Of a DNA stretch of 64,000 bases, positions 1-64,000 are shown in pieces. The number at the start of each line of letters is the position of its first letter. Position 1 is the stretch's first letter. The position numbers were made by a program, and so were the translations under genes. The stretch is taken from contig NZ_CP016379.1 of NCBI RefSeq assembly GCF_003991135.1, positions 1,178,001-1,242,000 of the forward strand. The letters run 5' to 3'. Below the pieces are notes generated by a model, which had not been told where the DNA came from, ran no database searches, and saw only the letters and a program-made list of their open reading frames with translations. The DNA comes from Anoxybacter fermentans. GTDB taxonomy: Bacteria > Bacillota > Halanaerobiia > DY22613.

Positions 1-74
1 AAATCAGGATGTTCTGTCCAATACCTATCTTCTGGATCGAAATTACCTTGTGGATTAAGAAATGCGATTCTCAT
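1..74 (-). CDS. Sucrose-phosphate synthase-like glycosyltransferase, N-terminus only
   Basis: Only the first 24 codons lie in the window; the gene runs off the left edge. The start is ATG at 74, preceded by a GGAG-type ribosome binding site near 83-92. The visible protein begins MRIAFLNPQGNFDPED and continues to WTEHPDF, which closely resembles the N-terminus of the sucrose-phosphate synthase of Halothermothrix orenii and related GT4 glycosyltransferases that join UDP-glucose to a sugar phosphate. It is the last visible gene of a sugar operon, 26 bp after the MalG-like permease gene, which fits a role in sucrose metabolism. The exact sugar specificity cannot be read from this fragment. Confidence 0.75.
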   Translation of the reverse strand, partial: MRIAFLNPQGNFDPEDRYWTEHPD

Positions 75-100
75 TTTATCACTCCAACTCCCTTTTTATA

Positions 101-970
101 TTAGCCTTTAACAGCACCAGCAGTTAATCCAGCAACAATCCGTTTCTGGAAGATGAGAACCAATACAACCAGAGGAATCGTAACTATTACCGCTGCAGCC
201 ATAATTTCCCCAAAAGGTATTTGACGTGAAACCTCACCAGTAAAGAGAGCGATAGCAACCGGTACAGTTCGAGCAGTCGGTTCAATTGAAGTAAATGTTA
301 AAGCAAACAGATACTCATTCCAGGCTGCAATGAAGGATAACAATCCTGTTGTTACCAATGCAGGAGCTGTCAAAGGAAGTAAAATTTTGTAAAAAGTCTG
401 AAATGGTGTCGCACCATCCACCTGTGCAGATTGTAAAAGCTCATTTGGTAAACTTTTAAAGAAAGAGGTCATAACCCATGTTGTAAATGGCAAGGTAAAA
501 AGCATATATGATAATATCATACTTGGAATAGCTTTAATTCCTAAATGGTTAATAACTGCATATAAACCTGACAATACTGTTACCTGTGGGAACATTGTCA
601 TAGCCAATATTAAATAAAGTGAGAGTGTTTTACCCTTAAATCGCAGCTTACCGAGAGCAAATGCAGAAACTGAACCAACAGCTAGTGCCAATAAAGTTGT
701 TAACATGGAAACAATCGCACTATTGATCAGCCCACGAACAAATTTATCATTACTAAAAACCGCTCTATAATTCTGCAGTGTAGGAGCAAACTTATAAGTC
801 TCCGGATCTCTAGGAACAAAAGTTGCAGGTGTCATCTGCAACTGAGCTTCTGATTTTAGTGATGAGTTAATTGCCCAATAGAAAGGGAATACCAGATAAA
901 TGAAAATAATTATTACAAGAAGCCAGAATAATCCTTTCTTTATTACTTCAATTAATCCTTTATTTCTCAT
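101..970 (-). CDS. Carbohydrate ABC transporter permease, MalG type
   Basis: This 289-residue integral membrane protein is one of two permease subunits of a sugar importer. It has a hydrophobic N-terminal segment at about residues 14-35 and several further membrane spans. The conserved EAA loop that docks with the ATPase is visible near residues 180-205 (AQVDGATPFQTFYKILLPL). Its start overlaps the end of the MalF-like gene by 4 bp, so the two are translationally coupled. No ATPase gene is present in the visible operon, so the importer probably borrows a shared MsmK/MalK-type ATPase encoded elsewhere, as is common in Firmicutes. Substrate is inferred from the neighbours to be sucrose or a related sugar. 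Confidence 0.93.
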   Translation of the reverse strand: MRNKGLIEVIKKGLFWLLVIIIFIYLVFPFYWAINSSLKSEAQLQMTPATFVPRDPETYKFAPTLQNYRAVFSNDKFVRGLINSAIVSMLTTLLALAVGSVSAFALGKLRFKGKTLSLYLILAMTMFPQVTVLSGLYAVINHLGIKAIPSMILSYMLFTLPFTTWVMTSFFKSLPNELLQSAQVDGATPFQTFYKILLPLTAPALVTTGLLSFIAAWNEYLFALTFTSIEPTARTVPVAIALFTGEVSRQIPFGEIMAAAVIVTIPLVVLVLIFQKRIVAGLTAGAVKG

Positions 971-2076
971 TCTGTATCAACTCCCAGTAATTTCATATAA
1001 AGAACAGCAAAACCAAATATAATGATAAAGATGATTACACCAATTGCAGAAGCTAATCCCATAGCCCGATTACCAATCAATTGATAGTAATTATAGCTGG
1101 CCATTGAATAGGTTTTCTGGGCCAAAAGAACCTGGAAAATATCGAATACCCGCAAAGCATCCAGAGTACGAAAAACCAAAGCAACAGCTAATGATGGTTT
1201 TAATAGAGGCAATGTAATACTGAAGAATTGACGTATTGGACTTGCTCCATCAACTTTTGCTGCTTCATAAATACTTTTTGGTATAAGTTGTAAACCTGCC
1301 AGAATTAATAAAGCCATAAAGGGAGTTGTTTTCCATACATCTACGATAATCAAAGTCGGTAAAGCTATAGATTTATTACTCAAAAAAACCATATTTCCAT
1401 CACCAATACCCAGCTTTTCAAAGATCATATTAAAAAAACCAATCCGACTGGGTGCCAGCATAAACTCCCATATTCGGGCTGAAACTACTGTTATTACTGC
1501 CCATGGAACCAACATGGTTGCACGCATTATTCCGCGTCCTTTAAAATTACTGTTCATTACTAATGCGATTCCCAAACCAAGAATTGTCTCCGCTAAAACA
1601 GAAATTACCGTAAAACTAATTGTATTCCATATTGCTTGGATAAAATCCCTATCCGTTGCACCAATCACATATCGTTTACCAAATAAACTAAATTGAGTTA
1701 ATTCACGGTATCTTATTGGCTTACGGGGCAGTACCCTGATTGCACGTTCATAAAGTTTTTCACCAGTTCTTGGATCAATTTTCTGTTTACCCGTCTTTTC
1801 ATCAATAATAGGTGGTAATTCTTTAATCGTTATACTTAGCAATCTTTTATAATTATCAAAACCAATAAAATGAGTTTTTTCTCCACTAGCAAAAGTTTTA
1901 TCCGTAAAACTGGTATAAAAAACCTGTCCTAAGGGATAAAATGCGATAAGTGCTAAAATTATAAAAGTAGGTAAAAGTAAAGTATATGCCAGGCGTTGTT
2001 CACGTCTAGCGAGTTCTGAAGTATTACTATTGGTCTGCTTTGGTCTGCCCCCTTTTATCTTTAACTTTGAAAACAT
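967..2076 (-). CDS. Carbohydrate ABC transporter permease, MalF type
   Basis: This 369-residue membrane protein is the partner of the MalG-like permease. The first membrane span lies at about residues 30-55. A long extracytoplasmic stretch follows (about 57-150, rich in charged residues and prolines) before the permease core, which makes it longer than a typical 290-310 residue MalF-like subunit. The EAA loop is visible near residues 263-288 (YEAAKVDGASPIRQFF). It follows the solute-binding protein gene after an 86-bp gap that contains a strong hairpin, so it is probably expressed at a lower level than the binding protein. Confidence 0.92.
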   Translation of the reverse strand: MFSKLKIKGGRPKQTNSNTSELARREQRLAYTLLLPTFIILALIAFYPLGQVFYTSFTDKTFASGEKTHFIGFDNYKRLLSITIKELPPIIDEKTGKQKIDPRTGEKLYERAIRVLPRKPIRYRELTQFSLFGKRYVIGATDRDFIQAIWNTISFTVISVLAETILGLGIALVMNSNFKGRGIMRATMLVPWAVITVVSARIWEFMLAPSRIGFFNMIFEKLGIGDGNMVFLSNKSIALPTLIIVDVWKTTPFMALLILAGLQLIPKSIYEAAKVDGASPIRQFFSITLPLLKPSLAVALVFRTLDALRVFDIFQVLLAQKTYSMASYNYYQLIGNRAMGLASAIGVIIFIIIFGFAVLYMKLLGVDTE

Positions 2077-2115
2077 ACATCTTCCTCCTTCAGGTCAAAT
2101 GATCCATTCAAAAGC

Positions 2116-2146
2116 CCGGGTTGGGAATAAACCTTTCCCAACCCGG
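2116..2146 (-). terminator. Intergenic hairpin between binding-protein and permease genes
   Basis: A 12-bp perfect stem (CCGGGTTGGGAA at 2116-2127 with its complement at 2135-2146) encloses a 7-base loop. It is located after the solute-binding protein stop codon and before the MalF start. There is no long U tract on the transcribed strand, so it is more likely a partial terminator or a 3'-end stabiliser of the binding-protein message than a full stop. This arrangement is common in ABC sugar operons, where the binding protein is needed in excess. Confidence 0.65.
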
Positions 2147-2162
2147 CTAAAATGTAAATATG

Positions 2163-3452
2163 TTATGGTTGACCAATTTCAAAACCAGTAAGGTCTTGTA
2201 GATCAAGTTCTAATTCTTCGATTGCAGTTTGAGCATCCTTTTCACCTGTCAGAACTGAATGAACTGCTCTAAAGAAGAGAGTTGATACTTCATTATATTT
2301 TGGAGCAGTTGCAGTTGATGGACGAGCTACAGCATTAATGAATACATCATACAGTCTGCCAAAGAATGGATTTGCTTTTAGTACTTCTGGGTCTTTATAC
2401 AGATCCTTAATAGTTGGATTCAAAGAACCTTTAATAGCACGAATCTTTTGCTCTTCATAAGAAGCCAGGAATAAAGCTACATCTGCAGCAATTTCAGGAT
2501 GCTTACTGTACTTACTAACAGCTAACTGCCATCCACCAAGAGTTGCTGCACCCTTACCACTCTTACCAGCAGGCAGTGGAGCTACATCAAAGAGACCTTT
2601 AATCGCACTATCCTCTGCATTACCCAGACTGTAAGCATAAGGCCAGTTACGCATAAATGCAGCATTACCAGCCTGCCAGATCGCGCGGGCATCTTCTTCA
2701 CTCATACCAATTACACCTGGAGGAGAAATAGTTCCTACCCAGCTCGCAGCACGTTCAAGCATTTCAATTGCGTTAGGATTATTGATAGTGATCTTCTTAT
2801 CAGGACTGATGATAGAACCTCCACCGTTGGATGCAATCCACTCGAGAGCATCACAGGTTAAACCCTCATAAGCATTTCCTTGCCATACAAAGCCCCAGAA
2901 ATCAGGATTACCAGCTTTACGTTCGCCTTCCTGAATAATTCTGGCAGCTTTTTCTAATTCATCCCAGGTCTTTGGAACATCCAGACCATATTTCTCTAAT
3001 AAATCTTTCCGGTAATAGAGCAAACCTGCATCCGTAAACCATGGAATAGCAACCAATCGACCATCAACAGTATTATTTTCAATCAGAGCAGGGAAATGTT
3101 GATCAACGACTTCTTTAGCACCATACTCATAAAGGTCAACAAAGTGTTCTGCCAGATCGCCAGGCCAAATTACATCAATTTGATAAACATCTACTTCAGA
3201 ACTCTTTGCTTCAAAGAACTGAAGATACAACCCCAGTCGATCTGTAGCCAGATCAGGAGTAACTAAAACTTTAACCTCAACATCTGGGTGGAGTTCCATG
3301 TAACGCTGAGCAGCTTCAACACTTAACTGATACTCCTGTCCAACAGCTCCGGTGGCGATTGTAATGACAACCTTTTCATTCTCAGCCAGAGCTGTTCCCA
3401 TTACACCAAATGCCAAAGCCAATACCAACAACAACACTAACCCTCGTTTCAT
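2163..3452 (-). CDS. Extracellular sugar-binding protein of ABC transporter (family 1)
   Basis: This 429-residue protein captures the sugar outside the cytoplasmic membrane and delivers it to the two permeases encoded downstream. The N-terminus is a classical signal peptide with a positively charged start, a leucine-rich core and an ALA-type signal peptidase I site near residue 23. There is no lipobox cysteine. In most Gram-positive bacteria such proteins are lipoproteins, so a soluble form fits a cell with a periplasm. The body has family 1 solute-binding features, including aromatic-rich segments around residues 130-150 and a YEGLTCDALEWI segment. A GGAGG ribosome site precedes the ATG at 3452. 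Confidence 0.92.
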   Translation of the reverse strand: MKRGLVLLLVLALAFGVMGTALAENEKVVITIATGAVGQEYQLSVEAAQRYMELHPDVEVKVLVTPDLATDRLGLYLQFFEAKSSEVDVYQIDVIWPGDLAEHFVDLYEYGAKEVVDQHFPALIENNTVDGRLVAIPWFTDAGLLYYRKDLLEKYGLDVPKTWDELEKAARIIQEGERKAGNPDFWGFVWQGNAYEGLTCDALEWIASNGGGSIISPDKKITINNPNAIEMLERAASWVGTISPPGVIGMSEEDARAIWQAGNAAFMRNWPYAYSLGNAEDSAIKGLFDVAPLPAGKSGKGAATLGGWQLAVSKYSKHPEIAADVALFLASYEEQKIRAIKGSLNPTIKDLYKDPEVLKANPFFGRLYDVFINAVARPSTATAPKYNEVSTLFFRAVHSVLTGEKDAQTAIEELELDLQDLTGFEIGQP

Positions 3453-3513
3453 ATAACTCCTCCTTTTGAATTTATTTTATTTTTATAAGAAAAATTTTAA
3501 ATCTTCTTAATAA

Positions 3514-4446
3514 TTATTCGTTAATTAGCTCATATATCGGAGGCAGTGGCGCAATGGCTCCCATATGTTGTACTGTTATTGATGCGGTTTTTAATCCGAT
3601 ATTAACAGCCTCCATTAGAGATTTTTCTAAAAGTAAACCACCGTATAATCCAGACCAGAAAGAATCTCCTGCTCCAGTGACATCTAATACCTCCACTGGT
3701 CTACTCTCCAGTTTAACTAACTTTTTACCATCTGAAAAGAGCAGTCCCTCGGCTCCCATAGTTAAAACAACATTTTTTGCTCCTAAATGATGATATCTTT
3801 TAATTCCTTCTTCAGGAGTAATTGACCCCCAAAGCCTTGTCATATCATCTAAAGAAGGTTTTATTATAAAGAAATCACTGATAAATTCTTCAAATATTCG
3901 ACGCCCTTCTTTTGGATTATCCCATAAAGGCTCATGAAAACATGGATCAAAGGTTATAATTTTTCCTTTTTTAAGGGCATATTCTTTCATAACCTTAAGC
4001 GATTCCCGACAAGGTGATTGAGATAAAGCAAATCCAGAAAAATGTACAATCCTAGCACTATCTATCAAAGATCTGGCACTGTCAGTAAATTCTAAATATT
4101 TATCCGCTCCCCGATAGTGAAGAACCTCCGGAGTGGAAGTACTTCTAGTAACAAAGATAATTGTTGTCTTATGTTTTTCATCCCTCTGTATCCCAGTGGT
4201 ATTAACTTTCTTTTCTTTGAGAACTCTTTGAATTAAATCACCAAATGCATCATTACCAATTCTACTAATTAAAGCAGAACTAAATCCTAATCGGGATACA
4301 TTAATAGCAATGTTAGCTGGCGAACCTCCAACATAACGTTGATAGGTAATTGATTTATCAACCGAATCAACCATAGCAGTAGTTATAAAGTCCATTACAG
4401 TTTCACCAATTGTTAATAAATCAATTCTGTCTTTTTCTCTCATCAT
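3514..4446 (-). CDS. PfkB-family carbohydrate kinase (fructokinase-like)
   Basis: This 310-residue cytoplasmic kinase phosphorylates a sugar with ATP. The N-terminal PfkB signature GGSPANIAINVSRLG (about residues 40-54) and the C-terminal signature with the catalytic Asp, DVTGAGDSFWSG (about residues 260-271), are both intact. Length is normal for ribokinase/fructokinase enzymes. It lies 61 bp downstream of the regulator gene, with a candidate operator in between, and 61 bp upstream of the binding protein gene. With a sucrose-phosphate synthase-like gene in the same operon, fructokinase is the best guess. A kinase for a deoxygluconate or another ketose is possible. Confidence 0.88.
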   Translation of the reverse strand: MMREKDRIDLLTIGETVMDFITTAMVDSVDKSITYQRYVGGSPANIAINVSRLGFSSALISRIGNDAFGDLIQRVLKEKKVNTTGIQRDEKHKTTIIFVTRSTSTPEVLHYRGADKYLEFTDSARSLIDSARIVHFSGFALSQSPCRESLKVMKEYALKKGKIITFDPCFHEPLWDNPKEGRRIFEEFISDFFIIKPSLDDMTRLWGSITPEEGIKRYHHLGAKNVVLTMGAEGLLFSDGKKLVKLESRPVEVLDVTGAGDSFWSGLYGGLLLEKSLMEAVNIGLKTASITVQHMGAIAPLPPIYELINE

Positions 4447-4472
4447 TTATCATCCTTTTCTATACTGAAGAA

Positions 4473-4494
4473 TGTATGAAATGGATTACATTCA
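4473..4494. promoter_or_regulatory. Candidate LacI-family operator upstream of the kinase gene
   Basis: A 22-bp imperfect palindrome with half-sites TGTATGAAAT and TTACATTCA sits just upstream of the PfkB start. Its central 14 bp (TGAAATGGATTACA) fits the usual LacI-family operator pattern, TGAAA, four bases, TTTCA. A nearly identical site lies at 5711-5732, directly in front of the regulator gene. The outer TGTA and TTCA repeat the half-site, so each arm seems to carry two copies. A second, internal control point for the operon is inferred; no convincing -35/-10 pair was found here. Confidence 0.6.
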
Positions 4495-4507
4495 AGCGAA
4501 AAAATTG

Positions 4508-5686
4508 TTAACGGTATTGAGCAGTAGATTCTCTTACAATCAACTTATGTGGCAAAATAACCTGTAATTCTTTAATGAGTCTCTTTTCTATAATATTTAT
4601 CAAAATTTGTGTTGCTCTTCTACCCATCTCAGTCATAGGTTGGGCAATTGTTGTCAATGTAGGATTATAATAAGATGCTATTTCCAGATTATCAAAACCA
4701 ATGATAGAAAGATCTTCTGGAACCTTATATCCCAGATCTAACGCTCCTCTAATAGCTCCAATGGCTGTCTCATCACTAACAGCAAATATGGCAGTAGGTG
4801 GATCGGGTAAAGTAAGTAACTCTTTTACCAATTTTTCAGCCGTTACAAAAGTAAAATCACCTTCTTTTAAATAGTGATCATTAAAAGGTATATTTGCTTC
4901 ACTAATAGCTTTTATATAACCAGCAATTCGATCCAGTGATGAATTTTCGTCATCAAATGGCCCAGAGATCATAGCAATTTTACGATGCCCCAAAGATATT
5001 AGATATCTGGTTGCATCATACCCACCTTGAACATTATCAATATTAACAAAAGGAATCTTATGATTATTACGTATAGTTCTAGAGATAATTACAGAGGGAA
5101 GAGTAAATTCCTCCAGCCATTTCATCTTTTCATTATCTAAACGATGGCACATAAACAGTACACCTTCAGCTCTTCGCTCCAACAGAGTTTTGAAACTATT
5201 TTTTTCCCTTTCTTCACTATAATTTGTATTCATTAAAACTACATCATATCCAAATTTGTAGGCAACTTCCTCTATACCCTTCAATACTTTAGAATAAAAG
5301 GGATTAGACATATCTGGAAGAATAATGCCTATCAGTTCAGTTTCTTGTTTTCTTAAATATCTAGCAATCATATTGGGCTTATAGTTTAACTTTTCCATAG
5401 CCCAGATAACCTTTTCCCTTGTTTCCGGTTGAACAAGGTCACTTTTGTTTAATACCCTTGAAACGGTAGCCTTAGAAACTCCGGCTAACTTGGCAACCTC
5501 GTCCATTGTTATAGTATTAGAACTCTTTTTTCTACCGGGTTCATAATCCAGATCTTCTATAACTTTTTTTATCCGCTTGGCAGTTTTTGGGGCAACTTTT
5601 TTAGGGTCATTTAAAAATCTGGAAACTGTAGCAGTCGAAACTTCTGCCTTGCGGGCAATATCCTGAATTGTAATTTTTTCTTTCAT
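4508..5686 (-). CDS. LacI-family transcriptional regulator with two tandem HTH domains
   Basis: This 392-residue regulator is about 55 residues longer than a typical LacI protein because the DNA-binding domain is present twice. The first copy spans about residues 4-52 (ITIQDIARKAEVSTATVSRF). The second spans about residues 60-108 (ITMDEVAKLAGVSKATVSRV) and is followed by the usual hinge and by a periplasmic-binding-protein-like effector domain starting at ELIGIILPDMSNPF. The reading frame is open across both copies, so this is a real fusion and not a frameshift. It heads the sugar operon and probably represses it until a sugar or sugar phosphate binds. Candidate operators lie at 5711-5732 and 4473-4494. 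Confidence 0.93.
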   Translation of the reverse strand: MKEKITIQDIARKAEVSTATVSRFLNDPKKVAPKTAKRIKKVIEDLDYEPGRKKSSNTITMDEVAKLAGVSKATVSRVLNKSDLVQPETREKVIWAMEKLNYKPNMIARYLRKQETELIGIILPDMSNPFYSKVLKGIEEVAYKFGYDVVLMNTNYSEEREKNSFKTLLERRAEGVLFMCHRLDNEKMKWLEEFTLPSVIISRTIRNNHKIPFVNIDNVQGGYDATRYLISLGHRKIAMISGPFDDENSSLDRIAGYIKAISEANIPFNDHYLKEGDFTFVTAEKLVKELLTLPDPPTAIFAVSDETAIGAIRGALDLGYKVPEDLSIIGFDNLEIASYYNPTLTTIAQPMTEMGRRATQILINIIEKRLIKELQVILPHKLIVRESTAQYR

Positions 5687-5710
5687 CGGAATTACCTCTT
5701 TAACAACTTA

Positions 5711-5732
5711 TGTATGTAACGGATTTCATTCA
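5711..5732. promoter_or_regulatory. Candidate LacI-family operator at the regulator gene promoter
   Basis: A 22-bp imperfect palindrome (half-sites TGTATGTAAC and TTTCATTCA) shares 18 of 22 positions with the site at 4473-4494. It begins 7 bp downstream of the -10 box of the promoter at 5740-5768, so it covers the transcription start. A repressor bound here would block initiation, giving autoregulation of the sugar operon. Confidence 0.65.
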
Positions 5733-5739
5733 TATTTTT

Positions 5740-5768
5740 ATGATACATCTTTTTTCGAAATATGTCAA
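5740..5768 (-). promoter_or_regulatory. Sigma-A-type promoter of the sugar operon
   Basis: On the minus strand a perfect -35 box TTGACA (5763-5768) is separated by 17 bases from TATCAT (5740-5745). The start codon of the regulator lies about 55 bases downstream, and the candidate operator overlaps the expected start site. This is the strongest promoter seen in front of the operon. Confidence 0.75.
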
Positions 5769-5844
5769 GTGTTTTTTTAATTTTACGATTTTTTATTTGA
5801 TTTTAAATTAAAAAAAAAAACCTCTGTGACAAGGGAAATTATCA

Positions 5845-6522
5845 TTAAAAACCAAAATTCAGATTCAAAAGTAAGGATAGTCCGTGCATCTGTTCTAAAG
5901 GCTGCTCACCAGGTATAACCTGTGTACCTAATTTCCAATTAAAAAGATGTGAATAATAATAACCTACTTTAAACTCCAGATCTACATATCGTTTAAGAGA
6001 ATAGTAAAACCCAATTTGAGGTTTTATCATGATAAAAGGTGCTTTAAGCACAGTTTGATTAGGAGAAGTAATTCCTTCTTCAAAATTAGAGACTGTATCA
6101 TGAACCAGTTCAAGTTTCAATCTTCCCAATGATGTTGACCCACCTAAACTTACTGCTACAGTATCTGTCAGTGGAAAGATTTGTTCTAACCATACCCCTC
6201 CATGACCTATAGATAAACAGGCATATTTACCATTATCGGCTATAGAAGAGACTGAACCACCAGCACCAAAATTACTGTAACGAAGATTATTCTGAGTCTG
6301 AGAGAAAAACCCACCTCCATATGTCCACAATCGACTATCGAGAGGAGCAAAACCGTTCTTTTTAAGAAGAGTATTTAATTCGATCATCTCAACCTCAAAA
6401 AACTCAATCATAACTCCCCCGCCACCATAATGGAGTAAAATATTCTCATCAAGCTCATTAGCAGAGGTGGGCAATATTAGAAGAAAAAGAAAGAAAAATG
6501 TAATCAGTACAATTTTCTTCAT
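5845..6522 (-). CDS. Exported beta-rich protein, possible small outer-membrane barrel
   Basis: I do not recognise a named family for this 225-residue protein. It has a signal peptide (hydrophobic residues 4-20, cleavage near SANE) followed by alternating polar and hydrophobic strands rich in Gly, Tyr and Phe. The last strand ends LLLNLNFGF, and a terminal phenylalanine is the classic sorting signal of outer-membrane barrels. This suggests export to an outer membrane, which fits a diderm Firmicute. It starts only 3 bp after the nth stop codon with a strong GGAGG site, so it is probably cotranscribed with nth and polX, although a functional link is not obvious. Confidence 0.6.
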   Translation of the reverse strand: MKKIVLITFFFLFLLILPTSANELDENILLHYGGGGVMIEFFEVEMIELNTLLKKNGFAPLDSRLWTYGGGFFSQTQNNLRYSNFGAGGSVSSIADNGKYACLSIGHGGVWLEQIFPLTDTVAVSLGGSTSLGRLKLELVHDTVSNFEEGITSPNQTVLKAPFIMIKPQIGFYYSLKRYVDLEFKVGYYYSHLFNWKLGTQVIPGEQPLEQMHGLSLLLNLNFGF

Positions 6523-6525
6523 AGC

Positions 6526-7176
6526 CTACTCCTCCTTAATTGAAGGATATTCGCAGATTTCAACAAGTCCGCAGCTATCACATTTGGGATTACGGGCCTT
6601 ACAGATAGTACGACCATGATAAATCATCTGGTGTCCAAATTTGGTCCACCTTTCTGTTGGAATGATTTTCATCAGGTCAAATTCAATCTTTTCAGGATTC
6701 TCTTCACGGGTCAAACCCAGCCTTCTTGAGAGCCGTTTGACATGAGTATCGACTACAATTCGTGGAATGTTAAAGGCATCCCCCAATACCACATTGGCAG
6801 TTTTCCGTCCCACTCCTGCCAGAGATGTCAGTTCTTCTAAAGTTTGTGGGACTTCTCCTCCGTATTTTTTAACCAGATCTCTGCAGCAACTAATTATATT
6901 TTTTGTTTTATTTCTATAAAAACCTGTTGATCGGATCGCTTCCTGTAATTCTTTTGGATCTGCATTGGCAAAAGCAAAAGCATCGGGATATTTTTTAAAT
7001 AAATCTTTAGTAACCACATTTACTCTTTTATCAGTACACTGAGCAGAAAGAATGGTAGCTATAAGGAGCTGAAAAGGATTTTTAAAATTTAAAGAGCAAA
7101 CAGCTTCAGGGTATTTTTCTTCCAGATAGATAAGAATTTTTTCAACCTTTTCCTTCAATTTCTTTTCTGCAGCCAA
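6526..7176 (-). CDS. nth: Endonuclease III, DNA glycosylase/AP lyase
   Basis: This 216-residue base-excision repair enzyme removes oxidised pyrimidines and cuts the abasic strand. The catalytic lysine segment SAQCTDKRVN is at about residues 45-54. The helix-hairpin-helix LAGVGRKTANVVL lies near 118-130 and the catalytic Asp is in VDTHVKRLSRRLG. The C-terminus carries the [4Fe-4S] pattern C-x6-C-x2-C-x5-C (about residues 192-208). The best start is TTG at 7176, which is 8 bases after an AGGAG site; no ATG fits better. It begins 1 bp after the polX stop codon, so the two repair genes form an operon. Confidence 0.95.
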   Translation of the reverse strand: MAAEKKLKEKVEKILIYLEEKYPEAVCSLNFKNPFQLLIATILSAQCTDKRVNVVTKDLFKKYPDAFAFANADPKELQEAIRSTGFYRNKTKNIISCCRDLVKKYGGEVPQTLEELTSLAGVGRKTANVVLGDAFNIPRIVVDTHVKRLSRRLGLTREENPEKIEFDLMKIIPTERWTKFGHQMIYHGRTICKARNPKCDSCGLVEICEYPSIKEE

Positions 7177-7177
7177 A

Positions 7178-8908
7178 TTATCGCTCCTTTCTCCTCTTTA
7201 AATAGGCTTTAACCTCTTCTATAGACAAAGCATTAAAAACATTCTCTTTAGTAAGCCAACCTTTTCGTCCTATGGCTATCCCGTAATTTAAATCATCCAG
7301 GCCACTAATCCTGTGAGCATCAGGATTAATACTGATTAGCACTCCCTCTTCTATTGCATATTTGCAATACCGCCAATCCAGATCAAGACGGTATGGATTG
7401 GCATTTAATTCGATAATCACCTGATGCTCAGCACAGGCACGGATAACCCGGTAAATATCCACAGGATATCCTTCTCTACTAAGAAGAAGACGTCCCGTAA
7501 GATGCCCCAGCATAGTAGTATAAGGATTTTCAATGGCCTTTAATAGCCGATTGGTCATTTCTTCTTCAGTTCCATTGAAATTAGAATGAATTGAAGCAAT
7601 GACAAAATCAAAACCCTTTAAAATTTCTTCCGAATAATCAAGTGACCCATCAGGCAAAATTTCAGCTTCAATACCTTTAAAGATATAAAAATCTTCTAAC
7701 TCAGCATTTAAAGCGTCAATCTCTTCCCACTGGGCTTTAACATCGGAAACTTTCAAACCATGGGCATAGAAAGCAGTTTTACTATGATCGGAAATACCTA
7801 AATATTTAAGACCACGTTCGCGACAGGCCCGTACCAATTCTGGAATAGTATCCACACCATCACTATATCGGGTATGGACGTGAAAGACACCTTGAATATC
7901 TTCTCTGGTTATAAGCTCTGGTAACTCATCATTCTCAGCAGCAGCAATTTCACCCATATTCTCCCGCAATTCTGGCGGAATATAGGTTAAACCCAGAGTT
8001 TTGAAGAACTCACTTTCATCTTTACATTCAATCCGCTTGTCATCACGAAAAATTCCGTACTCGTTAATTTTTAACCCCATATTTTTAGCTCTTGCCCGCA
8101 TGGCAATATTATACTCTTTACTGCCTGTAAAATGATGAAGTGCATAGACATATTCATCGGGCTTTACAGCCCGCAAATCCAGATTTAATCCTTCTTTTAA
8201 TCTAACTGATGTTTTGGTCGGACCACTACCAATGACTTCCTCAGTAAAATCAGCTTTAATCAACCTTTCCATAACCTTTTCTGGCTCAAAAGTGACAACC
8301 ACAATATCAATATCCTTGATCAATTCTTTCTTTCTTCTTATACTTCCCGCAAGTTCAGCCTTTTTTACTTCTGGCCAGGTGCGGATAATTTCTATAATTT
8401 TTATTGCGTAATCAATAATATTAGCATATAAATACTGCCCTTGAAATTTTTTTAAGGTTTTAATCCCCTTTAGAATCTTTCTCTGGGTCTTTTCACCAAA
8501 ACCGGAAAGTTCAATCAGGCGATTTTCAATACATGCATATTCCAGTTCGCCTAAATTGGAAATTCCCAATTCCCGATAGAGTTTACTCACTTTCTTTACT
8601 CCAAGACCTGGTAAACGCAAAATATCAAAGAGTCCTTCAGGCAAATCCCTGGCAAGTTCTTCAAAATAACTTAATTGACCTGTCATTACAAGTTCCTCAA
8701 TATTTTCTGCAAGAGTTGCCCCAATACCGGGAATCTCCCTCAATCTACCTTCTCGAACAACCTGATTTATATCCTCATCCAATGCTTCTATTTTTTTAGC
8801 ACCATTATAATATGCCCTAGCTTTGAAGGGATTCTCTCCACGTAATTCCAGCATAACTCCAATCTGATGCAATATTTTACTTACTTCTTTTTTGTCCATC
8901 TTCTCCAA
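7178..8908 (-). CDS. polX: Family X DNA polymerase with PHP domain
   Basis: This 576-residue protein has the bacterial PolX architecture. An N-terminal helix-hairpin-helix and 8-kDa region spans about residues 1-155. The nucleotidyltransferase core follows, with AGSIRRKKELIKDIDIVVV giving the metal-binding D-x-D at about 200-204. The C-terminal PHP nuclease domain has its metal ligands visible in FHVHTRYSDG, ISDHSK, ASIHSN and NPDAHR. It fills gaps and trims ends in base-excision repair, which agrees with nth immediately downstream. The start may be TTG at 8908, 9 bases after GAGGAG, or the ATG three codons later. Confidence 0.93.
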   Translation of the reverse strand: MEKMDKKEVSKILHQIGVMLELRGENPFKARAYYNGAKKIEALDEDINQVVREGRLREIPGIGATLAENIEELVMTGQLSYFEELARDLPEGLFDILRLPGLGVKKVSKLYRELGISNLGELEYACIENRLIELSGFGEKTQRKILKGIKTLKKFQGQYLYANIIDYAIKIIEIIRTWPEVKKAELAGSIRRKKELIKDIDIVVVTFEPEKVMERLIKADFTEEVIGSGPTKTSVRLKEGLNLDLRAVKPDEYVYALHHFTGSKEYNIAMRARAKNMGLKINEYGIFRDDKRIECKDESEFFKTLGLTYIPPELRENMGEIAAAENDELPELITREDIQGVFHVHTRYSDGVDTIPELVRACRERGLKYLGISDHSKTAFYAHGLKVSDVKAQWEEIDALNAELEDFYIFKGIEAEILPDGSLDYSEEILKGFDFVIASIHSNFNGTEEEMTNRLLKAIENPYTTMLGHLTGRLLLSREGYPVDIYRVIRACAEHQVIIELNANPYRLDLDWRYCKYAIEEGVLISINPDAHRISGLDDLNYGIAIGRKGWLTKENVFNALSIEEVKAYLKRRKER

Positions 8909-8947
8909 AATTTTTCACTCCTCTATTTCTATTACCTTTAATTTGAA

Positions 8948-9607
8948 CTATAAAAACAATTCCCTGATCTGAGTAAAATTATTAATCACATAATCAGCTC
9001 CGGCCAGTTCTTCTTCTCTGCCAAACCCATATTTGCAGCCAATGGTAAGAAGACCATTCTTTTTTCCAGCTTCGATATCAGAACTTCGATCACCAACCAT
9101 CGCCATCGGGCCATCATTAAATCGTTCTACAATCAACCTGACCAATTCCACCTTTGAGTTGGTCTGATATCCCCCTGCACTATATACAGCAGCAAAAAGA
9201 CCAGGAAAATAATATTCAGCTACTCCGGTTACATAAATTTCACTGCCATTAGAAGCAATACAGAGGCGGTAACCTTCTTTTTTGAGAACTTTAAGTGTCT
9301 CGACCACACCCGGATATGGATTTCCCTCTCCCCTTTTTAAGCGCAACATCTCATAATGTAACATATATTCATCGGCTTTCTCGATCACATGAGAAGAAGC
9401 ACCAGGTAATAACTCAGCCCAGATCTGATCATTGGTCTTACCGAACATAGATAGCAAAGTCTCTTTTTCTGGAATCTCGCTTTCATATAGTCCTTCATTT
9501 CGTAAACGGGAGATGGTATCATAAAATGCCGGAATGGCTAACTCCTCGGTTTGAAATAATGTTCCATCCAAATCAAAAATGATAGTTTTGATTGATTTTT
9601 TCTGCAT
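8948..9607 (-). CDS. HAD-family hydrolase, phosphoglycolate phosphatase-like
   Basis: This 219-residue cytoplasmic phosphatase has the four HAD motifs: DLDGTLFQTE (motif I, residues about 11-20), a helical cap, ASNGS (motif II), a lysine in the SKVELV region (motif III) and MVGDRSSDIEAGKKNG (motif IV). The cap arrangement resembles phosphoglycolate or pyrophosphate phosphatases of the Gph/PpaX group. The substrate cannot be fixed from sequence. It sits alone between the polX operon and a repeat element; a TATAAT-like -10 box lies at 9655-9660. Confidence 0.88.
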   Translation of the reverse strand: MQKKSIKTIIFDLDGTLFQTEELAIPAFYDTISRLRNEGLYESEIPEKETLLSMFGKTNDQIWAELLPGASSHVIEKADEYMLHYEMLRLKRGEGNPYPGVVETLKVLKKEGYRLCIASNGSEIYVTGVAEYYFPGLFAAVYSAGGYQTNSKVELVRLIVERFNDGPMAMVGDRSSDIEAGKKNGLLTIGCKYGFGREEELAGADYVINNFTQIRELFL

Positions 9608-9648
9608 TATCTTACACCTCTATATGAATTTTTTCTTACAAATCTATT

Positions 9649-9685
9649 TTCAATATTATAGGGAAAACTCCTGCGGGATTTTTTA
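9649..9685 (-). promoter_or_regulatory. Candidate promoter of the HAD gene with GCAGGA motif
   Basis: On the minus strand GCAGGAGTTTTCCC is followed directly by TATAAT (9655-9660), about 48 bases before the HAD start codon. No good -35 hexamer is seen at the standard distance. A diverged copy of this 37-base stretch is at 13402-13438, and GCAGGA also occurs in the grd and fumarase promoters. Confidence 0.45.
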
Positions 9686-9744
9686 TAAAATTTAAATATG
9701 CCCTTAAAAAGAACAAAATGCCTTTTGGGCATTCAATCTTATTA

Positions 9745-9952
9745 ACTGCAAAGAGCTAATTTTTCGCTCCAATAGAAATTTTTCTAACCATTTAAAGTTC
9801 GATCCAGTCGAAATAAAGCACACTAATCAAAAGGGCATCCAGACCCTTGATTAGCTCATCACCTCTGTGATAAAGCCCCTATTTCTCCGTCAATTTCACT
9901 AAAATGGTTTAACGAAAAATTTCTATGTCACTCAAAATTAGCTCTTTGCAGT
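9745..9952 (-). repeat. Near-palindromic intergenic repeat, copy 1
   Basis: This 208-bp element begins ACTGCAAAGAGCTAATTTT and ends with the exact complement. The usual AAAAAGC/GCTTTTT arm has changed to AAAGAGC/GCTCTTT on both sides, a paired change that preserves the stem. It belongs to the family found at 18736, 21054, 24084, 25685, 32059, 41317, 44428 and 53846. Its orientation is opposite to the 18736 copy. No protein is encoded in it. Confidence 0.9.
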
Positions 9953-10082
9953 TTTATAATATTTTATGATAATTTGAGAATTAATTGCATTTTTTACTTC
10001 TAAGTCATTTATACCAGTATAAATCGCTGACTTACTAATCTGGCAGTGTTAATTCTTTCTCCATAAACACTAGAAAAGATAA

Positions 10083-10102
10083 AAGTTGAATTGGCTCAAC
10101 TT
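10083..10102 (-). terminator. Probable terminator of the 10112 gene
   Basis: AAGTTGA and TCAACTT form a 7-bp stem around a 6-base loop, followed on the minus strand by a U-rich stretch. It lies just past the stop codon at 10112. Confidence 0.55.
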
Positions 10103-10111
10103 CATATTTTT

Positions 10112-10513
10112 CTACCAGACATAAGAAATACCTATTCCAGTAATAGGTACCATTAGAACAAGCCCTATCTCAGCACTTATGGTAAAATAATTTTTCTCAT
10201 CATCAACAGGAATTGCATATTCAACGCCTACTACTCCATAAGGAATAATAAGTCCTACAGTTCCTAAACCCCAAAAAGGATTGAAGCTATTAAGTTTAAT
10301 TCCCGGTTCAAAATACATTTTTTGACTATAACCTAACAGTACATTAATTCCTTTATATCCTGTAATTTTTCCCTCTTTATTATATTGCGCCCAGCCAAAA
10401 TTAGGGAAATTATTAATACCAATAATATATTCGGGTTTTTCTTGTGCTAATACTTCTACAGATAAAGTTAATAATAATGTACAGAAAAACAAAATAACTA
10501 AAACTTTATTCAT
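10112..10513 (-). CDS. Small exported protein of unknown function
   Basis: I do not recognise this 133-residue protein. The chosen start is ATG at 10513, because a GAGGTGGG ribosome site lies 7 bases upstream; a GTG at 10525 would overlap that site. A signal peptide occupies about residues 1-22 with cleavage near VLAQE. The mature part is short and rich in Gly, Tyr and hydrophobic residues with beta-strand character, ending ISYVW. It resembles the 5845-6522 protein in style but not clearly in sequence. It stands at the edge of a decay zone, so it may be a recent or dispensable gene. Confidence 0.55.
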   Translation of the reverse strand: MNKVLVILFFCTLLLTLSVEVLAQEKPEYIIGINNFPNFGWAQYNKEGKITGYKGINVLLGYSQKMYFEPGIKLNSFNPFWGLGTVGLIIPYGVVGVEYAIPVDDEKNYFTISAEIGLVLMVPITGIGISYVW

Positions 10514-10614
10514 AGCTTTTCCCACCTCTACCTCAAACTTATAATGTTGTTTTATTAGTTACAAAATAAAAGCGCAACATTATTATCATAATACATGAAA
10601 CGAAACCAATGATA

Positions 10615-10722
10615 TCATTCAATTCCATCATCTTCAACAGGAATACCAAAATAAAAATTATGATTATACTGCAAAAACATAGATTTTTGATCTTCTAAGT
10701 TTGAATAAACATAATAAAAATT
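10615..10722 (-). pseudogene. Fragment of a lipoprotein gene related to the 13492 gene
   Basis: The minus-strand translation reads YVYSNLEDQKSM, a short insert, then NFYFGIPVEDDGIE and a stop. It aligns well with the C-terminus of the lipoprotein at 13492-13878 (YVYTVTEDKSIL then DFYFGILVVDEG). Nothing upstream resembles the rest of that protein; an inactive transposase lies there instead. This is the surviving tail of a duplicated gene. Confidence 0.65.
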
Positions 10723-10812
10723 TCACAACAAATTGTAAATATGTTTTCATATACTGATTCAATCTCCAATAATTTAAGAACTGATAGACTATACGTCTCT
10801 TTTTTATCCCTT

Positions 10813-12215
10813 TTAATATCTGTTTGAAGTTATAAGCATAACAAAATGATGAACCTTGAGTAAGCCCCGAACTAATAAACGTCTTAAACCAAATGCTCTT
10901 TTTAATGCAGATATGGCACCTTCTATGGCTACCCTCAAACTTTTCTTACTGGCATATTCTGGATCCTCTAATAACTTTCTGAATTGATCATTTTCATAAC
11001 GGCTTTTTTTAAATCTCACTACCATATTCTTTTTCTGTTCTTTAAAAGGACAATAATCTCTATTTTGACAATTATTACAGTCTTCTTTCCTAAACCACGC
11101 TACATAAGTTTCACATTCTGCTATATACTATATACCCGATCTTGATCGGTTTTTTGCCTGCAGGACAGCGTTTGATACCTTTTTGTGCTTCAACTATAAA
11201 ATCTGCAGTTGTTTTTTCTTCGTTTTTAAATTTTCTACCAACCATGTTAGTGGTAATAAGTTTAATCTCTTTCTCTTGTGTCTCTTTTAGTGTTTCTGGA
11301 CTGCAGTATGCTCCATCTACAATAAGTTCCTTTATATCAATTCTTTCTTTTAAATCCTCTAATGACTCAAGCAAAAAGTTTACATCACTATGGATATTAG
11401 GCTCAACTGATACTTTTGTTATCAGTTGAATTGGATTATCTTTATTTGCTGTCTCAGTAATATTAACAGCATAACCTTGACATGATTTGTTTCCCTTTTT
11501 ACGATAAGTAGCATCTTCATCAGTAGGGTTTTGCAAGGCATCAGATGGAATATCTTTACCTTCTTTTACTATTAATTGATCTTCATGAATTATAGTCTGG
11601 TCTTTAAGTACATGGCATAGATGCTTATAAGCTTTATTATGAAATTCCGGGTAATTCTTAAAACAATTTACAAGTTCAAAAATTTTCCCGGCCAATATCT
11701 CTAAAACCTCTTCATATTCTTTACCTTGCATTTTTTCTAAAAATTCTCTAGCTTTTTCTTCATCAGCTAATTTACGAATATTTTTATGAACTCTCTTTCT
11801 AGCATGAACTGGCAAACTATTAATGAAATTAGCAATAACATTAAGCATTAGTTCTGTACGGGAAAGCTTCTTCATGTTTGATTGAATCATTGTGGAAATT
11901 CGCCAATCTTCTGGATACCAAGAACATACATAAATTGAAGATTATAATGGAAATTATCAATTAACTGTTCATCAGTTAAGCCAAACAAATGTTTTAATAT
12001 TTCAAGAGAAATTAGAATATTTACCTGAAAATTAAGACAGCTCTTTTTATCTGAATACATACTGACAAACTTTTTTTCATCAATTTTTGAAAATACTTCA
12101 TTGTAGAAAATGCCTGGTCATCCTTCTTCAATTCTTTTCCGGGAGGCGCTTTTAAGGTTATTAACAAAACTAAACATCTTAAGTTGCTTATGAGCATCGT
12201 TTTCCCTAAACACAA
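10813..12215 (-). pseudogene. Degenerate DDE transposase, IS1182-like, three frameshifts
   Basis: Three consecutive pieces on the minus strand add up to one transposase. The N-terminal part is near 12215-12021, with a further open stretch 12020-11892 (ISLEILKHLFGLTDEQLI). The core is 11890-11111 and contains NPTDEDATYRKKGNKSCQGY and VDGAYCSPETLKE, typical of DDE enzymes of this type. The C-terminal part is 11100-10813, with a cysteine cluster and FGLRRLLVRGLLKVHHFVM. The frame changes near 12022, 11890 and 11115, so no full-length enzyme can be made. Family assignment to IS1182 is by motif memory. Clear terminal inverted repeats of the IS itself were not found. Confidence 0.8.
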
Positions 12216-12294
12216 TCAATCACTCCCGGATATAGATTATGTTTAATATTATTATATCACATATTTGGGGTACCTTGGACAAATTTTATTAGAC

Positions 12295-12313
12295 CTTTTT
12301 GCAGTTTAATCAT
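12295..12313. repeat. Solitary end of the 208-bp repeat family
   Basis: CTTTTTGCAGTTTAATCAT matches the right-hand end and flank of the intergenic palindromic repeat (for example at 25850-25863 and 54045-54062) but the rest of the element is absent. It lies between the transposase pseudogene and the HD-GYP remnant. Confidence 0.6.
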
Positions 12314-12444
12314 CTAAAGAAGCTTTGGAAGAAATTTCAAGAAATTCTGGTACTCAATTTGATGAAAGGGTTATTCAATACCTTAATGAAATTATAAAAG
12401 ATAATGATTTTGATAAAATCACTATAAATTTTGATAGATTATAA
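12310..12444 (+). pseudogene. C-terminal remnant of an HD-GYP domain protein
   Basis: An open plus-strand stretch of 44 codons ends at TAA 12442-12444. It has no start codon of its own. It reads SSKEALEEISRNSGTQFDERV and continues to FDRL, matching the last helix region of HD-GYP cyclic-di-GMP phosphodiesterases, where ALEEI and GTQFD are typical. The catalytic HD and GYP motifs are missing, so this is a dead tail left after deletion or insertion. Confidence 0.7.
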
Positions 12445-12660
12445 ATATCAAGTACTTTTGGATTAATAATGATCAATATTTAAAATTTATATAATTGCTG
12501 GATCTCCCATTATTTCTATCCAGTTACTTCTAATCATATCCAGAAACTTTTGGCCATCAGGATTATTACCGATAACTTTTAACGTTTCTTCATAGTAATT
12601 GATTTATCTTCCATATTAGTATAAACTGCTGACTTACTAATCTGGTCTGGTAACAAAGTT
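12445..12660. other. Non-coding gap with gene debris
   Basis: A minus-strand stretch of about 35 codons (12602-12487) reads YYEETLKVIGNNPDGQKF then LDMIRSNW and looks like the tail of a lost gene that I cannot name. A 28-bp motif at 12618-12645 is repeated with two mismatches at 10016-10043. No promoter or intact gene was seen. Confidence 0.5.
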
Positions 12661-13074
12661 TTAAAGGAAACATTTAAACTCTGTAATTTTCCATTCTGAT
12701 CCTCGTTTAATTAAAGTAAACTCATTATTCACAACAAATTGTTGATTATCATCATCTACAAAATAATCATATACAAAAATAGTTTTAACATAAGCCCTGC
12801 CGCTTGAAATTCTAATTGATTCAAAACAAACTGAACAGTAGTTTAAATCCGTTGAAGAATGAATAGTTTTTAAAAAAAATAAAAATTCTTCTTTATTATT
12901 AAATGTTACATCTAATAACGGTTCAATCTCTTTAACTGGATCTAAAAGATACAAGCTAAAGTAGAATTTTTCAATTGTATTCCTTACTAATTCTTTCTCT
13001 ACATAATTTCCACCACATCCAACTAAATAAAATACACACATTATTAACACCAAAATAACAGATATTCTTTTCAT
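12661..13074 (-). CDS. Small lipoprotein of unknown function
   Basis: This 137-residue protein has a lipoprotein signal peptide with the lipobox LVGC, the lipidated Cys being near residue 20. The mature part begins with a helix (about 25-45) and ends in strands with NEFTLIKRGSEWKITEF. This layout is typical of NTF2-like or DUF4878-like lipoproteins, but the assignment is only by style. It lies in the decay zone with no operon partner. It is probably anchored to a membrane and faces outward. Confidence 0.6.
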   Translation of the reverse strand: MKRISVILVLIMCVFYLVGCGGNYVEKELVRNTIEKFYFSLYLLDPVKEIEPLLDVTFNNKEEFLFFLKTIHSSTDLNYCSVCFESIRISSGRAYVKTIFVYDYFVDDDNQQFVVNNEFTLIKRGSEWKITEFKCFL

Positions 13075-13440
13075 ATTAATCCCCCTTTTAACTCTTCTGA
13101 TAAGCGAATTTTATAAAAATATACTGGCTCAACAAGTTGAAAAGTAAATTGCATTGCTTTAATAGCTTCCAAACTAGCAATTGCAAAAAGTGAAATAACA
13201 TTAAATGAAATGGCTTAATTACAGTATAACAAATATAATGGTTTAAAATTTAAACCTAAGAACCAGGAGAGTAGCATACTTAAAAGCAGGATACATTTAT
13301 TATTATTGTACAACCAAAAGACCATTTTTAAGAGTTAACAGAGCCTATTTCACAGTTTTTCTCAAAAAATTAAAATTATGAAAGAACCTGATAAATCCAT
13401 CTTCAATATTAATAGGGAAAACTCTTACGGAATTTTTTAA
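13075..13440. other. AT-rich gap without a gene
   Basis: No open frame with coding character was found on either strand. The only notable item is the 37-base stretch at 13402-13438 that repeats the candidate promoter region at 9649-9685 with a few changes. Confidence 0.5.
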
Positions 13441-13470
13441 GAAAAGCTGAGCAAAATAGCTTAGCTTTTC
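13441..13470 (-). terminator. Probable terminator of the 13492 lipoprotein gene
   Basis: GAAAAGCTGAGC (13441-13452) pairs with GCTTAGCTTTTC (13459-13470) around a 6-base loop, with one wobble pair. It lies 22 bases past the stop codon at 13492. The U tract on the minus strand is short. Confidence 0.5.
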
Positions 13471-13491
13471 ATTATGCAAAGTTGACCTAAC

Positions 13492-13878
13492 TTAACATTT
13501 AATATTACTCACTCCCTCATCTACAACAAGAATACCAAAATAAAAATCATTAGTTAAAATACTCTTATCTTCAGTAACAGTATATACATAACCATTTTTT
13601 AATCCTGGAGTACTAAACGTAATGGTCAAAAAAGATTTTTCAGTAACAAATTCTTCATCAAAACCTTCAATTTGCCAATGATACTCCCTTTTAGTTCCTA
13701 TTTTACAGACCTCTGAATAATTTAACCAAATATTAACCGGTTGGTTCACCACGGCTGGATCAGGACTTAATCTTACCCCAGTTATCCAGATTTGATATAT
13801 TGGTTCTACACCAAAACAACCTGTTAAAGTCAAGAAGGTGAAAATAATAATTACAAAAATCAGCAGAATTCTTTTCAT
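13492..13878 (-). CDS. Small lipoprotein of unknown function
   Basis: This 128-residue protein starts at ATG 13878, which is preceded by a GGAGGTG ribosome site; an ATG 24 bases further upstream lacks one. The signal peptide ends in the lipobox LTGC (Cys about residue 21). The mature region has a beta-sandwich look: VRLSPDPAVVNQPVNIWLNY, then WQIEGFDEEF, resembling Ig-like or CARDB-type surface domains, though no family can be named. A fragment of a paralogue survives at 10615-10722, so the gene was duplicated. Confidence 0.6.
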   Translation of the reverse strand: MKRILLIFVIIIFTFLTLTGCFGVEPIYQIWITGVRLSPDPAVVNQPVNIWLNYSEVCKIGTKREYHWQIEGFDEEFVTEKSFLTITFSTPGLKNGYVYTVTEDKSILTNDFYFGILVVDEGVSNIKC

Positions 13879-13917
13879 TTTGCACCTCCCAATATATACC
13901 AATTAAATAATACTAAT

Positions 13918-14131
13918 ACTATATAGAAATCAAGGATTCTCTATAACCTTCTTCATCGATGCCAATGATCACAAGTCAACATACTCACGACGCAACTTTA
14001 CACTCATACCATCAATGTAAAGAACACTATAACGTTTTCTGAATTTACGTTAATGCCATTTATTCAGTTCTTCTAAAGCAACATCTGTTAAATTGCTGAC
14101 AGAAGTTTCAAAGAGGATTCCTTTTTTATTT
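13918..14131 (-). pseudogene. Remnant of an IS256-family (mutator-type) transposase
   Basis: Minus-strand reading gives ETSVSNLTDVALEELNKWH, then a stop, then SVLYIDGMSVKLRRE, and in another frame IGIDEEGYRESL. These are hallmarks of the DDE core of IS256 transposases (YIDG...VK.RR and GIDEEGYRE). Stops and frameshifts interrupt it and most of the protein is gone. Confidence 0.65.
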
Positions 14132-14532
14132 ATGTGAGATCTCACAAAAGTCATTTACACAAATATTATACACTACTTTATCTACACTCTTTTATTAAGA
14201 TTTTTGACATAAAAAGCTCAATTTTTAATAAATACTTGAATAACCAATATCTATCAAATACCTCCTTCAATATATTATATATTTTTATACCTAGTATAAC
14301 ATAACTACTATTATTTGTCAACATTTTCTTTTTATTAGATTATTAAGCGTTTCACTTTTAATTTTAAATATTTTTAATTCAACCTAAAAAAATTAAAACT
14401 AATTAAATATTTTTTAAACTATCATCTCAGTTTTACCATAATTCCTCTTCAAAAACTTTTTATAACCAACCAATAACCTGGTTCACCTTTATCTTCAAAT
14501 TTTCTATATATCAATTTCTTTCATCACGAAAA
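14132..14532. other. AT-rich gap, no gene seen
   Basis: About 400 bases of very AT-rich sequence between the IS256 remnant and the terminator of the ABC exporter operon. I see no coding frame, RNA gene or clear repeat. Confidence 0.5.
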
Positions 14533-14578
14533 CAAAAAACCCCTTCTGGATAATATAGTTCTATCCAGATAGGGGTTA
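14533..14578 (-). terminator. Terminator of the ABC exporter operon
   Basis: AACCCC-TTCTGGATA pairs with TATCCAGAT-AGGGGTT in a long stem (about 14539-14577). On the minus strand it is followed by a run of U. It lies 14 bases past the DUF4340 stop codon. Confidence 0.8.
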
Positions 14579-14591
14579 TTCCATATCAGAT

Positions 14592-15560
14592 TTAGCTATC
14601 TTCAGAAGTTTCTTCAGTATTAGAATCTTTTTTAAGATCTTCAGCAGTAATAAAGACTTTCTTACTATCAGCAGTTACAATAAAAACTTCTGGCCTATCA
14701 ATCTTTTTAGCGTACATAGTTGTTTCAGTTGTAGCTATACCGTATGCCAACATCTCGGTTTTATCTTTACCTTTAACAGTCACTTTTAATAACGGTTTAG
14801 TTAATCCATATTTATTATATGATTCTGGATTATCATCAACAAAAGTAGTAATCCACGCAGTAAGTATATTATTTAAAAAACTGTCAACTTTATTCTGATC
14901 CAACTCAATACCTTCCGGGCCATCTACTAATTTCCAGTTATCCTCTTCCCGTACGATGGTAAAATTCTTCCCATCAACACGTTCTACCGTAAACTCTTCC
15001 ACTTCTCCCCGGGTCAGAGTGAAAATCTGGCGCTCGCGCAAACTATCCAAATCAGGCTTAAACTTATCGCCTAGATAACCTGCAATCTTATAAATGGTAT
15101 TAATTCCGGCCCGGCGAAAATAATAACCATCCTCGATTGGAGTAGAATTACCAACCCAACCTTCATATTTCTTACCATCAGTAAGGGTAAAAGTAATATG
15201 AGTAGCATTCTCATCCAGACCAAATTGACTATAATCATCTGCTGTAGCTTCTTCTTTAATAATCTTAGTTGCAGAAAGAGTTGCCAGATTCTCTGCCAGA
15301 GAATCTACTTTCATTTGATCCAACTCCCGATCATCAGAGCCAGCCAATCGCCATTGACCATCTTTCTTCTCCAGTGCCAGAGTAGTTTCTCCTTTTGTTA
15401 ATGTCATAGTCTGAATCTTATCAGCATCCAGGTTAAAAATCTCTTTAGCCTTTTCAGCTGGATCTACTTCGACTTTTTCTTCCTTTTCAAGGGTGAAGTA
15501 ATAGATTCCAGCCATAATAATGAAGATAATCAGAAGAAAGATAGTCGTTTTAAACCTCAT
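14592..15560 (-). CDS. DUF4340 domain protein of a Gld-type ABC exporter operon
   Basis: This 322-residue protein has one N-terminal membrane anchor (about residues 4-23) and a large extracytoplasmic part. That part contains two related modules: one with MTLTKGETTLALEKKDGQWRL, repeated near residue 190 as FTVERVDGKNFTIVREEDNWKLV. This internal repeat is characteristic of DUF4340. Proteins of this family usually follow a GldG-like subunit, as here, where the GldG stop and this start share one base. The role is unknown; it may be an accessory component of the exporter on the outer face of the membrane. Confidence 0.85.
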   Translation of the reverse strand: MRFKTTIFLLIIFIIMAGIYYFTLEKEEKVEVDPAEKAKEIFNLDADKIQTMTLTKGETTLALEKKDGQWRLAGSDDRELDQMKVDSLAENLATLSATKIIKEEATADDYSQFGLDENATHITFTLTDGKKYEGWVGNSTPIEDGYYFRRAGINTIYKIAGYLGDKFKPDLDSLRERQIFTLTRGEVEEFTVERVDGKNFTIVREEDNWKLVDGPEGIELDQNKVDSFLNNILTAWITTFVDDNPESYNKYGLTKPLLKVTVKGKDKTEMLAYGIATTETTMYAKKIDRPEVFIVTADSKKVFITAEDLKKDSNTEETSEDS

Positions 15561-17017
15561 TATAAACTCCTCCTTCTAAGCCAGATACCAAATCCTAAAG
15601 AGAGCACTAAAAGAGGAATGATAACAACGGTTACATAAAAGAGATGTTTACTGGCTTTATTATCCAGAACCAACTCTCTATATTCAATAGTTCTAGGACG
15701 GATAGTTAGCTGTTCCTTTTGCCCAACCATCCATTGGACACTGTTCAAAACCAGATCGCGATTTCCCTGAGCAGTTAAAGTCTGATCCACTAAAAAGCTG
15801 CTAGTTCCAAATACTACCAACCTGGTCTCTTTCTTTTGATCAGTTACATTATCTTTAGCTTCCTTTTCTGTATCTTCTGCTGTAGTTTCTTCTGATACAG
15901 GAGCTGTAACAACAGCACCAATGGTCAAAGGTCCCTTTTGATCGATTCCTTCATCAAACTGGGCTTTGGAACTGGTAAAATCTGTTTCACCCCAGGCTTC
16001 ATTACTTGTAACTAAAAGGTTAGTTACCTTTCTATCTTTAGATCTTTTTACATCCATACTTCGTGCATATGGTATAACTACCACCATCTTGTTCTCCAGT
16101 ATTTCTGAAGTAATAGAATGGGATATAATTTTAGGAATCAAAGTCAGGGCATCAAAGAAATAGTGACGTTTAGGATCGATAACCAGATCATCGTGTAATT
16201 CAATTCCCCAATCGGCCAATAACTTTTTAATATTAATCAACTTATTCCCCTGGGTCACTGGGTCCACATATGCCATTAAGTGCCCGCCGCTAGCAAGATA
16301 ATTATTGATAAGTTTAACCTCTTCAGTCTCTAAATCCCGCTTTGGACCAGCCATAATCAGCAGTGAAGCATCCTCTGGAATACTCCCCTTTTCTACCAGA
16401 TTTAAACTGTCAACTTCAAATCCTTCACCGACCAGATCAGATTTTAAAAGTTGCAAATCCTTGTCTAGAGAAAGCTCTTCATGACCGGTGAGAAAATAAA
16501 TTTTTTCCGTATTTTTACGGGTTAGAGCCATAATTGCTCTGGTCAAAGCCTGTTCTCCTTTAAACTCAGTACTTCCTCCATACATACTACCATAAGAATA
16601 TAATTCATAAGGTTTAATTTTTTGACTCCGATCACCTTTTAAAACTACTAGTGTATTATACATTTCAATCTCATATTTTTTAGCTAAAGAAGGTTCCTTA
16701 TCTGGATCAATAAACTGGTAATCTACGTATTTAGAGTAAGTTTTATATTCTTTTAATAAATCCTTAACCTGCTGTTCTAAGTAAGAACCTGCCTGAAAAA
16801 AGGCCAGAATCTCAACATCAGCATCTAAATTCTTTAAAACCTCTTTAGTTTGAGGACTGAGACTAAATCGTTGGTCTGCGGTGAAGTCATAACGTAGGTT
16901 AAACCGGGCCATAAATAAATTAAGTAAGATAATAATCCCAACCACAGCAATAACCAGAACAACAGCATTACCACCATATTGAAAACGCTGATTGGTAAAG
17001 AGTTTTTTGATATTCAT
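15560..17017 (-). CDS. GldG-like auxiliary ABC transporter component
   Basis: This 485-residue protein has a membrane span near residues 17-37 and a second at the extreme C-terminus (about 455-478). A large extracytoplasmic domain of the GldG type lies between them (FSLSPQTKEVLKNLDADVEI near residue 48, YFLTGHEELSLDK near 172). The GldG/DUF4350-like region resembles a ThuA/glutamine amidotransferase-like fold but lacks an obvious catalytic site. It sits 16 bp after the permease gene and runs straight into the DUF4340 gene. In Bacteroidetes such proteins belong to the gliding ABC system; in Firmicutes the substrate is unknown. Confidence 0.85.
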   Translation of the reverse strand: MNIKKLFTNQRFQYGGNAVVLVIAVVGIIILLNLFMARFNLRYDFTADQRFSLSPQTKEVLKNLDADVEILAFFQAGSYLEQQVKDLLKEYKTYSKYVDYQFIDPDKEPSLAKKYEIEMYNTLVVLKGDRSQKIKPYELYSYGSMYGGSTEFKGEQALTRAIMALTRKNTEKIYFLTGHEELSLDKDLQLLKSDLVGEGFEVDSLNLVEKGSIPEDASLLIMAGPKRDLETEEVKLINNYLASGGHLMAYVDPVTQGNKLINIKKLLADWGIELHDDLVIDPKRHYFFDALTLIPKIISHSITSEILENKMVVVIPYARSMDVKRSKDRKVTNLLVTSNEAWGETDFTSSKAQFDEGIDQKGPLTIGAVVTAPVSEETTAEDTEKEAKDNVTDQKKETRLVVFGTSSFLVDQTLTAQGNRDLVLNSVQWMVGQKEQLTIRPRTIEYRELVLDNKASKHLFYVTVVIIPLLVLSLGFGIWLRRRSL

Positions 17018-17033
17018 TTCTACTCCTCCCTCC

Positions 17034-17744
17034 TTAGCTCCACCGCTTGCGCTCCAAATTTAATCCTGTCAAAAACAACCAGAAGAATATAAAACTGAGA
17101 TAATAAACTACATGCCCTAGATCGATAATTCCTTTAGTAAAATCAAAGTAATGAGTCAAAATGGACAGATTTGATAAAAAGGTACCAATCCAACGAGGCA
17201 AAAATTCATCCGCCCAACTAAACACCCAAAAGAGGAGAAGCAGTCCAAAACTAATTACCCCAGCAATGATTTGATTTTCCGTCAGAGAAGAAGCAAAATT
17301 CCCCACAGCAATACAGGCAGCACCCAAAAGCAAAAGGCCTAAATAACCGGTAAAGATCGGACCTAAATCGGGTGAACCAAAAATTCCTAATGTAATAGGA
17401 AACTCAAGAGTAATTACAAGAATAACTACAAAAACAGCTAAAGATGCGAAAAACTTACCAAGTACCAGACTACTAATCCGGGCCGGAGCAGTTAAAAGAA
17501 GTTGATCAGTACCTCCTTTTTTCTCCTCAGCCCAGAGCCGCATTGTTAATAGAGGACTAACGAAGATAAAAATTATCGCCATATTGTTGATTATGGGCCT
17601 CAATTCAGCCAATCTGGTAGAAAGTACAAAGGATGAAAAGAAATATCCAATAATCAGCAGATAAAAACCGATAAAAACATAGGCACTCATGGATAGAAAA
17701 TATGAACGGAACTCACGTTTAAAGATAGTAAATGTTTTACTCAT
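17034..17744 (-). CDS. ABC transporter permease, GldF/ABC-2 type
   Basis: This 236-residue polytopic membrane protein has about six hydrophobic spans. It is an ABC-2 type permease with the conserved segment SPLLTMRLWAEEKKGGTDQL (about residues 58-77), which is characteristic of the GldF/NosY group. It pairs with the ATPase encoded directly upstream; the ATPase stop and this start overlap by one base. The substrate of the exporter is unknown. Confidence 0.9.
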   Translation of the reverse strand: MSKTFTIFKREFRSYFLSMSAYVFIGFYLLIIGYFFSSFVLSTRLAELRPIINNMAIIFIFVSPLLTMRLWAEEKKGGTDQLLLTAPARISSLVLGKFFASLAVFVVILVITLEFPITLGIFGSPDLGPIFTGYLGLLLLGAACIAVGNFASSLTENQIIAGVISFGLLLLFWVFSWADEFLPRWIGTFLSNLSILTHYFDFTKGIIDLGHVVYYLSFIFFWLFLTGLNLERKRWS

Positions 17745-18700
17745 TAAGCAGCCCCCCTCTCTGTGGATTCTTCAGTAACCAATTCAAGGAAGATATCCTC
17801 CAGAGATAGATCAATCGGTTTTAACTCTAAAATAGGTAAATTGGCCTTAGCCATTGTATAGAATAGCTCTTCCCGAATATCAGCATCACCATCAGCAGTA
17901 ATTATAAAATCACAGGTTCCCGTTTCTTCCGATTCAACAGAAGTAATCTGGCTGATATTAGAGATTTGAGCCAGATTGTTTTCAACTACCTCAGACTCTC
18001 CTTTGATTTTAACACGCAAACTCTGGCCTTTTTGTAAACGGTGGGAAAGTTCCGCAGGAGAACCTTCTGCAACTATCTCTCCCTGGTTGATAATCAAAAC
18101 CCGTTCACAAAGAGCACTTACCTCAGGCAGTATGTGGGTACTTAAAATAACAGTTCGATCACGGCCTAATTCCCGGATAAACTCCCGTATAGTAATAATC
18201 TGTTGAGGATCCAAACCTACTGTAGGTTCATCTAAAATCAAAACTTCAGGATCACCACAGATAGCCTGTGCCAATCCTACCCGCTGTCTATAACCTTTAG
18301 AAAGATTACCTATCAAACGGGTATAAACATCAGTCAACTGGAGTCGCTCCACCAGTTCGCTCAACTGATTATTCCGCTCCTTTCGCGGCACTCCTTTCAA
18401 TTCCATTACAAAATTTAAATATTCTTTTACCGTCATATCCCGATAAACCGGAGGATTTTCAGGCAAATAGCCAACCTGTTTTTTCACTTCCAATGGATCA
18501 CGTAATAAATCTGCCTCTCCGATGGTAACAGTACCGGAAGTAGGTGAAAGATAACCGGTTAAAATTTGCATAGTTGTCGTTTTACCTGCTCCATTAGGAC
18601 CCAAAAAACCAAGAATCTCTCCCTTCTCCACTACAAAACTGATTCCCTTTAAAGCCTCTTTTGAACCATATCTTTTTCGCAAATCTCGAACTTTAATCAT
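17744..18700 (-). CDS. ABC transporter ATP-binding protein, GldA type
   Basis: This 318-residue ATPase powers the exporter formed with the three genes downstream. The Walker A motif GPNGAGKTT (about residues 36-44), signature LSKGYRQRVGLA and Walker B VLILDEPTVGLDP are all intact. A C-terminal extension of about 90 residues is typical of drug- and Gld-type exporters. The start is ATG at 18700 with a GGGAGG site. A longer open frame to 18763 would translate part of a repeat element and is rejected. It is the first gene of the four-gene operon, with a palindromic repeat directly upstream. Confidence 0.93.
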   Translation of the reverse strand: MIKVRDLRKRYGSKEALKGISFVVEKGEILGFLGPNGAGKTTTMQILTGYLSPTSGTVTIGEADLLRDPLEVKKQVGYLPENPPVYRDMTVKEYLNFVMELKGVPRKERNNQLSELVERLQLTDVYTRLIGNLSKGYRQRVGLAQAICGDPEVLILDEPTVGLDPQQIITIREFIRELGRDRTVILSTHILPEVSALCERVLIINQGEIVAEGSPAELSHRLQKGQSLRVKIKGESEVVENNLAQISNISQITSVESEETGTCDFIITADGDADIREELFYTMAKANLPILELKPIDLSLEDIFLELVTEESTERGAA

Positions 18701-18735
18701 CCTTTTTCCTCCCTTCCCTATTAATGAATGATTAA

Positions 18736-18943
18736 ACTGCAAAAAGCTAATTTTGAGCGACATAGAAATTTTTCGTTAAACCATCTTAGTGAGATTTCAG
18801 TCGAAATAAGGCCTCATATGAGGATGTGATGAGCTAATCAAGGGTCAGGATGACCCATTGATTAGTGTGCCTTATTTCGACTGAAATCGAACTTTAGATG
18901 GCTCGAAAAATTTCTTTGAAGCGAAAAATTAGCTTTTTGCAGT
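18736..18943 (+). repeat. Near-palindromic intergenic repeat, copy 2 (reference copy)
   Basis: This 208-bp element runs from ACTGCAAAAAGCTAATTTT to AAAATTAGCTTTTTGCAGT (ends perfectly complementary). The arms fold inward through AGAAATTTTTCG / CGAAAAATTTCT, AAACCATCT / AGATGG and TTTCAGTCGAAATAAGG / its complement, to a central hairpin CTAATCAAGGG...CATTGATTAG. A small side hairpin (CCTCATATGAGG) breaks the symmetry and defines orientation. It lies between the ligase stop (19040) and the exporter ATPase start (18700). Confidence 0.92.
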
Positions 18944-19039
18944 AAAATCATTAATGCATAAAAGATTTAAACCCAATAGTTCTGCATTTTATTTTAGGAC
19001 AAAATTTTCACAAAAATTTCACACATTCTAAAAAAATCA

Positions 19040-20080
19040 TTAAGCAATACTTTTTCTTTTTGCTAAATAATCAAGTGACTTTCTTCCAATCCTGGACAGC
19101 AACTTTTGAGCACCAAACCGTTCTAGACCAAGTTCTATAAGACACCGTACCAATGCTGGAAAATCCAATCCCAGCACCTCAGCCATCCTGGGAATCTCAC
19201 TATAGCCCGGTTGAATACCTGGAAGAGTGTTAATCTCCAGGAAATAAAAGTTCTCCTCTGCATCCAATCTAAGATCAATTCGAGCATAACCAGCACAGTC
19301 CAAAAGTCGATATGCCTTTTGAGCAGCCTCGAGCATTTTTAAAGCTAATTCTGGACGCAACCGGGCAGGACACTCTATCTTTACTGCATCACGTTCTTTT
19401 ACTTCATAACTATAAAACTTATTTTGGAAAATAATCTCTTCAATAGGCAGAGGAATTGTCTTTTGATTTCCCAAAATACCAATAGTGAATTCACGGCCTT
19501 CAATAAATTCTTCTACAAGGACGGGTTCATTGAATACGGTTAGAAGATGATTAATCTGTTCATAGAGCTGGGTTTTATTTTGTACTACACTATTCTCTGT
19601 GATACCCATACTGGACCCTTCGCTTGAAGGTTTTACTATCAGGGGAAATCTTAACTTTGGATCCAATTCCTCCTGACCAGTAATAAAAACCTGAAAAGCA
19701 GGAGTTGGAATTCCCGCTGATTTAAATAGATATTTGGCTACCTCTTTATGGATTCCCAGAATATGAGTTCTAAGACCAGATCCAGTAAAAGGTATCTTAG
19801 CTAATTCTAACATTGCTACTACATTTGCCTGTTGGTTCTTATTCCCAATCCCGGTAGCTATATTAAAAACTATATCCACCTGAGCCTGATGAATCTGACT
19901 AATCAAATTGTGTCCAACAGGAATTAAAACTGGCTCCCACTCTAGCTGTTTTATGGCATCTTTAACTGCCTGAACTGTTGCCCCTACCTGAACAAAACCA
20001 TGCGGATTACGTTTATCAACTTTTGTGTCAGTAAGGGAATCGTGCAAAATACCAACCCGTAATACTTTACTAGATCTCAT
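19040..20080 (-). CDS. D-alanine--D-alanine ligase-like ATP-grasp protein
   Basis: This 346-residue protein has the ATP-grasp fold of Ddl enzymes. It shows the nucleotide-binding loop SSEGSSMGI (about residue 150), VEEFIEGREFTIGILGN, and the metal-binding end YARIDLRLD...FLEINTLPG. In true Ddl the N-terminal part has HG.xGEDG with a catalytic Glu; here the equivalent is VFNIATGIGNKNQQANV (about residues 72-88). This marks a divergent subgroup whose substrates are not necessarily D-alanine. It stands alone. It could make a peptide-like bond in cell-wall or metabolite synthesis; the function is uncertain. Confidence 0.8.
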   Translation of the reverse strand: MRSSKVLRVGILHDSLTDTKVDKRNPHGFVQVGATVQAVKDAIKQLEWEPVLIPVGHNLISQIHQAQVDIVFNIATGIGNKNQQANVVAMLELAKIPFTGSGLRTHILGIHKEVAKYLFKSAGIPTPAFQVFITGQEELDPKLRFPLIVKPSSEGSSMGITENSVVQNKTQLYEQINHLLTVFNEPVLVEEFIEGREFTIGILGNQKTIPLPIEEIIFQNKFYSYEVKERDAVKIECPARLRPELALKMLEAAQKAYRLLDCAGYARIDLRLDAEENFYFLEINTLPGIQPGYSEIPRMAEVLGLDFPALVRCLIELGLERFGAQKLLSRIGRKSLDYLAKRKSIA

Positions 20081-20239
20081 TACAGTCCACCTCCCAATAA
20101 TTTATTATGATTACTATCCAATTTTTGTTGGTACAGCAACCTTCCCTTTCCTGACTGACAGCTATTTACAATAATAATTATACTACCATTCCAATAATTT
20201 AATAAAATTTTACCTATCATTTCTTTTTTTAAAAAAAGA

Positions 20240-20272
20240 CAAAAAAAAGAACTGAATGAAAATCAGCTCTTT
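20240..20272 (-). terminator. Terminator beyond repeat copy 3
   Basis: GAGCTGA and TCAGTTC (one wobble pair) form a stem followed on the minus strand by a long U-rich run. It lies about 205 bases past the stop codon of the 20478 gene. The shortened repeat copy at 20315-20470 is between the two, so that repeat is expected to be transcribed as 3'-UTR. Confidence 0.6.
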
Positions 20273-20314
20273 TTTGCTTTTACTATCACTTGCTATCTTT
20301 AATTTTCTCCATAT

Positions 20315-20470
20315 CTTTTTTGCTTCAAAAGAAATTTTCGAACCATCGAAATAGATCTTTATGATCCTTGATTAGTTCATCACAGTCTGTGATGGGGCTA
20401 TTCTTTTCAATTTCACTAAGATAGTTTAACAAAAAATTTCTATCTCACTCAAAATCAGCTTTTTGTAGTT
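20315..20470 (-). repeat. Near-palindromic repeat, copy 3, shortened
   Basis: The outer part (GAAATTTTCGAACCATC ... GTTTAACAAAAAATTTC and AGCTTTTTGTAGT) matches the family in the orientation opposite to the 18736 copy. The left terminus and part of the central arm are missing or decayed, leaving about 156 bp. It ends 8 bases from the stop codon of the 20478 gene. Confidence 0.75.
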
Positions 20471-20477
20471 TAATCAG

Positions 20478-20969
20478 TTAAACTTTCTCAGGTTCTTTAA
20501 ATATTCGGTTCAAAGCATCCTCATACTCCCGTAAATTCAAGGTCGCAATTCGATTCACCATATTAACACCAGCCATACGACGATTTTCATTTTTAAAATC
20601 TACATTCAAAATCTCTTTTAATTCATCAAAATGTTCTTTTAACTCATTAATCTCCTCTGTAATTAAATCAGAAACCGGTTTTTTACATATTGTGTACTGT
20701 TCACGAATAAAATCTGCCATTCTAGAATCAGGGAATCGAACAATAATGGTATTATTAACCATATTTAATAGAATCATTAATCTGATCATTATGAGCCCTT
20801 GCTGAAGGATAATATCATCTTTATATTCCTTATGAATAATATCATTGGAAGTATCAATTAAATCCTGCATAAGGTTGAACTGCCAATCCATAAGCTCATC
20901 ATATTCAAGACTTTTAAAACATTTCATCTCTTTTTCTGTAATTAGCCCAAACTCTGATATTTTAATCAT
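20478..20969 (-). CDS. Helical cytoplasmic protein of unknown function
   Basis: I do not recognise this 163-residue protein. It has no signal peptide or membrane span. It is predicted mainly helical, with heptad-like stretches (ITEEINELKEHFDELKEIL at about residues 105-123) that could form a coiled coil. It starts with ATG after an AAGGAGG-like site at about 20978. It is flanked on both sides by palindromic repeats (20315-20470 and 21054-21262), so it appears to be a single-gene transcription unit. Confidence 0.6.
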   Translation of the reverse strand: MIKISEFGLITEKEMKCFKSLEYDELMDWQFNLMQDLIDTSNDIIHKEYKDDIILQQGLIMIRLMILLNMVNNTIIVRFPDSRMADFIREQYTICKKPVSDLITEEINELKEHFDELKEILNVDFKNENRRMAGVNMVNRIATLNLREYEDALNRIFKEPEKV

Positions 20970-21053
20970 CTCCTCTTTCCTTTTCTCTCTTTATTATTTA
21001 CAGAAAGAGGGGTTTTTACCCCTAAACAAAATCTTTTTTTAATTCATGATCAA

Positions 21054-21262
21054 ACTGCAAAAAACTAATTTTGAAAGGCATAGAAATTTTTCGTTAAACC
21101 ATCTTAGTGAGATTTCAGTCGAAATAAGGCCTCATATGAGGATGTGATGAGCTAATCAAGGGTCAGGATGACCCATTAATTAGTGTGCCTTATTTCGACT
21201 GAAATCGAACTTTAGATGGTTCGAAAAATTTCTTCATGAAGCGAAAAATTAGCTTTTACAGT
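21054..21262 (+). repeat. Near-palindromic intergenic repeat, copy 4
   Basis: A 209-bp copy nearly identical to 18736-18943, including the CCTCATATGAGG side hairpin and the CTAATCAAGGG centre. Both outer ends have drifted (AAAAAACTAAT and TTAGCTTTTACAGT). It ends 15 bases from the pmbA stop codon at 21278. Confidence 0.9.
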
Positions 21263-21277
21263 AAGATCATTCATCAA

Positions 21278-22615
21278 TCAGACATTCGTATTACCAGTAA
21301 AATGGAAGTTTTTAATCTTCAAAGCAGGAACATAATAATTTCCGATAAAAGCTTTCGTCCGCTGACGTTCCCTGGAGATAGCAATTACATTATTGAATGC
21401 TTCAAACATACTCTCTGTGAAACGCATATTTTCAACAGCGCCCACAATCTTACCATTTTCAATCTTAAAGACACCATCTCTGGTTAAAGCAGTCAAAATT
21501 GCCTGACGCGGATTAACCACATTCATATAATGGAAACGGGTAATAAGAAGACCATTTTCAGTACTTTTGATTATCTCTTCTAAACTTTGATCTCCCGCTA
21601 ACATGACCAGGTTAAGGGGCATACCCCCTATTTCGAACATATTAATAGAATGACCGGTTGATTTTACACCATCTTTAATGGCACTAGCCTGATCATAAAC
21701 GAGATCCTTAACTATACCGTTTTCAATAATGGTAACTTTTTGACGTGGATATCCTTCGGTATCAAAAGGTAAAGTTAAGGTATTTTCATCTGTAAAATCA
21801 TCTACAATGGTAATCCTTTCATCAAAAATCTTTTCACCTTTCTTGCCAGTTAGAAAACTCCTGTGATCTTGCACACTTTTGCCACTAAAACCGATATATG
21901 CCATGTAAGTAAGTAAATCTCCAACTGCCAACGGTTCTAAGATTACAGTATATGGACCTGGTTTAATTCTCATAGGATTTCGATTCATCTTTGCTTTTTC
22001 ATAAGCAATTTTAAAAGCTCCAATAATGTCCAGATCCCCCGGACGATTGGAGATTAATTGAGCATAACCGGTTCCACCTTTTTCATTGGAGACAAGAACA
22101 TTAAACTCAACATTATTACCTTTCATAAACCTTTTGATCCCTATGGAATTTCCATAAGCAACATTCATAATTCCATAAGATAACGCACCATAGGTTTTAT
22201 ACCCGGGTTCAAGTAAATTTATCCCCTGTTTAATTAATCTGGCCCGTCCTTCAATATTAAAAACTGTATCTAATTCTTTGTTAAAATCTTCATCTTCAAT
22301 CAATTTGGGAGAAGAAACTAATGAAAGTTCTACTTCACCTTCTGGAAGAAACTTAAGATTATTGATGGCTTCTTTGACAGCAGCCCTCAACCCTTCTTTA
22401 TCATAAAGGGTTGTTGCAATCTGACTTTGTTTTTTGCCCTCAAGAATTGTAATTATAACTTCAGTTTTATCCTCAAATACATTTTGATGAATTTCCGACT
22501 TAGCAAAACGGGTTAATCCCATTTCATTTGAGAAAACCAGTACCTGAGTATTATAACCTTCTGCCTCTTTAATAACAAAATCAATAATTTCATAAATTCT
22601 CTCTTTATTTAACAT
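21278..22615 (-). CDS. pmbA: TldE/PmbA-family protein, first pair
   Basis: This 445-residue protein is the non-catalytic partner of TldD in the heterodimeric TldD/TldE metalloprotease. It lacks the HExxxH zinc motif. It shows family features such as GYGNSIGIKRFMKG-like central strands and the C-terminal VNPRQAILTALTRDGVFKIENG region. The start is ATG 22615 with a GGTAGGTG site 6 bases upstream; an earlier GTG is less likely. It overlaps the tldD stop by 11 bp, so the two are coupled. In Escherichia coli this protease matures microcins and degrades CcdA; the substrate here is unknown. Confidence 0.88.
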   Translation of the reverse strand: MLNKERIYEIIDFVIKEAEGYNTQVLVFSNEMGLTRFAKSEIHQNVFEDKTEVIITILEGKKQSQIATTLYDKEGLRAAVKEAINNLKFLPEGEVELSLVSSPKLIEDEDFNKELDTVFNIEGRARLIKQGINLLEPGYKTYGALSYGIMNVAYGNSIGIKRFMKGNNVEFNVLVSNEKGGTGYAQLISNRPGDLDIIGAFKIAYEKAKMNRNPMRIKPGPYTVILEPLAVGDLLTYMAYIGFSGKSVQDHRSFLTGKKGEKIFDERITIVDDFTDENTLTLPFDTEGYPRQKVTIIENGIVKDLVYDQASAIKDGVKSTGHSINMFEIGGMPLNLVMLAGDQSLEEIIKSTENGLLITRFHYMNVVNPRQAILTALTRDGVFKIENGKIVGAVENMRFTESMFEAFNNVIAISRERQRTKAFIGNYYVPALKIKNFHFTGNTNV

Positions 22616-24047
22616 CGGCAACACCTACCTTAATATTTCTAAATCTTGCTGGAGCAGCTCCATGCCCTACATGAGCTATCTGCAAAGGTTGGCCCTTACC
22701 ACAGTTTGGCGTCCCATACATCTTCCAATACTTTTCATTACATACTCCATCACAGGAAGCCCAGAACTCAGGAGTTATGCCTGTATAAATAGGATTTTTG
22801 AAAATCTTCCCAGTTAATTTGCCATCTTTAATTTCATAAGCTATCTCACAACCAAACTGGAAATTTAACCGTTTATCATCAATACTCCAACTTTTATTGG
22901 TTTTAAAAAAGAAACCATAATCAATTCCAGCAATCAACTCATCCAGTTCTTTGTCACCAGGTAAAAGATTAATATTGGTCATTCGCACTATTGGTGCCCT
23001 TCCCCACCCATCTGCTCTATTAGTACCATTTGACGGCTGATTTAATAAAGAGGCAGTCTCCCGAGAAGTAAGAAAGTTCTTAAAAATTCCTTTGGTAATA
23101 ATTTCAGTCCGCTGTGCTTTAACACCATCATCATCATAGCCAAAAGTCCCAAGCCCTAGGGGAACTGTAGCATCAGCTACTACGTTTACATACTCAGACC
23201 CGTATTTGAAACCAATCATATCAGGACTTAAGAAACTGGTACCTGCAAAATCAGCTTCAGAACCGAAGACCCGATCCAATTCAATGGGATGCCCTATACT
23301 CTCATGAATTTGAAGAGCCAATTGAGAACCATCTATAATAATATCAAAAACACCAGATGGGCATTCTTCAGCTTCTAAAAGGGCAGCTGCCTCTTTCGCA
23401 ATATCCCCGGCATTCTCTACTAATTTTTGTTCTAAAATATATTCATACCCTGAAGTCCCGAAATTGCCCCGAAAAGAGTTTGGATAACTGCGGCTTTGCA
23501 TATCATTTTCATTGGCAGCAATAGCTTCTATCCCGCAACCTGATTCATACAATTTTTGGGTGATAAAAGAACCTTCTGTATCAGCGAAAATCTTCTCTTC
23601 TTTACGAAAATCCATACTACCCAGGGTTCTAAAAAGCTCTGCATGTCGGCGCATCTCTCTTTCAGCTTCAAAGAGCAAATCCAGTTTTTCCTTTTTCGAA
23701 ATTGTAAAAGGGTCAATTTTGATTGGTGTCTCATAATGATCAATAACAACTTCTTTCGGCGCAAGTTGAATTGGTCGATGCTGAATAAGACGGCTGGCTT
23801 TTGCAATTTCTAAAGCTTTTAAGGCTGTTTCTTCCATTTTATCAAAATCCTGCGAAGCTGCAAAACCCATAGAACCATCCAGATAAACACGAATACCATA
23901 ACCCCGACTTCGAGATGTGGAAAGGTTTCTTACTTTTAGATTTTCGGTACTAATCTTTTCTTCCATAATATCATTGACACGAATATCTGCATAATCGACT
24001 CGATGTTTTTTCAACACCTCTAATACTTTCAAAATCTTCTCTTTCAT
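22605..24047 (-). CDS. tldD: TldD-family metalloprotease, first pair
   Basis: This 480-residue protein carries the zinc-binding motif HESIGH (about residue 257, inside LALQIHESIGHPIELDR). The C-terminus holds the third metal ligand region (CDGVCNEKYWKMYGTPNCGKGQP). It forms the catalytic half of a TldD/TldE protease with the overlapping pmbA. A GGAGAG site precedes ATG 24047. The pair is bracketed by palindromic repeats at 21054-21262 and 24084-24292. A second pair lies at 54075-56798, and this one is the more divergent. Confidence 0.9.
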   Translation of the reverse strand: MKEKILKVLEVLKKHRVDYADIRVNDIMEEKISTENLKVRNLSTSRSRGYGIRVYLDGSMGFAASQDFDKMEETALKALEIAKASRLIQHRPIQLAPKEVVIDHYETPIKIDPFTISKKEKLDLLFEAEREMRRHAELFRTLGSMDFRKEEKIFADTEGSFITQKLYESGCGIEAIAANENDMQSRSYPNSFRGNFGTSGYEYILEQKLVENAGDIAKEAAALLEAEECPSGVFDIIIDGSQLALQIHESIGHPIELDRVFGSEADFAGTSFLSPDMIGFKYGSEYVNVVADATVPLGLGTFGYDDDGVKAQRTEIITKGIFKNFLTSRETASLLNQPSNGTNRADGWGRAPIVRMTNINLLPGDKELDELIAGIDYGFFFKTNKSWSIDDKRLNFQFGCEIAYEIKDGKLTGKIFKNPIYTGITPEFWASCDGVCNEKYWKMYGTPNCGKGQPLQIAHVGHGAAPARFRNIKVGVADVK

Positions 24048-24083
24048 TCCAACTCTCCTTTCAAAATATTTTTTTATGATTAT

Positions 24084-24292
24084 ACCGCAAAAAGCTAATT
24101 TTGAGCGCCATAGAAATTTTTCGCCAAATCATCTTAGCGAGATTTCCATCGAAATAAGGCCTCATCACAGAAGGTGATGAGCTAATCAAGGGCCAAGAGG
24201 GCTCTTTGATTAGGAAGCCTTATTTCGACGGAAATCGAGCTTTAGATGATTCGAAAAATTTCTCAAGAAGCGAAAAATTAGCTTTTTACAGT
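24084..24292 (+). repeat. Near-palindromic intergenic repeat, copy 5
   Basis: This 209-bp copy has changed arms: GATTTCCATCGAAATAAGG faces CCTTATTTCGACGGAAATC, while most copies have TTTCAGTCG facing CGACTGAAA. The swap of A for C and of T for G on opposite arms keeps pairing. The side hairpin is CATCACAGAAGGTGATG. It lies between the tldD start and the coaD terminator. Confidence 0.9.
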
Positions 24293-24390
24293 TTAACTAT
24301 ATTATACATTTCTAAATTAATTCCTCTTTCAAAATATTCAATTAACTAAATATTTTTTCTCTTTTCCAGAGAGAGGTAGAGAGCTATTAT

Positions 24391-24431
24391 AATTAAAAAG
24401 GCTGTTGACCTTCTAACTTTGTCAACAGCCT
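24391..24431 (-). terminator. Terminator of coaD
   Basis: AGGCTGTTGAC (24399-24409) pairs perfectly with GTCAACAGCCT (24421-24431). On the minus strand the stem is followed by UUUUUAAUU. It lies 15 bases past the coaD stop. Confidence 0.85.
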
Positions 24432-24446
24432 GATATAACTGGTTTA

Positions 24447-24956
24447 TTATAATTGTTTTTGCTTCATTCTCCTAATTTCTTTAATTCTCTGGATCATCCT
24501 CTCTTGTACATTAGGTGGTACCAGACCGCGAATACATCCTCCAAATAAAGCAGCTTCTTTAACTACACTAGAACTTAAAAATGCATGTTCATTACTGCTC
24601 ATTAAAATCAGGGTCTCTATATTAGGGTCCAATTTTTTATTCATAGATGCCTTCTGAAACTCACCTTCAAAATCGGAAACAGCCCGAATTCCTCTGATAA
24701 TTATACGGGCATTTTTTTGTTTAGCATAATCAACTAATAAGCCATCAAAACTATCTACTGAGACATTTTTAAATTTTTTTGTAGCTTCTTTTAACATTTC
24801 TACCCGTTCTTCCATGGTAAACATAGGCTCTTTAAAAGGGTTACAAAAGACAGCCACAATTATATGTTCAAAAATTTTGCTACTCCGTTCAATTATATCC
24901 AGATGACCATTAGTTACAGGATCAAAACTTCCAGGATAGATTGCAATTTGTTTCAT
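24447..24956 (-). CDS. coaD: Phosphopantetheine adenylyltransferase
   Basis: This 169-residue enzyme transfers AMP from ATP to 4'-phosphopantetheine, the penultimate step of coenzyme A synthesis. The nucleotidyltransferase signature YPGSFDPVTNGHLDI is at residues 7-21. The C-terminal NEHAFLSSSVVKEAALFGG contains the SSS.VKE motif. Length is normal. It follows rsmD with a 15-bp gap, the usual Firmicute pairing, and ends at a strong terminator. Confidence 0.96.
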   Translation of the reverse strand: MKQIAIYPGSFDPVTNGHLDIIERSSKIFEHIIVAVFCNPFKEPMFTMEERVEMLKEATKKFKNVSVDSFDGLLVDYAKQKNARIIIRGIRAVSDFEGEFQKASMNKKLDPNIETLILMSSNEHAFLSSSVVKEAALFGGCIRGLVPPNVQERMIQRIKEIRRMKQKQL

Positions 24957-24971
24957 TATTGCCTCTCCTCT

Positions 24972-25514
24972 CTAAATTTTTACCCCGATAAAAGTTAACC
25001 CGATATTCCCATATGATTTGTATTTTAACAACTTAAAATGATCGGGAAGTTTAGGTGGTAATTCGGTATTATGTTCACAAACAATGATTCCATCTTTTTG
25101 AATTAAATTTTTCTCGTAGATAATCTTCAAAGTCTTCTCATACAACCCTGCTTCATATGGCGGATCAAGATAGATAATATCAAAAGAATTGTTCAATTTG
25201 GGAAGAACTTTTAAAACATCTCCACAAATCACCTCAGCCCGGTCATTGAATCGGGTTAAAGTCAAATTTTCTTTAATAATCTTTAAATGTTTAGGATTCA
25301 GTTCTATAAAAACTGCCTTCTTAGCTCCTCTACTTATAGCTTCAATACCAATTCCGCCAAACCCTGCAAAAAGATCTAAAAAATTTGCGTCAATAACATA
25401 ATTTCCAAGAATGCTGAAAAGAGCTTCTTTAACCCGGTCTGTCGTAGGCCTGGCTTTTAGACCTTTTCCACTTTTAAGTTTTCTACCTCGGGCCTCACCA
25501 GCAATAACCCGCAT
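24972..25514 (-). CDS. rsmD: 16S rRNA (guanine-N2)-methyltransferase
   Basis: This 180-residue SAM-dependent methyltransferase modifies G966 of 16S rRNA in the small ribosomal subunit. It starts MRVIAGEARGRKL, has the SAM-binding FLDLFAGFGGIGIEAISRGA (about residues 42-61) and the catalytic DPPY at about residue 117. It is cotranscribed with coaD. The assignment is firm by motif and by context. Confidence 0.95.
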   Translation of the reverse strand: MRVIAGEARGRKLKSGKGLKARPTTDRVKEALFSILGNYVIDANFLDLFAGFGGIGIEAISRGAKKAVFIELNPKHLKIIKENLTLTRFNDRAEVICGDVLKVLPKLNNSFDIIYLDPPYEAGLYEKTLKIIYEKNLIQKDGIIVCEHNTELPPKLPDHFKLLKYKSYGNIGLTFIGVKI

Positions 25515-25636
25515 AAAAATACCTCCTTAAAAATCACCGAAAAACGCATATTCTAATGAAGAAAAGGATAAACTAAAATCACAGAATAATTGAAAGTCCT
25601 CCCCATTAACTCTTCCTCCGATTCTCCTCTCTCTTA

Positions 25637-25668
25637 GAAATTGGTGATGCAATCCATCACCAATTTTT
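25637..25668. other. Hairpin between rsmD and repeat copy 6
   Basis: AATTGGTGATG and CATCACCAATT make a perfect 11-bp stem with a short loop. The U tract is on the plus-strand side, although no plus-strand gene ends here. On the minus strand, downstream of recG and the repeat, it is only weakly terminator-like. It may act as a boundary for either strand. Confidence 0.5.
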
Positions 25669-25684
25669 ATTTTTTTAAGATTTT

Positions 25685-25856
25685 ACTGCAAAAAGCTAAT
25701 TTTGAGCGCCATAGAAATTTTTCGTTAAATCATCTTAGTGAGATTGAAAAGAATGGCCTCATATGAGAATGTGATGAACTAATCGAAATTACTGAAATCG
25801 AACTTTAGATGGTTCGAAAAATTTCTTTATGAAGCGAAAAATTAGCTTTTTGCAGT
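25685..25856 (+). repeat. Near-palindromic repeat, copy 6, internal deletion
   Basis: Both ends are intact (ACTGCAAAAAGCTAATTTT and its complement). The centre is shortened to about 172 bp: the CTAATCAAGGG hairpin is reduced to CTAATCGAAATTACTG and the GTCGAAATAAGG arm is replaced by GAAAAGAATGG. It ends 8 bases from the recG stop codon. Confidence 0.88.
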
Positions 25857-25864
25857 TTAATCAT

Positions 25865-28243
25865 TTAAACAAAACTCCCCTTAAATCGCATTTTTAAGAC
25901 AACTTTTAGAAGATCAGAATTTATAAAATCTGGAGACTTATCTAATAAATCTTTAACCTCTCTTCTTACCTGTTCTAATACCTGCCAATCCCTTATAAGA
26001 TTAGCTATTTTAAATTCAGGAAGACCATGCTGGCGAGTACCAAAAAATTCTCCTGGCCCGCGGATTGCAAGATCCTCTTCCGCAATTTTAAAGCCATCAT
26101 TAGTCTCAACCATAGCTTTAAGCCGCCGCTCTCCTTCAGGTGTAGTAGCTTCACCTATCAATATACAATATGATTGAGCATGTCCACGTCCTACCCGTCC
26201 TCTCAACTGATGGAGTTGGGCCAGTCCAAAACGCTGAGCATCTTCGATAATCATAATACTGGCATTAGGAACATCTACTCCAACTTCTATAACAGTTGTA
26301 GCAACCAAAATATCCACTTTACCATCACGAAAATCCCTCATAATTTTGTCTCGCTCATCCCTGGGGGTTTGACCGGTTAAAAGAGCCACACGATAATCAT
26401 AGAATACCTCGTTAGATAAATATTCAGCCATCCTGATTGCGGATTCTACTTCTATTACATCAGAATCTTCGATCAGGGGACAAACAACATAAGCCTGTCG
26501 GCCTTGATTTAACTGCTCTTTTACGAAAGAATAAATTTTATCTCTTGCTTCTGGCCCGCGTTGTAAAGTGATAACAGGTTTTCTACCTGGTGGAAGTTCA
26601 TCTATCACAGATAAATCCAGATCTCCATAGATCGTTAAAGCCAGAGAACGTGGAATTGGAGTAGCAGTCATAACCAGTACATGTGGATGTAAACCTTTTT
26701 TTCGTAAAAGATCTCGCTGATGCACTCCGAACCGGTGTTGTTCATCAATAACAACTACTCCCAATTTATGAAATTGTACCTCTTCTTGAATCAACGCATG
26801 GGTACCGATTAAAAGATCAATTTTTCCATCTTTCAGTTCTTTAAGAATCCTTTCCTTACTTTTTTTCTTCATACTTCCCGTAAGTAATTCAATTCTGATC
26901 TTCAGTACATCAAACCATTCTTTAAGGGAGAGATAGTGTTGCTCTGCCAAAATTTCTGTTGGAGCCATCAGAGCACCCTGTAATCCATTTTCTATTCCTT
27001 TTATCAGAGTTAATGCTGCAATCACAGTCTTACCTGAACCTACATCACCTTGAAGTAGGCGGTACATAGGTTTATCCCGTTGCAAATCTTTAGATATCTC
27101 TTCCCAGACCCGTTTCTGGGCATTAGTTAAAGTAAAAGGTAGAGAGTTTAAGAAATCTTTAACAAGTTTTTGATCTTCTTTACAAGCATATCCTCTTTTA
27201 TCTGATTGAATGATTTTTCTCTTAACTAATATCCCCATCTGTAAAAGAAAGAAATCTTCAAAGATTAAACGCCTTTTAGCCTCTTCTAAAAGAGACCTAT
27301 TTTCTGGAAAATGAATAGATTTAAGTGCCAGATCTATCGGCATTAGTCCAAACTTTTCACGAAAAAAATCGGGAATTAAATCTGGCATATAATGCAAATA
27401 TCCATCAATAGCCTTTTTGATCATTTCCCTGATTTTTTTTTGGGTCAGTCCTTCTGTCAAAGGATAGATGGGAACAATTCTTTTTGTATGAACATGTTCC
27501 TCAGATTTAAGGTTTTCATAAACCGGATTATTCAATTCAATCTTCCGATAGCGATAATAGTTTTTTAAATTCACTTTACCGCTAAAGATTACTTTATCAC
27601 CGTTTTTAAATTGATTTTTGATATAAGGTTGATTAAACCAGACACCAAAAGCTAGACCTGTACCATCATGAATGGCCACTTTGATAATTTTCATTCCGCG
27701 TTTGGGTCTGAGTTCTTGAATAGCCACAACTTCTCCCTTAATAGTAACTTCACCTTCTAGATTTTTGAGTTCTGCAATTGGTATAATCTCTGAACGGTCA
27801 GAATATTCCCGGGGTATATAATAAAGGAGGTCCATAATATTTTCCACACCCAAACGCTTTAAAATCTGTGCGCGTTTTGGGCCAATACCTTTCACATATT
27901 GTACAGATCCAGCCAGAACTTCCAGATTTTTTTTAATGTCCAATTGCTCTTTGGTTTTAGGTACTGGTTGATTCATTTTTTTAATACCCTGATCCAATTC
28001 TTTAATCAAAGGAATAGCTTGACGTATAATCTTTTGCCTCTCTTCTGGCAAAACTTTTCTATAATCTTTAAAAAGATTCCAAAGCTGGCTAACAGTCATA
28101 AGGAGGTCAGGAGAAGATCCTTTCAGTTTTTCTTTCAATAAATCCAGATGTTTTATGACATATTTATCAAATCCGCCAAAAACAGCAGTATTTAAAAAAC
28201 CGGCTCTAATTTCAGCTTTAAAAGGACGTTTTAATTTTTCCAT
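25865..28243 (-). CDS. recG: ATP-dependent DNA helicase RecG
   Basis: This 792-residue helicase remodels stalled forks and Holliday junctions. An N-terminal extension of about 100 residues precedes the usual wedge/OB region (VKGIGPKRAQILKRLGVENI at about 115-134), as in Thermotoga RecG. The motor has Walker A LLQGDVGSGKT (about 400) and DEQH in VVIDEQHRFG, followed by ATPIPRSLALTIYGDLD and a C-terminal RGRVGRG. The start is ATG 28243, 5 bases after GGAGG; an in-frame ATG 12 bases upstream overlaps that site. It is in the conserved Firmicute order with yloV and yloU. Confidence 0.96.
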   Translation of the reverse strand: MEKLKRPFKAEIRAGFLNTAVFGGFDKYVIKHLDLLKEKLKGSSPDLLMTVSQLWNLFKDYRKVLPEERQKIIRQAIPLIKELDQGIKKMNQPVPKTKEQLDIKKNLEVLAGSVQYVKGIGPKRAQILKRLGVENIMDLLYYIPREYSDRSEIIPIAELKNLEGEVTIKGEVVAIQELRPKRGMKIIKVAIHDGTGLAFGVWFNQPYIKNQFKNGDKVIFSGKVNLKNYYRYRKIELNNPVYENLKSEEHVHTKRIVPIYPLTEGLTQKKIREMIKKAIDGYLHYMPDLIPDFFREKFGLMPIDLALKSIHFPENRSLLEEAKRRLIFEDFFLLQMGILVKRKIIQSDKRGYACKEDQKLVKDFLNSLPFTLTNAQKRVWEEISKDLQRDKPMYRLLQGDVGSGKTVIAALTLIKGIENGLQGALMAPTEILAEQHYLSLKEWFDVLKIRIELLTGSMKKKSKERILKELKDGKIDLLIGTHALIQEEVQFHKLGVVVIDEQHRFGVHQRDLLRKKGLHPHVLVMTATPIPRSLALTIYGDLDLSVIDELPPGRKPVITLQRGPEARDKIYSFVKEQLNQGRQAYVVCPLIEDSDVIEVESAIRMAEYLSNEVFYDYRVALLTGQTPRDERDKIMRDFRDGKVDILVATTVIEVGVDVPNASIMIIEDAQRFGLAQLHQLRGRVGRGHAQSYCILIGEATTPEGERRLKAMVETNDGFKIAEEDLAIRGPGEFFGTRQHGLPEFKIANLIRDWQVLEQVRREVKDLLDKSPDFINSDLLKVVLKMRFKGSFV

Positions 28244-28287
28244 AATCTCCTCCATTTATTAAACCCCCTTTTTTTATGCCAGCTTCA

Positions 28288-28328
28288 CAAAAAAGACATA
28301 TGCCTATACTTTATCTGACATATGTCTT
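28288..28328 (-). terminator. Terminator of the yloU-yloV operon
   Basis: AAGACATATG (28293-28302) pairs with CATATGTCTT (28319-28328). On the minus strand the stem is followed by UUUUUGUG. It lies 23 bases past the yloV stop and 45 bases upstream of the recG start. Confidence 0.75.
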
Positions 28329-28350
28329 AAATTTAAAAATATTTTCTAAT

Positions 28351-29991
28351 CTATTCAACAGAGAAGATATAATCATAAAGCGGTTGACCTCCATAATATA
28401 ATTCTATATCTTGATTCTTAAAACGTTCTTCGATCTTTTTCCGCAATTTTTCAGCCTGATCTTCAGATACATTTGAACCGTAATAAATAGTGATTAAAAA
28501 ATCATCTTCATCTATCATCTTATCTAACAATTCCAGTGAAACTTTTTCACAGTCCTTATCAACAACCTGAATATCTCCATTATAAAGCCCCAGACAATCT
28601 CTCTCTTTAATATCAAATGAATTTACTTTTGAATCCCGAACAGCATAAGTAATTTCCCCAGTTTTAACCTCTTCAAGGCCTTGAATCATTGCTTTAGCAA
28701 TTTCAGAGAAATTTAATTCTGGATCTATTTTCATTAAAGAACCTATTCCCTGTGGTATAGAACGGGTTGGAACTACAATTATTTCTTTTTTACTGATGTT
28801 TTTTACCTGTTCGGCAGCAAATATGATATTTTTGTTATTTGGTAAAATAATTACATGATCAGAGTTAACACGTTCAACAGCCTCTACCAGATCCTGAGTA
28901 CTGGGATTCATAGATTGGCCGCCTCTAACTACCTCATCTACTCCCAGGCTTTCAAAAATTTCTTTAAAACCTTCTCCAGCTACCACAGCTACAATTCCAA
29001 AAGGCTTCTTAGATAGAGATTGCTTCTCATCTCGTTCTTGACTTTGTTCAACCATATTTTCAATTTTTATTTTATTCAGTGGACCATATTTTAAAGCATA
29101 CTCTAAAACAAGACCGGGATTATTTGTATGAACATGAACTTTAGTAATTCCCTTTGATCCAACTACCAGAAGAGAATCCCCATAATTTTCTAGATGTTCT
29201 CGAACCTTATCTAATGGAACATTTTCAGACATAATGATAAACTCAGTGCAATATTGATATTTAATTTCTTTATCAGAAGTTTTCTTTGCATCATAAACAG
29301 GCTCCTTAACTTTTTGTCCTTCGTAAACTTTCAGCTCACCCTCAACTGGTTGGCCTTTTAAAACCCTGAGAGCACCTTCTAATAAAAAAATATATCCCTG
29401 TCCACCTGCATCAACTACCTTGGCTTCTTTCAAAACCGGCAGCATCTCAGGTGTTTTCTTTAAAGCCTTGCGCCCTTCCTCAATAGCAGCATCAAGTACC
29501 TCAATAATATCATCAGATTTTTTGGCCTTCTCTACAGCCCCATCACCAACAAAACGGGCAACAGTTAAAATCGTCCCTTCAACAGGCTTCATAACTGCTT
29601 TATATGCCATTTCATAAGCACACTTTAAAGCATTTGCCAGATCTGCAGCACTCATTACATTTTTATTTTTAAGCCCATGGGCTATACCGCGAAATAACTG
29701 GGATAAAATAACCCCGGAATTTCCCCGGGCCCCCATTAAAGCTCCTTGCTGTAAAGCTTCAGCAATGTCACAAACCCTTTCAGATTCAGAATTTTGGATT
29801 TCCCGTGCCGCATTTAAGACTGTCAAATACATATTAGTACCGGTATCACCATCAGGTACAGGAAATACGTTTAATGAGTCAACATAATCTTTATGTTCAT
29901 TTAGCCAGCAGGTAGCAGCTAAAATCATTTTTTTAAATTCTCTAGAACCAATCTGTTTTAATGATTGATTTGATGTATTAGTATGCAGCAC
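28351..29991 (-). CDS. DAK2-domain protein, YloV/FakA-like fatty acid kinase
   Basis: This 546-residue protein has an N-terminal DAK2 (DhaL-like) kinase domain with VFPVPDGDTGTNMYLT (about residues 43-58) and GARGNSGVILSQLF (about 92-105). A middle region follows, then a C-terminal DegV-like half. FakA phosphorylates fatty acids bound to FakB proteins, feeding exogenous fatty acids into phospholipids. The start appears to be GTG 29991 inside the end of yloU, a 14-bp overlap indicating translational coupling. The name yloV is the Bacillus subtilis equivalent. Confidence 0.9.
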   Translation of the reverse strand: MLHTNTSNQSLKQIGSREFKKMILAATCWLNEHKDYVDSLNVFPVPDGDTGTNMYLTVLNAAREIQNSESERVCDIAEALQQGALMGARGNSGVILSQLFRGIAHGLKNKNVMSAADLANALKCAYEMAYKAVMKPVEGTILTVARFVGDGAVEKAKKSDDIIEVLDAAIEEGRKALKKTPEMLPVLKEAKVVDAGGQGYIFLLEGALRVLKGQPVEGELKVYEGQKVKEPVYDAKKTSDKEIKYQYCTEFIIMSENVPLDKVREHLENYGDSLLVVGSKGITKVHVHTNNPGLVLEYALKYGPLNKIKIENMVEQSQERDEKQSLSKKPFGIVAVVAGEGFKEIFESLGVDEVVRGGQSMNPSTQDLVEAVERVNSDHVIILPNNKNIIFAAEQVKNISKKEIIVVPTRSIPQGIGSLMKIDPELNFSEIAKAMIQGLEEVKTGEITYAVRDSKVNSFDIKERDCLGLYNGDIQVVDKDCEKVSLELLDKMIDEDDFLITIYYGSNVSEDQAEKLRKKIEERFKNQDIELYYGGQPLYDYIFSVE

Positions 29992-30340
29992 CTATTCTCA
30001 CTCCCTGAACATTAATATTTATTTTTGAAGGTTTGATTCCAGTCATTTTTTCTACGGTATATTTTACTTTATTTATAACATTATTAGCAACTTCAGTAAT
30101 ATTGATCCCGTATTCAACAATAATAAAAAGGTCTATAATTACCTCATTCCCATCGATTCTAACAGTAACTCCTTTAGTCAGATTTTCACGCCCAAGAAGT
30201 TCTGCTAATCCATCCTGAACTTTTTGTGAAGCCATACCTACTAGACCATAACATTCCATAGCAGCAAGACCTGCTATAACAGCAATGACTTCACGTGAAA
30301 TACTAATCTTCCCGTAATTATTACTTAATTCATGCCCCAT
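29978..30340 (-). CDS. Asp23/Gls24-family protein, YloU-like
   Basis: This 120-residue Asp23-family protein has the conserved ISREVIAVIAGLAAMECYG at about residues 13-31 and a GVTVRIDGNEVIIDLFIIVEYG core. Such proteins sit at the cytoplasmic membrane or interact with envelope-associated factors. It is paired with a FakA-like protein throughout Firmicutes. It is the first gene of the minus-strand yloU-yloV-recG set and is divergent from rpmB. Confidence 0.9.
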   Translation of the reverse strand: MGHELSNNYGKISISREVIAVIAGLAAMECYGLVGMASQKVQDGLAELLGRENLTKGVTVRIDGNEVIIDLFIIVEYGINITEVANNVINKVKYTVEKMTGIKPSKININVQGVRIGAAY

Positions 30341-30495
30341 TACATACCCTCCTTAATCATTAAAGCTAATCTAACTTTAAAATATTCAAACCAAACGAAA
30401 TTTATTAATCCAGTTTTTCTCCCCAGGCCCTTACAATAATTCAACACTTTTTTCTTAAAATCCTTCTTCTTTTTTTATGAAAATAGGAAATTCTC

Positions 30496-30524
30496 TTGCA
30501 CGTCCTATCTCTTTATGTTAAAAT
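30496..30524 (+). promoter_or_regulatory. Promoter of rpmB
   Basis: On the plus strand TTGCAC (30496-30501) and TAAAAT (30519-30524) are separated by 17 bases. The rpmB start codon follows 50 bases later. This is a good sigma-A match in the divergent yloU-rpmB gap. Confidence 0.65.
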
Positions 30525-30573
30525 TATAGAGTGAGTTTTATGACGGACTGTGATTTTAAAGGAGGTGTAATAA

Positions 30574-30804
30574 ATGGCTCGTGTATGCGAAATTTGCGGA
30601 AAAAGTCGCGTTAAAGCAAGAACAATTGTTAGGCGCGGTAAAGCTAAGAAAAAAGGTGGGGTTGGTCGGAACATAACCGGAATCTCCCTTAGAACTCAAA
30701 AACCAAATCTGAAAAAGGTAAGAGCTATTGTAAATGGTAGCCCCAAGCGGATTCGTGTATGTACGCAATGCCTTAAATCCGGCCGTGTTGAAAGAGCCAT
30801 TTAA
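30574..30804 (+). CDS. rpmB: 50S ribosomal protein L28
   Basis: This 76-residue ribosomal protein belongs to the zinc-binding type of L28. It has CEICGK at residues 5-10 and CTQC at residues 65-68, which together provide four Cys ligands. A strong AAAGGAGGTG site is 6 bases before ATG 30574. It is the only intact plus-strand gene in the window, opposite to yloU as in Bacillus subtilis. A few extra residues compared with the usual 62-64 lie in the central basic region. Confidence 0.97.
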   Translation: MARVCEICGKSRVKARTIVRRGKAKKKGGVGRNITGISLRTQKPNLKKVRAIVNGSPKRIRVCTQCLKSGRVERAI

Positions 30805-30821
30805 CATTCTTCATTAAAAAT

Positions 30822-30857
30822 AAAAAAAGAACCTTAGCTAACAAGGTTCTTTTTTTG
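30822..30857 (+). terminator. Terminator of rpmB
   Basis: AGAACCTT (30829-30836) pairs with AAGGTTCT (30843-30850), followed by a run of seven T on the plus strand. A-rich sequence on the other side could also let it act on the minus strand. Confidence 0.85.
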
Positions 30858-31052
30858 TTTTACCATTTAGTTCCATCAAATACATTTTAACAAGCACCTG
30901 AAAACATGCTTTTTGTAACTCTTTATAGCTTATGGTAATTGAGATAAATTTCTTATTACCAAATTTTCAACATCTACTCTTATCAATATTTGGTCATTAA
31001 AAATTACAAAAAATCATAAAAAAAGAGTAATCTTTTTCTCTCTTGCAATTTT

Positions 31053-31080
31053 AAAAAAAAGGGAGGTGCATTGCACCTCC
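31053..31080 (-). terminator. Terminator of the FNT channel gene
   Basis: GGAGGTGCA and TGCACCTCC form a compact perfect stem (31062-31080). On the minus strand it is followed by eight U (31053-31060). It lies 13 bases past the FNT stop codon. Confidence 0.85.
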
Positions 31081-31092
31081 GTAAATGTTATT

Positions 31093-31956
31093 TTAAGAAT
31101 TGATATCCAACCCGGTTTCTTCTACTTGAACAGGGGATTCCCGAAGATATATAGCCCAATATAAGGTGCCGACAAAAAAGGCTCCTCCAACAATATTCCC
31201 CAAAAGAACAGGAATAAAGTTCTTTACAACCATACTTGTCCAGGTTAAGGAAGATAGAGCATTCTCTAATCCAGCAGCTTGAACCACCTGGAAATGATCT
31301 TTCAAAAACAGGCCAATAGGTATATAATACATATTTGCTATAACATGTTCAAATCCGCTGGCCACAAAAGCCATAATGATAAAATAACAGACTGCTACTT
31401 TACCAATTATATCTCTAGCTGAAGTCATTGCCCAGACAGCCAGACATACCAGCCAGTTGCACATGATCCCTCTAAAAAAAGCTTCTGTAATGGTCAAATT
31501 TACTTTGGCATTAGCAATCTTTAAAGCAGATGCACCAACCAAATAATGATTGGCCTGCCAGAGATTTGTTTTATACATAACATAAGCTACAAAAATGGAA
31601 CCAATAAAGTTTCCTAAAAAGACCCATCCCCAATTACGAAACATTTTTTTAAGAGTAGTTCTGCCGCTCAAATAAGCCATTATGATCAAATTGTTTCCAG
31701 TAAAAAGACTAGCACCGCAGATTACCACCAATAATAATCCAAGACTAAAAACACTACCAATTAAAAATTTTGTAATTCCATAACCCAGATATTTTGCCAC
31801 ATCATGTCCAACCATTGTTGATGCTTCTGCTGCCATAGCAATAAAAGCTCCTGCCAGAAATGAAGATATTAAAAGTTCAGTTGTTCCTTGATTGGCTTTT
31901 TTTACGCCTCCCTCAACGGTAAGTTTAGCCACTTCCTTTGGAGAATAAAACGCCAT
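31093..31956 (-). CDS. Formate/nitrite transporter (FNT) family channel
   Basis: This 287-residue polytopic protein has the six-helix FNT fold. Recognisable features are the N-terminal helix AFYSPKEVAKLTVEGGVKKA, the FTGNNLIIMAYLSGR segment near residue 88, and the central MCNWLVCLAVWAMTSARDI at about 166-184. VASGFEHVIANMY near 205 carries the conserved His of the pore. In a fermentative anaerobe the likely substrate is formate, but nitrite or hydrosulfide are possible because subfamilies are hard to separate. It is a single-gene unit with its own promoter and terminator. Confidence 0.92.
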   Translation of the reverse strand: MAFYSPKEVAKLTVEGGVKKANQGTTELLISSFLAGAFIAMAAEASTMVGHDVAKYLGYGITKFLIGSVFSLGLLLVVICGASLFTGNNLIIMAYLSGRTTLKKMFRNWGWVFLGNFIGSIFVAYVMYKTNLWQANHYLVGASALKIANAKVNLTITEAFFRGIMCNWLVCLAVWAMTSARDIIGKVAVCYFIIMAFVASGFEHVIANMYYIPIGLFLKDHFQVVQAAGLENALSSLTWTSMVVKNFIPVLLGNIVGGAFFVGTLYWAIYLRESPVQVEETGLDINS

Positions 31957-32006
31957 TAGACTTTCCCCCTTTAATAAAGTATTAATTTTCGCAATCTTCT
32001 GTTTTT

Positions 32007-32035
32007 ATAGTACAGTGATTGATCAATAATGTCAA
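32007..32035 (-). promoter_or_regulatory. Promoter of the FNT channel gene
   Basis: A perfect TTGACA (32030-32035) is 17 bases from TACTAT (32007-32012) on the minus strand, with the FNT start about 50 bases downstream. The spacer contains the palindrome TTGATCAA, which might bind a CRP/FNR-type regulator; that is speculative. Confidence 0.6.
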
Positions 32036-32058
32036 CAAATTTATTTAGAAATGATTAA

Positions 32059-32250
32059 ACTGCAAAAAGCTAATTTTGAGCGATATAGAAATTTTTCGTT
32101 AAACCATCTTAGTAAGATTGAAAAGAATGGCCTCATCACAGGAGGTGATAAGCTAATCAAGAGTCAGGATGACCCATTGATTAGGGTGCCTTATTTCGAC
32201 TGAAACCGAACTTTAGATGGTTCGAAAAATTTCTTTTGAAGCAGAAAATT
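32059..32250 (+). repeat. Near-palindromic repeat, copy 7, right end lost
   Basis: The left end and most of both arms match the family, with a GAAAAGAATGGCC arm like copy 6 on the left but the full TTATTTCGACTGAAACCGAAC arm on the right. The last about 18 bases (TTAGCTTTTTGCAGT) are missing; the sequence passes from GCAGAAAATT directly into the broken mobA gene. Confidence 0.85.
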
Positions 32251-32745
32251 GGATCAGCAATTAGTAGAATTACTTCTTTTTTAATAACCTTTACTTTAGC
32301 AGCAGAAAAAAAACTTTTAACCTGTAAATCGTTTTCATCAAGCTTTTTAATCTCCATAAAACAATTTCTGCTATAAATTCAAACCAGGGATTCAATCTAC
32401 CCATTATGCTCTGGGACAAGTACATCATTTTTAAAAAACGTAAATAGGCAGGCGTAATAAAATGCATATCACAGCCTATTAAAAAATTATATTGAAACGT
32501 AAAATAACTAAGTCCGATATAAAACCCTCCAAAGGACCTTTGTCCGGAATAACATCTTCTATCAGTTTTACTCCCTTTAAAAAGGAATAGGTTCTTTTAT
32601 CGCTTCCGACAACATAAACACGATCAAAAAATTCTTTTAAAGTTTTAGTTATTCTTTCAATCAATACTTCACTTTCAAATTTAATCAAAGCTTTATTCCT
32701 ACCAAAACGAGAACTTTTTCCACCTGTTAATAAGATGGCATTCAT
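32251..32745 (-). pseudogene. mobA: Broken molybdenum cofactor guanylyltransferase
   Basis: The N-terminus is intact from ATG 32745: MNAILLTGGKSSRFGRNKAL, then VIPDKGPLEGF near residue 70, the GTP-binding signatures of MobA. The reading frame ends at 32479 after 88 residues, whereas MobA has about 190-200. Further minus-strand sequence to 32251 still encodes the C-terminal part in shifted frames (HFITPAYLRFLKN, GRLNPWFEFIAE, VKSFFSAAKVKVIKKE). The segment between the two is deleted. The far end merges with the truncated repeat at 32059-32250. Molybdopterin guanine dinucleotide synthesis from this locus is therefore lost. Confidence 0.75.
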
Positions 32746-32857
32746 TTTTAATCCTTCCTAAATCTGATATTTAAATTCGATTGTTTTAGATTTATTCTTT
32801 TTAATATCCACATACCCTGCCTTTACTAATCCTATTTAATTAAAAAGAGATTTAAAT

Positions 32858-32901
32858 AAAATCCCCTGATAGCTTTCAATGCTGTAAGCATCAGGGGATT
32901 A
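32858..32901 (-). terminator. Terminator of the glycine reductase operon
   Basis: ATCCCCTGAT (32861-32870) pairs with ATCAGGGGAT (32890-32899), enclosing a second small pairing AGC...GCT. On the minus strand it is followed by UUUUAUUUAAA. It lies 22 bases past the grdD stop. Confidence 0.8.
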
Positions 32902-32922
32902 TATTAGAAATAATTGATCTTT

Positions 32923-34095
32923 TTATAATATATATCCAGCTTCTTTCAATAATTCCCTAGCTCTTTCCCCTTCAGCAGAAGGAACTAAAACAACAGGGCC
33001 AGTACAGCCCATACCGGTCTCAGCATAGATTCCTTCTTTCCAGAGTACCTTAACTGCATCATCTATCTGAAGGATATCTACACCCGGAATTTCTTCATCT
33101 ACAGTAACCTTCGGTGGGGCTTTAACTTCCTCTACTTCAGAAGCAGAAGTTTTCTTTAAAGCCTCCAACTGATTATCCAGCCCGGCTTTTCTGGCAGCTT
33201 TAATCTCGGCATCAACTATAGCCATGATCTTACCCTGAGCTACATCAGCAGCATACCGGATAGCTCCAGCAACAACAGGAGCACCGGATGCCCTTGAAAG
33301 GATACAGATAATCATATCAAAGTCTTCACCCACACCAGGACCATAACCATAACCTAATGCTTCATAACTACCGCCGGTGGTAAAGCTAGAGAAAATTTTC
33401 ATCAGCAGATTACCTGTTAAAGTATCGGTAACCATTACATCGGGAGTACCCATCAAAAGGTCATTCCCTCTCATTACAACCCCACCGTCGGCCCGGGCAG
33501 ATTCAGTAAATTCGATACCATATCCATTTTTCTTTAATTCTTTTAAAATCTTTTCACATTGCCGTGCACCATCAACATTTAAAATACCTACTTTGGGTTT
33601 ATCTATCCCAATAGCTTTAGCAGTAGCAACTCCATAAATAGCGTTTTTAACCATTGCCCCTACCCGGTGAGTATCAGAAGTACCGGTAGTAGTGGCAATA
33701 ATCATTTCCCGCCCGGTTCCCGGAGTGATAACACGTCCCACAGTAGATACACCAACCGGGAAGTTATAATGCATAGTAACAGCTGCATCTGCTTCTCCAT
33801 TTTTGAGCATGGCTTCCATTTTCTCATGAGCTTCCTTTTCACAGGTAACTTCATGGAGTTCTAAAGAGGTATCACAAGCTGGCCCAATAAGAATAACTTC
33901 CAGATCAGAATTTCTGGCCTGAGCTATTTCTGCCCCTTTAACCAATTCTAAATGGCCATGCTCACTACCAAGGGTGGTTAAAACCACCCGGGTCTTTTTT
34001 CCAAAAGTTCCAGTCTCAATAGCATCTGCGATCTGATTAAAAATCTGCCCTAACTTCTTTCTAGAATCTATAGCAGGCACATTTTCACCTCCCAA
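32923..34095 (-). CDS. grdD: Glycine/sarcosine/betaine reductase complex, component C alpha
   Basis: This 390-residue protein resembles PlsX/phosphate acyltransferase-type enzymes. With GrdC it forms protein C, which converts the acetyl group received from the selenoprotein GrdA into acetyl phosphate. Visible features are VGRVITPGTGREMIIATTTG (about residues 117-136) and the glycine-rich GYGYGPGVGEDFDMIICILS. It is the last gene of the operon, 9 bp after grdC, and is followed by a terminator. Its product lets the cell make ATP through acetate kinase. Confidence 0.94.
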   Translation of the reverse strand: MGGENVPAIDSRKKLGQIFNQIADAIETGTFGKKTRVVLTTLGSEHGHLELVKGAEIAQARNSDLEVILIGPACDTSLELHEVTCEKEAHEKMEAMLKNGEADAAVTMHYNFPVGVSTVGRVITPGTGREMIIATTTGTSDTHRVGAMVKNAIYGVATAKAIGIDKPKVGILNVDGARQCEKILKELKKNGYGIEFTESARADGGVVMRGNDLLMGTPDVMVTDTLTGNLLMKIFSSFTTGGSYEALGYGYGPGVGEDFDMIICILSRASGAPVVAGAIRYAADVAQGKIMAIVDAEIKAARKAGLDNQLEALKKTSASEVEEVKAPPKVTVDEEIPGVDILQIDDAVKVLWKEGIYAETGMGCTGPVVLVPSAEGERARELLKEAGYIL

Positions 34096-34104
34096 ACCGG
34101 CTGC

Positions 34105-35649
34105 CTACTTTTCTTCTTTGAGAAGAATTTGAGCTAATTCACGCATTGCATCGGCAACCATCTTCTTCAGTTTGACATCATCTTCACTAGCAACAGTTTC
34201 TTCAACCACACCGGTGTTCTTTTCCATTACAAAAGATACACCATCAAAGAGATTGGTCATCCGGCCTAAGAACAGACTACCCTTACCAATAATCATGACC
34301 TTTTCAATCTGACCAGCTTTCATCATCTTCATAGCAGGACCAACGAATGGAACACCAGAAGGAATATGGCCCTGAGTTGGAGCGAAACCAGGCATACCAT
34401 GTTTTTTAACAAATTCGGGAATCTCAGTCCGCTCAAGATCACCTCGTTTTACACCTAAAGCGGCAATCATCTTATAATTAGCTTCAGGTACATTACCTGC
34501 ACCAGCAGGTTTAGTAATCTCCGGATTCTGCATTTCTACTGAATATTTATCAATATCAGTAATCTTCAAACCACCTTTATCCAGTGGATTGGTTACCAGA
34601 GCAGTAATAACAGCCTGTGGAGAAGAACCTGTACCCACAGTGTGACGTCCTACCAGGTCGGTTCTAATAATTGGACTTTCGCCATCATTTGCAGTAACAA
34701 GTATAGCAAAACCACCCAGACAATCTTCAAGTAAAGGTATATTTTTAGCCACATGATCTTTACCGTTCATACCCAGTTTAGCAACAGCACCGCCGGCTAT
34801 AACTGCAACAGTTTTGTATACACCAGCTTTAACTAAAGCAGCAGCATTCACTAGAGCATGGGCTGGAGCCGCACAGAAACTTCTTGTATCCGATCCAGTT
34901 GCATTCACACAACCGGCCATCTCAGCCATAGCCTTAGCAAAATTACCACCACCGCGCTGATTGATATCACCGCAAGCTTCTTCAGAAGCCTCAATTACGT
35001 ATTCAATTTCAGAAAGATCAAATCCCTGTTTCTCAAGGTTTAATAGAGCCAAAATACCGGAAGCTTTAGTCATTAAATTTTCTAACATAACATGAGCATT
35101 TAAGTTGGGGTCTGTATCATGAGCCTGTTTAATGCACCCGACCAACTTTTCGCCCAGATATAAACCTTCTGCTACATGCTTGTTGACCAGTTCTTCAATC
35201 TCACTTAATTCTACACCATCACCCAGACCTTTTAAATCTTTCTTACTAAAAATGGGGTGAGATTCTAATTTGGATTTTACTTCAGCAGTAAATTCTTTAG
35301 TCAATTTAACAAGATCAAAACTGTCATACAGCTTGACTAAACCAAAAAATTCATCTTCAGGCATAATCTCTCCCATTTCACCAAAACGGGAAGCATTACT
35401 TACAGGATTTTCATACCAGGGCTGAGGGATATTGTTTAACTCATCTGGTAAAATGTTACCGATAAAAACCTGGTTAGGAGCATATGCAACACAATCGTCA
35501 AAACTTCTTAAAAATTCAGGAATCTTCTTTAAATATTCAGCATCAGGATCTTTTAAACGGGTTTGGGTTTGAGTAGAACCATAGTGAAAGAGAGTTGTAG
35601 GAGTATGAACCAGAATGTAACTGGCTCCTTTTACTACAGGCAATGTCAT
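34105..35649 (-). CDS. grdC: Glycine/sarcosine/betaine reductase complex, component C beta
   Basis: This 514-residue protein has a thiolase/FabH-like fold and carries the acetyl thioester intermediate of protein C. The segment GCVNATGSDTRSFCAAPAHAL (in two parts, about residues 247-267) contains the likely active-site Cys. The N-terminal MTLPVVKGASYILVHTP is typical of GrdC. It is separated from grdB by about 70 bp containing a strong hairpin. Confidence 0.94.
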   Translation of the reverse strand: MTLPVVKGASYILVHTPTTLFHYGSTQTQTRLKDPDAEYLKKIPEFLRSFDDCVAYAPNQVFIGNILPDELNNIPQPWYENPVSNASRFGEMGEIMPEDEFFGLVKLYDSFDLVKLTKEFTAEVKSKLESHPIFSKKDLKGLGDGVELSEIEELVNKHVAEGLYLGEKLVGCIKQAHDTDPNLNAHVMLENLMTKASGILALLNLEKQGFDLSEIEYVIEASEEACGDINQRGGGNFAKAMAEMAGCVNATGSDTRSFCAAPAHALVNAAALVKAGVYKTVAVIAGGAVAKLGMNGKDHVAKNIPLLEDCLGGFAILVTANDGESPIIRTDLVGRHTVGTGSSPQAVITALVTNPLDKGGLKITDIDKYSVEMQNPEITKPAGAGNVPEANYKMIAALGVKRGDLERTEIPEFVKKHGMPGFAPTQGHIPSGVPFVGPAMKMMKAGQIEKVMIIGKGSLFLGRMTNLFDGVSFVMEKNTGVVEETVASEDDVKLKKMVADAMRELAQILLKEEK

Positions 35650-35673
35650 ACTTTCACCTCCATTAAAATAGAA

Positions 35674-35710
35674 GGGTAATGGGTAATGCTCGTGTCACTA
35701 CCCATTACCC
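35674..35710. other. Hairpin between grdB and grdC
   Basis: GGGTAATGGGTA pairs with TACCCATTACCC; the arms are 35674-35688 and 35696-35710 with small mismatches near the loop. The T run lies on the plus-strand side (35711-35719), so it is not a standard minus-strand terminator. It may protect the 3' end of the grdE-grdA-grdB message or reduce read-through into grdC and grdD. Confidence 0.6.
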
Positions 35711-35718
35711 ATTTTTTT

Positions 35719-37032
35719 TTAATCTTCAAATACAGTTTGCTCATGTACTTCAGTTTCTAAAGCCCTTAATGCTTTTTCAACTAATCTACGGCGGAGCTTT
35801 TTCTCCTCAGCTTTATCCAGCTTAGGATTGCCCAGTGGATGTGGAATTGCTACAGCCGGTACAATTCTGTTAGCACCAACTGTTAAGGAAATTGGAACTA
35901 CGGTAGCTATGTGAACTACAGGGATACCAGCCCGCTCAATCTCTTTTACCATCGTTGCACCGCAACGAGTACATGTTCCTCAGGTGCTGGTAAGTATAAC
36001 TGCCTGAACACCATCAGCGACCAGGTCTTTGGCAATCTCCTGAGCATACCGCTTTGCATTTGCTACAGAAGTACCATTACCAACAGTCGCATACCAGTAA
36101 TCATGCAAACTACCAATTTTACCTTCTTTAACCATTTCTTTAACTACATCAAGAGGCAGTACCCGGTCAGCGTCTTCATTAGCATATACCGGGTCATAAC
36201 CACCGTGAGCGGTTTGACTGTTTTCAGGAGTAAAGTCATCAATATCAGTCAGTTTATATTTACCGTACTTGGAAGCACTCGAAGATTCAATACGATCAGG
36301 ATTACCCTTTGGTACAATACCGCCGGAAGTAACCAGAGCAATTTTGGCTTTGCTAATATCAGCAACAGGAGGATTTGGAGCGACTCTATCAAAATCCGGC
36401 ATAGGATATTCAGTAACAAAATCTTCGCCTTTCAGTTTCTTAATTAACATTTTAACAGCCCGTAAAGAACCACGCTCTTCCGCAAAGAAATTCTTCCGGA
36501 TTCCGCGTGGGAAGTAACCAGCTTCTTCTGGTCCACCAACATTACCATCAGTTTCAATATATTTTTTAGTAAATTCTACGATAGCCGGAACAGCTTTTCG
36601 CATCCCTGCAGCAGAGTCTGCAGTTGGCAGAATATATGCATACTTAGCAAAGATTTCTACTCCTGGGTTTTCTTTGTACATACCTGAAATTACAGGAATA
36701 CCATTCTTCGCAGCCACTTCAGCCACATGACCACAGGCCATACCATAACGTCCTGCGTTGAAGGCAGGACCCGCAATTACTAAATCAGGTTTGATCTGAT
36801 CTATGTATTCCTGTATTTTCGCTTTAGCATCTTCCAGATTTTCATTGAAATAACTATCACCACAGATGATAGTCGCAACTATTTCAGCACTATCTCCCAG
36901 TCCATTATTGATGGCGACACCTGCCCCAACTGGGCCCTCTTTTAACATAGGCTCGATATGAGCTTTATCTTCGCCACCAATTTGGCCGAAGAACTGGTTC
37001 AGATAGTGAAGAATACGCTTTTTACCCATCAT
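35719..37032 (-). CDS. grdB: Glycine reductase component B gamma subunit, selenoprotein
   Basis: This selenoprotein of 437 residues contains one in-frame TGA at 35980-35982, read as selenocysteine at residue 351. The context is ILTST-U-GTCTRCGATM, the well-known GrdB active site. The Sec binds the amine of the glycine Schiff base formed on GrdE and transfers the carboxymethyl group to GrdA. The N-terminus MMGKKRILHYLNQFFGQIGG and the long FAKYAYILPTADSAAGMRK region agree with the family. A SECIS-like hairpin follows the TGA. Conventional gene callers would split it at 35980. Confidence 0.95.
35953..35982 (-). promoter_or_regulatory. UGA Sec codon and SECIS-like hairpin of grdB
   Basis: TGA (35980-35982 on the minus strand) is followed after 12 bases by CGTTGC-GGT-GCAACG, a perfect 6-bp stem with a 3-base loop. 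Bacterial SECIS elements are short hairpins within the coding region just after the UGA, bound by SelB. Distance and size fit that class. Confidence 0.75.
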
Positions 37033-37073
37033 TCTCCCCCCTTTATTTGGGATCTATATAAGCTATATAAGAA

Positions 37074-37535
37074 TTAAAGGAATTTGCAGTACATATTTCT
37101 ATACTTGGATACTTCTTCAATGATAGCATCCATATCCAATACCATTTCCATCATACTGACCTGCTCGTCATATACAGCAGGATCAATCTCATCCTTCAAT
37201 TCAAAAATGTGATAACACAAGAGTCCCAACTGGACTCCAGCCAATGGACCTGCAAAGGTTGGATCTCCATTAGTAACAGTTTCACATGCAAGACCGGAAG
37301 CTTCTGCTTCGGCCCCACCTAAAACTACTACTAAATTTTCTGGACCATACTTTTCGGCCAGTTCTTTGATCCGCCCTTGGATTTCCAGGTCCATGGCACC
37401 TGCGGCAGTTCAGACAAAACACTCGGTAGTTACCATTACTACTTCAGCTTCGGTTGTCTTAATACATTCTTCGATAGCTGGACCAGGGATACCATCGCGG
37501 TCACCAATGATTGCAACTTTCTTGCCTTTGAGCAT
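37074..37535 (-). CDS. grdA: Glycine reductase selenoprotein A
   Basis: This small selenoprotein of 153 residues shuttles the carboxymethyl group as a Se-carboxymethyl-selenocysteine. The true start is ATG 37535, 8 bases after GGAGGTG. An in-frame TGA at 37410-37412 encodes selenocysteine as residue 42 in the signature [16 protein letters not shown]. Without recoding only the part after residue 42 would be found. It is the electron-accepting partner of thioredoxin: the CxxU pair (C39, U42) is reduced by TrxA encoded three genes upstream in the operon. The gap to grdB is 41 bp. Confidence 0.96.
37386..37412 (-). promoter_or_regulatory. UGA Sec codon and SECIS-like hairpin of grdA
   Basis: Seven bases after the TGA at 37410-37412 comes CAGGT-GCCATGG-ACCTG, a 5-bp stem with a 7-base loop. 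This is in the right place for a bacterial SECIS element. The stem is shorter than in grdB and may extend with non-canonical pairs. Confidence 0.65.
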
Positions 37536-37581
37536 TATAGTCACCTCCATATAATTATTCGAATTATTTATTTAATTATAA

Positions 37582-38868
37582 TTAGAAACCTTGAGCAGAC
37601 AACTTGCTAAAACCAAGCTCATTAGTAGCACCGGTAATAGCCTGAATCTCAACAGTAATACTACCATCTTCTGCTAATGAACCAGCAAAACCACCAGCTA
37701 TTACATCAGCGGCTTCAATATGACCAATAATCTTCTTCATTGGCGGCAGAGTAATAGTTTCATTAGCATTACCAGCGGTAACCACGGCAGTTGCAGATGG
37801 ATCAGCATCAGCTAAAGACTGTGAAGCACCATCGCGACCTGCATATTCGTCTGTAATAAGAACAGTCTTAATTCCTTGAGCTTCCAATTTCTTGCAGTTC
37901 ATGATTAAATCTGCATCTGGGTTACCGAAACCTTCTTCGGAAATAATAGCAGCATCTAAGTTCAACATACTGGCCAATTTTGCAGTATAGTTAGAAGAAC
38001 GTTCTTTATCAGCAAGAGTTACATTTTCATTAGTGATTATTACACCAACAAAATTATACTCTTTACCATGATATTTGTATAGATCTTCGATAACTGGATT
38101 GTTCTGATGATGGTAAGTAGTGTTTTTATCACAGGCAGAAACACAGTTACCGCTAACAATAGCTCCATCAAATACTTCAGTTGGATAAATAAGGGTTGGC
38201 AAAATCTGCTTAGCGTCAACTCCATAAACATAGGTATCATGAAGCAGACCCTGGCTTTGCAACATATAAATATATGCTACTCTTGGCAGATCTTTATATT
38301 TCTCTGCACCTTCAAAGAATGGCAGAGCTTCATAAGTTTCAATTTCATCAGGTTCTACATTTCGGCCAGCTTCTCCAATATATTGAGCAGCTTTAAGACC
38401 AATCAAGCGTAAGGCAGCTTCATGCTCATGTTGGGGCAAGTTGTCTACAGGTTCTGCCTTGACTACAATATTGTAAGTCTTGGAGAACGGAGTATAATCA
38501 GCACCAGGACCGCTCATATCAATAATACCTTCCTGGAAACCGACAATCTTACCTGTAGTTACCACAGCAGCCCCTTTAAGAACATGGGTCCGACCAGAAC
38601 CTACAGTTTCTACTTTGGAGACAAAACCCGGAAATACACCGCCATTGCCTTCAACTTTAACACGCGGCTCAATAACGTCTTTGACAGGAATAATCCTGAC
38701 TTCTTCGCCTGGTTTAGCCAGATCAACATCAATAGAAGCAATTCTGGCGTCACCGCTCAGTTTTTCAATCAGTTCTTCTTTATTAATAGTGAGGATTCCA
38801 TTTTTTACCTCAGTCTTGTCTCCAAATTGTACATCTTTAATATAAATCTTTCCTAACTCAAGACGCAT
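37582..38868 (-). CDS. grdE: Glycine reductase component B proprotein (GrdE)
   Basis: This 428-residue proprotein is cleaved at a cysteine to give two subunits, the smaller of which carries an N-terminal pyruvoyl group that binds glycine as a Schiff base. The expected cleavage region is SGNCVSACDKNTTYHHQNNP at about residues 240-259, with Cys near 243. Both halves show family segments (GGVFPGFVSKVETVGSGRTH early, GGFAGSLAEDGSITVEIQAI late). Having grdE rather than grdF/grdG or grdH/grdI neighbours, together with a glycine riboswitch, argues that glycine is the substrate. Confidence 0.95.
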   Translation of the reverse strand: MRLELGKIYIKDVQFGDKTEVKNGILTINKEELIEKLSGDARIASIDVDLAKPGEEVRIIPVKDVIEPRVKVEGNGGVFPGFVSKVETVGSGRTHVLKGAAVVTTGKIVGFQEGIIDMSGPGADYTPFSKTYNIVVKAEPVDNLPQHEHEAALRLIGLKAAQYIGEAGRNVEPDEIETYEALPFFEGAEKYKDLPRVAYIYMLQSQGLLHDTYVYGVDAKQILPTLIYPTEVFDGAIVSGNCVSACDKNTTYHHQNNPVIEDLYKYHGKEYNFVGVIITNENVTLADKERSSNYTAKLASMLNLDAAIISEEGFGNPDADLIMNCKKLEAQGIKTVLITDEYAGRDGASQSLADADPSATAVVTAGNANETITLPPMKKIIGHIEAADVIAGGFAGSLAEDGSITVEIQAITGATNELGFSKLSAQGF

Positions 38869-38903
38869 AAATTCACCTCCCTACTTCTTCTCAACCATAA
38901 AAA

Positions 38904-39227
38904 TTAGATATGTTTTTTAATTTCCTCTTCAATCTCAGCAGCGGTTAAATCTTCGCCACTTAATTGGGCTACTTTCTCGCCGTCTTTATAAAAGCACATG
39001 GTTGGCAATCCCATAACTCGCTGGCTAATAGCAAGACGACGATTTTTAGTAATATCCAGTTTACAGAATTTCATCTTTTCACCATACTTCTCAGCCAGAG
39101 CTTCAACTTCAGGCATCAACTCCTGACAAGGCTCACACTTAGGACTATAATAATCAACCATTACCGGTTGAGATTTAGAAGCCTCCAAAACTTCGGCCTC
39201 AAAATTCTCCTTGTTTACTTCAAGCAT
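38904..39227 (-). CDS. trxA: Thioredoxin of the glycine reductase operon
   Basis: This 107-residue thioredoxin has the active site CEPC (in SPKCEPCQELMPE, about residues 29-41) instead of the usual CGPC. The cis-proline is in VMGLPTMCFYKDG. The start is ATG 39227, with GGAGGTGG upstream; a GTG at 39236 falls inside that site. It takes electrons from the TrxB encoded 37 bp upstream and reduces GrdA. Altered active-site residues are known for grd-associated thioredoxins, which are often specialised. Confidence 0.95.
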   Translation of the reverse strand: MLEVNKENFEAEVLEASKSQPVMVDYYSPKCEPCQELMPEVEALAEKYGEKMKFCKLDITKNRRLAISQRVMGLPTMCFYKDGEKVAQLSGEDLTAAEIEEEIKKHI

Positions 39228-39264
39228 CCCTTCCACCTCCTTTCAAAGGTAAGATCAAAGTAAA

Positions 39265-40476
39265 CTAACCTTCTATAATTTTTAATACATTTTCTTTTGT
39301 AACATCTTCAAGCCGATTCTTAAGTTCACCATCAACAAAGTAAAGTAGAGTTGGAATATTCTTAATTTCATAGCGGTCAGCGATCAAACGGTTTTTATAT
39401 GTATCGATTTTAACTAATTTGACATTCTTCTCTTCTAAACCCAAGTTTTCCAACATGTTAATAGTATCAAAGGTAGATTCAACAGTAGGACTCCAGAAGA
39501 TAACTAAAACTGGTTTATCAGCATTTAATACATCGGTTTTAAATCCTTCCTCTTCAGCAATATATTTCTCAGCAGCAGTAGCAGCTATAGCACCATCAGC
39601 CGCTGCAGTAACAACCTGGCGGAGATACTTTTGCCGTACGTCACCAGCAGCAAATATTCCAGGAACATTTGTCTCCATCTTATCATTGGTTATAATATAA
39701 CCAAAATCATCCATTTCAATAAGATCTTTTACAAAATCAGTCTTAGGAACTGTACCGACAAAGAAGAATACTCCATCACAGGGCATTTCAGTAATTTCAC
39801 CGGTCTTTAGATTTTTGATTTTTACACCGGTTACTACTTCATCTCCTACAACTTCCTCTAAAACAGAATTCCAGACAAAATCAATTTTTGGATTTGCATA
39901 AGCTCTCTCCTGGATTACCTTTGTAGCATCCATAATTCCTTCATCATGAACAACTATAATTGTTACTTTTCTTGCAAACCTGGTTAGATAAATTGCTTCC
40001 TCAACCGCAGCATCACCATTACCAACAACAACTACATCCAGATCGGTATAAAAGTCAGCATCACATGTAGCGCAATATGATACACCGCGACCCCTAAATT
40101 CACCTTCTCCTTTAACTCCCAAAACCCGTGGTTCAGCACCGGTAGCAATGATAACAGTCTTAGTAACCAGATCACCATCCCGGGTTTTAACAATTCGCTT
40201 ATCGCCTTCACATTTAATCTCTAAAGCTTCTGTCCTGATAAACTCAGCTCCAAAAGCTTTTGCATGTTCAGCCATTCTTTTTGTCAATTCAGGCCCAGTC
40301 GTACCTTGCGCAAAACCAGGATAGTTCTCCATCTCCTCAGTAGTAGCAGCTTGCCCACCTGGTTTTCTCTTCTTTTCAATAATTGCTGTTTTCAGCTTAG
40401 CACGGGAACCGTAAATTCCGGCTGCCAGACCTGCTGGCCCTCCACCAATAATTAACAGATCATATTCTTTATTCAT
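39265..40476 (-). CDS. trxB: Thioredoxin reductase fused to a degenerate thioredoxin domain
   Basis: This 403-residue flavoprotein has a full thioredoxin reductase body. It contains FAD-binding GGGPAGLAAGIYGSRA (residues 11-26), redox-active CATC (about 135-138), NAD(P)H-binding VVGNGDAAVEEA and FAD-binding GIFAAGDV near 285. About 90 extra residues follow, with a thioredoxin-like fold (VLVIFWSPTVESTFDTINML, cis-Pro in IKNIPTLLYF). Both active-site cysteines are replaced, so this domain cannot do dithiol chemistry. It may serve as a docking module. Normal TrxB is about 310 residues. The enzyme feeds electrons to TrxA and then to GrdA. Confidence 0.93.
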   Translation of the reverse strand: MNKEYDLLIIGGGPAGLAAGIYGSRAKLKTAIIEKKRKPGGQAATTEEMENYPGFAQGTTGPELTKRMAEHAKAFGAEFIRTEALEIKCEGDKRIVKTRDGDLVTKTVIIATGAEPRVLGVKGEGEFRGRGVSYCATCDADFYTDLDVVVVGNGDAAVEEAIYLTRFARKVTIIVVHDEGIMDATKVIQERAYANPKIDFVWNSVLEEVVGDEVVTGVKIKNLKTGEITEMPCDGVFFFVGTVPKTDFVKDLIEMDDFGYIITNDKMETNVPGIFAAGDVRQKYLRQVVTAAADGAIAATAAEKYIAEEEGFKTDVLNADKPVLVIFWSPTVESTFDTINMLENLGLEEKNVKLVKIDTYKNRLIADRYEIKNIPTLLYFVDGELKNRLEDVTKENVLKIIEG

Positions 40477-40493
40477 TCTAATTCCCTCCTTTT

Positions 40494-40871
40494 TTATTCA
40501 ACCAGAGATTGGTATCCACTGGTCAATAAAGTCAAATCTAATTCCTGAAAATCTTTTAAGACATTTTCAGACCAATTGGGTATAGGGTGATCTTTTTGAA
40601 ACTGTTCAAATTTTCTGATAGCGTCTTCGATAATTGATAATGAATTAAAGTCTAACTTACCTGGTTTAAGACTGACCATTATGGAACGATAGGGAGTCGC
40701 ATTAGGTTTAATGCTTCCGGCCATTGGATGGCTTATTAATTTGTGGCCAATATGTACTAAATCCCTTGTCCGAATCAGTACATCTTTAACTGTTTTTTCA
40801 ATAATCATCTCCTGTTGTTTATATCTTTCAATTACCGCCGGATTATTTGTTATAATTAAAATCTGTCTCAA
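40494..40871 (-). CDS. grdX: GrdX family protein
   Basis: This 125-residue protein matches GrdX, a small protein of unknown function found at the head of glycine, sarcosine and betaine reductase operons. Recognisable segments are the start RQILIITNNPAVIERY and HIGHKLISHPMAGSIKPN in the middle. It has no signal peptide or membrane span. It is the first gene after the glycine riboswitch and its terminator, so its expression is the most directly controlled by glycine. Confidence 0.88.
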   Translation of the reverse strand: MRQILIITNNPAVIERYKQQEMIIEKTVKDVLIRTRDLVHIGHKLISHPMAGSIKPNATPYRSIMVSLKPGKLDFNSLSIIEDAIRKFEQFQKDHPIPNWSENVLKDFQELDLTLLTSGYQSLVE

Positions 40872-40961
40872 CTCTATAACACCCCATTAATACAACCATA
40901 AATTAGTCTAACCATTTTCTCATAATTCATGAAAATTACTGTTAACTTCATAATTCCGAAA

Positions 40962-40998
40962 GAAAAAAGCAATGCTGACCCATCGGCCAACATTGCTC
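40962..40998 (-). terminator. Riboswitch expression platform terminator
   Basis: On the minus strand AGCAATGTTGGCC pairs with GGTCAGCATTGCT (two wobble pairs) and is followed by UUUUUUC. It lies directly downstream of the second glycine aptamer and about 90 bases before grdX, as expected for a glycine-controlled transcription terminator. Confidence 0.85.
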
Positions 40999-41190
40999 TG
41001 TCTTCAACCTGAGAGTTTAATTCTCCTTATTATTTTAATAAGGAGAATTTGCTCCTTCGGTGTCAAAAATGACTTTCCAGAGCCCTGTCAGGATACGGTC
41101 CTTTGACCTGAGAGCTTCTTCCCGGGGACTGGCCGGTCTCCGGAAATTTCTCCTTCGGTGCCCGCACATAGCGAGACTCTCCCGCATCCT
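40999..41190 (-). promoter_or_regulatory. Tandem glycine riboswitch
   Basis: Two glycine aptamers are visible on the minus strand. Aptamer 1 runs from GGGAGAGTCTCGC near 41186 through CACCGAAGGAGAAAT and AGCTCTCAGGT to about 41095. Aptamer 2 has TCTGGAAAGTCATTTTTGAC, CACCGAAGGAGCAAAT and AAACTCTCAGGT, ending near 41005. The linker CAAAGGACCGTATCCTGACAG lies between. These are the conserved glycine aptamer elements. Binding of glycine should prevent the downstream terminator from forming and so turn on the grd operon when its substrate is present. Confidence 0.95.
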
Positions 41191-41232
41191 TCATCCAGCT
41201 TTGTGAAATTTTCAACATTTCATGTCTAATAT

Positions 41233-41261
41233 ATTCTACTTTTTTAGTAAAATTCCTGCAA
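41233..41261 (-). promoter_or_regulatory. Promoter of the glycine reductase operon
   Basis: On the minus strand TTGCAG (41256-41261) is separated by 17 bases from TAGAAT (41233-41238). The riboswitch begins about 43 bases downstream. The -35 region carries the GCAGGAATTT motif also seen at other promoters in the window. Confidence 0.7.
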
Positions 41262-41316
41262 GAGAATTAAAATTTTTTGCAATATTTTTTTAATACTCTG
41301 ACCTATTATTGATTTT

Positions 41317-41526
41317 ACTGCAAAAAGCTAATTTTTCACTTCACAAAAAAATTTTTCGAACCATCTAAAGTTCGATTTCTGTCGAAATAAGACACACAAA
41401 TCAATGGGTCATCCTGGCCCTTGATTAGCTCACCACATCCAGTGATGAGGCCTTATTTCGACTGAAATCTCACTAAGATGGTTTAACGAAAAATTTCCAT
41501 GTCGCTCAAAATTAGCTTTTTGCAGT
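41317..41526 (-). repeat. Near-palindromic intergenic repeat, copy 8
   Basis: This 210-bp copy is in the orientation opposite to 18736. Ends are ACTGCAAAAAGCTAATTTT and its perfect complement. It fills the space between the malic enzyme stop codon (41534, 8 bases away) and the grd promoter. No separate terminator for malic enzyme is visible, so the repeat hairpin may serve as the end of that transcript. Confidence 0.92.
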
Positions 41527-41533
41527 TTAATCT

Positions 41534-42775
41534 TTATTTGATTTTTGCAAGTAATTGCTTGGTATGCTCCTTAATTTCCTCTTCTGAAAGAATCTTACGA
41601 GCTACACCAGAATCAATAGCAGCTTTACCAACCGCCGCAGCCACAGCAGGAGCAACTCTTTCATCAAATGGATTAGGAATAATATAGTCAGGAGATAGTT
41701 CTTCATCAGTGATCAGATTGGCAATAGCATGGGCAGCCGCAACCTTCATCTCTTCATTGATTTCAGTAGCTTCTACATCCAGAGCACCGCGGAAAACACC
41801 AGGAAAAGCCAATACATTGTTAATCTGGTTAGGATAATCCGAACGTCCTGTACCAATTACTCTTACACCGACTTCCTTTGCATCTTCAGGTATAATCTCC
41901 GGTACAGGATTGGCCATTGGAAAGAGAATTGGATCAGGATTCATTGCTTTAACCATCTCTTTATTTACCGCACCGCCAACAGAAAGACCGATAAATACAT
42001 CTGCGTCTTTTAAAGCCCCTGATAGATCGCCCTGATAGTTATAACCATTGGTTATCTCAGCAATCTGTTCTTTATATTTATTCATTCGCTCAGTCCGTCC
42101 TCTGTAAAGTGCACCCCTACTATCACACATTATAATCTTTTCCGGGTCTGCCCCGGCAGATATGATCAATTTAGTTACAGCTATGGCAGATGCACCCGCG
42201 CCATTTACAACAATTTTTAAGTCAGCCAATTTCTTTCCGGTTACCTTTAAAGCATTAATCAAACCAGCCAGAGTAACAATAGCAGTCCCATGCTGGTCAT
42301 CATGAAAAATAGCCATATTGGTCTCTTTTTTCAATCTTTCTTCAATTTCAAAGCAAGCAGGAGCTGCTATATCTTCTAAATTAATTCCAGCAAAAGTTGG
42401 TTCCAGAAGTTTACAAAATTTAACCACCTCATCTACATCCTTTGTAGAAATGCAGAGGGGAAAAGCATCAACTCCAGCAAAGTTTTTAAAAAGAACAGCT
42501 TTGCCTTCCATAACAGGGAGGGCAGCTTCCGGGCCAATATCTCCCAACCCAAGAACAGCAGTACCTGTTGAAACAACAGCTACCATATTACCTCTTGCAG
42601 TATATTCATTAACCTTGCTTCGATCAGCATGTATCTCTTTACATGGTTCAGCAACTCCTGGAGAATAAGCTAAGCTTAAATCCCAGGCATCTTTAACTTT
42701 GACTTTGCTTTTAACTTCCAATTTTCCCCGATTTTCAAGGTGCATCTTTAAAGCTTCTTCACGTAAATTTTTCAT
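41534..42775 (-). CDS. NAD(P)-dependent malic enzyme
   Basis: This 413-residue enzyme oxidatively decarboxylates malate to pyruvate. Features are [20 protein letters not shown] (about 30-49), the metal-binding [12 protein letters not shown] (about 157-168), and the nucleotide-binding [15 protein letters not shown] (about 187-201). It is the short bacterial type without a phosphotransacetylase domain. The start is ATG 42775 after GGAGGT; an upstream in-frame start lies within that site. It follows the two fumarase genes, giving a fumarate to malate to pyruvate route, or the reverse. Confidence 0.94.
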
Positions 42776-42804
42776 CTTAATTTTACCTCCCATTTCTGCT
42801 GCTA

Positions 42805-43365
42805 TTATTTATTTTTTCGATAAAGACTTTGACCTTCTTCATATAAATCGCCACCATAGATATCATTGACAACAATTAACGGAAAATCTTTTACAACCAG
42901 TCGTCGAATCGCTTCTGTTCCAAGATCTTCATAAGCTATAAGCTCCACTTCTTTGATTCTTTCAGCAATCAGTGCAGCAGCACCTCCTACAGCGCCAAAG
43001 TAAACCGCTTTATGCTTCCGCATAGCCTCCTTCACTTTTTCAGAACGGGAACCTTTACCGATCATCCCTTTTAATCCCTGTTCGATAAGCCGGGGAGCAT
43101 AGGGATCCATCCGATAACTGGTAGTTGGCCCGGCTGAACCTATAATTTTTCCGGGTTTTGCCGGAGTAGGGCCAACATAATAGATTACCTGGCCCTTTAA
43201 ATCAAAAGGTAAATCTTTACCTTCATCAAGAAGTTTTACCAACCGAGCATGGGCAGCATCCCGGGCAGAATAAATTACTCCTGATAGGAGTACTTTATCA
43301 CCACTACGTAAACTTTCCAGATCTTCATTGGTCAAAGGTGTAGTCAAATGTTTCACCAAGATCAC
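42805..43365 (-). CDS. Class I fumarate hydratase, beta subunit
   Basis: This 186-residue protein is the C-terminal half of a two-subunit, iron-sulfur fumarase or tartrate dehydratase. Typical segments are GDKVLLSGVIYSARDAAHAR (about 18-37), YYVGPTPAKPGKIIGSAGPT and YFGAVGGAAALI. It starts 3 bp after the alpha-subunit stop codon and precedes malic enzyme. With that neighbour fumarate hydratase is more likely than tartrate dehydratase. Confidence 0.92.
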   Translation of the reverse strand: MILVKHLTTPLTNEDLESLRSGDKVLLSGVIYSARDAAHARLVKLLDEGKDLPFDLKGQVIYYVGPTPAKPGKIIGSAGPTTSYRMDPYAPRLIEQGLKGMIGKGSRSEKVKEAMRKHKAVYFGAVGGAAALIAERIKEVELIAYEDLGTEAIRRLVVKDFPLIVVNDIYGGDLYEEGQSLYRKNK

Positions 43366-43368
43366 CTC

Positions 43369-44208
43369 TTACAGTACCGTCTCTTTGTGTCGAGCAGCAT
43401 GACAGTTAAGATTTACTGCTACCGGTAGGCTAGCAATGTGACAAGGGAAAATTTCAATATTAACATCCAGGGCGGTAATAACTCCTCCAAAACCTGCTGG
43501 CCCAATACCCAAATCATTGATCTTTTGCAAAAGTATCTGTTCCAATTCAGCAATTTCAGGATCAGGATGGCTACTTCCTATTTCTCTTAGCAGAGCTTTT
43601 TTCGCCAGATAGGCAGCTTTTTCAAATGTTCCCCCAATACCTACACCCACTACAATAGGGGGACAGGGATTTGGGCCCGCTTCCTTGACACACTGGAGAA
43701 CAAAGTCAATAACTCCTTCCTTACCATCAGCAGGTTTAAGCATCTTAATTTTGCTCATATTCTCACTACCGCCGCCTTTAGGGGCAACAATAATTTTTAA
43801 ATTATCACCCGATACCAATTCAGTGTGGATAACAGCCGGAGTATTGTCACCAGTATTCCTCCGTCGGAATGGGTGTTCCACAATAGATTTACGCAAATAT
43901 CCTTCTGCATATCCTAGCCGCACACCTTCCTGCACAGCTTCTTCTAAGTTGCCCTCGATTCTCAAATCCTGACCTACTTCGAGAAAGACAACTGTATATC
44001 CAGTATCCTGACACATGGGAACTCTTTTTTGTTTAGCAATCTTAGCATTTTCAATCAGTTGTTCTAAAATTTCTCGTCCTATCTCTGACTCTTCTATCTC
44101 TAATGCTTTTTTAAAAGCATTCATTACATCTTCGCCCAAAAAAAAGTTGGCTTCCTGGCAAAGCCTTGCAACCTCTCTGGTAATGGTTTCAGCTTTAATG
44201 ATCTTCAA
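43369..44208 (-). CDS. Class I fumarate hydratase, alpha subunit
   Basis: This 279-residue subunit binds the [4Fe-4S] cluster. Cluster cysteines are in PMCQDTG (about residue 62), GPNPCPPIVVGVG (about 183) and the later FPCHIAS. The start is TTG 44208: the only GGAGGG site is 12 bases upstream and no ATG fits. A promoter with TTGTGC and TATAGA lies at 44294-44322. It forms the fumarase with the next gene, and the operon ends with malic enzyme and a repeat. Confidence 0.93.
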   Translation of the reverse strand: MKIIKAETITREVARLCQEANFFLGEDVMNAFKKALEIEESEIGREILEQLIENAKIAKQKRVPMCQDTGYTVVFLEVGQDLRIEGNLEEAVQEGVRLGYAEGYLRKSIVEHPFRRRNTGDNTPAVIHTELVSGDNLKIIVAPKGGGSENMSKIKMLKPADGKEGVIDFVLQCVKEAGPNPCPPIVVGVGIGGTFEKAAYLAKKALLREIGSSHPDPEIAELEQILLQKINDLGIGPAGFGGVITALDVNIEIFPCHIASLPVAVNLNCHAARHKETVL

Positions 44209-44293
44209 TTTTCTTATATCCCTCCTTACCTTATATATTCCCCTCTACCTACTCCGTTCATTAAAAGATTATCCTCTTTTTCCACTATAGTTT

Positions 44294-44322
44294 TCTATAG
44301 GAGAAGGCTAACTCCTGCACAA
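44294..44322 (-). promoter_or_regulatory. Promoter of the fumarase-malic enzyme operon
   Basis: TTGTGC (44317-44322) and TATAGA (44294-44299) are 17 bases apart on the minus strand. GCAGGAGTT overlaps the -35 region, as in the grd and HAD promoters. Confidence 0.6.
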
Positions 44323-44427
44323 ATCTTAAAATTTTTCTTTTTTATAATAATGACAGGGAAAGCATTATTATATCTCCCAATAATAGTTTTTCCGATAAGT
44401 CCCCATTCAGAATGATATAATGATTTT

Positions 44428-44637
44428 ACTACAAAAAAGCTAATTTTTTGCTTCTTGAGAAATTTTTCGAATCATCTAAAGCTCGATTTCCGCCGAAATA
44501 AGGCTTCCTAATCAAAGGCCCCCCCTGGCCCTTGATTAGCTCATCACCTCCTGTGATGAGGCCTTATTTCGTCGGAAATCTCGCTAAGATAATTTGGCGA
44601 AAAATTTTTATGTCGCTCAAAATTAGCTTTTTGTAGT
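44428..44637 (-). repeat. Near-palindromic intergenic repeat, copy 9
   Basis: This 210-bp copy ends with ACTACAAAAAAGC and GCTTTTTGTAGT: the family consensus ACTGC/GCAGT has changed on both sides to ACTAC/GTAGT, keeping the pairing. The inner arm is TTTCCGCCGAAATAAGG facing CCTTATTTCGTCGGAAA. It lies between the XRE regulator stop (44685) and the fumarase promoter. Confidence 0.92.
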
Positions 44638-44684
44638 TTAATCATATAATGATTTAAAAAAAACCAGGGAAATTATACCCTGGC

Positions 44685-45089
44685 TTAATCACAAGTCTTT
44701 ATTTTTTCTGTTAAATTTTTCTTAAGTCCAGTAATAAACTGGGTCAAATGATACCTGGTAAGAGAATCAATTCCTTCCAGGGCTTTAAGTAAAGCCAAAT
44801 TTTCTTTATTAAGCAAATGGTAATTTGTTTTTAACTGTTCATCTTTGATTACAATATTTTCTTCTGAATCAGGATCAATTAAATCAGTTAAAATAGCCAA
44901 CTCCTGAATACTTACTCCAAATCCTTTAGCCAGTTGAATAAAGGTTTCCATATGGGGACGCCTTTGAGGATCTGTCTCTAACCTGGAGATTGTTGACTGA
45001 TGAATTCCCGATTTTAGACTTAATTCCTGCAAAGTCATTCCGCGTTCTTCACGTAATTTACGCAATCTGGAGCCAAAAGTCTCTTCCAT
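44685..45089 (-). CDS. XRE-family transcriptional regulator
   Basis: This 134-residue protein has an N-terminal helix-turn-helix of the Cro/C1 type (FGSRLRKLREERGMTLQELS, then SGIHQSTISRLETDPQRRPH). A C-terminal helical part contains NKENLALLKALEGIDSLTRY. The start ATG 45089 follows GGAAGGGTG. The promoter region carries two TTGTC/GACAA inverted repeats that could be its own operators. Its target beyond itself is unknown; the neighbouring hydrogenase and fumarase operons are candidates. Confidence 0.88.
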   Translation of the reverse strand: MEETFGSRLRKLREERGMTLQELSLKSGIHQSTISRLETDPQRRPHMETFIQLAKGFGVSIQELAILTDLIDPDSEENIVIKDEQLKTNYHLLNKENLALLKALEGIDSLTRYHLTQFITGLKKNLTEKIKTCD

Positions 45090-45124
45090 TATTTTCACCC
45101 TTCCTTTGCCGTACTTTACTATAT

Positions 45125-45153
45125 ATTATACAAAATATGTTGTCTTTTGACAA
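45125..45153 (-). promoter_or_regulatory. Promoter of the XRE regulator
   Basis: TTGTCA (45148-45153) and a perfect TATAAT (45125-45130) are 17 bases apart on the minus strand, about 36 bases upstream of the start codon. The -35 box is inside the inverted repeat at 45140-45153. Confidence 0.75.
45140..45153. promoter_or_regulatory. Candidate operator 1 of the XRE regulator
   Basis: TTGTC-TTTT-GACAA is a perfect 5-bp inverted repeat overlapping the -35 box. A second TTGTC/GACAA repeat is centred 36-37 bp away. Confidence 0.6.
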
Positions 45154-45175
45154 TATATTTTGAGTAAATTTTTGT

Positions 45176-45190
45176 TTGTCAATACGACAA
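45176..45190. promoter_or_regulatory. Candidate operator 2 of the XRE regulator
   Basis: TTGTC-AATAC-GACAA repeats the same half-sites with a 5-base spacer, upstream of the promoter. Paired sites of this kind are common for dimeric phage-like repressors. Confidence 0.55.
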
Positions 45191-45250
45191 AGGATTAATA
45201 TTTTAACAATTTCCCTTCTAGTACTATAAAGATTTAATATGTTAGATTTA

Positions 45251-46879
45251 TTATTTCTCTGCATTATTTCTTATTTTTATTACATCTTCGTCTTTAGCAG
45301 TATTTTTTCCTTCTACTGCATGGCGAACTTTTCCCGACTTAACCCTGGCTTCTTCGTAGGCTTCTTCTTCTTTTTTTCGGACAGCAAAGGGATTTTCATA
45401 AGGATACTTATATGGCGCATTTTTAGCAAATTCGGTCACTATCTGACGGGCTTTTTTTGTTGGCAATAAAGTTCCTGGCCCGCCAATACATCCGCCCGGA
45501 CAGGCCATTCCTTCGATAAGATGACCATCTAATTTACCGTTTTTTGCTAAAGTCAAAACTTTGCTACACTCTGAAAGACTATCTGCCTGCATCACTTTAA
45601 TCTTACTCTCTGGATACCAGAGTTCCATATTCCGCTTAATGGCCTGCGCTACTCCACCAGAGATAGCATATCCGCGTCCCCCCACAGATGCATAATTAAT
45701 CTTCACATCTTCACTTAACTGAGTTAATTCTATTCCTGCTGCAACGAAAATGCCTGCGAGTTCTTCAAAGGTTATTACATAATCCACATATTGACGCACT
45801 TCTTTATTTAAAGCCTCCAATTTTTTAGAAATACACGGTCCAATGAAAACTACTTTTCCCTCAAGGTCCCGCTCTTTTACATAACGTGCAGTAGCAACCA
45901 TCGGCGTATGAGATGGAGAAATATATTTATAGAGTTCCGGGAAATACTTTTTTGCTATCATAGTCCAGGAAGGGCAACAGGAAGTTCCCATAAAAGGCTG
46001 TTCTTTCGGTACCCTGTCAATCAAAATTTTAACTTCATGCATCGACGCGATATCCGCACCAAGGGCCACCTCTACTACCTCTTTAAATCCCAGTTTCTCA
46101 AGACCTTTAAATATCTGTTCAGGCGAAACCAGAGGACCAAACTGACCGACAAAACTTGGCGCAATAATTGCATACAGCTTCTTTCCGGCCTTAAGAGCTA
46201 GAAGCATCTGAAAGATTTCTGATTTATCAGATACAGCCCCAAAAGGACAATCAACTACACACATTCCACAGACAACACACCGATCCAGATTTACATAAGC
46301 CCGTCCATCTTTACGACTTTCGATTGCATCTATTCCACAGGCTGCAGCACATGGACGGTCAAAACGTACTATAGCTTCATATGGACATGCCTTCTGACAT
46401 CTACCACAATGTACGCATTTTTCATCTATATTTGCTCTATCATCAACTATACTAACAGCATTTACTGGACAGACGATTACACAGGGATGAGCCAGACAGT
46501 TCCGACAATTATTTGTCACATAGAATTGATCCTCAGGGCAGGCTTCACAGGCAGCAGGAATCACATTAACAAGAGGTGGTTCTAAAATCTTATCAATCGA
46601 ATAAGCTTTCTCCACAGCCTTAGCAAGCCGCTTATGTTCCCCCTGATCCACTAGAGGAAGTCCCAAAGCAAGTCTGGTTCGTTCGGCAATAATAGCTCTC
46701 TCCCGGAAAACACTTTCTCTAAACTGTGGTTTGTAACCTGGAATAATCTTATATGGTATATCATCAACCTCTTTAATCACTTCATCAAGACTATCAGTAT
46801 GAAGTGCTAGACTGGCTACTTCTTTGAATACTTTCCGCCTTAACTCCACTATCGGTGTAAAGAATCCTTTGGTCATCAT
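45251..46879 (-). CDS. [FeFe] hydrogenase, group B-like
   Basis: This 542-residue iron hydrogenase makes or consumes H2. A region with many cysteines (about residues 105-215) holds several [4Fe-4S] clusters, including CVHCGRCQKACP and CVVCGMCVVDCP. The H-cluster motifs are GTSCCPSWT (L1; group B has TSCCP where group A has TSCSP), GPCISKKLEA (L2) and EGMACPGGCIGGPG (L3). An N-terminal domain of about 100 residues has no cluster motif. The gene overlaps the upstream [2Fe-2S] protein gene by 4 bp. Electron donor and direction are not evident; ferredoxin is most likely. Confidence 0.93.
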   Translation of the reverse strand: MMTKGFFTPIVELRRKVFKEVASLALHTDSLDEVIKEVDDIPYKIIPGYKPQFRESVFRERAIIAERTRLALGLPLVDQGEHKRLAKAVEKAYSIDKILEPPLVNVIPAACEACPEDQFYVTNNCRNCLAHPCVIVCPVNAVSIVDDRANIDEKCVHCGRCQKACPYEAIVRFDRPCAAACGIDAIESRKDGRAYVNLDRCVVCGMCVVDCPFGAVSDKSEIFQMLLALKAGKKLYAIIAPSFVGQFGPLVSPEQIFKGLEKLGFKEVVEVALGADIASMHEVKILIDRVPKEQPFMGTSCCPSWTMIAKKYFPELYKYISPSHTPMVATARYVKERDLEGKVVFIGPCISKKLEALNKEVRQYVDYVITFEELAGIFVAAGIELTQLSEDVKINYASVGGRGYAISGGVAQAIKRNMELWYPESKIKVMQADSLSECSKVLTLAKNGKLDGHLIEGMACPGGCIGGPGTLLPTKKARQIVTEFAKNAPYKYPYENPFAVRKKEEEAYEEARVKSGKVRHAVEGKNTAKDEDVIKIRNNAEK

Positions 46880-47139
46880 TCTTTAACCACATCCCGTTCT
46901 TTCTTTATCAGGTCCATAATCACTTCAAAAACTTTTTCAGCAGAAGCTGAATATATCGGTTTACCATTGACCTTAACCATTGGTGGATCTTCTTCATTAC
47001 AATGATCGAAACATTTGACATACTCAATACTGATCTCATCTTCCATTTCCTTTGCTACATCTTCCAACATCATACCTAGATTGAGTGCTCCCATCATAGC
47101 ACAATAGGTACCTGCACAAATTTCTACATGAATCTTCAT
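46876..47139 (-). CDS. [2Fe-2S] thioredoxin-like ferredoxin, hydrogenase partner
   Basis: This 87-residue protein resembles the NuoE/HydA-type thioredoxin-fold ferredoxin. Four cysteines (C8 and C13 in ICAGTYC, C43 and C47 in KCFDHC) are placed to bind one [2Fe-2S] cluster. It is translationally coupled to the [FeFe] hydrogenase by ATGA overlap, so it probably shuttles electrons to or from it. No NuoF-like NADH-binding subunit is nearby, which argues against a classical bifurcating trimer here. Confidence 0.88.
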   Translation of the reverse strand: MKIHVEICAGTYCAMMGALNLGMMLEDVAKEMEDEISIEYVKCFDHCNEEDPPMVKVNGKPIYSASAEKVFEVIMDLIKKERDVVKE

Positions 47140-47213
47140 CTTTTCGCCCCCTTAATAGCTCTTTATTGAATATCTACCATTAACATGCTTAATAGGGCGA
47201 AAATTATGCCTTT

Positions 47214-47247
47214 AAAAAAACCGTAACCCTTTTTAAGGGTTACGGTT
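47214..47247 (-). terminator. Terminator overlapping the end of the large TPR gene
   Basis: AACCGTAACCCTT (47219-47231) pairs perfectly with AAGGGTTACGGTT (47235-47247), followed on the minus strand by seven U. The TPR stop codon (47240-47242) lies inside the downstream arm. Confidence 0.85.
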
Positions 47248-49039
47248 TTTGTGGTTCGGCAGGTAACACTTCAAAATCAGGATTTTTTTGATTTTCAAGC
47301 CAGGCAATTCGTGTTAAATAAAATTTACTTCCTTCATTAAGTGGGTAACGTTTTAAATAGGCCTCAAAATAGGGTTTTGCTTTCTTAAATTCATTTAAAT
47401 AAAAGTACGCCTTACCTAGAGGATACATCGCATAATAATAATCAGGTTTAATTTGCAAACTTTTTTTATAATACTTAACAGCCTCTTTGTATTGATCCAG
47501 GGCATAATAAGTGTCAGCTAAAAAACGATATGCTTCATAATCATCAGGATTTTTTGTAATAGCTTCCATCAAATATTCCCTGGCTTGAATATAATCACCT
47601 TTTAAAAGAAGAATATATCCCAGATTACGATCATAACGTCCGTCATTTGGATCTATATTTCGGGCCTTTTTATAGAGAGAAAAAGCCTGATCCAATCGAT
47701 CGGTATCTCGATAGATCTGCGCCAAATTGTTAATAGCCAAAAGATGATCTGGTGTAATTTGTAAAATAGTCTCATAAGTAGCTATCTCTTTATCGATCTG
47801 TTTTAATTTATAATAGACATTAGCTTTAATAAGATAAAGTTCTATATTTGTCGGCTGTAACTCTATTGCTCTCTCAAGATATGGAAGTGCTTTATCATAA
47901 TCTTTTAATTTAAAATATACCGCACTGAGATTAGTTAAAAGATCTAGATTATCAGGTGATAATTCGAGTGCCTGCTTATAGACTTTAACTACATCTGCCC
48001 AACGTTTCTCTCTCTGATACAAATTTATTAATTCAAGATAATAAGATAGTTGGTCAGGATTTAGATCAATAGTATATAAAAGATATTTTTCAGCCAATTT
48101 ATAGTTTCCTAACGCCAGATGAGAACGATACATAATATGTAGTACTGTTACTAATGGTGGATATTTTTTTAAGTACTGCTCAAAGGTATTAAGGGCTTTT
48201 TGATACATTTCCTGCTGAAAATAAAGTTGCCCTAACATTAAAAGTACCTCTGCCTTATCAGGTTTGTTCTTCAAAATTGTCTCCAGACTTTCTATGGCTT
48301 TAGATGGGTTTTGGTTCATATTATATTGCGCCAATTTTAGACGAAGCTGTTCCTTTTCTTCAGGACTAATATGTTTTTCTTTAAGTGCTTGTTCTGTTAA
48401 AGCAATAGCCTGGCGAAAATTCCCCAACTGATAATATGATTCTGCTAATCCAGTATAGAGACCATAATTCCTGATTCCATAAATATAGGCCATCTGATAA
48501 GCCTGGGCCGCATCCAGGGGCTGTAAGTTTTCCAGAAAAAGTTTTCCTAAAACAGCCCAGATTTCACCACGATCAGGATAGAATTTACTTGCAGTGCTTA
48601 AGGCTTTCTTTGCCTGATATTGATCTCCTTCATTCAAATATATAAACCCTAGAAGATATTCAGTCACCGGATAATTTGCAACTTCCCGGGCTTTCTCAAG
48701 AAAAGTTCTGGCTTTATCGTAATCTTTAATAGCGAGGTAGGCCTGCCCAAGTCCCAAATATTCTAAATCAGGTTGTTCATTATATTGAATAGAAGTCTGA
48801 AAGGCATGAATTGCATCCTCAAAGCGGTCCCGGTATAAGTATATAAATCCGAGATATAAATATCCTTCATAATTATGAGGAGAAAATGATAATAAATCCT
48901 TAAAAATAGCTTCTGCCTTAACCAGATCCCCTTTGATAAGTGCATCTTTACCAGAAGAGATTAAACTGGCACGATATGTACAACCAGAGCTAAATATGAT
49001 TAATATAATAAGAAATATTATACAAAGCTTGCGTTCCAT
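47240..49039 (-). CDS. TPR-repeat lipoprotein
   Basis: This 599-residue protein has a lipoprotein signal peptide (lipobox SSGC, Cys about residue 20) followed by about 15-16 tetratricopeptide repeats filling the rest. Typical units read YLYLGFIYLYRDRFEDAIHAF or YRFLADTYYALDQYKEAVKYY (21 each, here trimmed). Such solenoids are protein-binding scaffolds. Lipidation suggests anchoring at a membrane, possibly for assembly of an envelope complex. Its last codons lie in the terminator hairpin. The partner is unknown. Confidence 0.88.
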   Translation of the reverse strand: MERKLCIIFLIILIIFSSGCTYRASLISSGKDALIKGDLVKAEAIFKDLLSFSPHNYEGYLYLGFIYLYRDRFEDAIHAFQTSIQYNEQPDLEYLGLGQAYLAIKDYDKARTFLEKAREVANYPVTEYLLGFIYLNEGDQYQAKKALSTASKFYPDRGEIWAVLGKLFLENLQPLDAAQAYQMAYIYGIRNYGLYTGLAESYYQLGNFRQAIALTEQALKEKHISPEEKEQLRLKLAQYNMNQNPSKAIESLETILKNKPDKAEVLLMLGQLYFQQEMYQKALNTFEQYLKKYPPLVTVLHIMYRSHLALGNYKLAEKYLLYTIDLNPDQLSYYLELINLYQREKRWADVVKVYKQALELSPDNLDLLTNLSAVYFKLKDYDKALPYLERAIELQPTNIELYLIKANVYYKLKQIDKEIATYETILQITPDHLLAINNLAQIYRDTDRLDQAFSLYKKARNIDPNDGRYDRNLGYILLLKGDYIQAREYLMEAITKNPDDYEAYRFLADTYYALDQYKEAVKYYKKSLQIKPDYYYAMYPLGKAYFYLNEFKKAKPYFEAYLKRYPLNEGSKFYLTRIAWLENQKNPDFEVLPAEPQKP

Positions 49040-49290
49040 AATATCAGCTTCCTTATCTAAAGTGTATAGTATTTTTTCGTCACAAACGGATAAAAACCTT
49101 TTTTATAGGGAATATATTTCATTTTCTTTTTCGCAAAAAAATCATTCCCTAATCTTTTGTTTACATTTTCTAAAAAATTTTATTCCAACCTGAAGAAAAG
49201 TTTTCCTATTTAACATAATAAAGGCCTATTACTTATACAAAAGAAGCGCTATTTAATTATAATATCCTTCGTTATTGTAAAAGAATTGCC

Positions 49291-49326
49291 AAAAAAACTG
49301 ACCCAAAAAATAGGGTCAGTTTTTTA
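49291..49326 (-). terminator. Terminator of the small TPR gene
   Basis: AACTGACCC and GGGTCAGTT form a perfect 9-bp stem with an A-rich loop. On the minus strand it is followed by a U run. It lies 14 bases past the stop codon at 49340. Confidence 0.85.
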
Positions 49327-49339
49327 TAGATTTTATAGA

Positions 49340-50083
49340 CTATTCTTCTTTTGTGTTTTTATACCTTTTTTCCAATACACGTTCTAAATTTACAACTGAC
49401 TTTTTATAATTAGGATTTAAATCCAAAGCCCTATTGTAAGCCTCGATAGCTTTATCCAGCTCTCCAATATTCTCATAGGCAATCCCCAGATTGTTATAAA
49501 TAAACGGATAGGGTGGATTGAGTTCAGCAGCTTTCTGTAACTCAATACTTGCCTTCAAATATTCACCCAGTTTTAAATATGCCAGACCTAAATTGTTCAA
49601 AGCAAAATAATTTTTGGGATTGAGTTCTATAGATTTAATAAAGAATTCGGTAGATTTGAGATATTCTTTTTGATTTAGATATAAAAGTCCCCAGACATTA
49701 TAAAGATCATCATCGTCGTCTTTTAAGGTCTCAGCTAATTTAAGAGTTTGCAGGCACTTATCCCATTCCTTTAAATTTAGATATGCTCTACTTAGATTAA
49801 CCAGAGTCTTATAATGATCAGGCAAAATCTGATGTGCTTCTTCAAAATAGCGTGCAGAATTTCTATAATCTCCAAGTCGGTAATAAGTAAGCCCCATCAT
49901 ATATCTGAGATAATGGTGGTTGGGCATTTCTGAATAAGCTGCTTGAAATGCTTCAATAGCCTTTATATAATCGCGATTTTCAAACGCCTCAATCCCCTGT
50001 TGATAGTTTTCATTGGCCAGAACCTGGAGTTGAAAACTAAGAACTATAATCACCATAACTGTCAAAAATATTACTTTTTTCAT
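49340..50083 (-). CDS. Exported TPR-repeat protein
   Basis: This 247-residue protein has a signal peptide (hydrophobic residues 5-19, cleavage near VLANE) without a lipobox, followed by about six TPR units. The last ones (FIYNNLGIAYENIGELDKAI) are close to consensus. It is probably periplasmic. The large TPR lipoprotein encoded immediately downstream (with a terminator between) suggests related roles, but no partner is known. A short charged tail ends the protein. Confidence 0.85.
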   Translation of the reverse strand: MKKVIFLTVMVIIVLSFQLQVLANENYQQGIEAFENRDYIKAIEAFQAAYSEMPNHHYLRYMMGLTYYRLGDYRNSARYFEEAHQILPDHYKTLVNLSRAYLNLKEWDKCLQTLKLAETLKDDDDDLYNVWGLLYLNQKEYLKSTEFFIKSIELNPKNYFALNNLGLAYLKLGEYLKASIELQKAAELNPPYPFIYNNLGIAYENIGELDKAIEAYNRALDLNPNYKKSVVNLERVLEKRYKNTKEE

Positions 50084-50390
50084 ACTGTTTCCCTCCTTGA
50101 ATTTAAACTTACTCTATTTAAATTTAACAAATATGTCCACTACCTGACTGTCAAATTGAGTTTTACTAAGACTAATAATTCGAAAATACCACCCCATTAA
50201 AAAAAGAAACCTACAGAGGTAAATCAAATAAAACAAATACACATAGCAAAATATCACAAACCAGTATCTTTTCCCATAATTTAGACCATCTCATAATTCC
50301 TGCTACATGACTAAATGTATTTAATTAGACATATTTTATTGTTTTATTCGACATTTGTCTCTAATTTCCTTTATTTCTGGACTAAAATAT
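50084..50390. other. Gap upstream of the small TPR gene
   Basis: No gene is seen. A weak promoter candidate on the minus strand is TAGCAG (50300-50305), a 16-base spacer and TAAATT (50278-50283). It carries the GCAGGAATT motif seen at other promoters. Confidence 0.4.
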
Positions 50391-53300
50391 CTAAATATCT
50401 TTTAATGGTATAATCTCATCACCTATCAAATTATAAATATTTCTATCTTTTTCTATTTTAATTTTAACCAGAACCATATTTCCTAAAAAAAGATATTTCT
50501 TATATTTTGATACAACAGGTTCAAAGACTGTTACTTCTACAGTACCTGTCAAATCTTCAAGAGTAAAAAAACAGACCAGTTTTCCACGCTGGGTCCAACG
50601 GAAACGAATATCGGTAATCTCTCCTGTAATCCAGACCTGCTCTTTTTCCGTTTCCATTAATTTATCAATCGATAGTAAATCCTTACTTTGAGGAATAAGA
50701 TAGAATAAAGAACTACCGCTAACTGGATGGCCCAGAGTCTCAAGTTCCCAACTTAAAATATCCCTAAGCTCCATTTCTGGAATTTTTTCTGTAAAAGCGC
50801 TAATTTTCGTTGTCAGATAAGGTAAACAGCGAAGTTGACCTGTACTTACCTGATGTTTCTTAGCTTCTTTAAAAATTTTATTTAAACTCCAGAGAAGTTG
50901 CATCCGATCACCGAACCTATCAAAAGCTCCGGCTTTAATCATATTTTCCAGAACCAAATAATTGATAAGACCCAAATTTACCCGATGACAGAAGTCACTT
51001 AATGAATGATAACTTCTTTCTTTTCGTTTTTGAATAATCTCCTCTGCTGCACGCCTTCCCAGACCTTTAATCATCAAAAAGCCCAGTCGAATCTTTTCAC
51101 CATCAGTAGTTGCTAAAAACTGGCTCTCATTTATGTCAGGAGGCAATATTTGGATATTGCGATATCTGGCCTGATTCAAATATTTACGAAATCGACATTC
51201 AAATTGTAGATTTATATTCAATAATGAAGTCAAATATTCTACCGGATAATGGACTTTAAGATATGCAGTAATATAAGCAATATGAGCATATGCAACAGCA
51301 TGAGCTTTACATAAACCATACTTGGCAAATTTATACAACTTATCAAAAATATAATTTGCTTCAGCTGATGTTAAACCACGGCTCATGGCACCTTTTATAA
51401 ATTTGCTTTTCTGCTCTGCCAATAAAATCGGATCTTTTTCAGCAATTGCTTTTCTTAATACATCTGCTTCTCTTAAACTAAATCCTCCTAGTTCCCGGGC
51501 AATCATCATCACCTGTTCTTGAAAAATTACCACACCATAGGTGTCCTTCAATAATTTTTCAAGGAGGGGATGTAAGTATTCTACCTCCTCTTCTTTATTA
51601 AGACGGGCAACAAAACTCTGTAGCATCCCTCCTTCAATGGGCCCTGGACGATAAAGAGATGTAGCAAACATAATTTCTTTTAAGGAGGTAGGTTTCAACT
51701 GCTGTAACAACTTGCGACAACCTCCACTTTCCAACTGAAAACACCCAATGGTATCTCCTTTTTGGATCAAATTATAGGTTTTACGATCATTTAATGGAAT
51801 TTTTTCATAAGTAAGATTAACACCTTTTGTCTTTTTAAGAAGTTTTAAAGTAAATCTGATTGCAGACATAAAACGAATTCCTAACAAATCAATTTTCAAA
51901 AGTCCCAATGCTTCAATAGCCCGCATATCAAACTGGGTGATCACTTCTCCATCCCGTGAATATTGCAATGCCGTATAATTGGTCAAAGAATCTGGAGAAA
52001 TAACCACACCTGAAAAATGATGGGTAAAATGGTGGGGTAACCCTTCCAATTTTTGTGCGGTATCAATCAATTTTCGAAAGGCAATATTCTTATAATAATT
52101 CTGCTTAAATTCTCTACTGTTTGTTGGTGAATCTATTTGATGAATATTTTGATGAGAAATAAATCGGGTAAGGGAAGTCAATTTCCCTTCAGGCCAACCT
52201 TGAACCCGGGCCACATCTCTTACCACCGCTGCAGACGCCAAAGTACTGAAAACTGAAATATGTGCCATGTTTTCTTGACCGTATTTGTCAACAATATATT
52301 GAAGAATCTTTTTACGGCCAATATGATCAATACCCAGATTGATATCAGGCATTGAAATTTGCTCCGGATTCAAAAAACGTTCAAAATATAGGTCATACTC
52401 AACCGGATCAATAGTAGTGATCCTTAATAAATAGCAGACCAGACTGCTGACTGCACTGCCCTTTCCAACAGTCAAAATCCCTTGCTCGCGAGCATACCTG
52501 ACAATATCCCACATGATAAGAAAATATCCTGCATATCCCATTTTATTAATTACTTCCAATTCGTACTCCAGACGCTTTATCAATTCAGTAGAAGGAGATT
52601 TGCCATACCGTTCATGTAGTCCTTTATAACAGAGAAACCGCAAATAAGATTCACTGGTATATCCAGCCGGTACCGGAAATTGGGGAAAGTGTAATTCTTC
52701 TAAATCTAAAAAGATATTACAGCGTTCAGCAATACTTATGGTATTACTTATAGCTTCAGGAATATCTTTGAAAAGTTGCTCCATTTCTTCAGGACTTTTT
52801 AAATAATATTCATCCCTGATCTTATCATTCCTGATCTTACGTGAATCAATCTTTTTAACTGAAAGTTCCCGAATTCCCATCAATATCTTATGGGCTTCTG
52901 CATCCTCCCTTTTTAGATAATGTACATTATTTGTCGCAACGACAGGAATATTTAATGTCCGAGCCAGCATAATTTTCTTTCTAATTAGTTCTTCTTCACC
53001 CGGGAGTCCAAACCGCTGTAATTCTAAATAATAATTGTTCTGCCCCAGGATATTTCGATATTCCAATGCAATCTCCTTAGCCTTTTTATAATCTTTTATA
53101 ATCCATTCATCCAATTCACTTACTCTACAACCACTCAAAACAATTAATCCCTGTTTATAAGTTTCCAACATAGAACGGGTCACAAGACCATTATTGTCAA
53201 GATTAGATCTGGTGATCAGCTTTAACAGATTGGTATAACCCAGGTTATTTTTCGCAAGAATAGTAAGATGATAATGACACGAAGAGTAATCCTGTATAAT

Positions 53301-53519
53301 AGGTCCCACATTCAGTTCCGCACCAATGATGGGTTTAATCTGATACTTCTGTGCCAGTTGATAAAAGCTGATAACACCGCTAATATTATGGTGGTCTGTA
53401 ATTGCCAATGCTTTAACCCCCTTTCGTTCTGCTTCAATAAATAAATCTTCAAGACGACATAAACCATCCAACATACTGTACTCTGTGTGTAGGTGTAGAT
53501 GACAAAACTCTTTCTTCAT
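50391..53519 (-). CDS. dnaE: DnaE-type DNA polymerase III alpha subunit with altered catalytic motif
   Basis: This 1042-residue C-family polymerase starts at ATG 53519 after AAGGAGGG. The PHP domain is at the N-terminus (HLHLHTEYSMLDG, TDHHNISG). The palm follows, with GKGSAVSSLVCYLL and FERFLNPEQISMPDINLGID (about residues 375-394). In DnaE this last motif is normally PDxDxDF; here the second catalytic Asp is Asn and the following Asp is Gly. The third catalytic Asp is kept in KIDLLGIRF. A helix-hairpin-helix (IKGLGRRAAEEIIQKR) and a C-terminal OB fold are present. Activity may be reduced or lost. Two LexA-box matches lie in the promoter, suggesting SOS control. Confidence 0.92.
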   Translation of the reverse strand: MKKEFCHLHLHTEYSMLDGLCRLEDLFIEAERKGVKALAITDHHNISGVISFYQLAQKYQIKPIIGAELNVGPIIQDYSSCHYHLTILAKNNLGYTNLLKLITRSNLDNNGLVTRSMLETYKQGLIVLSGCRVSELDEWIIKDYKKAKEIALEYRNILGQNNYYLELQRFGLPGEEELIRKKIMLARTLNIPVVATNNVHYLKREDAEAHKILMGIRELSVKKIDSRKIRNDKIRDEYYLKSPEEMEQLFKDIPEAISNTISIAERCNIFLDLEELHFPQFPVPAGYTSESYLRFLCYKGLHERYGKSPSTELIKRLEYELEVINKMGYAGYFLIMWDIVRYAREQGILTVGKGSAVSSLVCYLLRITTIDPVEYDLYFERFLNPEQISMPDINLGIDHIGRKKILQYIVDKYGQENMAHISVFSTLASAAVVRDVARVQGWPEGKLTSLTRFISHQNIHQIDSPTNSREFKQNYYKNIAFRKLIDTAQKLEGLPHHFTHHFSGVVISPDSLTNYTALQYSRDGEVITQFDMRAIEALGLLKIDLLGIRFMSAIRFTLKLLKKTKGVNLTYEKIPLNDRKTYNLIQKGDTIGCFQLESGGCRKLLQQLKPTSLKEIMFATSLYRPGPIEGGMLQSFVARLNKEEEVEYLHPLLEKLLKDTYGVVIFQEQVMMIARELGGFSLREADVLRKAIAEKDPILLAEQKSKFIKGAMSRGLTSAEANYIFDKLYKFAKYGLCKAHAVAYAHIAYITAYLKVHYPVEYLTSLLNINLQFECRFRKYLNQARYRNIQILPPDINESQFLATTDGEKIRLGFLMIKGLGRRAAEEIIQKRKERSYHSLSDFCHRVNLGLINYLVLENMIKAGAFDRFGDRMQLLWSLNKIFKEAKKHQVSTGQLRCLPYLTTKISAFTEKIPEMELRDILSWELETLGHPVSGSSLFYLIPQSKDLLSIDKLMETEKEQVWITGEITDIRFRWTQRGKLVCFFTLEDLTGTVEVTVFEPVVSKYKKYLFLGNMVLVKIKIEKDRNIYNLIGDEIIPLKDI

Positions 53520-53540
53520 TGAAAATTCCCTCCTTATGTT

Positions 53541-53561
53541 ATTATATAGAACATATGTTCT
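53541..53561 (-). promoter_or_regulatory. dnaE promoter -10 box with LexA box
   Basis: A perfect TATAAT (minus strand, 53541-53546) is directly preceded by the palindrome AGAACATATGTTCT (53548-53561). Its core fits the Firmicute LexA consensus GAACRNRYGTTY exactly. LexA bound here would cover the promoter. The -35 box is poor. Confidence 0.7.
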
Positions 53562-53591
53562 GTTTACTATTCTACCATAGTAAAGTAAGCA

Positions 53592-53603
53592 GAACAAGTG
53601 TTT
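53592..53603. promoter_or_regulatory. Second LexA-box match upstream of dnaE
   Basis: GAACAAGTGTTT also fits GAACRNRYGTTY. It is centred about 43 bp upstream of the first box, i.e. four helical turns, on the same face of the DNA. Confidence 0.55.
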
Positions 53604-53761
53604 CGGTTTCGGTAATTTATGCTTTTATATATAACATCGACATGTTTTACCCTATATCTTTAATTTTAATCGAAACATGCAAAAAATTAGGAGGAAATTT
53701 CCTAAATATTTTCTACATTCAAAAATCTGTCCTTCAAAAATTATAAGTAACCCTTTTGAAA

Positions 53762-53813
53762 ATAAAAAAAATAGACTTCTTCACTTAGGAGATTAACCCA
53801 AAGAAGAAGTCTA
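53762..53813 (-). terminator. Terminator of the second tldD-pmbA operon
   Basis: TAGACTTCTTC (53772-53782) pairs with GAAGAAGTCTA (53803-53813), followed on the minus strand by eight or more U. It lies about 260 bases past the pmbA stop at 54075. The full repeat copy 10 is between them and should be transcribed. Confidence 0.8.
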
Positions 53814-53845
53814 ATAACAGAATATCTATATTAATTAATGATTTT

Positions 53846-54054
53846 ACTGTAAAAAGCTAATTTTTAGCTTCAAGAGAAATTTTTCAAACCATCTAAAATT
53901 CGATTTCAGTCGAAACAAGGCACACTAATCAATGGGCCCTCCTGGCCCTTGATTAGCTCATCACATCCTGTGATGAGACCTTATTTCGACTGAAATCTCA
54001 CTAAGATGGTTTAACGAAAAATTTCTATGGTGCTCAAAATTAGCTTTTTGCAGT
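53846..54054 (-). repeat. Near-palindromic intergenic repeat, copy 10
   Basis: A 209-bp full copy in the orientation opposite to 18736, with CTAATCAATGGG...CCCTTGATTAG at the centre and CATCACATCCTGTGATG as side hairpin. The left end has one change (ACTGTAAAAAGC). Flanks ATTAATGATT and AATCATTAAT are themselves complementary. It lies between the pmbA stop and its terminator. Confidence 0.92.
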
Positions 54055-54074
54055 TTAATCATTAATAAAATCGT

Positions 54075-55406
54075 TTATCTACCGGTAATAGAAACACCTT
54101 CAAACTGAATATATGGCGTGTAACTGGATTCAAAGTTTTCCACTTCATTAGAAAGCTGTGATATTTGGTTAAGCATCTGATAGAAATTCCCAGCAATCAT
54201 AACTTCCCGAATAGGTTGAACGATCTCACCATTTTCAATATAGTAACCGCCTTTTACTACCCCAGAAAAATCACCACTGATGGGATCAGAATTTCCTGAG
54301 AAACGATTAACCAGAATCCCACGTTTAATATCCTGAATCATTTCCTCCAAACTAACATCACCGGGTTCAATCATCAGATTGGTAGCAGAATTGGTAATAC
54401 TTTGATCATTTCCGGAAGCATGACCAGTAGAAACAGTATTTGCTTTGAGAGCAGTACGATTAGTATGAAGGAAGGAATTTAATTGTCCTTTAGTAATAAT
54501 CGGCAATCTAATAGATGGTACACCTTCACGATCAAAAGAACGTGAATAGTATCCATCAGCAAAAGTAGGATCATCTACCAGGGTTAAATTATGACTAGAG
54601 ATCATCTCACCCAACTTTTCTTTTAAAGGTGACATTCCTGTTACCACAGCCTCACCCCTTAAAACAAAAGATAAGGGTTGTAAAAGAATATAGTGGATAG
54701 CCAGAGGCGATAAAATAACAGAACCTTTAAAACTGGGAATTGACTTAGCTCCAAGAGTATTTACTACTTTTCTGGCCAGTTTCTCACTTTTCTCCCGTAT
54801 GGGAAGTTTTTCAAAGTTAGAACCTGAAATAAACTCCACATTAAAAGATGAAATATCATCTCCATCCCGTGCAAAACCAATTAAAAAACATTCATATAAA
54901 GTTCGATCTTCCCTTACCGCCTGGCCCCTGGAATTAGCGATAGCTCTGGAGATAAATGAACCCTTTACATTGGCAGAATCCAATGTAACCCGCGAATCCC
55001 GTAAAACTGTCTCCATAATAATACCCGCTTGTTCAACAGCTTTTTCTGCTGTCAGACTAAATCCATTAGGATCTATTAATCCCTCTAAAATTTGTACAGG
55101 TTGTGGATCTGGAAGTTGATTATAAGGACTGGCTGTACTCATTTCTGCCAGATCCAGTGCCCCCTGTAAAGTCTTTTCAATGGAAACCTGATCGAGACGA
55201 TTGGTAGCAGCAAAACCCACTTTATTATTTTTAATGACCCGGATTCCGATTCCCTCATAATCATCAGCTTTTGGAATCTGAAGGTCATTTTTCTCAATCA
55301 TTACTTCTATTTTTTTCTCTTTATGATAATAAACTTCAATCTCATCTGCTCCAAGAGAACGACCCTTTTCTACAATCTCCTGACATAATTGTAGATCTTT
55401 CATCAT
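54075..55406 (-). CDS. pmbA: TldE/PmbA-family protein, second pair
   Basis: This 443-residue TldE-type protein lacks the zinc motif. It shows GIGIRVIKNNKVGFAATNRL (about residues 46-65) and SGDFSGVVKGGYYIENGEIV near the C-terminus, both typical of PmbA. The first or second ATG (55406 or 55403) could be the start; GGAGGGG lies just upstream. It is downstream of the second tldD by 12 bp. With TldD it should form a peptidase that unfolds and cleaves small proteins or peptides. It differs clearly from the pair at 21-24 kb. Confidence 0.9.
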   Translation of the reverse strand: MMKDLQLCQEIVEKGRSLGADEIEVYYHKEKKIEVMIEKNDLQIPKADDYEGIGIRVIKNNKVGFAATNRLDQVSIEKTLQGALDLAEMSTASPYNQLPDPQPVQILEGLIDPNGFSLTAEKAVEQAGIIMETVLRDSRVTLDSANVKGSFISRAIANSRGQAVREDRTLYECFLIGFARDGDDISSFNVEFISGSNFEKLPIREKSEKLARKVVNTLGAKSIPSFKGSVILSPLAIHYILLQPLSFVLRGEAVVTGMSPLKEKLGEMISSHNLTLVDDPTFADGYYSRSFDREGVPSIRLPIITKGQLNSFLHTNRTALKANTVSTGHASGNDQSITNSATNLMIEPGDVSLEEMIQDIKRGILVNRFSGNSDPISGDFSGVVKGGYYIENGEIVQPIREVMIAGNFYQMLNQISQLSNEVENFESSYTPYIQFEGVSITGR

Positions 55407-55418
55407 TACCCCTCCTCT

Positions 55419-56798
55419 TTATTCCTGTTGACCGCCTATGGTTACGCGACAACGGAGATATGGTCCACCTGCATCAACTTTAGCTGGCTGCCATTTACCA
55501 CAAAAACCTCTACCCAAACCCAATTGAAACTCTTTACTTACAGCATCCACACTCTGTAAGACATCAAAAGCCTGCCCGGAAATGGTCACACCTTTGACCA
55601 TCTTACCCAATTGACCTTTCTTAATCTCATAGGCTTCCAGGACTCCAAACATAAACTCTGCGGTAGAATCGGCCTGACCCCCACCGCCCATACCTTTCAG
55701 GAAATATCCATCTTCAATTCCAGCAATCATCTCTTCTAAGTCATCTTTACCAGGCAATATAAAAGTATTGGTCATTCTAATTATTGGTTCATCCCGATAT
55801 GTAAAAGCTCTTGCATTACCTTTCGGCTGAGTATTAAAAATGTATGCAGATTCCCTATTATGAAGATATTCTTTGAGAATACCTTTATCAATTACTAGAG
55901 AACGTTGAACTATTGTTCCTTCATCATCGACCAAAACCATCCCGGAAGCTCTCTCAACATTTCCATCATCTACCAGGGTAATTAATTCACTGGCAACCTT
56001 TTCTCCAATTCTATCTTTAACAACAGAACCTGCCAGAACAAAATCCGCTTCAACAGTGTGGCCTATGGCTTCATGGGCTAGAACCCCAACTAACTGAGGA
56101 TCCAGAATCACAGTATACTGACCTCCACGGGCATACTCAGCTTCCAATTTTTCACGAGCTATACGACAGGCTTCCTCTACCAGCTCTTCTTTTGATTTTT
56201 CTTTAAATAAATCATACCAGGAACCGGTGACCGCTGTAGAAACTATACCCATCTCCCGTTTACCAGATTTCATCATGATACAATGGATAGCCAGATCCTG
56301 TTTTACATCAGATATTTCTACTTCTGCACCGTCTGAGTTTACGATAATCTTATCATCCTCAAATTTGTTATAAAGTACAGCATTGGAAACTACTAATTCA
56401 GAATAATTCCGGATCGCTTTGTCCATTTCGAATAAAAAAGCAATTTTTTCTTTTAAACTGGGCTCTTTTCGCTCGGGAACATAATTATAACTTCCTCTTC
56501 CTATTTGACCTTTCGCCAATCCCTTTATCTTTTCTTTTCTCAAACCAGCACCTGTTCGGGCAGCCTCTATAGCTTCCTTAATAGCAGTAGTTAAACCCTC
56601 TTTTGTCAGATTAGAAGTAGAGACAAACCCCCAGCATCCATCCACTAAAACTCGAATTCCAGCTCCTGCCAGTGTCTTCAAATTGGCCTTATCCATTTCA
56701 CCATTGCGAATTTCAATCTCTGTCAGTACCCGTTTGTGATATCGGATCTCAACCCATTCAGATGATTGGTGAACCAGTTCTTTTAATAATGCCAGCAT
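55419..56798 (-). CDS. tldD: TldD-family metalloprotease, second pair
   Basis: This 459-residue protease has the zinc motif HEAIGH (about residue 233, in GVLAHEAIGHTVEADF) and the C-terminal GGGGQADSTAEFMFGVLEAY. It is closer to canonical TldD than the copy at 22605-24047. ATG 56798 follows an AAGGAGG-like site. It is the first gene of the tldD-pmbA operon. Confidence 0.92.
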   Translation of the reverse strand: MLALLKELVHQSSEWVEIRYHKRVLTEIEIRNGEMDKANLKTLAGAGIRVLVDGCWGFVSTSNLTKEGLTTAIKEAIEAARTGAGLRKEKIKGLAKGQIGRGSYNYVPERKEPSLKEKIAFLFEMDKAIRNYSELVVSNAVLYNKFEDDKIIVNSDGAEVEISDVKQDLAIHCIMMKSGKREMGIVSTAVTGSWYDLFKEKSKEELVEEACRIAREKLEAEYARGGQYTVILDPQLVGVLAHEAIGHTVEADFVLAGSVVKDRIGEKVASELITLVDDGNVERASGMVLVDDEGTIVQRSLVIDKGILKEYLHNRESAYIFNTQPKGNARAFTYRDEPIIRMTNTFILPGKDDLEEMIAGIEDGYFLKGMGGGGQADSTAEFMFGVLEAYEIKKGQLGKMVKGVTISGQAFDVLQSVDAVSKEFQLGLGRGFCGKWQPAKVDAGGPYLRCRVTIGGQQE

Positions 56799-57053
56799 TC
56801 TAAATACCTCCTTATAAAAAAAGTAAAAACTATAAAAATTCTCCCACAGCTTGTAAATAATCGAGGCTGCAAGAGAAACACTACTTTACCCAGGCATCGC
56901 AAATAAAATTAAAAAGAACTTTTCCCGAAACAATGGCAAAATAGCGCAATTTTTTGTATACCAGCCACCTTTATTCTAGTTAATTTAATGTTATTCTAAA
57001 ATTTTGGATATGTCAACCTTATTTTAAAAAAAATCATTAAATTCTAGTTATCA
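56799..57053. other. Gap between YgjP-like gene and tldD
   Basis: About 250 bases without a gene; A-rich near 57020-57035. I see no clear promoter hexamers or riboswitch. Confidence 0.4.
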
Positions 57054-57620
57054 TTAAAAGATTTCAGCTTCTTTTAAAAGGAGATATTGATTGGCAAGTT
57101 TTCTCTTTTTCTTATGATCTGGACAGAGCTGAGAAAGTTCCCGGTAGAAAGCCTGATCATGGCCCGAAAAATGATGGTGACTTAATTCATGAGCTATTAC
57201 ATATTCTAAAAGAAATTCAGGAGCATTTTTAAAATGATCATTAATATAAATGACAACCTTCCCATCCTTTTTTCGCCTATAAGTCCCCATCACAGTCTTT
57301 TGCCGCCGGAATTTGATAGTTAATGAAAAATCAAGAGTTGAATATTTGCGAGTATAAATTTCTTCAGCCATTTTTTTTAATTCGTAAGACTTATGAATGT
57401 GTGATTGGCACTTGCGGAAATAATTATAATAGCGGTAGGCATCCTTTAGCCTTAAAATAAGATTTTGCCGTATTTCTGCCAGAACTTTTTCAACCAACTC
57501 CCTTTTCATCTGTCGTGGTAAATAATAGAGAAGTTTCCCTTCCCTGATTCTGCCAGAACAGCAACGGATTCCTTTTTTAAAAATAACTTCTTCTTTTAAT
57601 TGAAATGGATACTTCTCCAC
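57054..57620 (-). CDS. YgjP-like metal-dependent hydrolase (M48/SprT-like)
   Basis: This 188-residue protein has the zinc-protease motif HELSHHHFSGH (about residues 147-157), with EYVIA just before it and LCPDHKKKRKLANQYL after it. That pattern is typical of the YgjP/DUF45 family. The start is GTG 57620, 8 bases after GGGAG; the longer frame to 57716 would include a piece of repeat-like sequence and has no ribosome site. The cellular role of this family is poorly known. It stands alone. Confidence 0.82.
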   Translation of the reverse strand: MEKYPFQLKEEVIFKKGIRCCSGRIREGKLLYYLPRQMKRELVEKVLAEIRQNLILRLKDAYRYYNYFRKCQSHIHKSYELKKMAEEIYTRKYSTLDFSLTIKFRRQKTVMGTYRRKKDGKVVIYINDHFKNAPEFLLEYVIAHELSHHHFSGHDQAFYRELSQLCPDHKKKRKLANQYLLLKEAEIF

Positions 57621-57665
57621 AGGTAAAACTCCCTTTTTTAAATTCAACTTACAGTATAACTTTTT

Positions 57666-57682
57666 CTTTGCAGTATAATCAT
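57666..57682. repeat. Solitary end of the 208-bp repeat family
   Basis: CTTTGCAGTATAATCAT resembles the right-hand end and flank of the palindromic repeats (consensus CTTTTTGCAGTTTAATCAT), with the rest of the element missing. It lies at the border of the second decay zone. Confidence 0.45.
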
Positions 57683-57949
57683 CTGATGGATCATTGAACA
57701 AACATCTAAGCTTCAATAAGCCTTATAGAAGCTAAACTACTAAGCAAAAAGTCAGAGTAGTGTAACAGAACGAAGCCCTTTAACCCTGGGCAGATTCTTT
57801 AAGTAAAGTACAATTAGTGATAAAACTTATTCGAAACTTTGATTCCCTTATTTTTGATTGAATGGTTAATTATTACTTGACTCTAAGCATGATATTTTTT
57901 ATTCTACCTAATAGAATGGTCTTAAACTACTACCTACTTCCATTTTCTA

Positions 57950-58145
57950 GGAAACTTCATGTCTTATTTGACGCTACCATATTAAAACCCTTTTCCCTTA
58001 ACCTTCACTAATAGAATCCTATTATCATTATCAAAAGCAAAATCCATGTACACTTGTTACTCTTTTCAAATCAGATGGTCGCTTTGAAGGTATCCAGGTA
58101 AGTTTAACAACCTGACCCTCCCAGTCAACATATATTGTTCTCTGC
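57950..58145 (-). pseudogene. N-terminal remnant of a NUDIX hydrolase
   Basis: On the minus strand the frame reads YVDWEGQVVKLTWIPSKRPS then DLKRVTSVHGFCF and a stop. The next frame continues DNDNRILLVKVKGKGF. This matches the start of NUDIX hydrolases, in which TSVHGFCF is followed by a strand ending ILLV. The NUDIX box itself is absent. One frameshift and truncation make it non-functional. Confidence 0.6.
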
Positions 58146-58809
58146 AAAGGTATACCTTTTAAAAAAATTCAAAAAATTTACTATAAAAAATAAAATATTA
58201 ATTTATTTTGATTTGCAAATACGTCATATTACATCTTCAGTTTTTACGATGCAGCCCTTCGGAATTAAACCAATATTAATATCTTTTGTATTTTTCTTTA
58301 CCGTAAATGATTTAAATAACCCTAGGAAGGTGTTTCATACTCCCTCTTTTCTTAATTAAATTGAACTATTCCTCTGCGACAAACTACAGTAAAACTTTTT
58401 TGAAACATCATTTAATTAAACCTTTGGCATTTACACCTGCATCCTTCAAATGTTTGTATAGTTGCTTTTATATATTCAGCTTCATCAATTGTAAAAAAAT
58501 AATCTTTCTTACTAATCAAAGAGCAAAAATATTATAAAAAAAAGTTTGGCAGTTCCCGATATCCGACAGGCCAGTTCGACACAGACTTGGCCGGTCGGAT
58601 GTGGAAGCATTGACTAAATTCAATATTTTTGGATCCATTTCTATATTAAACACAATTTGGATCCATTTTTTCTCAGACTATCTGCTCTCCACCAGAAAAG
58701 GCGCTGATTTGCCTGCTGTGTTTTTTTTAAATTGCCCATCAACTCAGCTAGATCTATGAATGTTCGGAAGCCATCGGATTTCCTATCACATATTCTTCCC
58801 GTCATTTAG
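58146..58809. other. Gap in the second decay zone
   Basis: No intact gene was found in about 660 bases. It contains a strong G+C-rich hairpin at 58561-58600 (ATCCGAC-AGGCCA facing TGGCC-GGTCGGAT) and the 10-base word TTGGATCCAT twice near 58629 and 58656. A short minus-strand stretch near 58470-58400 looks like debris. Confidence 0.5.
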
Positions 58810-59400
58810 AACATTTCTATGTGATAGGTAATAACACCAGTACATCCACAAAAGTAATCCAAGAACCAAATAACCGCGATGAATTTAGCTTCTTGTGAAA
58901 ATAAAACCAAATAACAAGCCGACCAAAGCAGTAACAATCCGAAAAACCAAAGATTGGAAGGATTCCACAGTCGCTCTTACCTGAGAAGGTACACGATGAA
59001 GCCAAATATCCTGAAATCAGGGGATCAACGAATTCAGATACCAAATACACAACCAGCATAAAGAAAATCCCCAATGGACTACACCAAAGTGCCATTACAA
59101 TTAAACCAATCACAAAAACTGTTAATACGATTATAAAAATCGTTCCATATGAAAAAACGGTCTTTTAAGCAATAAGCCGTTAATCTTCCAATCCTTTTAG
59201 CTAAAGAATTCCCTCCGCTTACAACCACCGAAGAAAATGATTGGAATGGATAGGCTTTTAAGTATAACTGCCAGAATTCATCAATTTAGGTTAAACTTGC
59301 TTCGAAAATAACACCAAAAAAATCACAAAACAGATTCCGGGGCTTTTTCACAAAACTCTCATATCTTTTTTAATCTTCTTTAAGTCAGATTAATTATTAA
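58810..59400 (-). pseudogene. Degenerate MFS transporter
   Basis: The minus strand encodes pieces of a major facilitator. FEASLT (stop) IDEFWQLYLKA lies near 59300 and GGNSLAKRIGRL near 59200. MALWCSPLGIFFMLVVYLVS, then EFVDPLISGYL, is near 59095-59000, and in a shifted frame HRVPSQVRATVESFQSLVFR, then IVTALVGLLFGF. The motif VPSQVRATVESF is typical of the last third of such transporters. At least two frameshifts and one stop break it. Confidence 0.65.
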
Positions 59401-59574
59401 TCTAACTGCATTTTACCTGAATTTTTATTTTACTCAATTGAATTAGTGAAAATTAACATTTTTTAATTGCATTCCGAAAGACAAGTGTATACGCATTACT
59501 CAAAAGGGCTAAAACAACACCCTATAAGAAGGTTATTTGTTTGTGTTTCTATTCACCAAATTGTATACAGTAAA

Positions 59575-60069
59575 TTATTTTACAAATGATTTAAAATCCT
59601 CAAAAATTTCGTTAACTCTTTTGCTATTTTTGCCACTAATAATTATTACCCATTCCCCCTTTCGCCAGGAAATATATTTTCGTCCTCCGGTTTTAGCAGT
59701 CCAGTAATTAAAAAACAAAGGAATATTAATATCCAATGAACCAGTTTTAATATTTCCCATAGAGAAATTTTTATATTTTAAAAAAAATAAACCAGCTGAA
59801 GTAGTTTTCTGAAAATGAATAGCTGCAAATAATACTTGTTTATTACCCGAACCTATTGTGGCTGCATAAAGTTCCTTGGTGTCATCCAGGTGAAAATCTT
59901 CCATAAACTTATTTGTTATATTACTAGTTATAGAATAACCAGAGACAAAATCTTGTAAAGCGTGAATATCATTGGGAATGGGAAAATTAAATTTGTTTGT
60001 TATTACATATATAACAGAAATAATAATCAGAACTATTACTACCCATTTAAAACCATTTTTAAATATCAA
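59575..60069 (-). CDS. Membrane-anchored protein of unknown function
   Basis: I do not recognise this 164-residue protein. It has one N-terminal hydrophobic segment (about residues 8-26) that could anchor it or act as a signal peptide. A soluble alpha/beta domain rich in Lys, Phe and aromatic residues follows, ending with SGKNSKRVNEIFEDFKSFV. The frame is intact although both neighbours are pseudogenes. A strong ribosome site (AAAGGGGGTAAAT) precedes ATG 60069. Confidence 0.55.
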   Translation of the reverse strand: MIFKNGFKWVVIVLIIISVIYVITNKFNFPIPNDIHALQDFVSGYSITSNITNKFMEDFHLDDTKELYAATIGSGNKQVLFAAIHFQKTTSAGLFFLKYKNFSMGNIKTGSLDINIPLFFNYWTAKTGGRKYISWRKGEWVIIISGKNSKRVNEIFEDFKSFVK

Positions 60070-60178
60070 AATATTTACCCCCTTTATATTTTAATATTGT
60101 TCCGTCAAATTTTCTCCCTTTTTCAAGGGGCAAAAGCTTGATTTTTCCTTGTAGGGTCGGGATTTTCCTGAAAAAAAG

Positions 60179-60251
60179 GAATCCCTCCCCCTGAAGTAGT
60201 AGGTAGTAGTTGACCAAAATACAACTCACTACACCCAGAATGGAGGGATTC
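60179..60251 (+). repeat. Inverted repeat covering the transposase ribosome binding site
   Basis: GAATCCCTCC (60179-60188) is the exact complement of GGAGGGATTC (60242-60251). The second copy contains the GGAGG site of the transposase frame at 60259. A transcript entering from outside would fold and hide this site, a known way for insertion sequences to avoid activation by read-through. Confidence 0.65.
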
Positions 60252-60258
60252 GTAAGTT

Positions 60259-61591
60259 ATGATTCGTCAACCACTACTCAATATCCTCTTAAATTCTTTA
60301 TTAAATTTTCTTCTTAATCTCTTTTTAATTCTTTCACAATATTTCCGTATTGATTTTAAACCATCTAACCAGATTGATGACAGCTACTCTAAATTAAACA
60401 ATCTTAATGATCCTTTACCTCTCGTAAAACCTGTTTACAAAGATTATCAAACATTACTCACTGAAGCTGAAAAAAACAGACAACCAATCAAACCTGTACG
60501 CAGAATTAAATCTTTAAATATTGATTTCGATGAATGCCCACACTGTTGAGCCCCTGAAGATTATCTCAGACTCTTTGGACGTAATCCAGATGGATATCAA
60601 AAACTTCAGTGTAAAGTTTGTAAATATCAATGAGCTCCAAAAAAGCCTCATCAACCTAAAACACATCCTACATACTATTGCCCATTTTGTGGCCATGCTC
60701 TCTCTAAAGAAAAACATAGAAAACATTACACCAAATACAAATGTAAAAACAATAACTGCCCTAAATGGGTTAATCAACGTAAAAGATATCGTTATCGTGC
60801 TTTTGATCTTGATCCAGAGGAATTAGAAATCTCATCTCTACAAAAAACACCAGTTAACCTGGCTAACAGCCATTACGGAACTTTTATAATCTCTAAAGCT
60901 ATTAATTTCTATATCGGATTAGGTCTCTCTTTACAACAAACTGTACAGGCTATCAAACTAACCTGGCAAATTTCTCAGTCAAAAATGGACAGTTTCATTA
61001 GCTGCTAAATTGGCACCCTTGATTTCAAAACTACCTTTACCTTTATCTGGTATTGTCGCTATCGATGAAACCTATGTCAAAGTTAAAGGCAAATGGCACT
61101 ACTTATTTACAGCCATCGATGATAAACATGATTTTGTCATCTCTCAGCATCTTTCTAAACATCGTGATGCTAAAGCTGCCCTTACAATTCTACAAAGGAT
61201 CATCAAACAATACGACGGTAAAAAATTCACTCTAATAACCGATAAAGCTCCAATCTATGAAGTTGCTGTACATACTGCTAAAGTATTTCTAAATGCCAAT
61301 ATCGATCACCACCAGATTAAAGGGCTTTTTCCCTATGGAATAGTCGATTACAGCAATGAAGCTTATCGGCCTTACAAAAACATAGTAAAACGCTTCTTTG
61401 GAATTTATAAATCACATTATAAACGACATAAAAGCTTCAGTTCTTTCGAAGGCGCTATCTCTCATACAATACTGTATCAGTTGTATTTCAACTACTTAAA
61501 ACCCCATGATTCATTTGGGGGTAAACCACCTTTGCAGATTACAGACTTCACTGGTCGAATAATTGAAAACTGGGCACAACTCATCAGATAA
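60259..61591 (+). pseudogene. DDE transposase with N-terminal zinc ribbons, interrupted (IS6-like)
   Basis: One transposase is spread over the plus strand. The N-terminal half carries four CxxC-type pairs (CPHC, CKVC, CPFC, CKNNNC). The catalytic half from 61010 has DETYVKVKGKWHYL (first Asp), LITDKAPIYE (second Asp) and KSFSSFEGA (Glu), resembling IS6/IS240 enzymes. It is broken by in-frame TGA at 60547-60549 and 60631-60633 and by a frameshift near 61000-61010. The stop at 61589 abuts a repeat end. Unless the TGA codons are read through, it is inactive. Confidence 0.8.
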
Positions 61592-61595
61592 TTTT

Positions 61596-61620
61596 ACTGC
61601 AAAAAGCTAATTTTTCATTT
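61596..61620. repeat. Left end of the 208-bp repeat next to the transposase
   Basis: ACTGCAAAAAGCTAATTTTTC matches the left end of the repeats (for example 41317) and then diverges after about 25 bases. The transposase stop codon is five bases away. The transposon may have inserted into, or replaced most of, a repeat copy. Confidence 0.65.
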
Positions 61621-61663
61621 CAATTTTTGCAACCCGAAGCTGGAGCTTCCTACCAACGGGAAT

Positions 61664-63022
61664 CTAACTTTCCATCTCCTTAATCACCATTTTACTCTTA
61701 CCTGTAGCAGGATTAATCGGAATTTCCTGTACTTCCTCAATCCAATAGTTTAAATTGGTTAAATTTTTTTCCTTAAGAATATCATCCATCTGCTTTCTAA
61801 TTTCTTTTTCAAGTAGTTCTTTATTTACACTTTTTTGTAACACCACCCTGATCTTAAATTCATGGGATGAAAGTTGAACAAACTGATATTTTTCCAATCC
61901 TTTTACTTCAATTTCATCAACAATTAGGGGATGAATAAAATCTTCTTTTCCATCTTCATTCTTAAACCACATTATTTCCTCATTTCGTCCCACTATCTTT
62001 TCTATTTTAGTATAGGGTAAGATTTCATTTTTATTCCTTTTTTTACCTTTTAATTTATCTGATAGCCGATATCTAATCAATGGCTGAGCAAAATTATATA
62101 GAGGAGTAAGATAAGTACAATCCTTATCTAATTCCATGTAATTAATATCATCAAAAAGATAAAGTCCGTGATAATCTCTTCTTCCTAATCCCAAAATTAT
62201 GGATTCACTGGCCCCGTAAATATCAAAAACTTCACTCTTTAAAACTGACTCAATATAATTTCTCAATGGTTTAGTAAGGGGCTCGCCCCCAGTAATTACT
62301 CTGATAACATTAACATGAATTTTTCCCTCACTAATTAAATCACAGAGAATCTGTACTCCCGAGGGATAGCCGATAATTACATTTGGTTGAAAATCCTGAA
62401 TCTTATCTACCCACTTATTAAGGGGCATGTTAATATTGACCAAAAGAGGTTCAAAGCCAAAACCTTTAATACCGGCATTGGCAGCCATGACTCCGCCAAA
62501 TCTACCCTCTGTAGCAGCAATATAAGCTACTCTGATACCATCTAAAACTCCAATCTTCATGATATCTTTAATTTCAAACTCACCTTTACAGGCTCTAAAA
62601 CCGGCAGCCAGAACAGTCTCCCAGGCTGGTTTATCATAGATAAAATATGTGGGTTGTCCTGTACTACCAGAAGAATGAACTACAGTATATTGATTTAAAT
62701 ATTTTTCATCTTGATAGCAGGACTTTTTAAGAAATTTCTCGATATCTTTTCGATTTAGTTCTTCCCTAGTAGTTAGTTGATCAAAATTTTCAATAAAAAT
62801 TTTTTTATCAATAGGAGGTAACTCGGAGATAGGAATCTCATCAAGATCCTTTTTTCTTATTCCATGACTGGAATAGTAGTCCCGATAAAATTTTGAGTTG
62901 TTGTAAGCATACTTTAACAATTTTCTAAAACCATATTCCCTGATTTTAATAATCTCTTCTCTTGATTTGTAAAAATTTCTGCTCAATTTCCAGGCCTTGA
63001 AAACTAAACTAAAGTAATTCAT
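61664..63022 (-). CDS. Adenylate-forming enzyme, PaaK/CapK-like
   Basis: This 452-residue enzyme resembles phenylacetate-CoA ligase and the CapK-related group. Features are the ATP-binding loop VVHSSGSTGQPTYFIYDKP (about residues 113-131), ITGGEPL (about 246), and IYGASE (about 269), followed by the RYRLSDKL region. The C-terminal domain ends with NPATGKSKMVIKEME, containing the catalytic-type Lys. It should activate a carboxylic acid as an acyl-adenylate and transfer it to CoA or another acceptor. The substrate is unknown. It is a single-gene unit downstream of the GntP-like gene and a terminator. Confidence 0.85.
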   Translation of the reverse strand: MNYFSLVFKAWKLSRNFYKSREEIIKIREYGFRKLLKYAYNNSKFYRDYYSSHGIRKKDLDEIPISELPPIDKKIFIENFDQLTTREELNRKDIEKFLKKSCYQDEKYLNQYTVVHSSGSTGQPTYFIYDKPAWETVLAAGFRACKGEFEIKDIMKIGVLDGIRVAYIAATEGRFGGVMAANAGIKGFGFEPLLVNINMPLNKWVDKIQDFQPNVIIGYPSGVQILCDLISEGKIHVNVIRVITGGEPLTKPLRNYIESVLKSEVFDIYGASESIILGLGRRDYHGLYLFDDINYMELDKDCTYLTPLYNFAQPLIRYRLSDKLKGKKRNKNEILPYTKIEKIVGRNEEIMWFKNEDGKEDFIHPLIVDEIEVKGLEKYQFVQLSSHEFKIRVVLQKSVNKELLEKEIRKQMDDILKEKNLTNLNYWIEEVQEIPINPATGKSKMVIKEMES

Positions 63023-63204
63023 CTATCTCTACCACCCGTTTCCTGAATTTTAGATTTATCCATTCTCTAACCATATTTTATGTTCTGTTAATTTATATAG
63101 AACTTAAAGTGACCTTCTTGATAACTAACTCCCACCTTTATATAAAAAAGTTCTAAAACTTTGTTTCGGTAACTTACTTTAAAATTCCTTCTCTTTACAT
63201 CAAA

Positions 63205-63238
63205 CAAAATAAAACCCGGGCCATCAAAAGCCCGGGTC
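63205..63238 (-). terminator. Terminator of the GntP-like permease gene
   Basis: ACCCGGGC (63214-63221) pairs perfectly with GCCCGGGT (63230-63237), followed on the minus strand by a U-rich run. It lies just past the stop codon at 63244. Confidence 0.85.
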
Positions 63239-63243
63239 TTAAA

Positions 63244-64000
63244 TTAAACAAATATAGTAGAAAGGATAAATACCACAATAATTGTAGTTATACCCTGAAT
63301 AAGAGTAGCCAATGAATGGGTTTTATAAGCTGTGGAAGTGTCAAGATTGGAGAACTGGCTAACTACCCAGAAATAACTATCATTAGCATGGGAAATGGTC
63401 ATAGCACCAGCACCAATGGACATTACAACCAGTGCTCTGGCAACTTCAGAATTCAAACCTAATTCTGGTAAAATCGGACTGACTAAAGCAGCAGTTGTGA
63501 TAAGTGCCACCGTTGAAGAACCTTGAGCTGTTTTCAGAGCAGCAGCTATAATAAAAGGTAAAAAGATTCCCAGGTGATACTGAGATAAGGTATTTCCCAG
63601 ATATTCTCCAATTGGGGTAGCTTTCAAAATTGCTCCAAAAGCTCCACCAGCCCCGGTAATCATTATGATAGATGCAGCATTTTTGAGTCCTTCCCCAACC
63701 CAGCCATTTATATATTCTTCACTCCATCTGGGTAACAACCTGAAAGCAATGAAAATACCAATTATTAACGCTACAGTCGGATCTCCAAAGAAATCAAAGA
63801 AGGTTTTAATTCCACCTTCACCAAATGGATGGCTTGGAAAATCAGCAATTGATTTTAAAGTAATCAAAATGATAGGAACAACAATTGGTGCAAAAGCATC
63901 TATTGGCTTTGGTAGGTCAATATCCCCTTCTTTAGTTTCCACTTCAATATCTGGTTCAATATAATATCTGGATGCAATTTTTGTAGACCATAGGTAACCA
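63244..64000 (-). CDS. GntP-family permease, C-terminal part
   Basis: The frame is open to the right edge, so the N-terminal part lies outside. About 251 residues are visible. There is a hydrophilic loop (about YIEPDIEVETKEGDIDLPKP) followed by six or so membrane spans. The GntP features GAGGAFGAILKATPIGEYLG and ALKTAQGSSTVALITTAAL are clear, and GAGAMTISHANDSYFWVVSQ near the end is diagnostic. Relatives import gluconate, D-serine or other organic acids by proton symport. The substrate here cannot be fixed. Confidence 0.9.
   Translation of the reverse strand, partial: GYLWSTKIASRYYIEPDIEVETKEGDIDLPKPIDAFAPIVVPIILITLKSIADFPSHPFGEGGIKTFFDFFGDPTVALIIGIFIAFRLLPRWSEEYINGWVGEGLKNAASIIMITGAGGAFGAILKATPIGEYLGNTLSQYHLGIFLPFIIAAALKTAQGSSTVALITTAALVSPILPELGLNSEVARALVVMSIGAGAMTISHANDSYFWVVSQFSNLDTSTAYKTHSLATLIQGITTIIVVFILSTIFV

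What the first reader, a model, noticed from the sequence alone, without database searches (positions are those of the whole stretch)
39265..40476. Thioredoxin reductase fused to a cysteine-less thioredoxin domain
The grd operon TrxB carries about 90 extra residues with a thioredoxin-like fold: FWSPTVEST stands where FWAxWCxxC is expected, and the cis-proline (IKNIPTLLY) is kept. Without cysteines it cannot transfer electrons itself. It may hold GrdA, TrxA or the whole reductase complex, giving channelling of electrons to the selenoprotein.
Basis: partly seen in the sequence, partly recalled or inferred. Interest (0 to 1): 0.55.

Follow-up and report, generated by a model that had tools for sequence, protein, structure and literature searches.

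The report
Thioredoxin reductase with dead thioredoxin domain
The enzyme that probably feeds electrons to the glycine-degrading selenoprotein system in this bacterium carries an extra thioredoxin-shaped domain without its reactive cysteines, and many related anaerobes keep the same add-on, perhaps as a docking part on a reductase rebuilt to run on NADH.

Summary
TrxB at 39265-40476(-) is 403 aa: a TrxB core (CATC) plus about 95 residues matching Pfam Thioredoxin (38.1 bits, cut-off 23.5), predicted as a thioredoxin fold (pLDDT 92; Z 16). It is a conserved trait: of 99 extended TrxBs with distinct cores none has CxxC; the second-Cys position is Ser in 81. In 398 genomes of the window's phylum, 56 of 61 with a strong extension hit carry GrdA, against 52 of 337 others.

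(1) The NADPH motif HRRxxxR is absent from 98 of 99 extended TrxBs; 87 read H[D/E]EGxxD, while the dinucleotide fingerprint stays. This predicts NADH use. (2) The extended TrxB is the only TrxB found in this genome, and genomes without GrdA have the domain too, so it is not dedicated to GrdA.

Best reading: a non-catalytic docking domain joined by a predicted continuous helix to an NADH-type TrxB. Docking and NADH use are inferred. New variant of a known kind.

The parts
39265..40476 (-). trxB: 403-aa thioredoxin reductase with C-terminal cysteine-less thioredoxin domain
39562..40476 (-). TrxB core, residues 1-305 (FAD and dinucleotide domains)
   Evidence: PF07992 4.9e-52; TIGR01292 above cut-off; VIA Z 37.6 to 4gcm_B
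40063..40074 (-). catalytic CATC, residues 135-138
   Evidence: sequence; C135 and C138 invariant in A2, 47 rows
39928..39948 (-). HDEGIMD, residues 177-183, in place of the NADPH 2'-phosphate motif HRRxxxR
   Evidence: H177, G180, D183 invariant in A2
39526..39615 (-). predicted continuous helix 288-317 that joins core and extension
   Evidence: AlphaFold2 model, DSSP
39268..39555 (-). extension: cysteine-less thioredoxin fold, residues 308-403
   Evidence: PF00085; model pLDDT 92.3; Foldseek and VIA matches to thioredoxins
39472..39498 (-). FWSPTVEST, residues 327-335, where FWxxWCxxC stands in a thioredoxin
   Evidence: sequence; census of 99 extensions
39391..39405 (-). DTYKN, residues 358-362, conserved loop of the extension
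39352..39354 (-). cis-proline equivalent P375
   Evidence: 100% in 99 extensions
38904..39236 (-). trxA: grd-type thioredoxin, KCEPC active site, the adjacent likely redox partner
   Evidence: NF047697 ThioredTrxAClost 159.5 bits, cut-off 140
40494..40871 (-). grdX
   Evidence: NF038093 137.2 bits, cut-off 40
37582..38868 (-). grdE (component B subunits)
   Evidence: PF09338 738.9 bits
37074..37535 (-). grdA selenoprotein, in-frame TGA at 37410-37412
   Evidence: PF04723; frame printed
35719..37032 (-). grdB selenoprotein, in-frame TGA
   Evidence: PF07355 for 35980-37032; SECIS_4 at 35942-35979; frame
34105..35649 (-). grdC
   Evidence: ORF; relatives stand in the same operons; name recalled from operon order, not tested against a family
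32923..34095 (-). grdD
   Evidence: as grdC
41086..41194 (-). glycine riboswitch upstream of grdX-trxB-trxA-grd
   Evidence: Rfam RF00504 67.7 bits, gathering 32

Best explanation
A working thioredoxin reductase whose core was rebuilt to take NADH instead of NADPH and which carries a redox-dead thioredoxin fold as a rigidly attached docking domain. The core moves electrons NADH -> FAD -> C135/C138 -> the CxxC of a free thioredoxin (chiefly the neighbouring KCEPC TrxA), which reduces GrdA. The extension takes no part in electron transfer. Its thioredoxin-like face, kept in shape but without the cysteines and mostly without the glycine two residues before the cis-proline, holds a partner shared by different grd operon types (TrxA or GrdA rather than component B) close to the reductase. 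Shown: sequence, fold prediction, absence of CxxC, conservation, purifying selection, grd linkage, change of the dinucleotide motif. Inferred: NADH use, docking, and the identity of the partner.
For: Fold: pLDDT 92.3 alone; best matches are thioredoxins, Foldseek E 3.2e-9, TM 0.85, VIA Z 16.3, rmsd 1.6 over 97 residues. CxxC in 0 of 99 extensions; first Cys position never Cys; second Ser 81, Ala 7, Thr 4, Cys 4, Gly 3. Selection: extension dN/dS 0.03-0.18 in 14 of 17 pairs tried. grd linkage: 56 of 61 strong-extension genomes have GrdA vs 52 of 337 others, Fisher p 6e-32 (kinship not corrected); 64 of 71 places within 12 kb of GrdA. NADH site: HRR absent in 98 of 99, H[D/E]EGxxD in 87, with G152, G154 and A157 of the fingerprint invariant in 47 rows. 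NADH-preferring reductases without HRR are reported: T. maritima TR and DvTR3 (PMC5627308, abstract, passages and sections 22-23). Shared partner: within one genome the extensions are 100, 96 and 90% alike (G015, G034, G037) although GrdE and GrdB are only 41-53% alike. Repurposed face: the residue two before the cis-proline is Gly in 89% of 105 thioredoxins but Glu 47%, Lys 15% in extensions; Y360 is 88% in extensions and not among the four commonest residues of the thioredoxins there. Rigid link: helix 288-317 runs through the junction.
Against: No binding, kinetic or complex data; only monomers were modelled. 52 of 108 GrdA genomes lack a strong extension hit; 12 of 40 loci read from such genomes have a TrxB without extension (11 with HRR, 11 with a TrxA hit close by), so glycine reduction does not need the domain. 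It also occurs without GrdA. Extension and motif change are essentially one clade (2 changes each on 56 rows), so their link is not independent evidence. L049 has HRR with an extension. Shared-partner argument: in G015, G034 and G037 GrdC and GrdD are also 95-100% alike, so a recently copied block could explain it; in the other seven pairs the extensions are only 44-79% alike, against 72-94% for the core.
Confidence: 0.45

Rival explanations
1. The extension is structural: it stabilises the TrxB dimer or limits the rotation of the dinucleotide domain, and binds no other protein.
For: It is joined by a continuous predicted helix and occurs in several operon settings with different neighbours.
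Against: It keeps a thioredoxin face and an invariant DxYxN loop, though whether these are exposed could not be computed; no dimer model could be made to test the idea.
Confidence: 0.22
2. The extension docks the electron donor (an NADH-producing dehydrogenase, ferredoxin or other carrier) rather than the acceptor.
For: It goes with loss of HRR in 98 of 99.
Against: L049 has the extension with an intact HRR and is placed, weakly (83/22), as sister of the main clade, as if the extension came first. The dinucleotide fingerprint G152/G154/A157 is invariant in 47 rows, so a free dinucleotide remains the likely donor.
Confidence: 0.12
3. It is a pseudo-substrate that occupies the reductase's own thioredoxin site and restrains it until a true thioredoxin arrives.
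For: A thioredoxin fold without cysteines, fused to the enzyme that binds thioredoxins.
Against: The Gly two before the cis-proline (recalled: Gly74 of E. coli Trx, a contact with TrxB) is mostly replaced, by Glu in 47%; the predicted junction is a helix, not a flexible tether.
Confidence: 0.08
4. A relic: a once active TrxB-Trx fusion that lost its cysteines and is decaying.
For: TrxB-Trx fusions with active cysteines are known (NTRC; recalled).
Against: Low dN/dS in 14 of 17 pairs; F327, W328, E343, K356, D358, Y360, N362, P375 invariant in 47 rows; all 43 extensions in the domain tree lie apart from the 37 thioredoxins with CxxC (99*).
Confidence: 0.05

Closest known systems
Low-molecular-weight bacterial TrxB (TIGR01292)
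   Same: FAD/dinucleotide core, CATC, GRG-VSY sequence before it; above the family cut-off
   Different: Extra C-terminal Trx fold; HRRxxxR replaced by HDEGxxD
C. difficile TrxB3/TrxA3 of the grd operon (PMC10880999, abstract and passages seen)
   Same: trxB-trxA pair in the grd operon, GCEPC TrxA (KCEPC here)
   Different: TrxB3 is reported to have GxGxxA and HRRxxxR; no extension is mentioned in the passages seen
NTRC and other TrxB-Trx fusions (recalled; NTRC chain 9vv4)
   Same: Thioredoxin domain on the C-terminal side of TrxB
   Different: Those thioredoxin domains have an active CxxC (recalled); here none of 99 does, and a separate TrxA is present
AhpF and AhpF_homolog (TIGR03140, TIGR03143)
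   Same: TrxB-like core; AhpF also has a cysteine-less Trx fold (recalled); TIGR03143 is the best-scoring NCBIfam model (381 bits)
   Different: Below both cut-offs; one extra fold only, and that most like single-domain thioredoxins
NADH-preferring TRs: Thermotoga maritima TR, Desulfovibrio DvTR3 (PMC5627308)
   Same: HRR absent; pyrophosphate motif kept in TR3
   Different: No Trx extension is described in the parts seen; whether the replacement residues agree was not compared
PDI b-type and other redox-inactive Trx folds (recalled)
   Same: Trx fold without CxxC used for binding
   Different: Different proteins; comparison by analogy only

Membership tests
Bacterial TrxB (TIGR01292) | score above curated cut-off | tested here: met
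   374.4 vs 343.45 bits
Bacterial TrxB (TIGR01292) | redox-active CxxC | tested here: met
   CATC, both Cys invariant in 47 rows
NADPH-dependent TrxB (NTR) | HRRxxxR 2'-phosphate motif | tested here: not met
   HDEGIMD
NADPH-dependent TrxB (NTR) | NADPH used as donor | not testable with these tools
   needs an enzyme assay
FFTR (ferredoxin-dependent) | loss of GxGxxA and HRRxxxR (definition from PMC10880999 passages) | tested here: not met
   HRR lost but G152, G154, A157 invariant in A2
TRi (Desulfovibrio type) | TQ/NGK in place of HRRD (PMC5627308) | tested here: not met
   HDEG instead
Thioredoxin (PF00085), the extension | score above gathering cut-off and Trx fold | tested here: met
   38.1 vs 23.5 bits; predicted fold
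Thioredoxin (TIGR01068 equivalog), the extension | score above cut-off, and CxxC | tested here: not met
   44.3 vs 96.8 bits; 0 of 99 CxxC
NTRC / active TrxB-Trx fusion | CxxC in the fused domain | tested here: not met
AhpF_homolog (TIGR03143) | score above cut-off over 555 positions | tested here: not met
   381.4 vs 687.65, positions 1-311 only
NADH-type TR | NADH preference | not testable with these tools
   motif only

The most novel reading that the evidence does not exclude
An undescribed subfamily of NADH-driven thioredoxin reductases, spread through Halanaerobiales, Syntrophomonas relatives and other Bacillota, uses a fused pseudo-thioredoxin to assemble TrxB, TrxA and the selenoprotein GrdA into one electron-delivery complex; sister forms do the same for a YedE/TusA sulfur or selenium relay and for other atypical thioredoxins.
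Probability: 0.25. Interest if true: 0.72.

Novelty: new variant of a known kind. Interest (0 to 1): 0.5.

Why it matters
Glycine and betaine reductases conserve energy in Stickland and acetogenic metabolism, and whether their electrons come from NADPH or NADH changes the energy budget of those cells. If the extended TrxBs use NADH, pathway models that assume an NADP-linked reductase need revision for about half of the GrdA-bearing genomes sampled (56 of 108 have a strong extension hit). The extension is also a clean, testable case of a catalytic fold kept, it seems, only for binding, on the very enzyme whose substrate has that fold.

Tried and rejected
Rejected: chance or frameshift. Disfavoured: the extension as the Cys-less first fold of an AhpF-type tandem; the isolated model's listed matches are single-domain thioredoxins and the TIGR03143 match stops at position 311; AhpF folds are not excluded by those lists. 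Disfavoured: recent copy of the operon's TrxA; the extensions stand apart from the CxxC thioredoxins on a 99* branch (105 columns for 80 rows, many forks open), and R368/Y369 agree with the housekeeping Trx rather than TrxA. Rejected: grd-only domain. Unsettled: whether the TusA-type extensions (L046, L047, L048, L050) share one origin with the main clade; the tree separates them on a long branch, but one extended clade is not rejected (p-AU 0.348), nor one no-HRR clade (0.339). Weak: placing of L049 (83/22). The whole-model VIA list covered only residues 1-312, so the extension was folded alone. Literature: ten searches; by title and abstract start none listed a paper on a cysteine-less Trx extension of TrxB, which is no proof that none exists. 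The first ORF picking chose wrong frames for several loci and was redone. One search's cut of the extensions was faulty (27 of 113) and was redone. On the 113-row quick tree the traits needed 5 and 3 changes, with two rows (L102, L122) wrongly labelled 'noext'; one search counts both as extended. Dropped before the 113-row count: 13 rows (11 duplicates; L062 and L080 truncated), and 26 loci without a complete TrxB hit. L168 reads IRRGMTEIG at the aligned motif and is counted as no HRR; L153 and L052 lack both HRR and extension. Confidence of the best explanation was lowered from 0.5 to 0.45 (and the structural rival raised to 0.22) when the recount showed that GrdC and GrdD are as alike as the extensions in three paralogous pairs.

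Full report
What is there. The minus-strand operon reads glycine riboswitch (41086-41194, RF00504), grdX, trxB, trxA, grdE, grdA, grdB, grdC, grdD (grdC and grdD named from recalled operon order). TrxB (39265-40476) is 403 residues. Residues 5-306 are a thioredoxin reductase (TIGR01292 above cut-off; VIA Z 37.6 to 4gcm_B). Residues 308-398 match PF00085 above its cut-off. The extension has no cysteine. FWSPTVEST stands at the active-site position and P375 at the cis-proline.

The fold. AlphaFold2 on a 47-row alignment gave mean pLDDT 88.6, with a single helix over residues 288-317 across the junction. The extension alone reached pLDDT 92.3. Its best matches are single-domain thioredoxins (Foldseek E 3.2e-9; VIA Z 16.3, rmsd 1.6 A over 97 residues).

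How widespread. A scan of named genomes with an alignment of 13 extensions found 50 loci, among them Halothermothrix sp., Natroniella acetigena, Candidatus Frackibacter, Syntrophaceticus schinkii, Syntrophomonas zehnderi and Candidatus Formimonas warabiya (four loci). 42 of 50 have at least one grd gene in the held flank. Of the eight without, four end just after trxB or trxA (L080, L085, L087, L100). The other four form one clade (L090, L107, L117, L124), where no grd gene stands near but each genome has a GrdA match elsewhere. In a survey of 398 genomes of the phylum, 61 have an extension hit below E 1e-20, a cut I set at a gap in the list between 4.7e-22 and 1.2e-19, and 108 have GrdA; 56 have both (Fisher p 6e-32, kinship not corrected). 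64 of 71 extension places lie within 12 kb of GrdA on the same contig. Of the other seven, G002 has grdE, grdB, grdC and grdD beside it, G375, G406 and G419 were not read, and G162, G174 and G205 have no GrdA match.

The other half. 52 of the 108 GrdA genomes have no strong extension hit. I read 40 loci around GrdA from such genomes. 24 have no complete local TrxB (two of these, L125 and L126, have a fragment at a contig end), 12 have a TrxB without extension (11 with HRR; L153 without), and 4 have a diverged extended TrxB (L147, L151, L154, L160). So glycine reduction does not need the domain.

Beyond grd. TrxBs with weaker extensions, likewise without CxxC, stand in LysR-YedE/TusA-type loci (L046, L047, L048, L050; the YedE and TusA matches, tested for L048 alone, are below NCBIfam's cut-offs) and beside small thioredoxins with unusual sites such as CHVC (L043, L045, L166, L167). 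Of the genomes of L043-L050, G005, G061 and G080 have no GrdA match, G049 and G100 do.

Active site. Over 99 extended TrxBs with distinct cores none has CxxC. The first cysteine position is V, D, N, S, I, H, Q, K, E, G or R; the second is S 81, A 7, T 4, C 4, G 3. 76 have no cysteine anywhere in the extension. Invariant in 47 rows: F327, W328, E343, K356, D358, Y360, N362, P375. Compared with 105 thioredoxins from the same loci, Y360 (88% of extensions) is not among the four commonest residues, and the residue two before the cis-proline is Gly in 89% of thioredoxins but Glu 47% or Lys 15% in extensions. dN/dS for the extension was 0.03-0.18 in 14 of 17 pairs, 0.34 in one paralogous pair (L104/L111), and not estimable in two because synonymous change was saturated. 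It was higher than in the core in most pairs; L039/L040 and L079/L084 are exceptions.

The cofactor site. 98 of 99 extended TrxBs lack HRR: 87 read H[D/E]EGxxD, 4 HDQGxxD, the 4 TusA-type ones HDxGxxD, and L160, L165 and L168 are odd. 12 of 14 without extension have HRR. The fingerprint GxGxxA is invariant in 47 rows. Replacing arginines that hold the 2'-phosphate by acids is the classical sign of NADH use (established knowledge). NADH-preferring reductases without HRR are reported for T. maritima and Desulfovibrio DvTR3 (PMC5627308; abstract, passages and sections 22-23). On the core tree the two traits change twice each over 56 rows, so this is mainly one clade (40 rows, 97/97). L049, with HRR and an extension, is its weakly supported sister (83/22), which suggests that the extension came first. 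The TusA-type group lies apart, but a single extended clade is not rejected (p-AU 0.348).

What it may hold. In ten pairs of grd operons of one genome, GrdE and GrdB are 27-53% identical between operons. The extensions are 100% (G015), 96% (G034) and 90% (G037) identical in three pairs and 44-79% in the other seven; in eight of ten the extension is more than five points less alike than the core. One locus of G015 (L038) holds two operons, of which the genes most like the window's were compared. A partner common to both operon types, TrxA or GrdA, fits better than component B, but GrdC and GrdD are 95-100% alike in the same three pairs, so a recently copied block could give the same picture. 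In the window's genome this TrxB is the only one found (E 1e-10; G359 likewise has one hit among 37 genomes at E 1e-25; the extra hits of the other 35 were not sorted into TrxB and other flavoproteins). A WCGPC thioredoxin lies elsewhere in the genome. This TrxB must therefore also serve general thiol reduction unless an unrelated reductase does.

Conclusion. A conserved docking-type pseudo-thioredoxin on a probably NADH-using TrxB is the best reading (0.45). A structural role is the strongest rival. C. difficile TrxB3 is reported to have HRRxxxR (PMC10880999, abstract and passages). The Formimonas genome paper records trxB and trxA in four of five grd clusters without mentioning the extension in the passages seen (PMC6778437). 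PMC12674515, PMC9751293 and PMC2398784 were seen as passages only; PMC9751293 describes NADP-linked thioredoxin reductases for glycine reduction in a different candidate phylum.

Noticed in passing
L046, L047, L048, L050: Extended TrxB downstream of split YedE/YeeE-type transporter genes and TusA-like sulfur carriers (LysR-like gene upstream): a possible selenium or sulfur relay with its own pseudo-Trx reductase.
   Followed up: partly
L166 (7679-9887) and L167: Extended TrxB beside one or two small thioredoxins with unusual active sites, in genomes without a GrdA match.
   Followed up: partly
L039 and L040 (one genome, G008): Two grd operons whose TrxB cores are 94% identical with few synonymous differences (pS 0.19) while the extensions are 71% identical (pS 0.62): gene conversion may stop before the extension.
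   Followed up: partly
L052: Thioredoxin domain with CPPC fused on the N-terminal side of a TrxB, no grd gene near.
   Followed up: no
L090, L107, L117, L124: One clade in which the extended TrxB stands apart from the grd operon, near an inositol-monophosphatase-like or SIMPL-like gene (names by look, not tested).
   Followed up: partly
22 of the loci L127-L163: grd loci without any TrxB hit in the fetched stretch: their electron source must be encoded elsewhere.
   Followed up: no
window 41086-41194 and just downstream: Glycine riboswitch upstream of the grd operon; only one aptamer passes the Rfam cut-off, although the neighbouring sequence looks like a second one (by eye).
   Followed up: no

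Follow-up and report, generated by a model that had tools for sequence, protein, structure and literature searches.

An extra, LexA-box-associated DnaE of Anoxybacter fermentans with replaced active-site aspartates that most likely no longer polymerises DNA

The Anoxybacter fermentans genome contains an extra DnaE-type polymerase gene, here termed dnaEX, whose palm motif has asparagine and glycine in place of two near-universal aspartates, in an otherwise uninterrupted reading frame. The gene was found in the window, the 64,000-nucleotide stretch of DNA that was analysed, and all coordinates below refer to it. The best explanation of the whole, which we hold tentatively and with slightly less than even confidence, is that this is a LexA-controlled extra DnaE that would have lost the ability to polymerise but would still be produced as a protein, with a non-catalytic role as the favoured one.

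The dnaEX frame (50391..53519, minus strand) runs from an ATG at 53519 to a TAG at 50391, with 1042 codons and no stop or frameshift, and is preceded by a ribosome-binding site, AGGAGGG (53528..53534, minus strand, read from the sequence), 8 nt 5' of the ATG. The PHP, palm/NTPase (DNA_pol3_alpha), fingers, HhH_6 and OB domains are all detected above Pfam cut-offs, in frame and in that order. The AlphaFold model has a mean pLDDT of 87.4, and its closest solved structures are DnaE alpha subunits; by domains and predicted fold, the protein is a C-family DNA polymerase of the DnaE type. Two TPR genes 3' of dnaEX are also found 3' of the orthologue in the nearest relative (G001, from a related genus and the only other genome of family f1 compared), with one additional gene in between there. 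A gene for a 611-aa membrane-like protein (L070 5686-7518, G001) lies directly 3' of that intact orthologue and is missing at this place in the window. Just upstream of dnaEX, a MITE-like imperfect-palindromic element of ~240 bp occupies 53825-54085 and stops short of the LexA boxes (vide infra); a second copy lies at 18721-18955, the terminal inverted repeat is 53 nt long (77%), and there are at least 40 chromosomal copies with 90-95% identity.

The palm motif, PDINLGID (residues 391-398, counted from the ATG; 52326..52349, minus strand), is encoded by CCT GAT ATC AAT CTG GGT ATT GAT. A preliminary description of this DNA had read the unusual Asn (AAT) and Gly (GGT) here, and both codons were confirmed at 52349-52326 of the minus strand. 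It had also equated the first two motif aspartates with D401 and D403 of Escherichia coli DnaE; an alignment that is gap-free in this stretch indeed places D401 on D392 and D403 on N394, with D405 on G396 and D555 on D544. Relative to E. coli DnaE, dnaEX therefore carries D403N and D405G and keeps D401 and D555. The last of these, the third catalytic Asp, lies in LLKIDLLG (codon at 51888..51890, minus strand) and was located both by the E. coli alignment and by a comparison of 154 aligned DnaE-type proteins drawn from many phyla. In the latter, Asp occupies the D401 and D555 positions in every protein and the D403 and D405 positions in 153 of 154, the sole exception being the dnaEX protein. 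The motif is thus as unusual as the preliminary description had supposed, and its statement that the rest of the protein is in frame agrees with the 1042 uninterrupted codons and the five Pfam matches.

A survey of ~2000 genomes describes D401, D403 and D555 as absolutely conserved across the C-family, with D405 present in all DnaE groups (PMC3919608). Of the three aspartates that mark an active C-family polymerase (E. coli D401, D403 and D555), dnaEX has Asn at D403. In Bacillus subtilis, growth needs each of the three catalytic aspartates of DnaE, and DnaE D382A/D384A (equivalent to the D401/D403 pair) gave no primer extension; with a single Asp-to-Ala change at the D403 position, B. subtilis DnaE no longer sustains growth and the E. 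coli enzyme has little or no activity (PMC5627055). With the metal-binding D403 and its neighbour D405 both lost, and with further changes in the palm and fingers, dnaEX should no longer extend primers, and by these comparisons the protein has most likely ceased to polymerise, although the retained D401 and D555 could leave some residual activity.

The chromosome (3,557,532 bases in one contig, 100% complete) contains three C-family genes: DnaE1 (1133 aa, PDIDIDF, intact), PolC (1461 aa, intact) and dnaEX. The preliminary description had proposed a search for a second canonical dnaE or polC elsewhere, and both are present; because DnaE1 and PolC are intact in the same genome, dnaEX is an extra copy. 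Possession of PolC assigns the genome to the PolC-bearing phyla (PMC3919608). The non-catalytic paralogue that it offered as one reading of the motif is well supported by these two polymerases, by the intact orthologue in the nearest relative and by six further changes at near-universal positions. The single Y-family gene of the genome is DinB-like, ImuB was not found in the genome, and the only RNase_T (DnaQ-type) match in the genome lies inside PolC.

Among 59 genomes of the class that were searched, copies of this extra DnaE are present in both genomes of family f1 (that of A. fermentans and its nearest relative) and in five of the six genomes of another family, f4. With a profile built from the copies of f1 and f4, full-length members reach 1770-1890 bits, and every other DnaE stays at or below ~1130. 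In trees, the copies of these two families group together (99), and with them second DnaEs from Atribacterota and from two further families of the phylum; DnaE1 and two plasmid DnaE2s fall outside this clade. Whole-clade support against DnaE1 is 92-100, varying with the tree. A wider contig scan for relatives returned DnaE1s and two Atribacterota copies. The separate clade and an Asn at the PHP D226 ligand distinguish dnaEX from DnaE1. Identity with DnaE2 was considered and rejected, as dnaEX is distant from the two annotated DnaE2s in the tree and reaches 685 bits, where the NCBIfam cut-off for the error-prone polymerase is 939. For the Bacillus-type DnaE3, NCBIfam scores were below the cut-off, and the trees contained no Bacilli DnaE. 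One f4 genome also encodes a third, strongly diverged DnaE (942 aa; L167, G013:C133:3500-9500), which sits on a very long branch and departs from the consensus in 16 of 90 near-universal columns.

Two LexA-type boxes precede dnaEX. The first, AGAACATATGTTCT (53548..53561, no strand assigned), is a perfect LexA/SOS-type box that is conserved before orthologues. The 3.56 Mb genome contains six perfect AGAACNNNNGTTCT sites in total, this one included, and a control pattern occurs once. Others of the six lie between lexA and a yneA-like LysM gene and before a yneB-like resolvase, and recA of this genome has a 7/8 LexA-type site. The second dnaEX box, AAACACTTGTTC (53592..53603, minus strand), matches at 7/8 positions and is perfect before the orthologue of the nearest relative, as GAACACTTGTTC. 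A LexA-like palindrome is found shortly 5' of the start in all f1 and f4 copies. When matches of at least 7/8 within 150 nt of the start are counted, with the Atribacterota copies left out, a box precedes 15 of 19 clade copies vs 1 of 128 DnaE1-type genes (Fisher p = 5e-16). The f4 copy of genome G004 (L075, G004:C150) is cut by the contig end after 544 residues, with its LexA box and start intact. A sigma-70 scan gave no promoter-like site at the dnaEX LexA boxes. dnaEX has a box upstream in a genome with both lexA and recA, and on the basis of these sites it is probably SOS-induced by DNA damage.

The PHP domain also departs from the exonuclease pattern. Residue N198, in ATNNVHY (codon at 52926..52928, minus strand, by alignment), occupies the position of the zinc ligand D226 of Mycobacterium tuberculosis DnaE1, and Asn at this position is common to dnaEX, the orthologue in the nearest relative and most f4 copies. 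As D226N abolishes the exonuclease of M. tuberculosis DnaE1 (PMC5636811), the ancestors of dnaEX were probably already without PHP proofreading. Of the nine ligands expected of a PHP exonuclease, dnaEX has Asn at D226, the other eight having been read by eye. Many other error-prone DnaEs likewise lack PHP proofreading.

The orthologue in the nearest relative, 71% identical to dnaEX (the two DnaE1s are 73% identical), retains the palm motif PDIDLDLD, along with PDIDLDLDHIGRKK and GRGS. Since its motif is intact, the Asp losses lie on the branch to A. fermentans, and one transition per Asp codon suffices (GAT to AAT and GAT to GGT). In 96 near-universal columns, with conservation of 97% or more across 127 other DnaEs, dnaEX alone deviates at eight and the orthologue alone at two. 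The eight changes are R362K, R396Q, D403N, D405G, R506H, K714E and F756L in E. coli numbering, plus P937S in its own numbering; the six besides the two Asp losses arose on the same branch, mostly in the palm and fingers, and are spread over ~1.8 kb. The first corresponds to K353, in GKGS in place of the E. coli GRGS (codon at 52461..52463, minus strand, by alignment). Two Atribacterota DnaEs related to DnaEX (L097 and L136) also have GKGS in place of GRGS, with the catalytic aspartates intact, and R362K alone was for that reason rejected as proof of inactivity. The changes at 362, 506 and 714 are the weaker evidence, because these same positions vary in Atribacterota copies with intact aspartates. 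F756 and H760 are four residues apart, and H760 has been proposed as the steric gate of E. coli DnaE (PMC8485763); the His itself is kept in dnaEX.

At columns invariant in four f4 paralogues, dnaEX and the orthologue have 10 vs 4 unique changes in the palm region, 6 vs 10 in PHP and similar numbers elsewhere. The contrast between the palm and the rest is not significant (p = 0.11), and the excess of dnaEX changes in the palm is only suggestive. When the relative rates of DnaEX and DnaE1 were contrasted at outgroup-invariant columns, the difference was not significant either (p = 0.25). The end branches of A. fermentans and its relative are 0.31 vs 0.20 for dnaEX and 0.15 vs 0.26 for DnaE1; the longer dnaEX branch also fits relaxed selection. 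Synonymous differences between the two genera have reached saturation (pS 0.74), so that no branch-wise dN/dS ratio was obtained.

A polymerase that is still active, in which D392 and D544, perhaps with N394 or Asp398, hold the metals and confer an altered metal or substrate preference, is improbable. The retention of D401, D555 and the steric-gate His and the intact fold of the AlphaFold model would fit such an enzyme, but replacement of the D403-position Asp by Ala is by itself enough to remove growth support in B. subtilis and most or all activity in E. coli (PMC5627055), and further near-universal residues are gone as well. The preliminary description had suggested that the shifted Asp of LGID might be used instead, an idea that is not supported: the intact orthologue already has this Asp398, which is separated from the lost ligand by four residues of a predicted beta strand (394-398), a distance of ~13 A estimated from strand geometry only, so that it is not a new compensatory ligand. 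An error of sequencing or assembly at the two codons is more improbable still. The change is known from one isolate, and the codons differ from Asp codons by only two bases in total; however, the genome is a single contig, 100% complete, and the error would have to coexist with six more lineage-specific near-universal changes over ~1.8 kb and no frameshift.

The more substantial alternative is that a non-essential SOS polymerase was recently inactivated and is becoming a pseudogene, its frame intact only since the loss is young. We regard this as a real possibility, although one that falls somewhat short of an even chance. The Asn/Gly change is known from one genome and one isolate, and a loss confined to one lineage, several altered near-universal residues, an end branch that exceeds the orthologue's for this gene but falls short of it for DnaE1, and the retention of DnaE1 and PolC by the cell are all compatible with early decay. 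Against it stand the 1042 codons with neither stop nor frameshift, the preservation of both LexA-type boxes and the ribosome-binding site, the lack of any excess of changes in PHP, fingers, HhH and OB, and an identity to the orthologue that resembles that of DnaE1. If every codon were free to change, the excess at conserved columns would imply ~90 neutral substitutions and 3-5 expected stops, and none is seen. The probability of no stop is ~0.03-0.06 for an excess of six changes and ~0.12 for an excess of four, without the two aspartates that flagged the gene; if indels are assumed to arise at 0.08 per substitution, the former value drops to ~0.002. The absence of stops speaks for constraint on the remainder of the dnaEX protein but is no proof of it. 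On balance, the chance that dnaEX has been kept for a non-catalytic role, rather than being in early decay, appears to be about even.

The ancestors of dnaEX were probably active polymerases of the error-prone type. Under retention for a non-catalytic role, DNA damage would lead to cleavage of LexA, and full-length dnaEX protein would most likely be made; in the favoured but unproven final step, the protein may bind primer-template or replisome partners without extension, as a scaffold or competitor. There is precedent for both elements, as B. subtilis DnaE with Asp-to-Ala changes enters the replisome and poisons synthesis (PMC5627055), and ImuB is a dead SOS polymerase retained as a partner (PMC12926913). 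That dnaEX is a natural, selected, polymerase-dead DnaE which, once induced by damage, brakes the replication fork or serves as a scaffold there, occupying primer ends or replisome contacts as a C-family counterpart of ImuB, may be entertained but is unlikely.

The comparison with known systems is partial in each case. Like the DnaEX proteins of Timinskas et al. (PMC3919608), dnaEX is an extra, diverged DnaE beside PolC and DnaE1, with typical domain order, and is not the main replicase; in that paper, however, DnaEX is a catch-all label for leftovers and not a family, and the catalytic aspartates are called absolutely conserved. LexA control of DnaEX goes unmentioned in those of its passages that were consulted (the literature search covered open-access papers). 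DnaE2 is likewise an additional DnaE, is under LexA-type control and has a disrupted PHP site, but it is distant in the tree, its model scores dnaEX below the cut-off, no ImuB was found in this genome, and a catalytic Asp is lost in dnaEX. ImuB shares a polymerase fold without catalytic residues and a place in the SOS response, which makes it a working analogy only, since it belongs to another polymerase family and forms a broad conserved group, whereas dnaEX is one genome's case. The B. subtilis mutants (PMC5627055) have lost residues of the same catalytic triad, and the dead enzyme still enters the replisome, yet they are laboratory alleles of an essential DnaE, and dnaEX is a natural, dispensable-looking paralogue.

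The catalytic aspartates of the C-family have been described as exceptionless (PMC3919608), and dnaEX is a natural loss in an otherwise intact and apparently damage-induced copy. Cases in which non-catalytic roles of replicative-type polymerases can be put to the test are rare, and here a related genus supplies an intact orthologue for direct comparison. More broadly, these results suggest that a coherent clade under LexA control exists among the scattered DnaEX copies of bacteria with PolC, and this clade is likely to be the counterpart of DnaE2 where DnaE2 is rare.
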